In this document: positions 1-39,827 of the stretch, one piece after another
How the letters are laid out: every line of letters begins with the position of its first letter
Numbering within the stretch: the stretch's first letter is position 1
Assembly: GCA_017475765.1 (NCBI GenBank)
Contig: JAFVEY010000007.1
Span: 1-39,827, forward strand
Direction of reading: 5' to 3'
Origin: Clostridia bacterium
GTDB lineage: Bacteria; Bacillota; Clostridia; Oscillospirales; Acutalibacteraceae
Length of the DNA: 39,827 nucleotides
Translations under genes and position numbers: made by a program
Notes under the pieces: generated by a model
Told to the model about the DNA's origin: nothing
The model's input: the letters and a program-made list of their open reading frames with translations, nothing else
The model's database searches: none

Positions 1-183
1 GAGACTGTGCCGGCGCTGCGCTCTGCTGCTGTGCAAAATCCTGCGGATTGGCAGACCATTGTTTTTTCTGCGGTGCCGGCTGCTGAACCGGAGACTGTGC
101 CGATGCTGCGCTCTGCTGCTGTGCAAAATCCTGCGGATTAGAAGACCATTGTTTTTTCTGCGGTGCCGGCTGCTGCTGTACCG
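1..183. repeat. 90-bp direct repeats inside the zinc-ribbon gene
   Basis: GAGACTGTGC starts at 1 and again at 91, and a diverged third unit starts near 184. The first two units are nearly identical over 90 bases. Being a multiple of three, they encode a 30-residue repeat in the protein tail. More units probably lie left of the window. Confidence 0.85.
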
Positions 184-1123
184 GAGGCTGTGCCGGTACT
201 GCCGGAGGAGTCTTTACCGGATTCTGCTTTGGCTGTACGGGAGAGTTTGCCGGTCTTTCAACAACGATTCTCGGCTTATTTTTGGAAACCTCGACTTTGA
301 TTTCGGGTCTTGTTCTGACAGTTCCGGGAGGAGCTGCTTCAGCGCTGTTGATATCGGGAAGCTGATTTTTAACTTTTTCCTGCTCGATTGGTGAAAGCTG
401 AACAGCCGGGGTATTTCTTATCTGATCAATCGTTACCGGTTTTTCCGGAGTAATCGGGGGAAGGACACCGGACACCTGTTCTGACTGTATCGGTGTAAGC
501 TCCACAGCGGGAGTATTGGCAATTTTTGACAGCGGAACCGGCTGTTCCTTCCGCATCGGAGGGAGAGGGGGATTGCCGACGTTACCGGACAGATCGGGAA
601 GATCGGGAACCTCAATGATTCCGCCGTCCGCATCCGTCTGGGCAGGCTGCGGAGCTGCTGAAGATTTCTTCTGTATGAACTGAGCAAAAATATTACTTCC
701 GCTTTCTTCAGCTGCTCTTCTTGCTTCTCTTTCTGCTGCCGCCCTTGCTTCTGCCTCTGCTCTTGCCCTTGCTTCCGCTTCAGCTCTGGCTCTTGCCTCT
801 GCCTGCGCTCTTGCTTTTGCCTCCTCAGCAGCTCTTGCTTCTGCCTCGGCTTTCGCTCTTGCCTCTGCCTCCGCTTTCGCTTTTGCCTCTTCGGCAGCTC
901 TTGCTTCAGCTTCAGCTTTTTCCTGAGCTTCACGGGCAGCTCTTTCCTCTGCTTCCGCTTTAGCTTGTTCTTCTGCTTCTATGCGAGCAGCCTCTTCGGC
1001 TGCTTCACGATCCCTTTCCTCCTGGGTTTTGCCGTCCTTAGCATTATAGCCGCAGAAAGGACAATTCTCATCATTATTGATCCTCTGCATACCGCAGCCC
1101 GGACAATTTATCAGTAATGCCAT
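1..1123 (-). CDS. Zinc-ribbon, Ala/Glu coiled-coil, repeat-tail protein (C-terminus beyond window)
   Basis: The start is ATG at 1123 behind a GAGGAG ribosome site. The frame stays open to the window edge, giving 374 codons with no stop. Residues 7-24 hold two Cys pairs (CPGC and CPFC), a short zinc ribbon. Residues about 33-115 are almost only Ala, Glu, Arg, Lys and Gln in [13 protein letters not shown]-type repeats, predicting a long single helix or coiled coil. A Pro-rich linker follows with two related modules ([16 protein letters not shown] and [15 protein letters not shown]). The tail has Gln/Pro/Ala repeats of about 30 residues built round [14 protein letters not shown]. No signal peptide is seen, so it is probably cytoplasmic. 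The function is unknown; I infer a zinc-ribbon scaffold. The zinc ribbon and frame are clear. Confidence 0.8.
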
Positions 1124-1201
1124 AGTCACAACTCCTCTATGTCAGATTTTCACACAAACAAGTACATTCTGTATGCACTCTAGTTCATATTATCAAATAA
1201 T

Positions 1202-1230
1202 ATTATATTATATTTTACATTTACAGTCAA
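1202..1230 (-). promoter_or_regulatory. Promoter of the zinc-ribbon gene
   Basis: On the minus strand TTGACT (1225-1230) and TATAAT (1202-1207) are separated by 17 bases, about 80 bases before the ATG at 1123. This is a near-consensus sigma-A promoter in an AT-rich stretch. Confidence 0.65.
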
Positions 1231-1289
1231 TCATTTTATAAAAATTCAGTCATATTTTATACCGGGTCATTCTGCCAAAGCTCATAGAA

Positions 1290-1964
1290 TCACAACAAAC
1301 CCGACTGCTTTATAAAAAATGATACAATAAACCTTACTGACATATCTGCAAAGGTTGAAGAAATAAGCCCATACAGGTAATAAAGCACTATGGATCCTAT
1401 TATCAGCAAAATAATTTCTTTTACTGCCACACGAACCCATGAGCGGCCGAAACGCCCCCGCAGTATCCACAGTCCGCCGCTTGCTCCTTTACGTCCGTTG
1501 CATGAGGCACAGGATGATGCCAGATTGCGGATATCATTTACGGTTGGGATTCCTCTTCTCTCCAGAGCTTTTCTGTACTTTTTCCTGCTGTTCGCAAGAT
1601 AGACAGGTATGATATGATCCACACAGACCTTATCCTTTCGGAGCAGTTTTCCGCAGTAGGCACAAAGATACATTCCTCTGCCTGCTATTCCCCTATTGTG
1701 ACAAAAGAACCGATATCTGTATGTCGTGCTTCTTTCCATGCTGTCATCGCTGATACTGACTTTCAGAGGTCGGAAACGGCAGAAGCGTTTTATCTTCTTA
1801 AGCTCGTCCTTATCCTTATCGTCAATATGACGCTGATAATATTTTCCGCTGTCATCTTTTTTGGGATAGAACCTCATTTCCCTGATTCGTCTGCCATAAA
1901 ACAGCCTTCCCGGCAGTCCTGCATATATTTTTACTTTCATATTTCCCGTCCCGTACTTCGACAT
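1290..1964 (-). CDS. HNH endonuclease-like protein with C-terminal membrane segment
   Basis: 224 residues. The HNH/zinc core is complete: CAYC at 101-104, Asp-His at 116-117 in CVDHIIP, Asn147 in DIRNL, and CASCN at 152-156 followed by RKGA. This is the usual two-CxxC HNH fold of a metal-dependent nuclease. The N-terminal 95 residues are basic and aromatic without a recognised domain. A hydrophobic helix follows the nuclease at about 183-202, which is unusual for an HNH enzyme and suggests membrane attachment with the nuclease in the cytoplasm. The start is uncertain: ATG 1964 and the in-frame ATG at 1940 both have weak ribosome sites. It could be a restriction-type nuclease or a remnant of mobile DNA; nothing adjacent decides. 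Confidence 0.75.
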   Translation of the reverse strand: MSKYGTGNMKVKIYAGLPGRLFYGRRIREMRFYPKKDDSGKYYQRHIDDKDKDELKKIKRFCRFRPLKVSISDDSMERSTTYRYRFFCHNRGIAGRGMYLCAYCGKLLRKDKVCVDHIIPVYLANSRKKYRKALERRGIPTVNDIRNLASSCASCNGRKGASGGLWILRGRFGRSWVRVAVKEIILLIIGSIVLYYLYGLISSTFADMSVRFIVSFFIKQSGLL

Positions 1965-1985
1965 TGAATGATCTGTTTCAAACCA

Positions 1986-2014
1986 ATTATACTATAATTT
2001 TCCAAAAACTACAA
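1986..2014 (-). promoter_or_regulatory. Candidate promoter of the HNH gene
   Basis: On the minus strand TATAAT (1986-1991) lies 17 bases after TTGTAG (2009-2014), about 20 bases before the ATG. The -10 box is perfect, the -35 box poor. Confidence 0.45.
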
Positions 2015-2107
2015 TCGGCAGTTTATTATGCAGATATTGCCAACATCCATTAAGTTTCCTATGAATTATCAAACTGTATGAATGATATTCACTTTCTCTC
2101 CTTCCGT

Positions 2108-2143
2108 GAGATTGCCGCCTTATGCGGCATATCTCGCTTTTTT
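2108..2143 (+). terminator. Stem-loop with T-run, no gene directly upstream
   Basis: GAGAT...GCCGC, loop CTTAT, then GCGGC...ATCTC forms a stem with small internal mismatches, followed by GCTTTTTTAT. It reads as a plus-strand intrinsic terminator. No intact plus-strand gene precedes it, so it is probably left from a lost gene. Confidence 0.55.
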
Positions 2144-2183
2144 ATATATCATTATTGAATGTTGCCCGTTTGCTCGACCGCCG

Positions 2184-2361
2184 GTGTGTCCGTTTTTCGG
2201 CTGCAAAACCCTGAAATCCGCCTGTCATCAGCGTTTCAGGAATTTTTAGTGTGCCGTTTTGTGTGCCCTTTTTGGTGTTTGTGTGTCCGTTTTTTAGCTG
2301 TTAAACCTTCAAAGCCGCTGTTCATCGGTGTTTGAAAGAAAATCTCGTGTGTCAGTTTTTA
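2184..2361. repeat. Imperfect tandem repeat, two units of about 97 bp
   Basis: GTGTGTCCGTTTTT begins at 2184 and again at 2281. Each is followed by a similar order of words (GCTG, AAACC, a TCATC/TCATCG block, GTTT, then GTGTG). The units match by eye at roughly two thirds of positions with a few gaps. Confidence 0.5.
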
Positions 2362-2467
2362 CTGAAATACAGTCACTTCACTAATCTTTGTGATAATCCT
2401 GTCTATACCTACTGTTCCGAAAAACCTCTTTTGCAAAATTCCGTTTTCACCGCCGAGCCGCCGTACC

Positions 2468-2529
2468 CTATTTTGCGTCTTGCTTTATCATGCACCATTA
2501 CTTTCTTTCCGCAATTCGGATTGATAGAA
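2468..2529. repeat. Copy A of a dispersed 62-bp element
   Basis: This block from CTATTTTGC to ATAGAA matches 35427-35489 in the same orientation, at about three quarters of positions, including the shared words CTTTATCAT and ACCATTACTTT. The other copy lies exactly where a membrane-protein gene is cut off. Confidence 0.6.
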
Positions 2530-2654
2530 TACCTTTCATAAGACCGTCAAAAAAATGGATTAGTTAACCCCAAAAGGTCAACTTTCTCCCGACTTTTTTG
2601 CCCGCAAGCCACCGCTTGCTGTGGAATATGCCGGGAGCGATACAATAAAATGTG

Positions 2655-2697
2655 TAGAAAAAGAAAAGGAAAGCTGTCGATGAAAACAGCTTTCCTT
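2655..2697 (-). terminator. Terminator of the AAA/DUF4143 gene
   Basis: A perfect 12-bp inverted repeat, AAGGAAAGCTGT (2666-2677) and ACAGCTTTCCTT (2686-2697), with an 8-base loop. Read on the minus strand it is followed by TTCTTTTTC. It lies about 80 bases after the stop of the minus-strand ATPase. Confidence 0.75.
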
Positions 2698-2775
2698 ATA
2701 AAAATAATTTGCAACATCCTACTCACAGGCTTAATTCATGGAGCTTGCCCATCAATTCAAACAAATGCAAAAGAA

Positions 2776-4116
2776 TTACAAAAACATCGCCATATATAAT
2801 GGCAGATGCCAGATTCCGTCTTTTTCCATTACATCCTTTGGGTACAGAATATAGGAGTTTTCGATTTTTTTGGAAAACTTTTTTCTGAACTTATCAAGAG
2901 AGGAATGTGATCGGTAATTAGCTGATTTCACTTCTATTGGTGATATTTTCCTGCCCTCAGAAATCAGGAAGTCAATTTCCATATAGTTTTCACGATTCTG
3001 ACTGTCACATCGGGAATAAAAATACAAATTGTGACCGTTTTGACGAAGCATCTGCGCAACAATATTTTCAATCATCATTCCCTCGTTGATATCGAGTTTA
3101 TCAAACAAGATTGCACGATAAAGCTCATTGTCTGTAAATCCACGATCCATAAATGTATGTGTCACAAGCAGTCCTGTGTCAGCCATATAGCATTTCTGAG
3201 TAGCATAATCTGCACTAAGAGCAAGCCCGACATTGGGGTCAGTCGCATTGCGGCAGATATTGATTACCATAGCCTCATTAAGCCATATAAATGAATCCTC
3301 ATAATTTCTGAACCGTGCATTTTTATTGATAGATGACAGTTTATACTTTTTTTCTTTCTTTGACAATTGACCTGGAATACCATCAAATACAGCGTAAACC
3401 TTTTCTTCGTATCCGGCAGCAAACTTTGATACATCGTCACGATAAAGCCTCAGTATTCTGCGTTTCGCTTCATCAGACGCTTCAAAATTCTTGCCGTCAA
3501 TATAAGCAAGAACAGACTGCGGCATTCCTCCTACAAGCACATACTGTCTGAAATCATTCATCACTTTTCTATGAAGTGCCTGTCCGAGAGGCTTTTTTGA
3601 TTCAAAACACATACGAATCAGAGGGAATGTCGCTTCATCGCCCATTGCCCAAAGGAACTCCTCAAAATCCATCGGGAACATTTCTATGTGTTCCTCCTCA
3701 GACGGGATGATGATGTTTTCCGTGTTCTTTTTAAGGCGGATCAGAGAACCTGTTTCAAGATAATCGTAGCGCCCATCTGCAACAAGATATTTGATCAGCT
3801 GCCTTGCCTTCGGAAATTGTTGTACCTCATCAAAGACGATCAACGATTGCCTTTTATACAAAACTGTGGAATAAAATGCACTGAGCTTGGCAAAAAACAG
3901 ATCGAGGTCAGTACTATCATAAAGAAACAAATTGAGTATATCCTGCGGAGCATTTCCGAAATCAATGATGATATGGCTTTTATATTCTTGTTTTGCAAAC
4001 CATTCAGTAATATAGCTTTTTCCGACACGCCTTGCTCCGTCAATAAGCATTGCAGTCTGACCATTGCTGTTTTTCTTCCATTCAAGCAGTTCATTATAGA
4101 TTTTTCGTTTTAACAT
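2776..4116 (-). CDS. AAA (AAA_14) ATPase with DUF4143 domain
   Basis: 446 residues from ATG 4116, chosen because GGAGGG lies nine bases upstream; an upstream in-frame ATG at 4164 has no such site. Walker A is GARRVGKS at 27-34. A Walker B-like LIVFDEVQQFP follows at about 95-105, then ETGSLI, the usual sensor segment of this family. The C-terminal third carries the DUF4143 nuclease-like region with EIDFLISEGRKISPIEVKS, which fits a PD-(D/E)XK-type D...E-x-K pattern. Such proteins are abundant in gut Firmicutes and Bacteroidetes; their role is not established. It is monocistronic, with its own terminator at 2655 and a GC-rich repeat 65 bases upstream. Confidence 0.85.
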   Translation of the reverse strand: MLKRKIYNELLEWKKNSNGQTAMLIDGARRVGKSYITEWFAKQEYKSHIIIDFGNAPQDILNLFLYDSTDLDLFFAKLSAFYSTVLYKRQSLIVFDEVQQFPKARQLIKYLVADGRYDYLETGSLIRLKKNTENIIIPSEEEHIEMFPMDFEEFLWAMGDEATFPLIRMCFESKKPLGQALHRKVMNDFRQYVLVGGMPQSVLAYIDGKNFEASDEAKRRILRLYRDDVSKFAAGYEEKVYAVFDGIPGQLSKKEKKYKLSSINKNARFRNYEDSFIWLNEAMVINICRNATDPNVGLALSADYATQKCYMADTGLLVTHTFMDRGFTDNELYRAILFDKLDINEGMMIENIVAQMLRQNGHNLYFYSRCDSQNRENYMEIDFLISEGRKISPIEVKSANYRSHSSLDKFRKKFSKKIENSYILYPKDVMEKDGIWHLPLYMAMFL

Positions 4117-4180
4117 ATCCTGCTTCCCTCCAAGTAAACAGTTCTTTGTTATTGTCAACGTCATTCATTTATTCCTGATG

Positions 4181-4346
4181 ACTGATAATCGGGGCGTTGA
4201 GTCTCACTTGCCGGCTCGGTTGGTGCTTCTGCTTCGCAGAGGTGTCCACTGGACACCCGCACCCCCAAACCCCACCAGGGCTGCTCGCCCTGAACCCCGG
4301 CAGGAGCTGAAGCCCCTGCACCCACATATTTCAACAGGGATTTTTT
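4181..4346 (+). repeat. Left copy of a GC-rich structured inverted element
   Basis: About 160 bases that recur in inverted orientation at 6183-6344 at about 90% identity or more by eye. The element is full of self-complementary parts: CTTCTGCTTCGCAGAGG, the palindrome GGTGTCCACTGGACACC, and CAGGGCTGCTCGCCCTG. It is far more GC-rich than the flanks. No transposase or coding sense is seen. It may be a non-autonomous mobile repeat or a structured RNA element. Confidence 0.85.
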
Positions 4347-4530
4347 ATTTCGTTTACTAATATATTATATTGCCAAAAGCACGAAAGTGCAAGTATAATT
4401 TCTTGAATATTACACGAAAATGCAGCTAAATTTACTTATAGCTGACACGAAATACAGATAAACAACATATTTTTATGTTGTTTCATTTAATATCCTTACG
4501 ACCGGCGGCGAGCCGGTGAATTCCATACGG
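4347..4530. other. Hairpin-rich leader region before the M14 gene
   Basis: No gene is seen. Several short hairpins follow one another: GCACGAAAGTGC near 4379, an AACAACATA/TATGTTGTT stem at 4460-4483 followed by TTCATTT, and ACCGGC-GGCGA-GCCGGT near 4501-4517. The AT-rich stem could end transcription entering from the left. Confidence 0.4.
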
Positions 4531-4560
4531 TTGACAAATTCTGTCAGATAAGTGTATAAT
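4531..4560 (+). promoter_or_regulatory. Promoter of the M14 lipoprotein gene
   Basis: TTGACA (4531-4536) and TATAAT (4555-4560), both perfect, separated by 18 bases and 34 bases before the ATG at 4595. Confidence 0.8.
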
Positions 4561-4594
4561 TGTAGCATTATTTGATAATGAAAAAGGGTTTGGA

Positions 4595-6163
4595 ATGAAA
4601 AGAAAGTACAGTCTGTTTTTGATTATTATTTTGTTATTGTCTGTCGGGTGCTTTACCTCATGTTCAGCGGAGGAGGACATCACAGAACTTTCGATTGACA
4701 CTTCGTTTGTCAGCAGCAGCATGACTGACGTGGAGGAGTCCGTAACCGTTCAGGCTGTCGCTGTCGGAGGAATCGCACCATACAGATATGAATATGAATA
4801 CAACACCACGGAAGGTGAGCATATAACCGCTGTGGAAACGGATACAGACAGCTGTATGCTGAAAATGCCCGATTCTCCCTGTGTATGCTATATCATACTC
4901 ACAGTAACCGACAGCAGCGGTGAAAGTGCGCAAAAGGAATTTGAAGTCACGGTTAAATCGGCAAGCGGAAAGCCGCTTGAGGACAGCGGCTCGAAAATAG
5001 TCTCCGAGAGAATATCAAGCGGAAGAGACATCACAGTTATTCCTGCGTTTACGGGCGGAACAGCGCCATACAGCTATAATTATGAGCTGATATCTGACGG
5101 AAACGCCAAAGCACTTAATGAAAGTCCGGTAAAAACTTCCGATTTCTCCTTTCAGGCGCCTGTTGAAACAGGCGGCAAAACGCTGAGAATCACAGCCGTG
5201 GATTGTGACGGAAACGAATGTGTCAAATATAGTGATTTCACCGTCAAATCCGTTGTCGATGTTCAGACGCCGTATACCTCCGAGCAGGTTTACAAAGATA
5301 TTGATCAGCTTGTGCAGAATTATCCCGACCTGATAAAGCAGTATACCATCGGACAAAGCGAACAGGGAAAAGACATTCCCCTCATCACACTCGGCAGCGG
5401 TGAGAAAAAAGCCTGTATTGTTGCCGGAATCCATTCAAGAGAACACGTGTCGATTACTTTTACCATGAAATGTATAGAGGAATATGCCGCTGCCTTAAGC
5501 AATAACAGAAAATACGGAGAATATGACCTCAACGAATTATTTTCCGAATATACGCTGTATATTGTTCCGATGTGCAACCCTGACGGAACCGATATTTCAA
5601 CGGCCGGAGCGCTGCCCTTTGAAGGAATCGGTACTCCTGACAAGGACGAATATAAACTGAATGCCAACGGAGTGAATCTCAACAGAAATTTTCCGTTCTG
5701 CTGGAACGCACAATATTACGATCAGGAAGCGAAGCCGGGCGATTCGGTATATGCCGGCACCTATGGCGGCAGCGAAAAGGAAACTCAGGCTATTATCAGG
5801 CTGTGCGCTGAAAATGATTTTGAATGGCTGCTTGATATGCACATTGTCGGCAACGGCATATACTGGCGTGACAGCAAAAACGGAATCATCCCCGGCGATG
5901 CAAAGCTGACAAAAGCACTTGCCGGCCGCTGCGGATACAGGATTTTCCTCAAAACCACCAATCCCTCTGAATACAGCGGAGGACTTGAAAACTGGTTTCG
6001 TGCAGTATACAACAAACCTGCCCTCTGTATTGAGCTGATATCTCCCGAACAGTCCAACCAGATAAAATCCTATATCAACTATAATCTTTACTTCACACTT
6101 GCTGTCAATTGGGAATATACAAAATATACCTATCTCGAAGCTATTTCCTGCAGCCTGCGCTGA
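4595..6163 (+). CDS. M14 zinc carboxypeptidase lipoprotein
   Basis: 522 residues. An N-terminal signal with a hydrophobic stretch ends in Cys19 or Cys23, indicating a lipoprotein on the outer face of the membrane. Two Ig/PKD-like modules follow (GGIAPYRYEYEY near 58-69, GGTAPYSYNYEL near 154-165). The M14 domain spans about 225-510. Zinc ligands are His280 and Glu283 in GIHSREH, and His416 in LDMHIVG. Arg364 in NLNRNF fits the carboxylate-binding Arg, and Glu480 in CIELIS the catalytic Glu. All key residues are present, so it is probably an active extracellular peptidase cutting peptides or peptidoglycan stems. The gene has its own consensus promoter and sits alone between inverted copies of a GC-rich repeat. 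Confidence 0.88.
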   Translation: MKRKYSLFLIIILLLSVGCFTSCSAEEDITELSIDTSFVSSSMTDVEESVTVQAVAVGGIAPYRYEYEYNTTEGEHITAVETDTDSCMLKMPDSPCVCYIILTVTDSSGESAQKEFEVTVKSASGKPLEDSGSKIVSERISSGRDITVIPAFTGGTAPYSYNYELISDGNAKALNESPVKTSDFSFQAPVETGGKTLRITAVDCDGNECVKYSDFTVKSVVDVQTPYTSEQVYKDIDQLVQNYPDLIKQYTIGQSEQGKDIPLITLGSGEKKACIVAGIHSREHVSITFTMKCIEEYAAALSNNRKYGEYDLNELFSEYTLYIVPMCNPDGTDISTAGALPFEGIGTPDKDEYKLNANGVNLNRNFPFCWNAQYYDQEAKPGDSVYAGTYGGSEKETQAIIRLCAENDFEWLLDMHIVGNGIYWRDSKNGIIPGDAKLTKALAGRCGYRIFLKTTNPSEYSGGLENWFRAVYNKPALCIELISPEQSNQIKSYINYNLYFTLAVNWEYTKYTYLEAISCSLR

Positions 6164-6182
6164 GATATAGTCAACTAAATCA

Positions 6183-6344
6183 AAAATCCCTTAAAATATG
6201 CGGGTGCAGGGGCTTCAGCTCCTACCGAGGTCCAGGGCGAGCAGCCCTGGTGGGGTTTGGGGGTGCGGGTGTCCAGTGGACACCTCTGCGAAGCAGAAGC
6301 ACCGACCGAGCCGGCAGGTGAGACTCAACGCCCCAACTATCAGT
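6183..6344 (-). repeat. Right copy of the GC-rich structured element, inverted
   Basis: Reverse complement of 4181-4346 with few differences. It starts 20 bases after the M14 stop codon and ends with ACTGATAGTTGGGGCG (minus reading), matching ACTGATAATCGGGGCG of the left copy. The match stops at both ends, so the two copies have similar boundaries and are not one long palindrome. Confidence 0.85.
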
Positions 6345-6351
6345 AAAAGCG

Positions 6352-6400
6352 AAAACTGCCGAAGTTCCCCATCTTTCCGATGTTGCTCCGGCAGTTTTTT
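6352..6400. terminator. Bidirectional terminator between M14 and rluB
   Basis: AAAACTGCCG (6352-6361) pairs with CGGCAGTTTT (6389-6398) round a 27-base loop. A T-run follows on the plus strand and TTTTCGCTTTT on the minus strand. It lies between two convergent genes. Confidence 0.65.
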
Positions 6401-6406
6401 TATTGG

Positions 6407-7186
6407 CTATTTATTTTCGGTACGCCTTGACTCGGCGCCATTTCTTGCTCTGAGCTTTTTCTGATAGGCAGCAATGCTGCGCATTTCATCCGCTTTCAGC
6501 TCACGCCATTTGCCCGGCTGCAGCATTCCCAGCTTGACCGGACCGATCGCTGTGCGTTTCAGTCTTGCGACTTCAAGACCGATCGCCTCACACATTTTTC
6601 TGATCTGTCGGTTCCTGCCTTCCTCCAGAACGATTTCAAGAACCGTTCTGTCCTGTTCGCTTTTCACAACATGAACGGCAGCCGGCATCGACATTCTGCC
6701 TTCAACGACAATTCCCGTTGTCAGCTTTGTAAGCTGATCGTCTGTCATTCTCGGACGGACTGTCACCCGGTAGGTTTTCGGAAAATGTGTTGACGGATGA
6801 CTTATCATATTGGCAAATTCGCCGTCATTGGTCATAAAAAGCATACCTTCGGATTCCCTGTCGAGTCATCCGACAGGGAACAGCCTTGCCGGAATTTCGT
6901 CAACCAGCTCGGCAACACATTTCCTGCCGCCCTCATCGCTCATGGTTGTGATAAAGCCTCTCGGCTTGTGGAGCATAATATAATATTTTCTGGCATCCCT
7001 GCGGAGCGTGATCTCTCTGCCCGCAACGGTAATTTTGTCCTTGTACGGGTCAGCCTTATCTCCCAGCTTTGCACGCTTTCCGTTGACCGTTACTGCACCC
7101 GATGAGATAAGCTCCTCGGCTTTTCTTCTGGACGCTATGCCTGCATCCGCTATGATTTTTTGCAGCCTTATTTTATTACTTTCCAT
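6407..7186 (-). pseudogene. rluB: 23S rRNA pseudouridine synthase (RluB family), in-frame TGA at the catalytic motif
   Basis: The frame is 260 codons and complete apart from one TGA at 6866-6868. The first part (106 residues from ATG 7186) has the S4 RNA-binding domain (RLQKIIADAGIASRRKAEEL) and ends PARLFPVG. After TGA it resumes with LDRESEGMLFMTNDGEF. The family motif here is V-G-R-L-D, whose Asp is catalytic, so TGA replaces the Arg codon; a single C-to-T change of CGA would do it. The rest (FPKTYRV, EGRNRQIRKMCEAIG, VARLKRTAIGP) is well preserved. Translation would stop before the catalytic Asp, and restart at ATG 6844 would lack it. It could be a recent mutation, a sequencing error or readthrough. 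It is the last gene of the scpA-dac operon. Confidence 0.85.
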
Positions 7187-7203
7187 ATTGATTTTCCCTC
7201 GTA

Positions 7204-8361
7204 TTATTTTTCTGTGATAAGTCTTGCAGCGGAAATCACCTTTCCGTCAAGAGTGTATTCAATTGTTCCCTCCATTGTACTGCTGCCGACAGGAGAAAAA
7301 AGGAATCTCGGAAGATAGATATGCTCTTCTATCCGGTCTTTGTCCTCTTTTTTGACGGTAACATCCATATTTCTTTCGGGAACCACAACAGCCGTTTCAT
7401 TTTCCTCTCCTGCAACCGGAATTTCTATTCTTCGGTTTTCATCTGCAAGGCGAATCCTTTCCACGACAGAGAAGCCGTAATCGTACAGGCCGCAATGGTC
7501 GTCCCAGTCATTTCCGTCATTAAGTGTAACAACAATCAGCCGGACTCCGTCACGCTCGGCGCAGGAGGTAAGCGTTCTTCCTGCCTTCATCGTATAGCCT
7601 GTCTTTATCCCGATACAGCCGTCATAAAGCGAAAGAAGCCGGTTATGATTGGTGAGCGTCTGCATTTTATTTTCGGGGTATATATAGCTGACATCAATAT
7701 TTTTCTGAGACACGATCTCCCTGAAGGTTTCATTCTCCATAGCATAAGCGCACAGAAGTGCCATATCATAAGCCGTGGAATAATGCTCTTCACTATCCAG
7801 TCCGGAAGGGGTTACAAAGTGTGTATTTTTCATTCCGATCTGACGTGCCTTGTCGTTCATCATATCGGAAAATTTTTCCATGCTTCCCCCGACAGACAAA
7901 GCAACGGCATTGGCAGCGTCATTTCCCGAAACCGACATCATTCCTTTGACGATCTCACTCAGCTTGAGTATTTCTCCTTCTTTAAGATACATACTCGACC
8001 CCTCCGCATACATTGCAGGCGTGATTTTAACCTCTTTATCATAGGAAGCTGCATATTCAAGCGCCACAACAGCAGTCATGATTTTGGTGATACTGGCGAT
8101 GGCTCTTTTATCGTTGATATTATGCCCGTACAGAACCTCTCCGTTATCAGCACAATATATAATGGCTGCCGATGCGCTGTCCGATACAGCAGAGCAGCCG
8201 ACATCCGCCGCAGCATCCTCAGCCGCTTCTTCATAAAGCACCTCATAAGCTGTTTCCTGCACATTCGTATTGCTGCCTTCCGCACCGTCAGAACACCCCG
8301 AAAAGCACGTCAGCACTATTATCAAAGCAATAACAGCCGCTGCTGCACTCCTTATGTTCAT
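7204..8361 (-). CDS. D-alanyl-D-alanine carboxypeptidase (peptidase S11), lipoprotein
   Basis: 385 residues from ATG 8361; the upstream ATG at 8382 would include the ribosome site GGGGAGAGGAG. The signal peptide ends in FSGC with Cys23, so it is lipid-anchored. All three penicillin-binding motifs are present: SITK at 90-93, SGN at 145-147, KTG at 253-255. The enzyme trims the terminal D-Ala from peptidoglycan stem peptides outside the membrane. The C-terminal about 90 residues form the usual beta-rich domain of the DacA/DacF type. It lies between gerW and rluB, as in many spore-formers, where the gene is often called dacF. It may be transcribed with the scpA operon; an 87-base gap follows gerW. 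Confidence 0.9.
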   Translation of the reverse strand: MNIRSAAAAVIALIIVLTCFSGCSDGAEGSNTNVQETAYEVLYEEAAEDAAADVGCSAVSDSASAAIIYCADNGEVLYGHNINDKRAIASITKIMTAVVALEYAASYDKEVKITPAMYAEGSSMYLKEGEILKLSEIVKGMMSVSGNDAANAVALSVGGSMEKFSDMMNDKARQIGMKNTHFVTPSGLDSEEHYSTAYDMALLCAYAMENETFREIVSQKNIDVSYIYPENKMQTLTNHNRLLSLYDGCIGIKTGYTMKAGRTLTSCAERDGVRLIVVTLNDGNDWDDHCGLYDYGFSVVERIRLADENRRIEIPVAGEENETAVVVPERNMDVTVKKEDKDRIEEHIYLPRFLFSPVGSSTMEGTIEYTLDGKVISAARLITEK

Positions 8362-8448
8362 GCTCCTCTCCCCTTTACACAATATCTTAGTATATAATTA
8401 TGCAGGGAGATTCATTTTAGAATAATGATGATTCACTCTCGGTATTGC

Positions 8449-8862
8449 TCAGACTGTCGGGTCTGCAAGACCATCATCCTCATCAGCTTTCTTGTTTTTA
8501 TCCTTTTTGAAAAGAGAAACGATCTTGTCGAAAACCTCCGGAACAAGAGCTATCGCCTGACCGCTGCTGTCCTGTGTAATATTCAGAAGTTTAACATCGC
8601 CGTGACTGATGGCGATAAACGCAACGGGATTGATGGTAACACCTGCTCCGCCTCCGCCTCCGAAAAGATTGGCTGACGGCTGCTGCTTATTGGCAAATTC
8701 CGAGCCGCCCGATGCAAAGCCGTATACAATTTTCGACACAGGTATGATCGTTGTACCGTCAGGAGTAACGATCGGGTCACCGATAATCGTATTGACATCC
8801 ACCATCTGTTTTATTTTTTCAAGAGTTGTATCCATCAGTCCGTGTATAGGATGATCACTCAT
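8449..8862 (-). CDS. ytfJ: GerW (YtfJ) family sporulation protein
   Basis: 137 residues from ATG 8862, chosen for AAGGCGG upstream and because the protein then begins MSDHPIHGLMDTTLEKIK as family members do. The conserved core DVNTIIGDPIVTPDGTTIIPVSK is followed by a glycine-rich stretch (LFGGGGGAGV) and a VKLLNI segment; the tail is acidic and lysine-rich. In Bacillus this forespore protein is needed for spore germination. Its presence points to a sporulating Firmicute or a recent descendant. It follows DUF2953 by 42 bases, the classic ytfI-ytfJ pair. Confidence 0.92.
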   Translation of the reverse strand: MSDHPIHGLMDTTLEKIKQMVDVNTIIGDPIVTPDGTTIIPVSKIVYGFASGGSEFANKQQPSANLFGGGGGAGVTINPVAFIAISHGDVKLLNITQDSSGQAIALVPEVFDKIVSLFKKDKNKKADEDDGLADPTV

Positions 8863-8904
8863 TTCAAACACCGCCTTTTCAATAATATTAACAGTATATA
8901 CCAA

Positions 8905-9549
8905 TTATTGTTGTTTTGCAATAGCCTTTATGAATTTAAACAATGCTGCAATTCCGATACCGATCAGAAACCACGGCTTTATTTTAGCTTCAAGAACAAG
9001 CTCTGCCGCTGTTTTGTCTGCCAGAAATCCTGCCGCAATATCCTCGCTGTGGCTTTTGAGCTTTGCTGTGTTTTCAAGGATTGAAACCGCCGGATAGATA
9101 ACGGAGCAGGCATAACCATATTTTATTGCTGTATCGGCGCTGTCCTCTCCGACAACGAGCAGCCTTATGTCAAGTCTTTTTATCGTCAGGTGCTTTGCCG
9201 TCTTTTTCAGAACCTCCACAACGATTCTGACAATGGCTTTGATAAGCTCCAGAAATCCGTCAAGACCATGCTGATCAATATAACCCAGAATCGGATTTCT
9301 TTTCTTTTTCGGGGGCTTTTTTTCCTCATCGGCTTCCGGTTTTCCGGTTGTTTTCTTCCTTTTCATTGTTTTTTTGTTTTTTACAGGTTTTTCCGCTTCC
9401 GGCTTCTGAGGAAGTATCGTAAATCTTAAGAAAAGATATCCGATACGGAGTTTCACATCGGAGTCATATTCCAGATTGATTTTCAGAGGAATCAGCAGAA
9501 GCAGAATGATAAAGCCGATCACCGCAAGAATTATGTATAGCGCCGTCAT
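8905..9549 (-). CDS. DUF2953 (YtfI-like) membrane protein
   Basis: 214 residues. One N-terminal membrane helix (residues 4-21) is followed by a Lys/Pro/Glu-rich linker at about 50-85 and a conserved C-terminal half with LIKAIVRIVVEVLKKTAKHLTIKRLDIRL and a late hydrophobic PWFLIGIGIAALFKFIKA. This is the DUF2953 pattern usually found just before ytfJ. Its ATG overlaps the scpB stop (TGATG), so the two are translationally coupled. The biochemical function is unknown; co-occurrence with gerW suggests a sporulation role. Confidence 0.85.
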   Translation of the reverse strand: MTALYIILAVIGFIILLLLIPLKINLEYDSDVKLRIGYLFLRFTILPQKPEAEKPVKNKKTMKRKKTTGKPEADEEKKPPKKKRNPILGYIDQHGLDGFLELIKAIVRIVVEVLKKTAKHLTIKRLDIRLLVVGEDSADTAIKYGYACSVIYPAVSILENTAKLKSHSEDIAAGFLADKTAAELVLEAKIKPWFLIGIGIAALFKFIKAIAKQQ

Positions 9550-10115
9550 CAGGCTTCACCGCTGTGCGTTTCGTCGTGACTGCCGCTTTCATCATCTTCG
9601 GGGTTATCCTCCGGAAGCGGAGGAAGCTCGTCAATGGATGAAATATTGAAGCACCTGAGAAAATGCTCTGTCGTTCCATACACAAGAGGTCTGCCGGGAA
9701 GCTCCAGTCTGCCCTTTTCTTCGATTAGCTCTCTTGATATGAGATTCGCCACAACGCCCGAACAGTCAACGCCCCTGACCTGCTCTATGAATGCCTTGGT
9801 GACAGGCTGGTTATAGGCAATGACCGCCAACACCTCCGAAGCAGCCTGAGAAAGGGGCGTATTTCTTCTCAGATCCATCACCGTCCGGATGCCGTCAGCA
9901 TATTCGGGAACACTACACATCTGATAGCTTCCGGCAAGACGGACAATCCTGATGCCGCTTTTTCTGTCTGCATATTCCTTTGAAAGCTCCTCGCAGATCT
10001 CCTTTGCCCTGCTTTCCTTTATGCCAAGAGCCTGTGCGAGCTTATCCGCCTCGACAGGCGCTCCGCAGGCAAAAAGAATAGCTTCCGCAGCACTTTTCAG
10101 CTTTTCCTGCTCCAT
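9549..10115 (-). CDS. scpB: Segregation and condensation protein B
   Basis: 188 residues from ATG 10115 with GAGGAG upstream; an in-frame ATG at 10133 overlaps scpA. It carries the paired winged helices of ScpB: EAILFACGAPVEADKLAQALG near the start and EVLAVIAYNQPVTKAFIEQVRG with GVVANLISRELIEEKG. It binds the kleisin ScpA and regulates SMC condensin loading on DNA. It starts one base after the scpA stop. The acidic tail (PEDNPEDDESGSHDE) is variable in the family. Confidence 0.95.
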   Translation of the reverse strand: MEQEKLKSAAEAILFACGAPVEADKLAQALGIKESRAKEICEELSKEYADRKSGIRIVRLAGSYQMCSVPEYADGIRTVMDLRRNTPLSQAASEVLAVIAYNQPVTKAFIEQVRGVDCSGVVANLISRELIEEKGRLELPGRPLVYGTTEHFLRCFNISSIDELPPLPEDNPEDDESGSHDETHSGEA

Positions 10116-10116
10116 A

Positions 10117-10842
10117 TCATTCACTCTCCTCACGGCGCTTACCGCCGCTTATTAATTGCAGCGACTGCTGATCGCCCTCTCCGTCAATGCGGACTCTTTT
10201 TCCTTTGATAAGCTCCAAAATTGCCAGAAAGGTGGCAACCAATTCGCTTTTGTCGGACGCTCCCTCAAAAACTGCCGTATACCGGACGCTTTTTCCGTTC
10301 CACAGTCTTTTCATCACTCCGATGATCTTTGAGCTGACAGAAACGATCCTTCTTTTGACAATGCCCGAAAACGCATCCTCTGACGGCGGTATTTTTGCCT
10401 TTCCCCGTCCGACCGCCGCAAGGTAGGCTCCGACAAGAACAGAAGGTTCGTGATTGCGCCTGTATCGCATATCCGCCTTGATTTTTTCAGGCTCTCTGCA
10501 ATAGCTGTCAAAATTGATTCCGGCGGCAAGCAGCTTGGCAACCTGCTTACATTTTTTATATTCAATCAGCTGACCGGAAAGCTCTTTTTTCATTTCCTCG
10601 GCTTCCTCATATTTCGGAAGGAGCATTGCCGATTTTATCTGCACCAATCGAGATGCCATATCCAGAAATTCGCCTGCCACCTCAAGATCCTGCTCTTGCA
10701 TCATGCGGATATGCTCCATATACTGATCCAGAAGCTCAGATATCAGAATGTCATAAATATTCAGTTTGTTTTTTTCTATCAAATGCAGCAAAAGGTCAAG
10801 AGGACCCTCGAACGCATCGAGCCTGTATGAGATCTTCTCCAA
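10117..10842 (-). CDS. scpA: Segregation and condensation protein A (kleisin), TTG start
   Basis: 241 residues. The N-terminus reads EKISYRLDAFEGPLDLLLHL, the hallmark of ScpA, with KNKLNIYDI and EFLDMASRLVQIKSAMLLP following. It bridges the SMC head domains in condensin. The start is TTG at 10842, eight bases after GGGAG; the nearby ATG is out of frame. It lies 14 bases after the M50 peptidase and one base before scpB. Confidence 0.95.
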   Translation of the reverse strand: MEKISYRLDAFEGPLDLLLHLIEKNKLNIYDILISELLDQYMEHIRMMQEQDLEVAGEFLDMASRLVQIKSAMLLPKYEEAEEMKKELSGQLIEYKKCKQVAKLLAAGINFDSYCREPEKIKADMRYRRNHEPSVLVGAYLAAVGRGKAKIPPSEDAFSGIVKRRIVSVSSKIIGVMKRLWNGKSVRYTAVFEGASDKSELVATFLAILELIKGKRVRIDGEGDQQSLQLISGGKRREESE

Positions 10843-10856
10843 CTTTCATTCTCCCG

Positions 10857-11546
10857 TCAGAACGCCCATGAAAACGGCAGAGCCGTCAGCCATGAAATGA
10901 TATTATAAAAATTATCGGCAATGCTGAGAATACCGTTAAGACCGCCCATCAATATAACGATCATCAGTATCATGGAAATCATCTGCTGTCTTTGTTCTAT
11001 CCAGTAAATCGCCTTATTCGGCAGAAATGCCATCAGTATTTTTGAGCCGTCCAGCGGCGGAACCGGTATGAAATTGAATACGGCAAGACTGATATTCACA
11101 GAGATCAAGAACTTGAAAAACAGGAAGATATGATCCGCAACCGATCCGTATGGCAGTACTCCGTTGACACATAACGCAAGAAGTCCGTTCTGCAGCAGTC
11201 CTGCTGCTATTGCCGCAAGAAGGTTTGACATCGGTCCTGCCAAAGCCGATATTGCCATTCCTGCTTTGGGATTTTTAAAATTCCTCGGATTGATCGGAAC
11301 GGGCTTTGCCCAGCCGAAGCCGATCAGCAGAAGCAGCGCTGCTCCGACATAATCAATATGGACAAGTGGATTCAGCGTGATTCTTCCCTGTCTTTTTGCC
11401 GTATCATCGCCCAGCCTTGAAGCCACCAGCGCATGAGCACATTCATGCAGCGGCAACACAAGAAATATCGTCAGCAATGTTGACAATATATACATTATTA
11501 CGCCGATCGGATCGACATTACCCGACCTTAACAAACTTAAAAGCAT
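10857..11546 (-). CDS. Site-2 protease family (M50) membrane metalloprotease
   Basis: 229 residues from ATG 11546 with GGAGGAAAAAG directly before it; a longer reading from 11645 has no support. The zinc motif HECAH is at 34-38 in the first membrane helix, and the second motif is PVPPLDGSKIL. At least five hydrophobic helices are visible. It belongs to the short YwhC-like group without a PDZ domain. Members cut membrane-embedded substrates; the substrate here is unknown. It is the first gene of the scpAB operon, a conserved order in Clostridia. Confidence 0.9.
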   Translation of the reverse strand: MLLSLLRSGNVDPIGVIMYILSTLLTIFLVLPLHECAHALVASRLGDDTAKRQGRITLNPLVHIDYVGAALLLLIGFGWAKPVPINPRNFKNPKAGMAISALAGPMSNLLAAIAAGLLQNGLLALCVNGVLPYGSVADHIFLFFKFLISVNISLAVFNFIPVPPLDGSKILMAFLPNKAIYWIEQRQQMISMILMIVILMGGLNGILSIADNFYNIISWLTALPFSWAF

Positions 11547-11576
11547 CTTTTTCCTCCCTTGCAAATTAACCAAAAG

Positions 11577-11611
11577 CGCAGAATCCTGCTGAAATACGGC
11601 AAGATTCTGCG
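11577..11611. terminator. Candidate hairpin between the CD1247-type gene and the M50 operon
   Basis: CGCAGAATC (11577-11585) and GATTCTGCG (11603-11611) form a perfect 9-bp stem. On the minus strand it is followed only by CTTTTGG, a weak T-run. It could end the efp operon or fold in the leader of the M50-scpAB operon. Confidence 0.4.
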
Positions 11612-11718
11612 TTGTTTGAAGGTAACCTCTAAAAATCTCCTTCACGGCATCTTTGCGATTGATCCTCCGTCAACATACGTAAATCTGCTCGTGTCCCGGT
11701 TTTCAGAGACCCCTGAAA

Positions 11719-12156
11719 TTATTCTTCTGCGGACTGTTCCGGCACATCCGAATCAAGCTCATCCGGATCATAATCAAATTCAAGTACCTCTCCGCAATTA
11801 GGGCATTTAATGCTGCCCATGTTGAGTGAAGCCTCGCTCAGACTAATTGTCGTATCGCATGACGGACAGGTTGTTTCATAAGCAAGATCGCTGCTCTCGC
11901 CCGACTTGCTGTAATCAATACCGCCGTCATAATCCTCGTCATAGATAATATCCTCAACTCCGGCAAGATCCTCTCCGATGCCGTCGATCTGGTCACACAC
12001 ATCGTCATAGCACTGTTCAAGCTCGCCTATCTCTTCTGCCATATCGCCAAGAAGCTCTGCGATCAGTCTGAATACTTTTGTCTGCTTATCCTTCGGATCA
12101 AGCTCCAGTCCGTCAATAAGTCCTTTAATATAAGCTGCTCTTTCACTAAGCTTCAT
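11719..12156 (-). CDS. CD1247 N-terminal domain/zinc-ribbon protein
   Basis: 145 residues. The N-terminus (KLSERAAYIKGLIDGLELD) and helical middle with an acidic stretch match the CD1247 N-terminal domain proteins of Clostridia. The C-terminal half has a zinc ribbon, CPSC then CPNCGEVLEFDYD, and a very acidic tail. No membrane segment is seen. It follows efp by 24 bases and is probably co-transcribed. No function has been established for the family as far as I know. Confidence 0.8.
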   Translation of the reverse strand: MKLSERAAYIKGLIDGLELDPKDKQTKVFRLIAELLGDMAEEIGELEQCYDDVCDQIDGIGEDLAGVEDIIYDEDYDGGIDYSKSGESSDLAYETTCPSCDTTISLSEASLNMGSIKCPNCGEVLEFDYDPDELDSDVPEQSAEE

Positions 12157-12180
12157 ACTTTCCCCTCCCGAAAGAAGCGG

Positions 12181-12738
12181 TTATGCTCTTGACATATACT
12201 CGCCTGTTCTTGTATCAATCTGGATTTTGTCGCCCTCGTTGATAAAAATCGGAACCTTGATTTCTGCGCCTGTTTCCAGAGTTGCGGGCTTTGTGACATT
12301 GGTTGCTGTATCGCCCTTGACGCCGGGTTCTGTCTGAGTAATTTCAAGAACAACGAATGTCGGAGGTTCAACTGCGAAAACGCTGCCCTTATAGGAAGCG
12401 ATCTTGCAGACCATGTTTTCCTTCACGAACTTGAAGTTATCGCCGAGGACATCCTTGCTGATCGGAAGCTGCTCATAAGTTTCGCTGTCCATAAAGTAGT
12501 AGAGATCGCCGTCATTATAGAGATACTCCATTTCCTTTCTCTCAATGAAGGCTGTCGGATATTTGTCGTTCGGGTTAAAGGTTTTTTCCACAACTGCACC
12601 GGTAATCACATTTTTAATCTTTATACGGACGAAAGCAGCGCCTTTGCCGGGTTTAACGTGCTGAAACTCTACGATAGTAACAACCTGACCGTCCATATCA
12701 AAAGTTACGCCATTTCTGAAATCTCCTGCTGTAATCAT
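12181..12738 (-). CDS. efp: Translation elongation factor P
   Basis: 185 residues, the normal length. The KOW-like N-terminal domain starts [13 protein letters not shown] and the loop KPGKGAAFV carries Lys32, which reaches the peptidyl-transferase centre. The two OB domains follow, ending [14 protein letters not shown], the conserved EF-P C-terminal signature. It relieves ribosome stalling at proline runs. The start ATG 12738 follows AGGAGG. A strong promoter lies at 12817-12845. No modification enzyme for Lys32 is seen in the window. Confidence 0.97.
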
Positions 12739-12816
12739 TTGGAATCCTCCTAAATTTTGTTGTACACATAAAGCTACCGTCCCTTCTTCCGGGAAAATAG
12801 CCGATACGCCTTTTCA

Positions 12817-12845
12817 ATTATACTATAACTCTTTTCAAATTGCAA
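12817..12845 (-). promoter_or_regulatory. Promoter of efp
   Basis: On the minus strand TTGCAA (12840-12845) and TATAAT (12817-12822) are 17 bases apart, about 80 bases before the efp start. Confidence 0.7.
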
Positions 12846-12888
12846 GGTTTTTACATTTTTTCTAATAAAAGTTAATCCTGTTGGATAT

Positions 12889-14265
12889 TCAATGCTGTCT
12901 GCGGCTTCTGACGATGAGTACCTTGGAGATTCTTCTGTTATCGACCTCCTGAACGGTAAATCTTGTGCCGTTGATAACGATGGACGGGTGTTCGCCGTTT
13001 TTCGGGATATGTCCCATTCTGTCGAGCATGATTCCGGCAAGTGTATCGTTATCGTCACCGTCAAAATTCAATCCCGTCAGCTCTGCGATCTCATCAAGAG
13101 ATGCCGCTCCGTCCACGGTAAAGCTGTTTTCGTCAAGGCGCTTGATCTCCTCGTCCTCATTGTCATATTCATCCTGAATACTGCCGACAATGGATTCGAC
13201 AAGATCCTCCATTGTGACGATTCCGCCCGTTCCGCCGAATTCATCAACAACAACGGCGATCTGCGTCTTATGAGCCGTCATATATTCAAACATTTCGCTG
13301 CACCGCTTCGATTCGGGAACAAAAACAGCTTCCTTGATCATATCGCTGCCGATCTGTTCTGTCGGAGCATTGGTGCTGATATATTTCAGCAGATCCTTGA
13401 CATGGATGATGCCGGCTATATCGTCAATATCATCATGATAAACGGGGATTCTCGATTTACCGCTTCTGATGGCGGTCTGTGCCACGTCTGTGATCTTTGC
13501 ATCGTCACGGACAGCCACCACATCCTTCCGGTGTGTCATTATCTCCCCCACCGAGGTGTCATCAAAATCAAATACGTTTTCGATCATATCCTTGGTATTC
13601 CCCTCGATCAGACCACTTTCCTCTCCCTCATCCACCATCATCAGAATTTCTTCCTCAGTCAGCTGCTCCGAATCCTTTGTTCCGTTATAGCCTAAAATTT
13701 TCAAAGCGACATTCGATATCAGCTGGGATATCACCGAAATCGGTGTCAGCAGCCAACAGACCGCCCGAAAGACAGCTGCCGTTTTCGGAAGGCTCTGATC
13801 TGCCGAGGCAGAGCCTGCCTTTTCAGGTATGATCCTGCCAAAGCTGAGTCCCAGCCATAAGGCAAAAACCAGTATCAGCACCGCCGAAATGATTGTATCT
13901 GCCCTATCATCGGCGATGACCGCCGAAAGGGTCTTCGCCAGCCCTCCGGCAAACAAAAATTCACACAATATGACTGCCGCCGCAAGATTAAAGGCAAAGC
14001 CTGCATTTGCCCTGCGGATATATTTTATCTCCTGCGAAATGATGCCCAATGCTTTTTTGGCAGCTTCCGAACCTTCGTCTGCCTGCCGCTTCATTGATCC
14101 GACCGTAGCAGACGCAATTGCTCCTGCGCAGAACGAAAAGAAAAAGCAGAATCCGAAAAATATAATCAGAAGCAGTATCCCGACCCATACCACATTTCCA
14201 TTATCTGCTGTGCATATCGGCGCAATCCATATAAACCCGTCAGAATCACCTGTCATCAAAAACAC
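12889..14265 (-). CDS. CNNM/CBS/CorC-HlyC membrane protein (hemolysin family)
   Basis: 458 residues. The N-terminal half has about four membrane helices of a CNNM/DUF21 domain. Two CBS domains occupy about 230-350: VGEIMTHRKDVVAVRDDAKI and SRIPVYHDDIDDIAGIIHVKDLL, then AVFVPESKRCSEMFEYM and VDEFGGTGGIVTMEDLVE. The C-terminal CorC/HlyC domain runs from EEIKRLDENSFTVDGAASLDEI. Such proteins are implicated in magnesium or other cation export; a hemolytic role is only historical. The start ATG 14265 is six bases after AGGTG. It is transcribed separately, upstream of the efp operon. Confidence 0.88.
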   Translation of the reverse strand: MFLMTGDSDGFIWIAPICTADNGNVVWVGILLLIIFFGFCFFFSFCAGAIASATVGSMKRQADEGSEAAKKALGIISQEIKYIRRANAGFAFNLAAAVILCEFLFAGGLAKTLSAVIADDRADTIISAVLILVFALWLGLSFGRIIPEKAGSASADQSLPKTAAVFRAVCWLLTPISVISQLISNVALKILGYNGTKDSEQLTEEEILMMVDEGEESGLIEGNTKDMIENVFDFDDTSVGEIMTHRKDVVAVRDDAKITDVAQTAIRSGKSRIPVYHDDIDDIAGIIHVKDLLKYISTNAPTEQIGSDMIKEAVFVPESKRCSEMFEYMTAHKTQIAVVVDEFGGTGGIVTMEDLVESIVGSIQDEYDNEDEEIKRLDENSFTVDGAASLDEIAELTGLNFDGDDNDTLAGIMLDRMGHIPKNGEHPSIVINGTRFTVQEVDNRRISKVLIVRSRRQH

Positions 14266-14435
14266 CTCTGCTGTTAATCAAACATTATCGTATCAATCAT
14301 ACAAAAAATAACTCTCCATGTCAACAAAATTATTCTCCGTTTTCTTTGCCGTCCTCTATTTATGACAGATTTATCATGCCGGCAAGGTTATAATCATTCT
14401 ATCGGAACAGACAAAACTTAAAGGAGGCTTTATTT

Positions 14436-15341
14436 ATGCTTGACATTCAGATGCTCAAGAAAAAATGTGACAGAAGCACAAGAGAATCGCTCATCGGAAA
14501 TCTGCTGCTCGATTACGGCTTTCTGTCACGGGAAACCATTGGTGAAAGCCGCTGTTCCCGACCTGTGGATATGCTTTGTATCGGGAGCAGAAAAAAACAG
14601 GTTCTTCTTGCCGGCGCATTTCACGGAATGGAATGGCTGACATCGCTGATTCTGCTCAGATTTGTGGACGAGGTCTGCTTTTCGATTATGACAGGGCGGA
14701 ATATGTGCGGTGTTGCAATAGGCGCTATACTTAATATGAGGGGTCTTGCCGTTATTCCCTGCGTCAATCCCGACGGAGTTGAAATTCAGATCAACGGCGC
14801 CCGGTCTGCCGGCAGTTACAGTCAGCTGGTCAGTCTGGCAAGCAGCGGCGACACCTCACGCTGGCAGTCCAATGCCGCCGGAGTGGACATCAACCATAAC
14901 TTTTCCGCCAACTGGGAAAGACTCCGTAAACTGGAGATCGAAAACGGCATCACTCGCCCTGCCCCGACACGCTTCGGAGGAGATTTTCCCGAAAGCGAAC
15001 CTGAAAGCCGTATCATTGCTTCCTACTGCCGTGCCGGAAACATATCCCATGCCCTTGCATTTCACAGTCAGGGCGAGGAAATTTACTGGAGCTTCGGAAA
15101 TTACAAGGAACCCGAAGCACATAAAATGGCGAAAATCATGTCGTATTCCAGCGGCTATACGCTCAGCGAACCGGAAGGACTTGCCGTCGGAGGAGGCTTC
15201 AAGGACTGGTTCGTGGAAAGGTTTCATCGTCCTGCCTTTACCATTGAAGTCGGCAAAGGCAGAAACCCTCTTCCTGTGGAAGATCTTGACGGAATATATG
15301 AAAAAATCCGTGAAATGATGGTTTTATCCTTAATTTTATAA
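14436..15341 (+). CDS. M14 family metallopeptidase, cytoplasmic
   Basis: 301 residues from ATG 14436 behind AAAGGAGG. No signal peptide. Zinc ligands are His63 and Glu66 in AFHGMEW and His210 in LAFHSQGEE; the catalytic Glu is Glu271 in FTIEVGKG. The position usually Arg in NRNF is His154 in VDINHNF, a variant I recall from gamma-D-glutamyl-diaminoacid peptidases, which act on peptidoglycan fragments. I infer a role in recycling muropeptide stems in the cytoplasm. A TATAAT lies at 14389-14394 without a clear -35. The paralogue at 4595 is exported and keeps Arg, so the two differ in place and probably in substrate. Confidence 0.85.
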   Translation: MLDIQMLKKKCDRSTRESLIGNLLLDYGFLSRETIGESRCSRPVDMLCIGSRKKQVLLAGAFHGMEWLTSLILLRFVDEVCFSIMTGRNMCGVAIGAILNMRGLAVIPCVNPDGVEIQINGARSAGSYSQLVSLASSGDTSRWQSNAAGVDINHNFSANWERLRKLEIENGITRPAPTRFGGDFPESEPESRIIASYCRAGNISHALAFHSQGEEIYWSFGNYKEPEAHKMAKIMSYSSGYTLSEPEGLAVGGGFKDWFVERFHRPAFTIEVGKGRNPLPVEDLDGIYEKIREMMVLSLIL

Positions 15342-15371
15342 AACGTGTGCAAATTAATGAACAGCAAAATG

Positions 15372-15400
15372 TTGCAACTTTTCAGCAGATATGATAAGAT
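15372..15400 (+). promoter_or_regulatory. Candidate promoter of the Ser/Glu-rich lipoprotein gene
   Basis: TTGCAA (15372-15377), 17 bases, then TAAGAT (15395-15400), about 55 bases before the ATG. The -10 box is only partly consensus. Confidence 0.45.
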
Positions 15401-15454
15401 GTATAAATAAAGCCGATGTATGTTATTGAAATTTGAAAGAAAGGAAAAATCAAT

Positions 15455-16291
15455 ATGAACAAAAAATTGAAGGCTGCCGCTTTGCTGACAGCTCTGATCA
15501 TGTCCTCAGCCGTTTTCGGCGGCTGCTCGTTTAACAATCCTGCCGGGGAATCGGAAAGATCCTCCTATTCCTCTTCATCGTCAGATTCGCAAATAAGCGA
15601 AAATGAGGAAAGTGTGTCCGAGCCTTCCGAAACTGCTGATGAAAGCCGGAACAGCTGGTCGGAGGAAAGCAATGGCAACTCCCCGGCTGACGAAAGTTCC
15701 GAAGAAGAAAGCTCCGAAGAAGAAAGTGCGGAAGAAAGCTCTTCCGATGAAGAAAGCAGCAATGATGAGGAAAGCTCCGCACCTTCCGGAACAGACGTTC
15801 CGGAACCGTCTGAATCCAGCGTTCAGGCATATCAGTTCGATGATGAACAGATCATCAATGATTACCACACAGCAAAGGAATTTACCTCAAATGAGGACTT
15901 CAATCAGCTGTTTGAAAAAAATGCAATTGATGTCAGGTATAATGATGAGCTGCAGAATGCCGGATCCACCGCAGATATGAGAGCAATCACGGCAAAATAC
16001 GGAAATGAATGGAAAACAATGGCTGAGTCTGTATTCAATACTTTGGATGAGCTTCTGTCCGATAATGCAGAGGAAAAACAAAAGCTGGAGGATTCTCAGA
16101 ACAGCTGGATTGAAGGTCTGGGAAGCGTGGAAAGCAGCTTTTATGAGGAAGCAAAGGAAGGTGGAACAGAAGAGCTTCTCGCTGCCGAAACAGCCATACT
16201 CAATTACTACAAGGGCAGAGCAGCTGTACTTCTTGAACAGATCTACCGTTTAAACGGCGGCTCTGTTGATCTCGGCAGCTATGGTTTATAA
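15455..16291 (+). CDS. Lipoprotein with Ser/Glu-rich linker and LprI/DUF1311-like C-terminus
   Basis: 278 residues. The signal peptide ends FGGC with Cys24. Residues about 33-124 are a low-complexity linker of Ser, Glu and Asp, with repeats of the type EESSEEESAEESS, likely an extended wall-spanning tether. The C-terminal domain (about 140-278) is helical, with ELLSDNAEEKQKLEDSQNSWIEGL and a final YYKGRAAVLLEQIYRL. This resembles the DUF1311/lysozyme inhibitor LprI fold, where a Trp-containing helix follows a charged helix; the usual cysteines are missing. The similarity is by eye and tentative. The next lipoprotein follows 21 bases later, so they probably form an operon. Confidence 0.8.
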   Translation: MNKKLKAAALLTALIMSSAVFGGCSFNNPAGESERSSYSSSSSDSQISENEESVSEPSETADESRNSWSEESNGNSPADESSEEESSEEESAEESSSDEESSNDEESSAPSGTDVPEPSESSVQAYQFDDEQIINDYHTAKEFTSNEDFNQLFEKNAIDVRYNDELQNAGSTADMRAITAKYGNEWKTMAESVFNTLDELLSDNAEEKQKLEDSQNSWIEGLGSVESSFYEEAKEGGTEELLAAETAILNYYKGRAAVLLEQIYRLNGGSVDLGSYGL

Positions 16292-16312
16292 TCTTTACCG
16301 GAGATGACAATT

Positions 16313-16810
16313 ATGAGTAAAACAAAACAATCCCATAAGCTGCTGACGGCGCTCACAGCGTTACTTCTGATTTTCACCCTTTCCGCCTGCTCCTTCAACG
16401 GCGGAAGAAGTGTTGCAGAATATGTTGACACCGTCAGGGACGATACCCGCAAGGCTGTCAATATCACACGTGATATCCGCAAGCAGCAGGAAACTCTGGA
16501 CTGCAGAAATAAGGACGACGCCAAAAAGCTGATTGCTTCTCTGGATGAGCTGTCATCACTTTATACGGAGCTTTCAAAGCTGGATTCGCCCGACAGATAT
16601 ACCGACCTTGACGAAGAGATAAAGACCAATTCTGAAACGGCTCTAGGCTGTGTTTCTCAGCTCAAGACCCTCGCTTCCACCGCAATGAATACCGGTGATG
16701 ATACATTCTACAAACAGGAATATGCCGGCATAACCGAGGAATATGATGAAGCATTCAACATACTTGTCGATATTTCCTCACAGGTGACTACCCGTTTCCG
16801 CAATGACTGA
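16313..16810 (+). CDS. Small lipoprotein, function unknown
   Basis: 165 residues from ATG 16313, nine bases after GGAG; ATG at 16304 overlaps that site. The signal peptide ends in LSAC followed by SFNGG, similar to the CSFNN start of the preceding lipoprotein. The mature part is all-helical and charged, with three predicted helices (about 33-55, 65-90, 95-150), and no enzyme motif. I do not recognise the family. A strong terminator follows at 16837, ending the two-gene unit. Confidence 0.75.
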   Translation: MSKTKQSHKLLTALTALLLIFTLSACSFNGGRSVAEYVDTVRDDTRKAVNITRDIRKQQETLDCRNKDDAKKLIASLDELSSLYTELSKLDSPDRYTDLDEEIKTNSETALGCVSQLKTLASTAMNTGDDTFYKQEYAGITEEYDEAFNILVDISSQVTTRFRND

Positions 16811-16836
16811 CAGAAAATATGACAAATATCCCTCCC

Positions 16837-16877
16837 CACCTGCCAAAACTCCCGGTTCTGGCAGGTGCTTGCTTTTT
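16837..16877 (+). terminator. Terminator of the lipoprotein operon
   Basis: CACCTGCCA pairs perfectly with TGGCAGGTG round a 13-base loop and is followed by CTTGCTTTTT. Confidence 0.85.
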
Positions 16878-16890
16878 CCGGCAAAATAAT

Positions 16891-16923
16891 CAAGGCAGAC
16901 ACATTCAACAGGTGTCTGCCTTG
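16891..16923 (-). terminator. Terminator of ldh
   Basis: A perfect 12-bp stem, CAAGGCAGACAC with GTGTCTGCCTTG, 9-base loop. Read on the minus strand it is followed by ATTATTTTG. It lies 25 bases beyond the ldh stop codon. Confidence 0.7.
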
Positions 16924-16947
16924 AAAGGTTATCCGGTTTTCCACGCA

Positions 16948-17895
16948 TTAAAACAGATCGTCTATGACCGCTTTCAGCGTTTCCGCAGATTTTCTGAGAG
17001 CAGCCTCTTCATTTTCGTCAAGCTCGATCGGAACAGTCGTTTCAACTCCGTCCTTGCCGACAATTGCCGGCATACTGAGAGCAACACCGTCTATTCCGTG
17101 ATTTCCATGCTGTATGCTCGAAACAGGCAGAATGGACTTTTCATCACGGACAATCGCCTCGCAGATTCGTTTCACGGACATGGCTATTCCGTAATAAGTC
17201 GCTTTTTTCTTTTCGATAATCTCGTAAGCGCTGTTTTTCACTCCCTCGGCAATCTCCTTCATTGCCTTTTCGTGATTGAAATGTCCCCTCATTTCGCAGA
17301 AGTTATTGATCGGTATTCCGGAAACATTGGCGCTGCTCCATGCCGCAATCTCGCTGTCGCCGTGTTCGCCTATAATAAACGCATGAACACTTCTGCTGTC
17401 AACATTGAGATGCTCGCCGAGAAGATATTTCAGTCTTGCGCTGTCAAGCACCGTTCCCGAACCGAATACCCTGTTTTCGGGATATCCGCTCAGCTTTGCC
17501 GCCGTATAAGTCAGTATATCAACAGGATTTGCCACAATCAGCAGTATGGCATCCTTATTTCTTTTGGCAATTTCCGGAATAATGGATCTGAAAATTCCGA
17601 CATTCTTTTTAACAAGGTCAAGTCTTGTTTCTCCCGGCTTCTGACCTGCACCTGCTGTCACGATGATAACGGCTGCATCCGATATATCGTCATAATCTCC
17701 GTCATAAATCTGCACAGGCTTTGCAAACGGCAGTCCGTGGCTGATATCGAGGGCTTCTCCTACTGCCTTGTTCCTGTCTGCATCAATCAGCACCATTTCC
17801 GAAAAGAGTCCGCTTTGCATCAAAGCAAAAGCCGAAGCCGAACCTACAAATCCGCATCCCACGATGGCTGCCTTTCTGTGATCTATACTATTCAT
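16948..17895 (-). CDS. ldh: L-lactate dehydrogenase
   Basis: 315 residues from ATG 17895 with GAGGAGG eight bases upstream. The NAD-binding Rossmann motif is GCGFVG at 13-18. Gln85 in GAGQKPGETRLDL marks lactate rather than malate specificity, and Arg91 follows. Asp151 and Arg154 in LDSARLK and His178 in IGEHGDSE form the catalytic set. The cytosolic enzyme reduces pyruvate to L-lactate and regenerates NAD+ in fermentation. It is monocistronic with its own promoter (17944-17972) and terminator. Confidence 0.95.
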   Translation of the reverse strand: MNSIDHRKAAIVGCGFVGSASAFALMQSGLFSEMVLIDADRNKAVGEALDISHGLPFAKPVQIYDGDYDDISDAAVIIVTAGAGQKPGETRLDLVKKNVGIFRSIIPEIAKRNKDAILLIVANPVDILTYTAAKLSGYPENRVFGSGTVLDSARLKYLLGEHLNVDSRSVHAFIIGEHGDSEIAAWSSANVSGIPINNFCEMRGHFNHEKAMKEIAEGVKNSAYEIIEKKKATYYGIAMSVKRICEAIVRDEKSILPVSSIQHGNHGIDGVALSMPAIVGKDGVETTVPIELDENEEAALRKSAETLKAVIDDLF

Positions 17896-17943
17896 AAAAA
17901 CTACCTCCTCAGTTATGATTGACAGAATTAATATTTTTATCAT

Positions 17944-17972
17944 ATTATAATTCATTGCCGCTTAAAATTCAA
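17944..17972 (-). promoter_or_regulatory. Promoter of ldh
   Basis: On the minus strand TTGAAT (17967-17972), 17 bases, TATAAT (17944-17949), about 50 bases before the start codon. Confidence 0.65.
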
Positions 17973-18044
17973 TCAAAATTTCTCATACCTATAATATATT
18001 ATTTCCTATTTTCCAATCATTTTATAAAAACTGTTTATTTGCAA

Positions 18045-18073
18045 TTGATTTTATGGTATAGTAATAGTAATAT
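18045..18073 (+). promoter_or_regulatory. Candidate promoter of hflX
   Basis: TTGATT (18045-18050), 17 bases, TAATAT (18068-18073), 20 bases before the ATG at 18094. A competing -10 is TATAGT at 18057. Confidence 0.35.
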
Positions 18074-18093
18074 AAGAAAAGAGGTGCAGCAAT

Positions 18094-19341
18094 ATGGAAA
18101 TATATGAAAATGCTGAAAAGGTGCAGAAGGCTCTGCTTGTCGGAATAGATACGGGAGAATATGACGCTGAAGGCTCCATGAAAGAGCTTTATGAGCTTGT
18201 GGAAAGCTCAGGCGCCGTTGCAGTCGCTTCCATAATGCAAAAGCGTGATAAGCCCGACGGGGCAACCTGCATAGGTTCGGGCAGACTGGAAGAAATCAAA
18301 GAATTCTGCCAAAATGAAGAGATTGATTTTCTTGTGTTCGATATTGAGCTTTCCCCTACTCAGATCAGAAATATAGAGGAAGCAACAGGCATCAGAACCA
18401 TCGACAGAACCATGCTGATTCTCGACATATTTGCCATCCGGGCAAGAACAAATGAAGGAAAGCTGCAGGTTGAGCTGGCACAGCTGAAATATCTTATGCC
18501 CAGACTTTCGGGAAAGGGCAAGGAAATGTCAAGACTCGGCGGCGGTGTCGGAACAAGAGGTCCCGGTGAAACCAAGCTCGAAACTGACAAGCGACATATC
18601 CGCCGAAGAATCGAATCTCTGAAGGAAGAGCTTGAACATCTGACAAACCGTCGTGACCAGCTCCGAGCAAGAAGGAAAAAAGACGGTATCATTACCGTTG
18701 CCATCGTCGGATATACCAACGCAGGAAAATCCACGCTGATGAATACGCTGACTCAGGCAGGTGTGCTTTCGGAAAATAAACTTTTCGCAACACTCGACCC
18801 GACCTCCCGTGCGCTGAAACTGCCGAACGGCGTATCTGTGATGATGATAGATACCGTCGGACTTGTCAGAAGACTCCCCCACCATCTTGTCGAAGCGTTC
18901 AAATCGACTCTTGAAGAAGCTGCCCTTGCCGATATTATTCTGAATGTATGCGATGCTTCAAGTGAAGAATACAAGCTGCATCTAAAAGTAACAACCGATC
19001 TCCTGCACGATCTCGGCTGTACAGACCGACCGATTGTCACAGTTTTCAACAAATGCGATCTTGTCGGCAATCCTCTTGATTTACCCAATGCAAAGGACAG
19101 CGTCAGAATATGTGCAAAAAACGGTGCAGGAATAGAGGAGCTTCTGCACAAAATCGAAATCAATCTGCCTGTTCGTCTGCGTCAGTATACGCTTCTGATA
19201 CCGTTTGACAAAGCTGCATTGATATCACGTCTGCGCAATGCAGGTGCTCTTCAGAGCGAAGAGTACACCGCTGAAGGCATACGGGTGCAGGCAATTGTCG
19301 AGGAACCTCTTTGGCATCTTGTGGATTCGTACAGAGTTTAA
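18094..19341 (+). CDS. hflX: GTPase HflX
   Basis: 415 residues from ATG 18094 behind GAGGTG. The N-terminal HflX domain has ELVESSGAVAV, the CIGSGRLEEIKEF segment and the glycine-rich MSRLGGGVGTRGPGETKLE that closes the domain. A coiled linker (about 170-200) precedes the G domain with GYTNAGKST, DTVG and NKCD. HflX binds 50S and 70S ribosomes and splits stalled or stress-inactivated ribosomes. The gene stands alone, followed by a tRNA gene with its own promoter. Confidence 0.96.
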   Translation: MEIYENAEKVQKALLVGIDTGEYDAEGSMKELYELVESSGAVAVASIMQKRDKPDGATCIGSGRLEEIKEFCQNEEIDFLVFDIELSPTQIRNIEEATGIRTIDRTMLILDIFAIRARTNEGKLQVELAQLKYLMPRLSGKGKEMSRLGGGVGTRGPGETKLETDKRHIRRRIESLKEELEHLTNRRDQLRARRKKDGIITVAIVGYTNAGKSTLMNTLTQAGVLSENKLFATLDPTSRALKLPNGVSVMMIDTVGLVRRLPHHLVEAFKSTLEEAALADIILNVCDASSEEYKLHLKVTTDLLHDLGCTDRPIVTVFNKCDLVGNPLDLPNAKDSVRICAKNGAGIEELLHKIEINLPVRLRQYTLLIPFDKAALISRLRNAGALQSEEYTAEGIRVQAIVEEPLWHLVDSYRV

Positions 19342-19348
19342 TTTATCC

Positions 19349-19377
19349 TTGACAAACGATACATAATGGAGTAAAAT
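19349..19377 (+). promoter_or_regulatory. Promoter of tRNA-Arg
   Basis: TTGACA (19349-19354), 17 bases, TAAAAT (19372-19377), ending 36 bases before the mature tRNA start. A stem TAAGGCAG/CTGCCTTA lies between them without a plus-strand T-run. Confidence 0.75.
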
Positions 19378-19412
19378 AATAAGGCAGTCCCATCAGGTGC
19401 TGCCTTACAGAT

Positions 19413-19486
19413 GCGCTAATAGCTCAGCAGGATAGAGCGTTCGCCTCCTAAGCGAAAGGTCGGGGGTTCGAATCCCTTTTAGCGCG
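19413..19486 (+). tRNA. tRNA-Arg (anticodon CCU)
   Basis: 74 bases form a full cloverleaf. The acceptor stem is GCGCTAA with TTAGCGC, then a D-loop AGCTCAGCAGGATAGAGC, anticodon stem TTCGC/GCGAA round CTCCTAA, and a T-arm with GGTTCGAATCC. The anticodon CCU reads AGG. CCA is not encoded. tRNA 3' ends are common integration sites, and the first AAA/nuclease cassette begins 180 bases downstream; no repeated 3' end was found. Confidence 0.95.
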
Positions 19487-19662
19487 CTAGTGCGTGGCCG
19501 CACGGGACGATTTGCGTAGTCGCTCCCCTGCGGTCGCTCGTTTTTCGAGGGTTTAAATTCATCGCTGCACTCTGAGTGATATCTTTTTCGCCCTTGAAAG
19601 TGACAGATATTAAACATATAAAGCGCTGTGTGTTTCTGTCCGGCTTAATACGATTTTTTAAT

Positions 19663-19763
19663 AGGATGAAAAGTACAGCCGCAGGAGAAATCTTGCGGCT
19701 GTACTTGTAATTATTGAATATAAATATTATAATAGTATTAACAGAGTTGAAGGAGGTTAAGTG
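19663..19763 (+). repeat. Shared upstream block of the first AAA/nuclease cassette
   Basis: From AGGATGAAAAGTA the sequence is nearly identical to 37557-37658. It contains a GTACAGCCGCA/TGCGGCTGTAC hairpin with a 10-base loop, then promoter and ribosome site. Left of this block the two copies differ completely, which sets the left border of the duplicated unit. Confidence 0.85.
19705..19733 (+). promoter_or_regulatory. Promoter of the first AAA/nuclease gene
   Basis: TTGTAA (19705-19710), 17 bases, TATAAT (19728-19733), starting just inside the hairpin's 3' arm, so a folded or bound hairpin could affect the -35 box. Confidence 0.65.
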
Positions 19764-21347
19764 ATGGGAGTTTATCTCAATCCGAAAAATGACAGTTTTG
19801 AAGAGTCGTTTAATTCTGATATTTACGTTGATAAATCCGAACTGATCCGTTTTACTGATACAAAGCTGCGTAAATCAGGAAAATATATTTGTGTCAGCCG
19901 TCCAAGACGTTTCGGAAAATCCGTTAATCTGAATATGCTTTCCGCCTTTTATAGCAAAGGCTGTGATTCAAGAGCAATGTTTGAGAAGCTGAAAATTGCC
20001 GAAACACCGGATTGGGACAAGCATATGAATCAGTACAATGTCATTCATATCAATATGCAAAATTTTCTTAGCAACAGTAAATCTATGACTGAATTATTAG
20101 AGTTACTTAAGAAGTGCCTCATGAAAGATTTCAAACGAGCATATAAACAATACAATGATATTGATTATGAATACAGTTTGTCATTTTGTATGGAAGAAAT
20201 ATATGCTGAAGAAGAACTTCCATTTGTTATATTAATTGATGAGTGGGATTGTGTTTTCCGTGAACACAGAGATGACAAGGAAGCACAGGAAAAGTACCTT
20301 GACTTTATCAGAGATTGGCTGAAGGATAAAAGTTACGTTGCCCTTGCTTATATGACGGGTATCCTGCCAATCAAAAAGTACGGCACACATTCCGCTTTGA
20401 ATATGTTTACAGAATATTCCATGACTAATTCCGGTAAATTAGCTGAGTATACAGGATTTACAGAAGATGAAATTAGTGAATTATGCAAACGATATGATAA
20501 GAACCCGAACGAAATGCGTTACTGGTATAACGGATATCGAATAGATGATAGTGTCCGTTTGTATTGTCCGAGATCTGTTGTTGCGGCAATCGAAATGGGA
20601 AAGTATGATGATTACTGGAGTCGTACCGAAACCTTTGAGGCATTGTCAAAGTATATTTCTTTTGATTTTGACGGATTGAACGAGTCGGTAAGCCGTCTGC
20701 TTGCCGGAGAAAGGATCGCTGTCAATATCCGCAGTTTCCAGAACGATATGTATTCCATGCAGATAAAGGATGATATTCTGACTTTATTGATACATCTTGG
20801 TTATCTTGGATACTTATTCGATACAAAGGAAGTCTATATTCCTAATAAAGAAATATTTGATGAGTTTGTTACTGCCATGACGGTTGGAAAAAAATGGGAA
20901 AATACCATAGAAGCCGTACAGAAATCCAAAGAACTTCTTGAATTGACCGTAAAAGGCAAAGCAGACGAGGTCGCAGAGCATATTGAAAAGATTCACCGTG
21001 AAAGCTGTGATCCGAAACATTATAATAGTGAGCAGGCTTTGCGTTACACCGTATTGATTGCCTACTTCTATGCGAGGGAAAAATACACGATCATTCAGGA
21101 AATGCCTGCCGGTAATGGCTTTGCAGATATTCTGCTGATGCCGAATTTTCAGAATCCCGACGGCATACCGATTATCATTGAGCTCAAATATGATAAATCT
21201 GCTGATTCCGCTATTGCTCAGATCAAAAACAGACATTATCCCGATGCTGTTAAAAATTACGAAAAAATTCTTCTTGTCGGTATCAATTACGACAAGGACA
21301 GTACAGACAAAAAGCATGAATGTATTATCGAAGAATTTACAGTATAA
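19764..21347 (+). CDS. AAA-ATPase-like protein with C-terminal PD-(D/E)XK nuclease domain, copy 1
   Basis: 527 residues from ATG 19764 with AGGAGG seven bases upstream; GTG 19761 is too close. The N-terminal AAA-ATPase-like domain has RPRRFGKS at 46-53 as Walker A and LIDEWD at 157-162 as Walker B. The C-terminal domain has FADILLMPN and IIIELKYDK, a D...E-x-K nuclease core, with AIAQIKNRHY after it. This matches the AAA-ATPase_like plus PDDEXK_9 architecture common in gut bacteria, of unknown role; defence or DNA-element maintenance is only a guess. A paralogue lies at 37659. The ends and one central block are nearly identical between the two, while two internal blocks differ strongly. It has its own promoter and terminator. 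Confidence 0.88.
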   Translation: MGVYLNPKNDSFEESFNSDIYVDKSELIRFTDTKLRKSGKYICVSRPRRFGKSVNLNMLSAFYSKGCDSRAMFEKLKIAETPDWDKHMNQYNVIHINMQNFLSNSKSMTELLELLKKCLMKDFKRAYKQYNDIDYEYSLSFCMEEIYAEEELPFVILIDEWDCVFREHRDDKEAQEKYLDFIRDWLKDKSYVALAYMTGILPIKKYGTHSALNMFTEYSMTNSGKLAEYTGFTEDEISELCKRYDKNPNEMRYWYNGYRIDDSVRLYCPRSVVAAIEMGKYDDYWSRTETFEALSKYISFDFDGLNESVSRLLAGERIAVNIRSFQNDMYSMQIKDDILTLLIHLGYLGYLFDTKEVYIPNKEIFDEFVTAMTVGKKWENTIEAVQKSKELLELTVKGKADEVAEHIEKIHRESCDPKHYNSEQALRYTVLIAYFYAREKYTIIQEMPAGNGFADILLMPNFQNPDGIPIIIELKYDKSADSAIAQIKNRHYPDAVKNYEKILLVGINYDKDSTDKKHECIIEEFTV

Positions 21348-21351
21348 CATA

Positions 21352-21398
21352 AAACAACCTGCAAGTTTGATTTTTCAAGCCTAGCGGGTTGTTTTTTG
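21352..21398 (+). terminator. Terminator of the first AAA/nuclease gene
   Basis: AACAACCTGC and GCGGGTTGTT form a stem with one mismatch, followed by TTTTG. It begins five bases after the stop codon. Confidence 0.8.
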
Positions 21399-21492
21399 AT
21401 GAGAATACTATTTTATTGTCATACCTATGCGTTAGGATAACAACAGGGATATAGCCTTGAAATTTTCAAGGTTGTATCCCATTCTTTAATAT

Positions 21493-21666
21493 TTACTTTA
21501 TTGCAAATAATCCTGCCTGCATATACGATGCCCATAGAATATCCACCGACCTGAAACCGCATTCCTTTAATAGCTTAATATGCTGCTCTACTGTTATTGG
21601 AAATACTTCCGTACCCCTGCGACTGATGTGCGATTTGATTTTTTCTGTCGTTTTACCACGAATCAG
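21493..21666 (-). pseudogene. C-terminal fragment of a class I SAM-dependent methyltransferase
   Basis: An open minus-strand frame of 57 codons, entered after a stop at 21667-21669 and without a start, reads EVFPITVEQHIKLLKECGFRS then VDILWASYMQAGLFAIK and stop. This is the usual tail of small-molecule methyltransferases (a helix with LLKECGF followed by the last strands). The N-terminal SAM-binding part is missing. A GGGATA...TATCCC hairpin at 21446-21480 follows it. Confidence 0.6.
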
Positions 21667-21851
21667 TCAATATATCAATTAAATTTCCTGTAAATTACAA
21701 ATTTGTTTTGCGTATTACTCCGGATTTTTCAGCTTATCCCCTGTTGAACCAAATTTTTTTGCTGTCATTCTTTGAACGGATTATACGGTCCGTCCTTGTG
21801 AAACGGAGTATTCTTTCCGAACACGGCACTTTCATCAATATGTGCAAATAC

Positions 21852-22066
21852 GGAAGGGATAAAGGGATGGATTCTGCTGGGCGGCGACGTTTTGAGGGCA
21901 ACCTTTAATAACCACGCTGACGAGCTGATGCAGGGTCTGTTCACATCTTCGATCTTTTCATCCGGTACATATATATGGTTTTACCGATGACTACTCCGGC
22001 GAAAGATACAAGAGCGTGACGGGTGATATGTACACATCGGCAATCAGCGGTTACATCGAAAAATAA
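21852..22066 (+). pseudogene. Degenerate gene fragment of unknown family
   Basis: A plus-strand frame reads GWILLGGDVLRATFNNHADE and LFTSSIFSSGTYIWF, hits TGA, and continues in another frame as TDDYSGERYKSVTGDMYTSA to ISGYIEK and stop. A single shift near 21985 would join them. The terminator at 22084 lies just behind, which supports a former gene end. I do not recognise the family. Confidence 0.35.
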
Positions 22067-22083
22067 AAGTTGCTGCTTACCTC

Positions 22084-22113
22084 AAAGGATGTCGCTTCGG
22101 CGGCATCCTTTTC
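22084..22113 (+). terminator. Terminator after the degenerate fragment
   Basis: AAAGGATG, TCGC-TTCG-GCG and CATCCTTT make a stem capped by a UUCG tetraloop, followed by TTC. It could act in both directions. Confidence 0.6.
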
Positions 22114-22244
22114 TATGAGTATAACCAAACTGTTATCACCGCTGAAACAGTATTTGAGCAGCTTGTCAAGGGTGTTCCTCATATCCTTTAGAGTGTGCTC
22201 ACATAAACATTTACAAATCCGTATAAAAGCAGTATAATAGACGC

Positions 22245-22340
22245 ATGAAACTGACAAAAAACAATACCGTAAAATCGAGCATTTCATGCCGATTCTCCCA
22301 AAGCCGCCTGAGATTTCAAATTATCAATTTTTGTGTGCAT
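22245..22340 (+). pseudogene. N-terminal fragment of an IS5-family transposase
   Basis: ATG 22245 opens with MKLT; after a one-base loss in a run of six A the frame reads KQYRKIEHFMPILPKPPEIS then NYQFLCA. This is the typical start of IS5-type transposases (KIE.F.P, then SN..FL.A.LY). The remaining about 90% of the transposase is missing. The frame breaks down about 15 bases before the promoter of the BspA-like gene, so that promoter lies just behind the insertion remnant. Confidence 0.5.
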
Positions 22341-22355
22341 TTACCTATAAAAAAG

Positions 22356-22384
22356 TTGACATCATTTGCTAAACAGAATATAAT
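22356..22384 (+). promoter_or_regulatory. Consensus promoter of the BspA-like gene
   Basis: Perfect TTGACA (22356-22361), 17 bases, perfect TATAAT (22379-22384), about 55 bases before the ATG. Confidence 0.85.
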
Positions 22385-22439
22385 AAGTTAAAATACTATA
22401 AATGAAGTATAATTAATAATTGTTATGGAGGAATACCAA

Positions 22440-23384
22440 ATGAGAATATCAAAAAAACTCAGTATCGCAATTTTTGTATTAGCTGTTGCAACTTTGGCAG
22501 GCTGCTCAGGTCAGAGTGACGGAGGAAACAGCACATCTTCTGCAGGTGAATCATCTGCAGAAAGTACAGTTTCGGAAGTTGCAAAGGACAACAACGAGGT
22601 ACAGAAGTCAGATGCAGAAAGCAGTGAAATATCTTCATCAGAATTAGTACCAACAGAAAATGAGGAAAGCAAAAGCGGAAAATGTGGAGATAATGCTTAT
22701 TATACAGTAAGTGAGGATGGTGTTCTTACGATCAGCGGTACGGGAGATATATATGATTATGGAAGTGAAGAAGGCAGCCGCAATCCCTGGCAGCGCTTTA
22801 TGGTTCCTTCTTTTCATAAAGTTGTAATAGAAAACGGTATCACACGTATAGGTGACTATGCTTTTTTATACTGTGATCAATACGAAATAATCATTCCCGA
22901 TAGTGTAACTTCAATCGGTAAATATGCTTTCAATGAATGTGGCTCGATTGAAAACATTGAATTGCCTGAAAGTATAGTCAAAATTGAAGAAGGTGCTTTT
23001 GCAAACAGCAGTATAAATAAAATAAATGTTCCGAAAAATGTAAAAGAAATACCAGAGAAAATGTGTGATTCCTGTTTTGGTCTGCAAGAAGTAATAATAT
23101 CCGAAGGTGTAGAGAAAATCGGTGTAAGTGCTTTTGATTGCTGCGAAGATCTGAAAGAGCTGAAGCTTCCTGATACATTGACAACAATTGATAAATATGC
23201 ATTGGGCACCTGCAGGGGAATAACTGAACTGACAATTCCCGAAAAGGTAAATACGATCAACGCATATGCCTTCTTTGACTGGGAGGATAGCCAGACCATA
23301 TACGTAAAAGGTAAGGCTGAAGCTCCTGAAGGCTGGGACGATGACTGGAAGACGGATGAGGTAAAAGTGGTTTGGAACGCATAA
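22440..23384 (+). CDS. BspA-like leucine-rich-repeat lipoprotein
   Basis: 314 residues from ATG 22440, eight bases after GGAGG. The signal peptide ends LAGC, so the protein is lipid-anchored. A Ser/Glu-rich linker runs to about 80. The rest has at least six LRR_5 (BspA) repeats of about 22-23 residues, such as IPDSVTSIGKYAFNECGSIE, LPESIVKIEEGAFANSS and LPDTLTTIDKYALGTCRGIT. Such surface proteins usually bind host or matrix ligands; the ligand here is unknown. It is flanked on both sides by broken mobile DNA. No clear terminator follows. Confidence 0.88.
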   Translation: MRISKKLSIAIFVLAVATLAGCSGQSDGGNSTSSAGESSAESTVSEVAKDNNEVQKSDAESSEISSSELVPTENEESKSGKCGDNAYYTVSEDGVLTISGTGDIYDYGSEEGSRNPWQRFMVPSFHKVVIENGITRIGDYAFLYCDQYEIIIPDSVTSIGKYAFNECGSIENIELPESIVKIEEGAFANSSINKINVPKNVKEIPEKMCDSCFGLQEVIISEGVEKIGVSAFDCCEDLKELKLPDTLTTIDKYALGTCRGITELTIPEKVNTINAYAFFDWEDSQTIYVKGKAEAPEGWDDDWKTDEVKVVWNA

Positions 23385-23495
23385 TATCATTACTGTAAAA
23401 GCTGTTAATAACCGACCTTTTATATATTTGCTGATTTATTTTTCGGCAGATTCCCATTTGCATCTGACAAGGGATACAATAGTACCTTCTTTTTT

Positions 23496-23562
23496 CGAGT
23501 AGGGCGGAATTTCTCCGCCCTCTCACACCACCGTACGTGCCGTTCGGCATACGGCGGTTCAA
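23496..23562 (-). mobile_element. 3' end of a group II intron (domains V and VI)
   Basis: On the minus strand CCGCCGTATGCC-GAAC-GGCACGTACGGTGG folds as a domain V hairpin with a small bulge. It is followed by a GGGCGGA-GAAA-TTCCGCCC hairpin with ACTC behind, as domain VI. The upstream frame encodes the tail of the intron protein. The 5' part of the intron is absent, so it is a dead remnant. Minus-strand sequence beyond the end reads GTIVSLVRCKWESAEK and stop, perhaps the 3' exon. Confidence 0.75.
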
Positions 23563-23564
23563 TT

Positions 23565-23777
23565 TCATTTCAAAGTATGTTGTTTAAGATAGTAATCCAA
23601 AGGACTGACTAAGCCACGCTTGGTCAGTTTTTCTTTTGAGATTGCCCACCTAATTGTGCGGTTGTTTGCAACAGCAATATATCTGTCGTCCTCTTTGCCG
23701 AGTTCCATTTCCATTTTATTTTTCTGCATATCGGAAAATTGGCTGATATCATCATGATCCGAAGTAGCCTTTGAAAA
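23565..23777 (-). pseudogene. C-terminal fragment of a group II intron reverse transcriptase/maturase
   Basis: The open frame ends ANNRTIRWAISKEKLTKRG then LVSPLDYYLKQHTLK and stop. This resembles the last part of intron-encoded proteins (a conserved Leu-x-Lys-Arg-Gly, then LDYYL..H). The reverse transcriptase and most of the maturase are missing. It ends three bases before domain V, as expected. Confidence 0.65.
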
Positions 23778-23855
23778 TTAACCTCCCATGTGCAGCAGCA
23801 GTATTATCAGCACAAGATCAATACAACGGACAATCCCCTGTTCATTGTTGCCCAT
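23778..23855 (-). CDS. Possible 25-residue hydrophobic peptide after the TetR gene
   Basis: ATG 23855 stands behind AAGGAGTGGAG and 17 bases after the TetR stop codon. The frame reads MGNNEQGIVR then a hydrophobic stretch CIDLVLIILLLHMGG and stop, one possible membrane helix. It could be a real small membrane peptide, or the head of a gene cut off by the intron remnant that abuts it. Confidence 0.35.
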   Translation of the reverse strand: MGNNEQGIVRCIDLVLIILLLHMGG

Positions 23856-23872
23856 AAATTCTCCACTCCTTT

Positions 23873-24466
23873 TCAGTCAATTTGCTGTTCAGTCAAACAC
23901 GCCACAATCTGCCGAGTGATCAGATCCAGTGTTTCATCCCATGCACTGTGAAGGAACAGATTCGGCACTGCTAATGCCGCTGCACCCATCTTCATCAGAT
24001 TACAGGCACACTCACACCTTGTATCTGCCCGTGGCTCCCGCAGCATATTGCAAAGCATGGTCATGGTCGCATGATCGGTATCCTCGTGTTCGATATATTC
24101 CGAAGGCCATTCGGTCAAAAAATATTGCTGTTCTGCTTGTGTCAAATAAGCGAACACATTTGGATTTTCAGCAAACAGCCAACGCAGGTATTTATATAAT
24201 CCCGTTGCTGACAGTTTTCCGTCTTGATCGGTATAGGACAACAGAGCATCCTTGGCACGCTGACGCTCATACAGCATAATTTGATAGAGAAATTCGGACT
24301 TGCTCTCAAAAAATGAATAAAAGGTTCCTTTAGCAATATAACATTCCCTGGCTAATACTTCCACCCGCATCCCCTTCATCCCCTGTGTTTTCAACAGTTC
24401 AAATCCCCGCTCCATCAATCTGATGCGAAGTAACATACGTTCCTCATTGGTAAAAATTTTCGGCAT
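23873..24466 (-). CDS. TetR/AcrR family transcriptional regulator
   Basis: 197 residues from ATG 24466 with AGGAG seven bases upstream; the long reading from 24718 runs through the promoter region. The N-terminal helix-turn-helix covers about 20-55, with ELLKTQGMKGMRVEVLAREC and YIAKGTFYSFFESKSEFLYQ, the TetR signature. The C-terminal ligand/dimer domain is all-helical with several Cys (CECACNLMKMG). It diverges from the membrane protein gene at 24581, the usual layout for a local repressor. The shared intergenic region holds the palindrome ATGTTAA-N6-CTAACTG (24531-24550), related to three further sites in this window, so it may control more than its neighbour. Confidence 0.9.
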   Translation of the reverse strand: MPKIFTNEERMLLRIRLMERGFELLKTQGMKGMRVEVLARECYIAKGTFYSFFESKSEFLYQIMLYERQRAKDALLSYTDQDGKLSATGLYKYLRWLFAENPNVFAYLTQAEQQYFLTEWPSEYIEHEDTDHATMTMLCNMLREPRADTRCECACNLMKMGAAALAVPNLFLHSAWDETLDLITRQIVACLTEQQID

Positions 24467-24491
24467 ATACAATCTCCTGACCAGAAAACTC

Positions 24492-24519
24492 TTGAAAGTC
24501 ATTTTATCTCTATTATAAT
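24492..24519 (+). promoter_or_regulatory. Promoter of the divergent membrane protein gene
   Basis: TTGAAA (24492-24497), 16 bases, TATAAT (24514-24519). The palindrome at 24531 follows 11 bases after the -10 box, where a bound repressor would block initiation. Confidence 0.6.
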
Positions 24520-24530
24520 ACAAATAAATC

Positions 24531-24550
24531 ATGTTAACAACAACTAACTG
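24531..24550. promoter_or_regulatory. Candidate TetR operator (site 4)
   Basis: ATGTTAA-CAACAA-CTAACTG. The core GTTA...CTAAC matches TAGTTAG-N6-CTAACTA found at 32668, 34236 and 37123, with 10 of 14 half-site positions identical to the perfect site. Confidence 0.55.
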
Positions 24551-24580
24551 AAAATAATTCGAGAAAGAGGTTTTGATGAA

Positions 24581-25243
24581 ATGCTGTATCTTGTTATGGG
24601 AATCTGTGGAATTGTGGGCGGTCTGCTGTGCTGTGTCGGTGATATTTTGCTTGACAAAAAGGGAAGCGACAATCAGAAGCTGGGCGAGCATAAGCTCATC
24701 AACAGTGCGTGGGAGCACATGAATCCGAAGCGGTTTTCCGCTTCCATTGCGGTGGGAGCAGTAGCTGTGCCGCTTTATGGCCTAGGACTGCTTTCGCTGG
24801 CATTACAAACCGAGACCAATGCACCAGAAATCTACAGTCTGATTTTTAAACTGGTCATTTATGTCGGTCAAATCGGAGCATTGCTGGTGCATACCTTCCT
24901 TTGCCTGGTGCCGATTGCCTATCTGAGCAGCAAGGAGAAGGGCGGTTTTGACACAGCAGAACACACAATCAATGAACTCTTCCGTGCTGTGGCGGTGCCG
25001 CTGCATATTTATTATTACATTTTGGGACTCGGCCCTACTGTTATGCTGGTAATCGGATTGTGCCTGGGCTATTTCAATTTCTCGCCGTGGTGGCTTCTGA
25101 TTACTCCTATTCCGTTGATTCTTGTCAGCAGTATTCTGCGTAAGATCAATCCGAAGATATTCTGTGACATTCCAGGAATTTTTGCCGGCAGCCTTGGTAT
25201 GGGAATGTATGGGCTGCTTGCAATGATTAATTGGCTGGGATAA
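24581..25243 (+). CDS. Polytopic membrane protein (DUF6796-like), TetR-divergent
   Basis: 220 residues with about seven hydrophobic helices starting from the N-terminus (MLYLVMGICGIVGGLLCCVGDILL). The loop DKKGSDNQKLGEH and a Trp/His segment SAWEHMNPKRF follow the first helix. It resembles the DUF6796 group of Clostridial membrane proteins, from memory; no transport or enzyme motif is seen. Regulation by the divergent TetR is inferred from the layout and the operator. An N-terminal fragment of a close relative lies at 35457-35717, and a C-terminal fragment of a possible relative at 37282-37554. Confidence 0.75.
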   Translation: MLYLVMGICGIVGGLLCCVGDILLDKKGSDNQKLGEHKLINSAWEHMNPKRFSASIAVGAVAVPLYGLGLLSLALQTETNAPEIYSLIFKLVIYVGQIGALLVHTFLCLVPIAYLSSKEKGGFDTAEHTINELFRAVAVPLHIYYYILGLGPTVMLVIGLCLGYFNFSPWWLLITPIPLILVSSILRKINPKIFCDIPGIFAGSLGMGMYGLLAMINWLG

Positions 25244-25296
25244 TAGAAAAATTGATAGAAAATGTTCCTGCAAATGGAAAGTAATAGAAATTTGAT

Positions 25297-25345
25297 CAAC
25301 AAAAACGGAGCTGCCGCAAATGAAGCACTTTTCGGCAGCCCCGTT
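25297..25345 (-). terminator. Terminator of the ECF/exporter operon
   Basis: AACGGAGCTGCCG and CGGCAGCCCCGTT form a long stem with one mismatch round a 16-base loop. On the minus strand GTTTTTGTT follows. It lies 44 bases beyond the last ABC gene. Confidence 0.75.
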
Positions 25346-25388
25346 CTCGCATATCTACAACAATTTTATTTTAACAACATTTTTATGT

Positions 25389-27125
25389 CTATCCTATCTT
25401 CCAGCCAATCGCCTGTTTTCTTGAATCAACAAACCGACGATAGATACCCTCCTGTTTCATCAGCTCGTCATGTGTCCCATGCTGTGCAATACGACCTTTA
25501 TCGATAACAAAAATCTGATTGGCATTTCTTACTGTTTTTAACCGATGTGCGATCATCAGAATTGTTTTTTCCTTCGTTAGTGCATTAACAGCTTCCATCA
25601 GATCTTTTTCATTTTCGGGATCGACATTGGCTGTTGCTTCATCAAGGATAATGACAGGTGCATCCTTCATGATTGCTCTTGCAATGGAGATACGCTGTCT
25701 TTCCCCTCCGGATAAAGAAGTGCCGTTTTCACCGATGATGGTATCATAGCCATCGGGAAGTGCCATGATAAAATCGTGACAGCAGGCTTTCTTTGCCGCA
25801 TCAATGACAGCTTCCATAGGTGCATCCGGCTGTCCGAAGCGGATATTATTGGCGATCGTATCGTGGAACAGATAAACATTCTGAAACACAAAGCTGAAAT
25901 TCTCCATGAGAGAATCCATTGAACAGTCTTTTACATTCTTTCCGTCAAGGCACACTGTTCCCTTGTCCACATCCCAGAAGCGGGCAATCAGATGACAGAG
26001 CGTGGTCTTGCCGCTGCCCGACGGTCCCACGAATGCGGCAGTCGTTTTCTCCGGTACAGACAAGGACACATCATCAATGATTTTCTTCTTGTCATAAGCA
26101 AAATCTATGCTCTCGGCTTCAATGCTGTGTGTTTTGGGCGTATAGGTTTCCCCTGAAATATCCATTTGGTCAATAGATAGCACTTCTTCCCCACGATCCA
26201 CGCACAGATCAACTACACGCAGAAGTGCCGAATAAGAACCCATCGTTTCAAGACCTGAAAAAACATGGAACGACAAAATCATCATCAGAATCGCTGTGAG
26301 CAGTTCCATTGTCCCATTCAGATAAAATCCTATGGAAGAAATGAGAATGGCAACTCCTGTCAGTTTCAGAATCATGCTCTGAAAAGGAATATAGCGGTTG
26401 GATATCTTCTCCATTTCGGTGTTGGTCTGCCCTGCTTTCCAAATTGTATCATTCAGTTTTTTTCTTGATGAGCCGATCATGTTGTATGCCTTCACTTCCG
26501 AAATACCCTGAATATACTCCAGCACACCGGAAATTACCTTCGTATCAACTTCTACCTTTTTTGCTGCCGTTCCGGCATTGGCTTTTCGCATGGCATGATT
26601 GATCAGGGCAAATATTGCAATTCCTGCAAGACATACACATCCGATTCTCCAGTCAAAGGCAAGTATCAGCAAAACAATAATGATTGTATTGAGGATTCCC
26701 TGTGTTGTCAGCATCACAACACGGGTAGCAACATCGCCGAGCTGCTCCATAACATTAGTCGTTATCGTTGTAATCTCACCAAGACTGTTCTCGTTAAAGT
26801 AACCCATCGGCAGATAACGCAGATGCTCCGCTATCTCAATGCGCTTACCGGCACACTCCCTGTACCCTGCCCTGCATTGCAGCATGGTAGATCTGCCACG
26901 CAGGAATGCCTCTGCGATCACCGCAAACAGCAAGATCAAAAAACCGTTCAGAATCTTACTGTCGGATATCGTGTCCGTGAGGAAACCATCGACTACCAGA
27001 TAAATAGCAGGAAATTTGCAGGCTTCACAAACGGCAATGAGTACCCCGATAAAGAGCGTATGATAAAACATACGGCGGTTCTTTTCCGCACAGAAATCAA
27101 AGAATTTTTTTAGTGTGGCAATCAT
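25389..27125 (-). CDS. ABC exporter half-transporter (permease-ATPase), subunit 2
   Basis: 578 residues. The N-terminal membrane domain (about 1-310) has six helices of the type I exporter fold. The ATPase domain has Walker A GPSGSGKTT, signature LSGGERQR, Walker B VIILDEAT and switch His in MIAHRL. It overlaps the preceding ABC gene by four bases (ATGA), so the two are almost surely partners of a heterodimer. The pair resembles the YbtP/YbtQ-type exporters found with ECF modules. The substrate is unknown. Both subunits keep the catalytic Glu after Walker B, so both ATP sites may work. Confidence 0.93.
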   Translation of the reverse strand: MIATLKKFFDFCAEKNRRMFYHTLFIGVLIAVCEACKFPAIYLVVDGFLTDTISDSKILNGFLILLFAVIAEAFLRGRSTMLQCRAGYRECAGKRIEIAEHLRYLPMGYFNENSLGEITTITTNVMEQLGDVATRVVMLTTQGILNTIIIVLLILAFDWRIGCVCLAGIAIFALINHAMRKANAGTAAKKVEVDTKVISGVLEYIQGISEVKAYNMIGSSRKKLNDTIWKAGQTNTEMEKISNRYIPFQSMILKLTGVAILISSIGFYLNGTMELLTAILMMILSFHVFSGLETMGSYSALLRVVDLCVDRGEEVLSIDQMDISGETYTPKTHSIEAESIDFAYDKKKIIDDVSLSVPEKTTAAFVGPSGSGKTTLCHLIARFWDVDKGTVCLDGKNVKDCSMDSLMENFSFVFQNVYLFHDTIANNIRFGQPDAPMEAVIDAAKKACCHDFIMALPDGYDTIIGENGTSLSGGERQRISIARAIMKDAPVIILDEATANVDPENEKDLMEAVNALTKEKTILMIAHRLKTVRNANQIFVIDKGRIAQHGTHDELMKQEGIYRRFVDSRKQAIGWKIG

Positions 27126-28891
27126 ACATCTGCACCTCCTTCCGTTTCATCCGTATCCTTTGCATAGATGTGCGCCTTCCACATTTTCCGGTAAAGACGG
27201 CAGGAGTCCAGCAATTCTGTATGTGTTCCTTTCGCCTCTATATTTCCGTTTCGTATCACAACGATCTGGTCGGAATCAATAATGGTGGACAGTCTGTGTG
27301 CAATCACGATCAGAGTCTTGCCTTTGGATAATTCGGAAACCGACTTCTGAATCACCGCTTCGTTTTCGGGATCGGTATAGGCGGTCGCCTCATCAAGAAT
27401 CAGGATCGGTGCATTCTTCATCATCGCTCTTGCAATCGAAATCCGCTGCCGCTCTCCTCCGGACAAATGTGCACCGCTTCCTCCAACAATGGTATCAAAT
27501 CCATTTTCCAGCCCCATGATGAAATCATAACAGCCGCTTTTTTTGGCAATATCCTCTACTTGGGCATCAGTAGCAGAGGGATTGCCCATACGGATATTTT
27601 CCCGAACTGTCGTATCAAAAAGGAAACAGTCCTGTGAAACATAGGCGATTTTTGAATTATAATCGGAAAGCGACAACTCCCGTATGTCCGTACCTCCGAT
27701 TTGAATACTTCCCTCCTGTACATCCCAAAGGGAAGCAATCAGCCTTGCAACAGTCGATTTACCGCTGCCGGACGGTCCGACAAGTGCCGTTACACTTCCT
27801 TCGGGAATTTCCAGATCAATTCCGTGCAGAATTTCTTTTTCTGCGTAACCGAAGTGAACATTTTGCAGCGATATACTATGGTCGTTCGGTACTGCCTTAC
27901 TCTCATTTGGACGCACCAGTTCCGGCAATGACAGAAGATTGTCGATCTCACCAAATATAGAGGTAGCTTTGCCAACATCGTCATTGTAGCTCATTACCGT
28001 CACGAGAGGACCAATCAGTCCGCAGGACAGAATGATGACCATGACGAAATCAGATAATGCAAGAGAACCATTCATTGTAAAGATTGCCCCGACCGGCAGC
28101 ACCGACAGCAGCGTTGCCGGAGCAACCGCCATACTGAGGGAAAACGGAACAATACAGGACTTCATCCAATCAATAAAGCTGTTGGCATTGTCTTCTGCTG
28201 CATCTGCAAAACGCTGATAAGAGCTTTCTGCTTTTCCGAACGCTTTAATGACTTCAATACCGCCGATATATTCCACCGCTGTATCATTCAGCGTTTTTGT
28301 GGTGTCCTGCGTCCGCTGAAACGGCTTCTCATAATCCTTGAACATCCATGCCATAGCAATTCCGGCAACAGGAAGTGTCGCAAGAGAAATCAATGCCATG
28401 CGCCAGTCAATCGTCAGAATATAAATAAACAGCATGACAGGAGCGCAGATATTTGCTGTAAACTCCGGCACAACGTGCGCCAGAATCGGCTCCATCGAGT
28501 CGGTACGTTCCACAATGATATTCTTCAATGCACCTGACGGCATACCCTGCACCGTGCCAAGCGGGAGCCTTGACAGCTTGTCGATTAGTGAAATCCGCAC
28601 ATTGCCGATCAGTCTGAATGTCGTTTTATGAGATGTGTTCGTGGAAAGCGTATGAAAAACCACACGCAGAACCCAGCACAACGCCATTATCAGACTTTCT
28701 GTCAGGTAGACTTTAAAATCACGCTCTCCCGAAAGAAGTTTCCGTACCATATCACCCATCAGCAGATACGGTGCAAGAGAAAAAACCACCCCAATCAAGG
28801 CATAGATCACGCTCTTTATATAGGCACTCTTGTATTCTCCTGCAAACTGAAAAATATAGTCGATGATTCCTTTTTTCTTTTTTGCCTCCAT
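27122..28891 (-). CDS. ABC exporter half-transporter (permease-ATPase), subunit 1
   Basis: 589 residues from ATG 28891 behind AGAGGGG. The membrane domain (about 15-320) precedes an ATPase with Walker A GPSGSGKST, signature LSGGERQR, Walker B LILDEATAYTDPEN and IAHRLST. The MPSGALKNIIVERTDSMEP stretch is the coupling region. It follows the AraC gene by 15 bases and overlaps subunit 2. I recall AraC plus two such subunits next to an ECF module in pneumococcus and other Firmicutes. Confidence 0.93.
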   Translation of the reverse strand: MEAKKKKGIIDYIFQFAGEYKSAYIKSVIYALIGVVFSLAPYLLMGDMVRKLLSGERDFKVYLTESLIMALCWVLRVVFHTLSTNTSHKTTFRLIGNVRISLIDKLSRLPLGTVQGMPSGALKNIIVERTDSMEPILAHVVPEFTANICAPVMLFIYILTIDWRMALISLATLPVAGIAMAWMFKDYEKPFQRTQDTTKTLNDTAVEYIGGIEVIKAFGKAESSYQRFADAAEDNANSFIDWMKSCIVPFSLSMAVAPATLLSVLPVGAIFTMNGSLALSDFVMVIILSCGLIGPLVTVMSYNDDVGKATSIFGEIDNLLSLPELVRPNESKAVPNDHSISLQNVHFGYAEKEILHGIDLEIPEGSVTALVGPSGSGKSTVARLIASLWDVQEGSIQIGGTDIRELSLSDYNSKIAYVSQDCFLFDTTVRENIRMGNPSATDAQVEDIAKKSGCYDFIMGLENGFDTIVGGSGAHLSGGERQRISIARAMMKNAPILILDEATAYTDPENEAVIQKSVSELSKGKTLIVIAHRLSTIIDSDQIVVIRNGNIEAKGTHTELLDSCRLYRKMWKAHIYAKDTDETEGGADV

Positions 28892-28906
28892 ATACTTATC
28901 ACCCCT

Positions 28907-29929
28907 CTAATGCTTTTGATTACGATATTCATTCGGAGTCATGCCGCACACTTTTTTGAATGCCGCACCAAATTTTGCCTGACTCTTATACCCGACTGCA
29001 CCGGCAATATCACAGATACTCATATCTTCTCTTTCCGTCAGGTATTCCCTTGCTTTCCCGATGCGGTATTCCTTGATCCATGTATAGATCGGTTTTCCAA
29101 ACAAGCTCTTGAAACACTCTTTCAGAGCCGTCTGTGAAATACCAAACTGCTCTGCAAGCTCGGCAATGGTGTAGTCCTGATCCATATTTTCCGATATCAG
29201 TTTTTGCACAGCTTTTGTTTTTTCTACCTTGTCTTTATAGAAATAGGTGCCGCCGTCCTTCACTTCCTTTGCTTCCATGACCGACAGACAAACAAGCAGT
29301 TCCAGAACCTTTGTGCGGAAATACGGAAGTTTTGCATTTTCCGGAACACGGTACAGATCAGTAAACAAACGCTTTAATGTTTCGTTTTCCTGAATAATGT
29401 AATAGCCGTCATTGCCGCAGAATTTCAGTCGGATAGCTGCAAGATCAACGGGAATACCCGCCGCCTGATCCTCCAATGCTTTTTCAGCCAGTGTGCTGAC
29501 AAATCCGATGGTAATTCCATGATAATGATTCGTCGGGAAATAGGTCATTCCCTTATGATGTACACGGGAATCAATACAAATGCTGCCCGGCTTCTTCATA
29601 CAGTACATCCCGTTTTCCCACTCCATCGTCAAACTGCCTTCCCTGCAATAATCCACCGCAAGCATTGTTTCAACAGCCTGATACATAGAATGATATGATG
29701 CCATGTGAAAATCATTATACATCAGAAAAACACCGTCAAAGACCTGATGCACAATCATGTCTCCCTCACCGGTTTCGTTCTCCACACGAATGATAACGCA
29801 GTCGTCCGTTTGTGCAAGAACACGGTATTCACCGATCTCTCCGAAATCATGAAGGGTATCCCAGAGTGCTCCGGACACTTTATTAAAATTCTCTGTTTGT
29901 CCCTGATAGGCAGGAATATCTTGATTCAT
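28907..29929 (-). CDS. AraC family transcriptional regulator inside the ECF/exporter operon
   Basis: 340 residues from ATG 29929 with GGAGG six bases upstream. The C-terminal double helix-turn-helix covers about 240-338: TIAELAEQFGISQTALKECFK and ICDIAGAVGYKSQAKFGAAFKK, ending MTPNEYRNQ, the AraC signature. The N-terminal 230 residues are a ligand domain in which a cupin-like part (KKPGSICIDSRVHHKG) can be seen. It starts one base after the double ATPase gene, so it is made with the transporters it probably controls. The YbtA-type activators next to YbtPQ are the closest parallel by layout. Confidence 0.9.
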   Translation of the reverse strand: MNQDIPAYQGQTENFNKVSGALWDTLHDFGEIGEYRVLAQTDDCVIIRVENETGEGDMIVHQVFDGVFLMYNDFHMASYHSMYQAVETMLAVDYCREGSLTMEWENGMYCMKKPGSICIDSRVHHKGMTYFPTNHYHGITIGFVSTLAEKALEDQAAGIPVDLAAIRLKFCGNDGYYIIQENETLKRLFTDLYRVPENAKLPYFRTKVLELLVCLSVMEAKEVKDGGTYFYKDKVEKTKAVQKLISENMDQDYTIAELAEQFGISQTALKECFKSLFGKPIYTWIKEYRIGKAREYLTEREDMSICDIAGAVGYKSQAKFGAAFKKVCGMTPNEYRNQKH

Positions 29930-29930
29930 G

Positions 29931-31328
29931 CTAAGCCTCCTTTATCTGAATCACCTCATCGCAGCAATGTTCTATAAACTCACTGTCATGCGTTACGGTA
30001 ATGATTGTTCTGCCCTCACCCTTCATACGGTTCAGTATTTCTCCCACCGTATACATCTGGGCATGATCCAGTCCGCTCGTCGGCTCATCCAAAAGAAGAA
30101 TCGGGAGTTTTGATGCAATGGCACAGGCAAGAGCAACACGCTGTTTCTGTCCTCCCGAAAGCGACATCGGGTGTCTGTCGGCAAATGACAGTAATCCCAC
30201 TTCGGCAAGGATTTTTTTGGCTTCTTCCTCATTCTCCTCCGGCTGACTGATCAGTACCTCATCCAGAACCGACTCTGTAAAAAGCTGATGATTGACATCC
30301 TGCATCACCATAAAAATTTTGCCGAGTCGTTTTTTGGATGAATACGATTTTCCGTCCAGTCCCATAATACCGTCATTTTTTCGGATTCCGCTCAATACTT
30401 CCAGAAAAGTTGTTTTTCCTGCTCCGTTTTTACCGACAATGGCTGTAACCTTGCCTTTTGCAATTCGCATGGAAGGAATGTTAAAAATTTCGTGTTTTTT
30501 GTCATAGCTATAATGGAAATTTTCAAGATGGATGACATCATCAGTTTCAGCTTGTTCCGTATTTTTCACCAGACTTACCGGTGATATTCTTTCAAGCGAG
30601 CGCAGTCCGAAATGTGAAGTATCTTCCTCTGTGAAGCGGTTTATTTCTTCTTTTTGTATTTCCTTTTTCAGCGCTCCATTTTCTAAAACAATCACCCTGT
30701 CAGCCAAATCCCAAATATAATTGATACGATGCTCTGCAATCAGGATCGTTTTTCCCATCTCTTTCCAACAGGTAATCAACTGCCGCAGACTCTCGGCTGC
30801 TTCATAGTCAAGATTTGCTGAAGGCTCATCAAGCAGAATGATCTCCGGTTCCAATACATTGATTGATGCACAGGCAATTTTTTGTTTCTCTCCGCCGGAA
30901 AGCTCAAAAATATTTCTGTCCATCAGTAGTTCGATCTGAAATGCTTTTACCGTTCTGCCGATACGACGAAGTATCTCCTCTTCGGGTATGGCAAGATTTT
31001 CAGCCCCGAAAGCAAGCTCGCCGGTAGTATCTACATTAAAGAACTGTGAGCGGGGATTCTGAAAGACTGTGCCGATCCTGCCTGCCAGTTCCTCAATACC
31101 TATTCCCTGTATTTCTTCTCCGTTAATTTGTACCTTTCCCTCTGCCGTTCCACTATAAAATTCCGGGATCAGCCCGTTTAAAAGCCTGAGAAGCGTAGAT
31201 TTACCGCACCCCGAAGGTCCGGTAATGAGAACACACTCACCGTCTTTCACCGTAAGGGAAAAATCGCAAAGACTTTTTTGTTCGGGTGCCGCATCATAGG
31301 CAAAGCTGACATTATCAAATTCAATCAT
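29931..31328 (-). CDS. ECF-type double ATPase (two fused ATP-binding domains)
   Basis: 465 residues from ATG 31328, which overlaps the EcfT stop as ATGA. The first ATPase half has GPSGCGKST, LSGGEKQ and IILLDEPSANLD; the second (from about 265) has GKNGAGKTT, LSGGQKQR and LLLDEPTSGLD. Both halves are complete. The fusion replaces the separate EcfA and EcfA' subunits that drive energy-coupling factor uptake systems. It sits next to EcfT and an S component, giving a full group I ECF importer. Confidence 0.92.
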   Translation of the reverse strand: MIEFDNVSFAYDAAPEQKSLCDFSLTVKDGECVLITGPSGCGKSTLLRLLNGLIPEFYSGTAEGKVQINGEEIQGIGIEELAGRIGTVFQNPRSQFFNVDTTGELAFGAENLAIPEEEILRRIGRTVKAFQIELLMDRNIFELSGGEKQKIACASINVLEPEIILLDEPSANLDYEAAESLRQLITCWKEMGKTILIAEHRINYIWDLADRVIVLENGALKKEIQKEEINRFTEEDTSHFGLRSLERISPVSLVKNTEQAETDDVIHLENFHYSYDKKHEIFNIPSMRIAKGKVTAIVGKNGAGKTTFLEVLSGIRKNDGIMGLDGKSYSSKKRLGKIFMVMQDVNHQLFTESVLDEVLISQPEENEEEAKKILAEVGLLSFADRHPMSLSGGQKQRVALACAIASKLPILLLDEPTSGLDHAQMYTVGEILNRMKGEGRTIITVTHDSEFIEHCCDEVIQIKEA

Positions 31329-32050
31329 GCGAACACCCCCAAAATCCAATACAGCACCGTTGCTGCCACGAGCAGGAATATTACAATATCCGCCCATCCG
31401 AAACCGATATGGCAGATATTCGTGCGTTTTTTATACTTGCCCAGTCCTCTGGTTAGTGCCGCAGCCGACAATTCTTCCCCGATTTTGGCAGCACAGGTGA
31501 TCATCGGAACAATCCTGTATTCCAGCATTTTCCCGACTTTTCCGCCGCCGAATCTGATCCCCCGCATTTTCATTGCAGCACGAATTGCCTCGTTCTCCTC
31601 ACGAATGGTAGGAAAAAAACGGAACATCACACACATCGGAATTGTCAGTACATCCGGCATATGTAATTTTTCCATAGCCGCTTTGAATTCGCTGACTTTG
31701 GTTGTGCGTATCACATATACGCCTGTCAGATAGGCAGGCAAAAATCGGTTGATAATGGTAATGACAAGCACCAGCATACTTGCAGATAGTCCGTGTGCAT
31801 ACGGAAAAACTGTATATTCCAAAAGAAAAATCGTGCATAATACCGCAAGACCGATAATGCAGATCTTATATCTTTTGGCTGAAAGCAGAAGTAAAAACGG
31901 AAGAACGGCAAACACGATACGAAACCAGAAAAGACGTTCCCCTCCGGTCGTTGCCAGAACAAGAACTGCTTCCACAAAAATCAGAAGCAGCTTTGTTCTT
32001 GGATCTAAAAGACTTTTTTTCTTTGAGGGTGTCCATGTTTCCTCACTCAT
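31325..32050 (-). CDS. ECF transporter transmembrane coupling protein (EcfT/CbiQ family)
   Basis: 241 residues, five or more membrane helices. The N-terminus LDPRTKLLLIFVEAVLVL is typical for the family. The coupling helices carry MKMRGIRFGGGK and AALTRGLGKYKK, the Ala-Arg-Gly-type motifs that touch the ATPases. It overlaps both neighbours by four bases. It links substrate capture by the S component to ATP hydrolysis. Confidence 0.9.
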   Translation of the reverse strand: MSEETWTPSKKKSLLDPRTKLLLIFVEAVLVLATTGGERLFWFRIVFAVLPFLLLLSAKRYKICIIGLAVLCTIFLLEYTVFPYAHGLSASMLVLVITIINRFLPAYLTGVYVIRTTKVSEFKAAMEKLHMPDVLTIPMCVMFRFFPTIREENEAIRAAMKMRGIRFGGGKVGKMLEYRIVPMITCAAKIGEELSAAALTRGLGKYKKRTNICHIGFGWADIVIFLLVAATVLYWILGVFA

Positions 32051-32646
32051 GCAATACCCGCCCTCTCAAAATGCTTTTTCAGAAGCGCTTTGCCGAGTAA
32101 TCCGCCGATAATACCGCAAACAAATGTTGCAGCCAGCAAAACAAAGAACATCCAGACCGGTGTAAGGTTCATAACGGAATCTACGTATTCCTGTCCGTAA
32201 CTGGTTCTGTCTGCAAAATACTGCTCCCTCTGCAAAAAGAGCGGCAGATAGTTTCCGCATGACCAAAGCGGAAATATGCCGGCTGTCAGGATAGCAGAAC
32301 GCATACTTTTGTAATTTCCGCCCCGATAAACAAGTTCGGCAATCAGTCCCGTAACAACCGAAAAAGGAATTGGCATCCATGTCATGCCGGTTACAAACAT
32401 CAAAATACCCATGATCGTACTCATGATCAGGATCATGCCGGGCTTCTTCACCTTGGTAAGAAACAGCATAAACGGAATACCGCCAACAATACCTATCATA
32501 GACGACAAAAGAATAAGAAAGATCGGAATAAGCCCTGTCATGGCAAGTGCCATCGCAATGACAAAATAAATGGCTGTGTAAATGCCGATATTGATAAGAT
32601 CCCTTCCGTTCAATTTGTTTCCTGATTCTTTTTTGCTCATCATCAT
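32047..32646 (-). CDS. ECF S component, MptD/Trep_Strep family
   Basis: 199 residues with about six membrane helices; NGRDLINIGIYTAIYFVIAMAL at the start and a WMPIPFSVVTGLIAELVYRGG segment fit the Trep_Strep/MptD family of putative substrate-binding S proteins. Three ATG codons stand in a row (32646, 32643, 32640) behind AAAGG; the second gives the best spacing. It is the first gene of the operon. The substrate is unknown. The palindrome at 32668 lies 20 bases upstream. Confidence 0.85.
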   Translation of the reverse strand: MMMSKKESGNKLNGRDLINIGIYTAIYFVIAMALAMTGLIPIFLILLSSMIGIVGGIPFMLFLTKVKKPGMILIMSTIMGILMFVTGMTWMPIPFSVVTGLIAELVYRGGNYKSMRSAILTAGIFPLWSCGNYLPLFLQREQYFADRTSYGQEYVDSVMNLTPVWMFFVLLAATFVCGIIGGLLGKALLKKHFERAGIA

Positions 32647-32667
32647 CAGACCTTTCTGAATTTCATC

Positions 32668-32687
32668 TAGTTAGATTACACTAACTA
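32668..32687. promoter_or_regulatory. Perfect palindromic operator before the ECF operon (site 1)
   Basis: TAGTTAG-ATTACA-CTAACTA is a perfect 7-bp inverted repeat with six bases between. On the minus strand a TATACT box (32692-32697) ends four bases before it, so a bound protein would cover the transcription start. No good -35 box is seen, which would fit an extra activator such as AraC. Confidence 0.7.
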
Positions 32688-32813
32688 TTGTAGTATAACA
32701 TCATCCTTCCGTTTTGTATATTCCGTTCAGACATTTTTATACCAAATAGGTAACAGATTTTTGATTACAGAGCCATCAGTTCAAAAGATATACTATTAAA
32801 AATTGTCTGATTT

Positions 32814-32909
32814 CTATCTTGCCTTCAGCTTAAATATCTTGACAGTGAGATTTGCAGCCAAGATGGATACACCTATACCGAGAATCATAACAACAGGAAA
32901 ATAGCTTAA
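32814..32909 (-). pseudogene. C-terminal fragment of a membrane permease
   Basis: A minus-strand frame without a start reads LSYFPVVMILGIGVSILAANL then TVKIFKLKAR and stop, one membrane helix and a basic tail. It resembles the last helix of FtsX-like ABC permeases. The rest of the 370-base gap between the ECF operon and the GLUG gene shows only site 1 and the terminator at 32963. Confidence 0.45.
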
Positions 32910-32962
32910 CTAATGCTATTAACGATTATAGCCTCCAAACACCTGTTTGTGAAGCCCACAAC

Positions 32963-32997
32963 AAAAAAAAAGACGCTCCCAAGGTGGAAGCGCCCGC
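32963..32997 (-). terminator. Terminator of the GLUG lipoprotein gene
   Basis: On the minus strand GGCGCTTCC and GGGAGCGTC pair imperfectly and are followed by nine T. It lies just beyond the stop codon at 33018. Confidence 0.8.
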
Positions 32998-33017
32998 AAC
33001 TGTCTATTACCCTTTTA

Positions 33018-34208
33018 TTACCGAATTGTCATTTCTCCTGTACAATCAAGCTCCTCTGCATTTGTAGTATCTCCAGCGATGGTTCCGATATTATCTTTAC
33101 CTCCGGATATTGTTCCTGATACGGAGCTGTTCCTTACCAGATAATGAGATATTACATTACTTCCCTCGCTCTCTTCCTTAGGTCCGCCGAGAATACCGCC
33201 GACGCAGGTGGCCGTTTCCGACACCGAAATGGCTACTCCCTGAACCGTACAATCTGTAATCTCCGCTGCCGAGCCGTCTATGTATGTTCCTGCGAATCCG
33301 ACAATTCCGCCAATCAGACGTCCATTGTCGCCTGTAATGTTAATCGCAACATTATTTGCCTCACAACTACTGATTTCAGATGCTGCGTATGGTGCGCCAC
33401 AGATGCTGCCGAATCCCCAGCAGCCATTTCCCTCTGCTGTTATGGTTCCGTCTTTTGCAATACAGCTTTCAATAGAACTGTAAGTTGTTCCGCCCGCAAT
33501 TAACCCTGCACACGCACCATCATCGCCAAGAATAATGATGTCTGCTGTGGCACTACAATTCCTTATCCAGTCAAACCCGGTTCCGACAATTCCCCCAACG
33601 CCCTGCATTCCTGTCAGCGTATTTGTGCCTGAAAGCGTAATATCTTCGACCTCAAAGTTCATAAACTGAAGACCAACTGCTCCGCCAACAAGATAGGCTC
33701 CTTTCACGTTGATGTTTTCAAGCGTAAAATTCTTGATATACCCCTTAGCGTCTTTATTGCCAGTTACGCAGCCAAAAAGACCGACCGCCATACTCTGCGG
33801 CGCATCAATTGTCAGATTTGAAACGGTGTGACCCTTTCCGTCAAATGTACCGCGAAAGGCAACCTCATCCTTTGGAACCTCTGCATCCTCCGGGGCATCA
33901 GATTTTGACTGAAACTCTCCAATAGGCTGCCAGTTTTCATACCCGGACAAATCAATGTCAGATGTCAGTACATAGCTCGCTTCCAAGTTTTCACGAATAT
34001 TATTCATCTGTTCAGCAGTTTCTATTTGATACGGGTCGCTGACCGTCCCGCTTCCTCCTGCAAACAGCTGTGTTGTCGCCTGACCGGACTCATGTGTATC
34101 TTCCTGGCTATCTGTCCTCGAACAAGCTGTCAAAAACATACTCATGGCCAAGATAAGCGTCAATGCAACGATAAACAAACCTGTTATATTTCTACGGATT
34201 TCTTTCAT
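33018..34208 (-). CDS. GLUG-repeat beta-helix lipoprotein
   Basis: 396 residues from ATG 34208. The signal peptide ends FLTAC with Cys29. GTVSDPYQIETAEQMNNIR marks the start of a GLUG-type surface domain, followed by LTSDIDLSGYENWQPIGEF and FRGTFDGKGHTVSNLTID, typical of right-handed beta-helix proteins. At least five GLUG-like turns follow (VGGAVGL, VGGIVGT, IGGIVGF, VGGILGG). Such proteins are thought to act in surface adhesion or substrate binding. It is controlled by the promoter and palindrome at 34236-34269. Confidence 0.88.
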   Translation of the reverse strand: MKEIRRNITGLFIVALTLILAMSMFLTACSRTDSQEDTHESGQATTQLFAGGSGTVSDPYQIETAEQMNNIRENLEASYVLTSDIDLSGYENWQPIGEFQSKSDAPEDAEVPKDEVAFRGTFDGKGHTVSNLTIDAPQSMAVGLFGCVTGNKDAKGYIKNFTLENINVKGAYLVGGAVGLQFMNFEVEDITLSGTNTLTGMQGVGGIVGTGFDWIRNCSATADIIILGDDGACAGLIAGGTTYSSIESCIAKDGTITAEGNGCWGFGSICGAPYAASEISSCEANNVAINITGDNGRLIGGIVGFAGTYIDGSAAEITDCTVQGVAISVSETATCVGGILGGPKEESEGSNVISHYLVRNSSVSGTISGGKDNIGTIAGDTTNAEELDCTGEMTIR

Positions 34209-34235
34209 AATGTCCGTCCCTCCAAAAAAATAATA

Positions 34236-34255
34236 GTGTTAGTCATTTCTAACTA
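34236..34255. promoter_or_regulatory. Palindromic operator before the GLUG gene (site 2)
   Basis: GTGTTAG-TCATTT-CTAACTA, the same right half as site 1. It sits in a longer inverted repeat, ATAGTGTTAGT (34233-34243) with ACTAACACTAT (34252-34262). On the minus strand a TAAAAT box (34264-34269) ends eight bases before the motif, and TATTTTTTTGG follows the hairpin, so it could also act as an attenuator. Confidence 0.65.
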
Positions 34256-34327
34256 ACACTATCATTTTACCTCACACAAATCTGCAATAAAACCCAAAAT
34301 AGGTTTCTTTATACCCAAAATCGGTTT

Positions 34328-35296
34328 CTAATTTGGAAATCCATTCTTCTTTTTGTATTCCTTCGGCAAAGTGCCGTACTTGCGCTTGAATGCTGCAGAA
34401 AAATTACTGGGCTTGTTATATCCGACCATAGAGGCAATCTGCGTGACAGTATGTTCACCAGCCATAAGCATACACGCAGCCTTCTCCAACCGCCTGTCGA
34501 TAATATATGCATGAACTGGCATTCCGTACATCTCAGAAAACCCTTTGCCCAATTTTGAGATGCTGAGTCCGACCAATCTAGCAAGCTGCTCCATATTTGG
34601 CGCATAGGCAAGCTGGCTGTCAATAATCAGTTTGGCGTTTTTGATTGCTTCACACTCGCTGTTCAGAAGCCTCGGGACAGTATGTGATCTCATGTCGATT
34701 TCAAAAACCTCATTCATGTAAGCTGCAAGCAGCTCTTGAACCTTGCTGTCCAGAAACAAATGTGCGATTCCTCCTCTATACTGCTCAAACCCTTTGATCT
34801 CGGAAAAAATATGCTCCATATACGGAGTAATCTGTATCTTTGAAACTTCCGTCAAAAGTTTGGTTTTATATTTGGCACAAGATTCATCCTCAAAATAATT
34901 CTCCAGAAGTTCTTTTATATAGTCTGTTGACACCCGTAGGCTTTGAAAAATATATTCCTTGCCTTTCTGATAACAGACCCGCTCATCCCTGTCTTGACCA
35001 CAATATACACACGACATCCCGCCCGATAAACAGATATCATGTTGGATTCCCGTAGCCTCCCACGCAATGTCTTCACCCATACAGAAAAGAAAATGCACAT
35101 AATTACTGCTGCTTTTTCCACACGCACGGATATCCTTATCGTATGTGAATGACCATTCAGAAAGAACCGTCCCCTGCTTTGTTATGACTTGTGCAATATG
35201 CCCTGAACCGAGGGATTCAGGCATATCCATTGTTACTGCTTTTGGCGAGCTGCCAAAATATGCAGAATACAATCTATTCAATCTGTCTGAACTCAT
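34328..35296 (-). CDS. AraC family transcriptional regulator
   Basis: 322 residues from ATG 35296. The C-terminal DNA-binding domain has NMEQLARLVGLSISKLGKGFS and VTQIASMVGYNKPSNFSAAFKR, ending LPKEYKKKNG. The N-terminal 200 residues resemble the ligand domain of the PchR/YbtA type (CLSGGMSCVYCG segment with three Cys). It differs from the other AraC protein of the window. Just upstream is the broken tail of an ABC exporter, suggesting it once regulated a now lost exporter operon. No operator of the TAGTTAG type precedes it. Confidence 0.88.
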   Translation of the reverse strand: MSSDRLNRLYSAYFGSSPKAVTMDMPESLGSGHIAQVITKQGTVLSEWSFTYDKDIRACGKSSSNYVHFLFCMGEDIAWEATGIQHDICLSGGMSCVYCGQDRDERVCYQKGKEYIFQSLRVSTDYIKELLENYFEDESCAKYKTKLLTEVSKIQITPYMEHIFSEIKGFEQYRGGIAHLFLDSKVQELLAAYMNEVFEIDMRSHTVPRLLNSECEAIKNAKLIIDSQLAYAPNMEQLARLVGLSISKLGKGFSEMYGMPVHAYIIDRRLEKAACMLMAGEHTVTQIASMVGYNKPSNFSAAFKRKYGTLPKEYKKKNGFPN

Positions 35297-35311
35297 TTGA
35301 CCACTCCAAAT

Positions 35312-35421
35312 TTATGCAATCGACCAGTTCTGACCTTCGGTCTGGAGTTTTACCATTTGGGCAAAAACACCGTTCTTCTCCAGAATTCTTTCGGAAAACC
35401 CTGCTCCGCCACACCGCCGTC
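35312..35421 (-). pseudogene. C-terminal remnant of an ABC exporter ATPase, frameshifted
   Basis: On the minus strand DGGVAEQGFPKE is followed, after a one-base loss in a T-run at about 35386, by ILEKNGVFAQMVKLQTEGQ and NWSIA, then stop. This is the usual end of type I ABC exporters. Everything before DGG is gone, and the cut coincides with the dispersed element at 35427. Confidence 0.6.
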
Positions 35422-35426
35422 AGAGG

Positions 35427-35489
35427 CTATTTTGCATTTTACTTTATCATATACCATTACTTTTTTCCTGCGATTCGAAAAAAATAGAA
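35427..35489. repeat. Copy B of the dispersed 62-bp element, at a gene junction
   Basis: It matches 2468-2529 in the same orientation (shared words CTATTTTGC, CTTTATCAT, ACCATTACTTT, ATAGAA). It stands between the ABC ATPase remnant and the cut-off membrane gene, and supplies that gene's new stop codon. Confidence 0.6.
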
Positions 35490-35717
35490 ACGCTGTGCAA
35501 AAGCCACAAGCCCGAAATAATATAGTGGAATAGATACACTTGCCAATACTGCGCTTATGATAAAATCACCGGGTTTTGCTTTATCGCAATTACTTTCAAT
35601 CTTTTTATCTGTGCCGATACGCACACTATCTGTTCCCTGACACCGATACAAAAAATAATCTCCTACTGTACAAATAACAGAACCTATAATGCCAATGATT
35701 GCAAAAATTTGATACAT
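35457..35717 (-). pseudogene. N-terminal fragment of a DUF6796-like membrane protein
   Basis: From ATG 35717 the protein begins MYQIFAIIGIIGSVICTVGD and continues to PLYYFGLVAFAQ, which aligns with residues 1-77 of the intact protein at 24581 (GICGIVGG.LCCVGD and VPLYGLGLLSLALQ). It then runs into RFYFFRIAGKK and stops in the dispersed element. About 140 residues with most helices are missing. Confidence 0.65.
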
Positions 35718-35816
35718 CACGTCACTTCTCTCTATACAACATTCTGAAAAATTCTGATTCAAACGCTGCTTTCCAAAGGTCTTTTATCAGAAACATCGTC
35801 CTGCTGTCCACCTTTC

Positions 35817-36584
35817 TTACCGTTCCTGCAGAAATTTGCGTATATCCGAAACCATAATATCGGGGTGGGATATGATATCACCGTGTCCATAGCCTTCAAA
35901 GGGATGATTTTCCGCATTCGGATATGCCCGCAGCAGCTTTTTTAATGCCTTTTTCATGTTCGGCTCTTTCGCTCCATACCAGATTGCTACATGAGCATCC
36001 CTGTCAGGTTCATATTTGTCGATTTCTTCATATAGCTCTAGTGCTTCGTTTGCAGCATTTCTCAAAGAGTCAAGCGAAATATTTGGCGGCATCTTTTCAA
36101 GCATAGAGAGCATTGCCGCCTCATCCGAATGGGTATATACCCGAAGCAGCCATGGCAGAGAGTCTCCCGACTTCATTTTGGTCAAAAGGCGGTATTGATA
36201 TTTCGGAATCGACTTTGTTATAAACCAGTTGAAAATGCCGAGATCCATATACTGCGGACCGCTCATTATCAGAGATCCTACCGATACCTTCTGATGATGG
36301 AAAAGCATCCCCGCCGCCGCAACTCCGAAGGATTCTCCAAATGCCAAATCAATTCTGCCATTCAGGTTGTTCCTGATATATTCCTCCAGCTTTTCAGCGG
36401 ATGATTCTGTGCTTGTAAAGGTCGTTGTCCCACTACCATCATAACCATCTAAACTGACTGTAATCACATGATAGTCCTTCATCAGCAGAGGGATCACCTT
36501 GTCAAACTGTTTCCAGCTCATCATATTGCCCGGAATCAGCAGAATCTTTTTCTCATTTTCTTTTCCAAATTCAACTATTTCCAT
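35817..36584 (-). CDS. Alpha/beta hydrolase
   Basis: 255 residues from ATG 36584; the longer reading from 36647 overlaps the upstream gene. The fold's marks are ILLIPGNMMSW (oxyanion loop), the nucleophile elbow GESFG with Ser85, and GYGHGDII with the catalytic His. An acid residue is probably in the YGAKEPNMK segment. No signal peptide. The substrate cannot be told. It starts 14 bases after the stop of the membrane gene 36599-37090, so both are probably one operon under site 3. Confidence 0.85.
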   Translation of the reverse strand: MEIVEFGKENEKKILLIPGNMMSWKQFDKVIPLLMKDYHVITVSLDGYDGSGTTTFTSTESSAEKLEEYIRNNLNGRIDLAFGESFGVAAAGMLFHHQKVSVGSLIMSGPQYMDLGIFNWFITKSIPKYQYRLLTKMKSGDSLPWLLRVYTHSDEAAMLSMLEKMPPNISLDSLRNAANEALELYEEIDKYEPDRDAHVAIWYGAKEPNMKKALKKLLRAYPNAENHPFEGYGHGDIISHPDIMVSDIRKFLQER

Positions 36585-36598
36585 GTAGAACTCTTCTT

Positions 36599-37090
36599 TC
36601 ACAATAATGTACATATCCACGCAATTAGTGCTGCAAGGAAAAGACACACTATAATGTGTACAAGATGCTGCTTGCGGTTATAGCCGAACAAATGCGGCCC
36701 ATACAAATCCGCAACTTCCGGGTAATAGTGCGAAAAAAACTTGGAACGGCACAGCAAATAATAATCGAAAAACAGAATATCAAAAAGCTTCAATCCCCAA
36801 AGCATGATTAAAAATCGCACGAAAAACTGCCAAAAGCTATAATTGCTGCGAATCCCGTCCCAGCAACCGTATATTACTGCTCCACCCATCAACAAAATTG
36901 CAAAAATCCCCAAAGCGTACCCCAATGCGTGCGCACCGGGAAAACGCTCTTCTTTTGGCTGAATGACTGCCTGAGCCTCCTTTGGTGCTGATGTAAAAAA
37001 CTTTTTGTCCTGAATCAGGGCAACAGCTGACCACAGAAGCAGGAATAATCCTGCCATCATGATGATTGAAAGAATGAAAGTTGTTATCAT
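36599..37090 (-). CDS. Four-helix membrane protein, function unknown
   Basis: 163 residues from ATG 37090 with AAGGAGG nearby. Hydrophobic helices lie at about 4-26, 55-75, 85-110 and 140-162. Between the third and fourth is FDYYLLCRSKFFSHYYPEVAD and LFGYNRKQH, rich in Tyr, His and Asp. I do not recognise the family. It is the first gene of a unit with the alpha/beta hydrolase and has the site 3 palindrome 33 bases upstream. Confidence 0.75.
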   Translation of the reverse strand: MITTFILSIIMMAGLFLLLWSAVALIQDKKFFTSAPKEAQAVIQPKEERFPGAHALGYALGIFAILLMGGAVIYGCWDGIRSNYSFWQFFVRFLIMLWGLKLFDILFFDYYLLCRSKFFSHYYPEVADLYGPHLFGYNRKQHLVHIIVCLFLAALIAWICTLL

Positions 37091-37122
37091 AACACGATAC
37101 CTCCTTGAAACCGTTCTATGTA

Positions 37123-37142
37123 TAGTTAGATTACTTTAACCA
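37123..37142. promoter_or_regulatory. Operator-like palindrome before the membrane protein/hydrolase unit (site 3)
   Basis: TAGTTAG-ATTACT-TTAACCA. The left half and most of the spacer equal site 1 (TAGTTAGATTAC in both). The right half has two changes. It lies close to the likely start of transcription for the gene at 37090. Confidence 0.6.
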
Positions 37143-37281
37143 TAATAGCATATTCGCCTCCATAATTCAAGCATTTTCGCAACTTTTACAGATTTCCACA
37201 AGTCAATCACACCACAAAAAACAAGAAGGAAAAAGATTACCAATCCGTCCCGGCTTCTGACCAAGTGGCAATATATGAATC

Positions 37282-37554
37282 TTAATTGACCCTTATTTCC
37301 GCTTTCTTCCAATAAGCCAATGGTATCAGATACATCAACACTTCACTAAGGTTTCTTATACCATACGAAACTCCACTAACGACACCCGGCAATATAGCTC
37401 CAAGAACAACTCCCAAAACCAGTCCAAAAATCGGGTTGAAAAGAATCAACCATTTGTTTACACCAAACCTGCCATCAAGCGTTGCTACGGTGAGCAGTCG
37501 TTTTGGGATATATCCGACCTGAAAGCGTTTCCTCTCATCATTGCAAAATACGCA
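37282..37554 (-). pseudogene. C-terminal part of a membrane protein cut at the second cassette border
   Basis: A minus-strand frame of 90 codons without a start reads CNDERKRFQVGYIPKRLLTVA, then FGVNKWLILFNPIFGLVLG and IRNLSEVLMYLIPLAYWKK to stop. It has two or three membrane helices. The frame meets a stop at 37555-37557, just where the AAA/nuclease cassette starts, so the 5' part seems to have been removed or displaced. It may be a DUF6796-like protein, with low certainty. Confidence 0.5.
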
Positions 37555-37556
37555 TT

Positions 37557-37658
37557 AGGATGAAAAGTAACAGCCGCAGGAGAAATCTTGCGGCTGTACT
37601 TGTAATTATTAAAAATAAATATTATAATAGTATTAACAAAGCCAACGGAGGTTAAGTG
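37557..37658 (+). repeat. Shared upstream block of the second AAA/nuclease cassette
   Basis: Nearly identical to 19663-19763, including the CAGCCGCA/TGCGGCTG hairpin, promoter and ribosome site. Left of it the sequence is the coding end of an unrelated membrane gene. Confidence 0.85.
37600..37628 (+). promoter_or_regulatory. Promoter of the second AAA/nuclease gene
   Basis: TTGTAA (37600-37605), 17 bases, TATAAT (37623-37628), the same arrangement as in copy 1. Confidence 0.65.
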
Positions 37659-39269
37659 ATGGGAGTTTATCTTAATCCGAAAAATGATAGTTTTGAAGAA
37701 TCGTTTCATTCTGATATTTATGTTGATAAATCCGAACTGATCCATTTCACTGATACAAAGCTGCGTAAATCGGGAAAATATATCTGTGTCAGCCGTCCAA
37801 GAAGATTCGGAAAATCTGTTAATCTGAATATGCTTTCCGCCTTTTATAGCAAAGGCTGTGATTCAAGAGCAATGTTTGAGAAGCTGAAAATTGCCGAAAC
37901 ACCGGATTGGGACAAGTATATGAATCAATACAATGTTATTCACCTTAACATGCAGGAATTTCTCAGTAACAGTAACTCTATGGATGAACTTCTTGATTTG
38001 TTAAAACGCTCTCTCCTTTGGGAACTGACGGATGAGTTTAGTGATGTGCGGCTATTCGATAGTACAAATTTATCCCGTACCATGAAGGATATTTACAATC
38101 AGAAGACAGAGAAAGATAAAGACGGCAATGAGAAAAGTATTCCGTTTGTTATATTAATTGATGAGTGGGATTGTGTTTTCCGTGAACACAGAGATGACAA
38201 GGAAGCACAGGAAAAATACCTTGATTTTATCAGAGATTGGCTGAAGGATAAAAGTTATGTTGCACTCGCCTATATGACGGGTATCCTGCCAATCAAAAAG
38301 TACGGCACACACTCTGCTTTGAATATGTTCGATGAATATTCTATGGTAGATTCTGCTGATATTGCAAGCGATACCGGTTTCACCGAAGAAGAGGTGGAAG
38401 AGTTGTGCAGAGAATACAACATGGATACGGAAAAAATGAAGTATTGGTATAATGGATATCAGATCAATAACAACGTTCATTTATATTGTCCACGTTCCGT
38501 AGTTTCGGCAATTTCAAGAAAAAATTATAGTAATTACTGGAGCCGGACAGAAACATATGAAGCTTTGGCAAAATATATTGCTATGGATATGGATGGTCTG
38601 CATGATGCTGCCGAGCAATTACTTGCCGGACAAAATATCAGAATTGATATCAATACTTTTCAAAATGATATGACATCCATGAACAGCCGTGATGATGTTC
38701 TGACACTTCTTGTTCACCTGGGGTATCTCAGCTATGTACAAAGCACAGAAGAAGTCTATATTCCAAACAAAGAAGTAAGAAATGAATATGTTACCAGTAT
38801 GCGTGCCGAAGGCAAATGGAAGAAAACGATCGAAGCCGTACAGGAATCCAAAGAGCTTCTGGAACTTACCATAAACGGCAAAGCAAGTGAAGTTGCAGAG
38901 CATATCGAAAAGATTCACCGTGAAGGCTGTGACCCGAAGCATTATAACAGTGAGCAGGCACTCCGATATACCGTACTGATCGCCTACTTCTATGCAAGGG
39001 AAAAATATACGATTATTCAGGAAATGCCTGCCGGTAATGGTTTTGCGGATATTCTTCTGATGCCGAACTTCCAGAACCCCGATGGCATACCAATCATCAT
39101 TGAACTCAAATATGATAAATCTGCCGATTCTGCTATTGCTCAAATCAAGAACAGACATTATCCCGATGCTATTAAAGAGCATAAAAAAGTTCTTCTTGTC
39201 GGAATAAATTACGACAAGGACAGCACAAACAAAAAACATGAATGTGTGATCGAAGAAATTACAAAATAA
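37659..39269 (+). CDS. AAA-ATPase-like protein with C-terminal PD-(D/E)XK nuclease domain, copy 2
   Basis: 536 residues from ATG 37659 behind GGAGG. It has the same Walker A (RPRRFGKS, 46-53), LIDEWD, and nuclease core (FADILLMPN, IIIELKYDK) as copy 1. About residues 100-165 differ: copy 2 has a longer insert with LTDEFSDVRLFDSTNLSRTM and NQKTEKDKDGNEKS. A second stretch (about 225-385) also differs, whereas the parts between and at both ends are almost identical. The pattern suggests exchange of internal segments or selection for variation there. It has its own promoter and terminator and no obvious partner gene. Confidence 0.88.
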   Translation: MGVYLNPKNDSFEESFHSDIYVDKSELIHFTDTKLRKSGKYICVSRPRRFGKSVNLNMLSAFYSKGCDSRAMFEKLKIAETPDWDKYMNQYNVIHLNMQEFLSNSNSMDELLDLLKRSLLWELTDEFSDVRLFDSTNLSRTMKDIYNQKTEKDKDGNEKSIPFVILIDEWDCVFREHRDDKEAQEKYLDFIRDWLKDKSYVALAYMTGILPIKKYGTHSALNMFDEYSMVDSADIASDTGFTEEEVEELCREYNMDTEKMKYWYNGYQINNNVHLYCPRSVVSAISRKNYSNYWSRTETYEALAKYIAMDMDGLHDAAEQLLAGQNIRIDINTFQNDMTSMNSRDDVLTLLVHLGYLSYVQSTEEVYIPNKEVRNEYVTSMRAEGKWKKTIEAVQESKELLELTINGKASEVAEHIEKIHREGCDPKHYNSEQALRYTVLIAYFYAREKYTIIQEMPAGNGFADILLMPNFQNPDGIPIIIELKYDKSADSAIAQIKNRHYPDAIKEHKKVLLVGINYDKDSTNKKHECVIEEITK

Positions 39270-39284
39270 TAAGTCAAATATTGA

Positions 39285-39323
39285 TAGAGATACCATCTAT
39301 TTGGATGGTGTCTCTTTTGTTTT
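39285..39323 (+). terminator. Terminator of the second AAA/nuclease gene
   Basis: GAGATACCATC and GGATGGTGTCTC pair round a short loop, followed by TTTTGTTTT. It is unrelated to the terminator of copy 1, so the duplicated unit ends before it. Confidence 0.8.
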
Positions 39324-39417
39324 AGAAATAATACATAATAATATCAGGGAGGATTTCCTTTGCATTATGTTCCAAATTCATGCAGGAATAACTATTAACT
39401 TTTACGAGGTGTTTATT

Positions 39418-39827
39418 TTGAAATTAAAGAAAATAACTGTATTGACTCTTTCAGCTATCTTAGCAGTAGGATCTATTGCGGCAGCAGGTTTCTCTGCATC
39501 AGAAAATATGGGTATACTGCCTTCATTAACAGTACATGCAGCGGATGCTACCGACACAAGAGTGTTTCTTCCCGAAGACAAAACTATTGAAATTGGACAA
39601 ACTATTACTTTCGGTCATTCTGTTTCATATACTACTGGTTACACAGGCAGCATGGATAATGAATTGCCACAATATGTTAAAAATGTTCAAACGACTAATA
39701 ATAATGTATCCGTAAATCTTGATCAATCAAAAACGTCAAGCGGCAAAATCGAAAGTGAAACACTTGCTATTACTGGTAAAAAAGCAGGTACCGCTTATAT
39801 TACAATAACTGCAGAAAATAAAAGTGC
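39418..39827 (+). CDS. Start of a secreted protein with Ig-like domain (runs beyond window)
   Basis: The frame is open to the right edge (136 codons). I place the start at TTG 39418, six bases after GAGGTG, because the signal peptide then begins KLKKITVLTLSAILAVGSIA, ending near SLTVHAADA. An in-frame ATG at 39367 would add 17 residues and has a more distant GGGAGG. The mature part reads RVFLPEDKTIEIGQTITFGH and ITGKKAGTAYITITAENKS, the pattern of a bacterial Ig-like (BIG2) domain. No lipobox is seen, so it is exported free or wall-bound. Confidence 0.7.
   Translation, partial: MKLKKITVLTLSAILAVGSIAAAGFSASENMGILPSLTVHAADATDTRVFLPEDKTIEIGQTITFGHSVSYTTGYTGSMDNELPQYVKNVQTTNNNVSVNLDQSKTSSGKIESETLAITGKKAGTAYITITAENKS

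Follow-up and report, generated by a model that had tools for sequence, protein, structure and literature searches.

The stretch of Clostridia bacterium DNA analysed here (39,827 nucleotides, hereafter the window) carries an operon for a three-component ECF transporter, an AraC-family regulator and two ABC half-transporters, flanked by genes for a TetR-family regulator, a lipoprotein, a hydrolase and two further membrane proteins (Table 1). When compared with solved structures, the half-transporter adjoining the AraC gene matched 6p6i_A at 3.8e-88, IrtA chains at about 1e-84 and ABCB1-type chains at up to 1e-121. Its label, YbtPQ-like, is putative: by sequence its matches include YbtPQ and IrtA, but multidrug exporters score higher. 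Homologs of the operon AraC protein adjoin sites of the kind described below in several named loci, and this protein is likely to be a local activator.

Table 1. Palindromes, genes and comparison features (window positions unless a contig or locus is named)
Feature	Position	Strand	Basis or remark
TetR-family regulator, divergent from DUF6796 gene	23873..24466	-	PF00440
Site 1, GTTAACAACAACTAAC, before DUF6796 membrane gene	24533..24548	+	1 mismatch to GTTAG-N6-CTAAC
DUF6796 membrane protein, downstream of site 1	24581..25243	+	PF20599
Second ABC half-transporter of operon	25389..27125	-	label from sequence and place next to 27122-28891
ABC half-transporter	27122..28891	-	PF00664 and PF00005
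AraC-family regulator in operon	28907..29929	-	PF12833 and PF00165
ECF ATPase, two ABC domains in a single protein	29931..31397	-	PF00005, two stretches
ECF transporter T component, CbiQ family	31325..32050	-	PF02361
ECF transporter S component, Trep_Strep family	32047..32646	-	PF09605, 217.8 bits
Site 2, GTTAGATTACACTAAC, before ECF/AraC/ABC operon	32670..32685	-	exact GTTAG-N6-CTAAC
GLUG-repeat lipoprotein, downstream of site 3	33018..34208	-	PF07581
Site 3, GTTAGTCATTTCTAAC, before GLUG lipoprotein gene	34238..34253	-	exact GTTAG-N6-CTAAC
Hydrolase, after small membrane protein	35817-36587
Small membrane protein, downstream of site 4	36599..37090	-	no Pfam family found
Site 4, GTTAGATTACTTTAAC, before membrane protein/hydrolase pair	37125..37140	-	1 mismatch to GTTAG-N6-CTAAC
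DtxR-family protein, 126 aa, source genome	C17:24819-25199	-	PF02742
FTR1 iron permease gene near site	C34		Pfam match for FTR1
DUF4418/permease/ABC unit near site	C34		Pfam match for DUF4418
Secreted protein with Shr-like heme-protein domain near site	C48		Pfam, 23.8 bits against a cut-off of 22.3
NrdI near site, then ZIP-like gene	C62		NrdI Pfam match; ZIP by sequence reading
Fused-ABC pair beside TetR gene, near site	C43		TetR Pfam match
Methyltransferases, ATC-hydrolase-family protein and large secreted protein with three sites	C44		methyltransferase and ATC-hydrolase Pfam matches
ABC/FtsX-like unit near site	C18		FtsX by sequence reading
BAAT_C-type hydrolase after ABC gene, near site	C12		BAAT_C Pfam match
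NuoE/HydB-like operon with one-mismatch site	C11		NuoE/HydB by sequence reading
Two-mismatch match GTTTAACTTATCTAAC, source genome (C49)	L039:5297-5312
109-aa frame beside motif site, source genome (C44)	L019:6229-6558		no Pfam family found
Homolog of small membrane protein, source genome (C44)	L019:9984-10478
279-aa protein between two sites, G037	L088:2879-3718		winged-helix-like start by sequence reading
Site between feoA and divergent dtxR, G037	L089:2930		dtxR at 3093-3488
Site between feoA and divergent dtxR, G030	L101:7099		dtxR at 6609-7025

An earlier note on this DNA had picked out four palindromes with a common 6-base spacer ahead of these genes, and all four sequences were recovered at the positions in Table 1. 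Sites 1 and 4, whose mismatch is of one type (G5 to A), are the weakest of the four. The spacer start ATTAC, which the note had given to sites 1 and 3, belongs instead to sites 2 and 4. Reading toward the downstream gene, -10-like hexamers lie 13, 6, 10 and 1 bases upstream of sites 1 to 4 (raw positions); these are TATAAT for site 1, accompanied by TTGAAA at 16-base spacing, TATACT for site 2, TAAAAT for site 3 and TATTAT for site 4.

Judged on the window alone, the set does not exceed chance: at up to three mismatches there were 3 matches against 0.87 expected, with 9 of 100 dinucleotide shuffles reaching 3, and the short core at up to two mismatches gave 6 matches against 9.67 expected from such shuffles. 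Since these window shuffles were not significant, a genome search was needed to decide on the motif, and the source assembly (2.32 Mb, 81 contigs) was searched. Every one of its eight exact GTTAG/CTAAC pairs with spacers of 0 to 30 has a spacer of exactly 6, so the common spacer noticed earlier lies far beyond chance genome-wide at zero mismatches; two of these sites are in the window and six on other contigs. At up to one mismatch the motif has 23 places and a reversed control pattern 52, and over spacers 0-30 the control has 82 places against 8 for the motif. Because the control is the commoner at up to one mismatch, the raw count alone is uninformative, and it is the fixed spacer that provides the informative test. 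By our reading of the gene map, 21 of the 23 places lie outside genes and 2 inside, and 11 of the 15 one-mismatch places share a single change, G5 to A in symmetric counting. Twenty of the 23 were examined for -10 boxes: at six of them a perfect TATAAT stands 7 to 13 bases before the site, at a further five a hexamer matching it at 5 of 6 bases stands 1 to 10 bases before the site, and the other nine have none by that measure (raw counts).

The window ECF S protein was used to scan named genomes; the best 80 of 116 relatives were taken, and 79 of these loci had enough DNA for scoring, from 300 bp ahead of the S gene match to 20 bp into it. In this interval 40 of the 79 loci have the exact motif, all other spacers from 0 to 20 together accounting for one (spacer 10). 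At up to one mismatch, 48 loci have spacer 6, 13 have spacer 10 and at most 4 have any other; 31 of the 79 orthologous loci have no site at this threshold. Over the whole 80 loci, spacer 6 accounts for 75 of 85 half-site pairs with spacers 0-30, and occurs in 50 loci. Carriers of the motif include Ruminococcus, Lachnospiraceae, Peptoniphilus, Solobacterium, R. flavefaciens, Blautia, Dorea, Anaerotignum and a Coriobacteriales genome (L114).

Among the window sites, only site 2 has cross-species support of this kind. The DUF6796 protein has no homolog in the compared loci, which places site 1 beyond cross-species test, and the GLUG protein downstream of site 3 likewise has none there. Behind site 4, none of 3 homologs of the small membrane protein and none of 6 homologs of the hydrolase has an upstream site at up to two mismatches, and there is no site upstream of the homologous pair in L112. 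For homologs of the protein labelled AraC2, a one-mismatch site was found in 2 of 14 among the matches listed. The results of the window shuffles, and the lack of cross-species support for sites 1, 3 and 4, are compatible with the four sites being chance look-alikes that have no function; the spacer fixed genome-wide and the conservation of site 2 make this almost inconceivable for the set, although it may still hold for site 1 or site 4 alone.

The genome-wide distribution also bears on the proposal that the palindromes mark one regulon over the transport island. They do form one family of repressor-like operators, as had been proposed, but the regulon is not confined to the island and takes in iron genes elsewhere in the genome. 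Iron is the commonest theme among the genome targets, though not the sole one (Table 1). Promoters of iron or siderophore uptake genes that carry the motif are those of FTR1, the DUF4418 unit and the ECF/YbtPQ-like operon in the source genome, and of feoA in G030, G031, G034 and G037. Both feoB loci of the source genome are free of sites at up to one mismatch, and its own dtxR promoter is free of sites at up to two. On C49, a two-mismatch match, GTTTAACTTATCTAAC, stands upstream of the gene preceding a fused feoAB frame; this could be an operator that has decayed or an alternative form of one, or it could be fortuitous.

Six genomes of other families, chosen for their high motif counts, were scored over spacers 2-10, and spacer 6 made up 16 of 16 pairs in G037, 7 of 8 in G031, 4 of 7 in G034, 2 of 2 in G030, 5 of 11 in G036 and 2 of 6 in G025. 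Sixteen stretches of G037, G031, G034 and G030 were then taken because they held sites; sites precede feoA in all four genomes, and in G037 and G030 a site lies between feoA and a divergent dtxR gene. Across the order, the exact motif occurs in 184 of 197 genomes at 896 places, the reversed control at 263 places in 116 genomes.

Which protein reads the motif? The earlier note had favoured the TetR-family protein of the window, with the four sites as its local regulon. It is well established that proteins of this family bind inverted repeats, and site 1 does lie in the tetR-DUF6796 divergent region; against this, site 1 is among the weaker motif matches and six of the eight exact sites are on other contigs. 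Moreover, no homolog of this TetR at E<=1e-6 was found in the 80 S gene loci, 50 of which have an exact site, nor was any found in 11 own-genus and own-order genomes, many having the motif, and the palindrome is the operator centre of the DtxR-like protein EqbA (see below). We therefore consider binding by the window TetR extremely improbable. The evidence points to a protein unlinked to the window, an outcome that the note itself had named as one that would speak against its TetR proposal. In six named genomes searched with the window TetR, matches were found in four, the best being full-length at 26% identity (1.9e-17) in the genome of L116.

A different type of TetR, encoded on C43 beside a site and found in the flanks of 34 of the 80 named S gene loci, could read the motif instead; both on C43 and in G037 the site lies between tetR and the ABC pair. 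This is very improbable, as 10 of the 34 loci having this TetR are without a site at up to one mismatch, while 30 of the 46 loci without it have one (in flanks of up to 9 kb, so that an unlinked copy is possible), and as it would not explain the sites before feoAB.

A precedent for the palindrome itself comes from the equibactin locus of the Streptococcus equi element ICESe2 (PMC3672683). There, the operator of the DtxR-like iron regulator EqbA is a palindrome in the eqbB promoter, whose centre, GTTAGATGTATCTAAC, fits GTTAG-N6-CTAAC exactly, as window sites 2 and 3 do. In electrophoretic mobility shift assays, fragments without the palindrome were not shifted by EqbA; binding was promoted by Fe2+ and Zn2+ and less by Mn2+, and a Cys at the position equivalent to Cys99 was linked to the Fe2+ response (PMC3672683). 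The authors found the EqbA operator unlike other iron boxes and EqbA likely to represent a new subclass. The eqb locus encodes the siderophore importer EqbHIJ and the YbtPQ-like EqbKL, and the window operon encodes an ECF unit and two half-transporters. In the equibactin system the regulator is linked to the single mobile-element locus that it serves, and its palindrome spans 36 bp, whereas in the source genome the palindromes are shorter, the likely regulator is unlinked, and the sites, some 8 exact ones and as many as 15 weaker, are spread genome-wide. PMC6814731 describes a Clostridioides difficile element in which a DtxR/MntR gene forms part of a related cluster.

The source genome has a single PF02742 match, the DtxR-family protein on C17, which is unlinked to the window and is the likely reader of the motif there. 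Its best solved relatives are MntR structures (2h09, 1on1), MntR being the closest solved protein by sequence and of similar short size. Where MntR has Glu, however, the C17 protein has Cys99; it and EqbA are both DtxR-family proteins with Cys at the Fe-type position (PMC3672683), and the targets here suggest iron, not manganese. Glu11, His77, Cys99, Glu102 and His103 are invariant in 14 homologs of the C17 protein. The genome also has two Fur-family genes (PF01475), which by their neighbours look like PerR and Zur.

The motif and the constancy of its spacer, the link of some targets to iron, the motif's conservation, its identity with the EqbA operator centre and the Fe-type Cys are all computed observations, and on these grounds we think it highly probable that the palindromes serve as iron boxes, the operators of an EqbA-type, iron-responsive repressor of the DtxR/MntR family. 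Counting against this reading are the site-free feoB loci and dtxR promoter of the source genome, the 31 orthologous S gene loci that have no site, the mixed spacers among relatives of the same genus, the cross-species support restricted to window site 2, and the genomes that have the motif but no PF02742 match. The DtxR/IdeR regulon of Actinobacteria (PMC524172) likewise has a DtxR-family repressor in control of genes for iron and siderophore uptake. Its box is a 19-bp sequence of the TTAGG...CCTAA kind, whereas here GTTAG and CTAAC stand 6 bases apart, and the C17 protein differs from Actinobacteria DtxR/IdeR in being short. Two Propionibacteriales copies of the window-type operon, in Propioniciclava and Propionicimonas (L155, L156), carry an Actinobacteria-like box: at the same place upstream of the S gene they have AGGTAAGCCTTACCTAA, which resembles DtxR sites tabulated in PMC524172.

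The distribution of DtxR genes speaks partly for such a reader and partly against it. A PF01325 match at E 1e-9 or better was found in all 15 named genomes reached via a site-bearing locus (14 with an exact site; L105 with one mismatch), but also in 3 of 4 named genomes reached via a site-less locus, so that having a DtxR does not single out genomes with a site. A search of 12 genomes found PF02742 in 10 (G031 and G020 being without it), and 182 of 197 genomes of the order have a match. Within the order the motif is absent from 6 of the 15 genomes without a PF02742 match against 7 of the 182 with one (Fisher 8.5e-5), its count rises with the number of DtxR copies over the 197 genomes (Spearman 0.41; control pattern 0.12), and the 14 genomes with three or more PF02742 matches average 14 sites, all three being comparisons that ignore kinship and genome size. 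Among the 80 named S gene loci, 20 hold a dtxR homolog and 19 of these have a site; in 12 of the 80 the homolog shares the strand of the S gene and lies 2-3 kb downstream of where that gene starts (L169, L171, L172, L174, L176, L178, L180, L182, L130, L134, L135, L146), so that some island copies seem to carry their own regulator. L130 has the downstream dtxR but no site.

A global regulator of another family could also read the motif, as 9 of the 15 genomes without a PF02742 match still hold it; in G031, for instance, no DtxR match is convincing, yet 7 sites occur there, two of them before feoA. A candidate of this sort is the 279-aa protein encoded between two sites in G037 (Table 1), for which the other loci compared gave no homolog at E<=1e-6. 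The EqbA binding data (PMC3672683) and the dtxR-site-feoA order in two families both speak against another family, and we regard it as unlikely.

If the palindromes are indeed EqbA-type iron boxes, then when Fe2+ is plentiful a metal-loaded dimer would bind GTTAG-N6-CTAAC close to the -10 box and keep iron and siderophore transport genes from being transcribed; under iron shortage the repressor would let go of the DNA and the whole set across the chromosome would come on. Binding and repression at the sites would thus depend on metal, and the one-mismatch sites 1 and 4 would presumably function in the same way. The main window target would be the ECF S-T-A/AraC/YbtPQ-like operon, which is probably a ferric-siderophore uptake unit with AraC acting locally upon it.

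Relatives of the ECF S protein in Ruminococcus, Lachnospiraceae, Catonella, Peptoniphilus, Solobacterium and Coriobacteriales genomes (L103-L115) share 75-90% identity with it, which suggests that the operon moves between distant hosts. A wider proposal, for and against which we see even chances, is that an EqbA-type DtxR with GTTAG-N6-CTAAC is the main iron regulator in much of the Clostridia, gut Oscillospirales and Lachnospiraceae included, and that mobile siderophore-transport islands carry the operator ready-made, so that any recipient host (Coriobacteriales and the streptococcal ICE included) can switch them via its own or an island-borne DtxR. With 184 of the order's 197 genomes containing it, one short motif would allow iron-regulated genes to be predicted, many of unknown function, and it would explain how a horizontally spread siderophore-uptake island stays iron-controlled in many hosts. 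Iron control in these Clostridia is hardly described in the literature searched. The kind of operator is already known from one locus, that of EqbA; for a clade-wide regulon in Clostridia, we found no report of the motif as a clostridial iron regulon among open-licence papers, which is a weak negative.

Three further observations concern the source genome and its relatives. On C44, the homolog of the small membrane protein follows, downstream, a methyltransferase gene with a one-mismatch site, and the 109-aa frame beside a motif site on the same contig resembles the C-terminal portion of a TetR protein by sequence reading. In 14 relatives from the genus of the source genome, spacer 6 occurs in 16 of 67 half-site pairs, and 8 of the 14 have no spacer-6 pair, both among the matches listed; G010, G011, G015, G016 and G022 have spacer-10 (GTTAGTTNAATTNAACTAAC-like) and spacer-20 pairs, again among the matches listed. 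In G010 and G011 these two forms lie close together, and they are possibly overlapping or double operators. Finally, two S gene loci that have no motif upstream of the S gene (L157, L160) have instead an ATAAC...GTTAT-type inverted repeat next to a C43-type tetR gene, and this repeat is perhaps the operator of that TetR itself.
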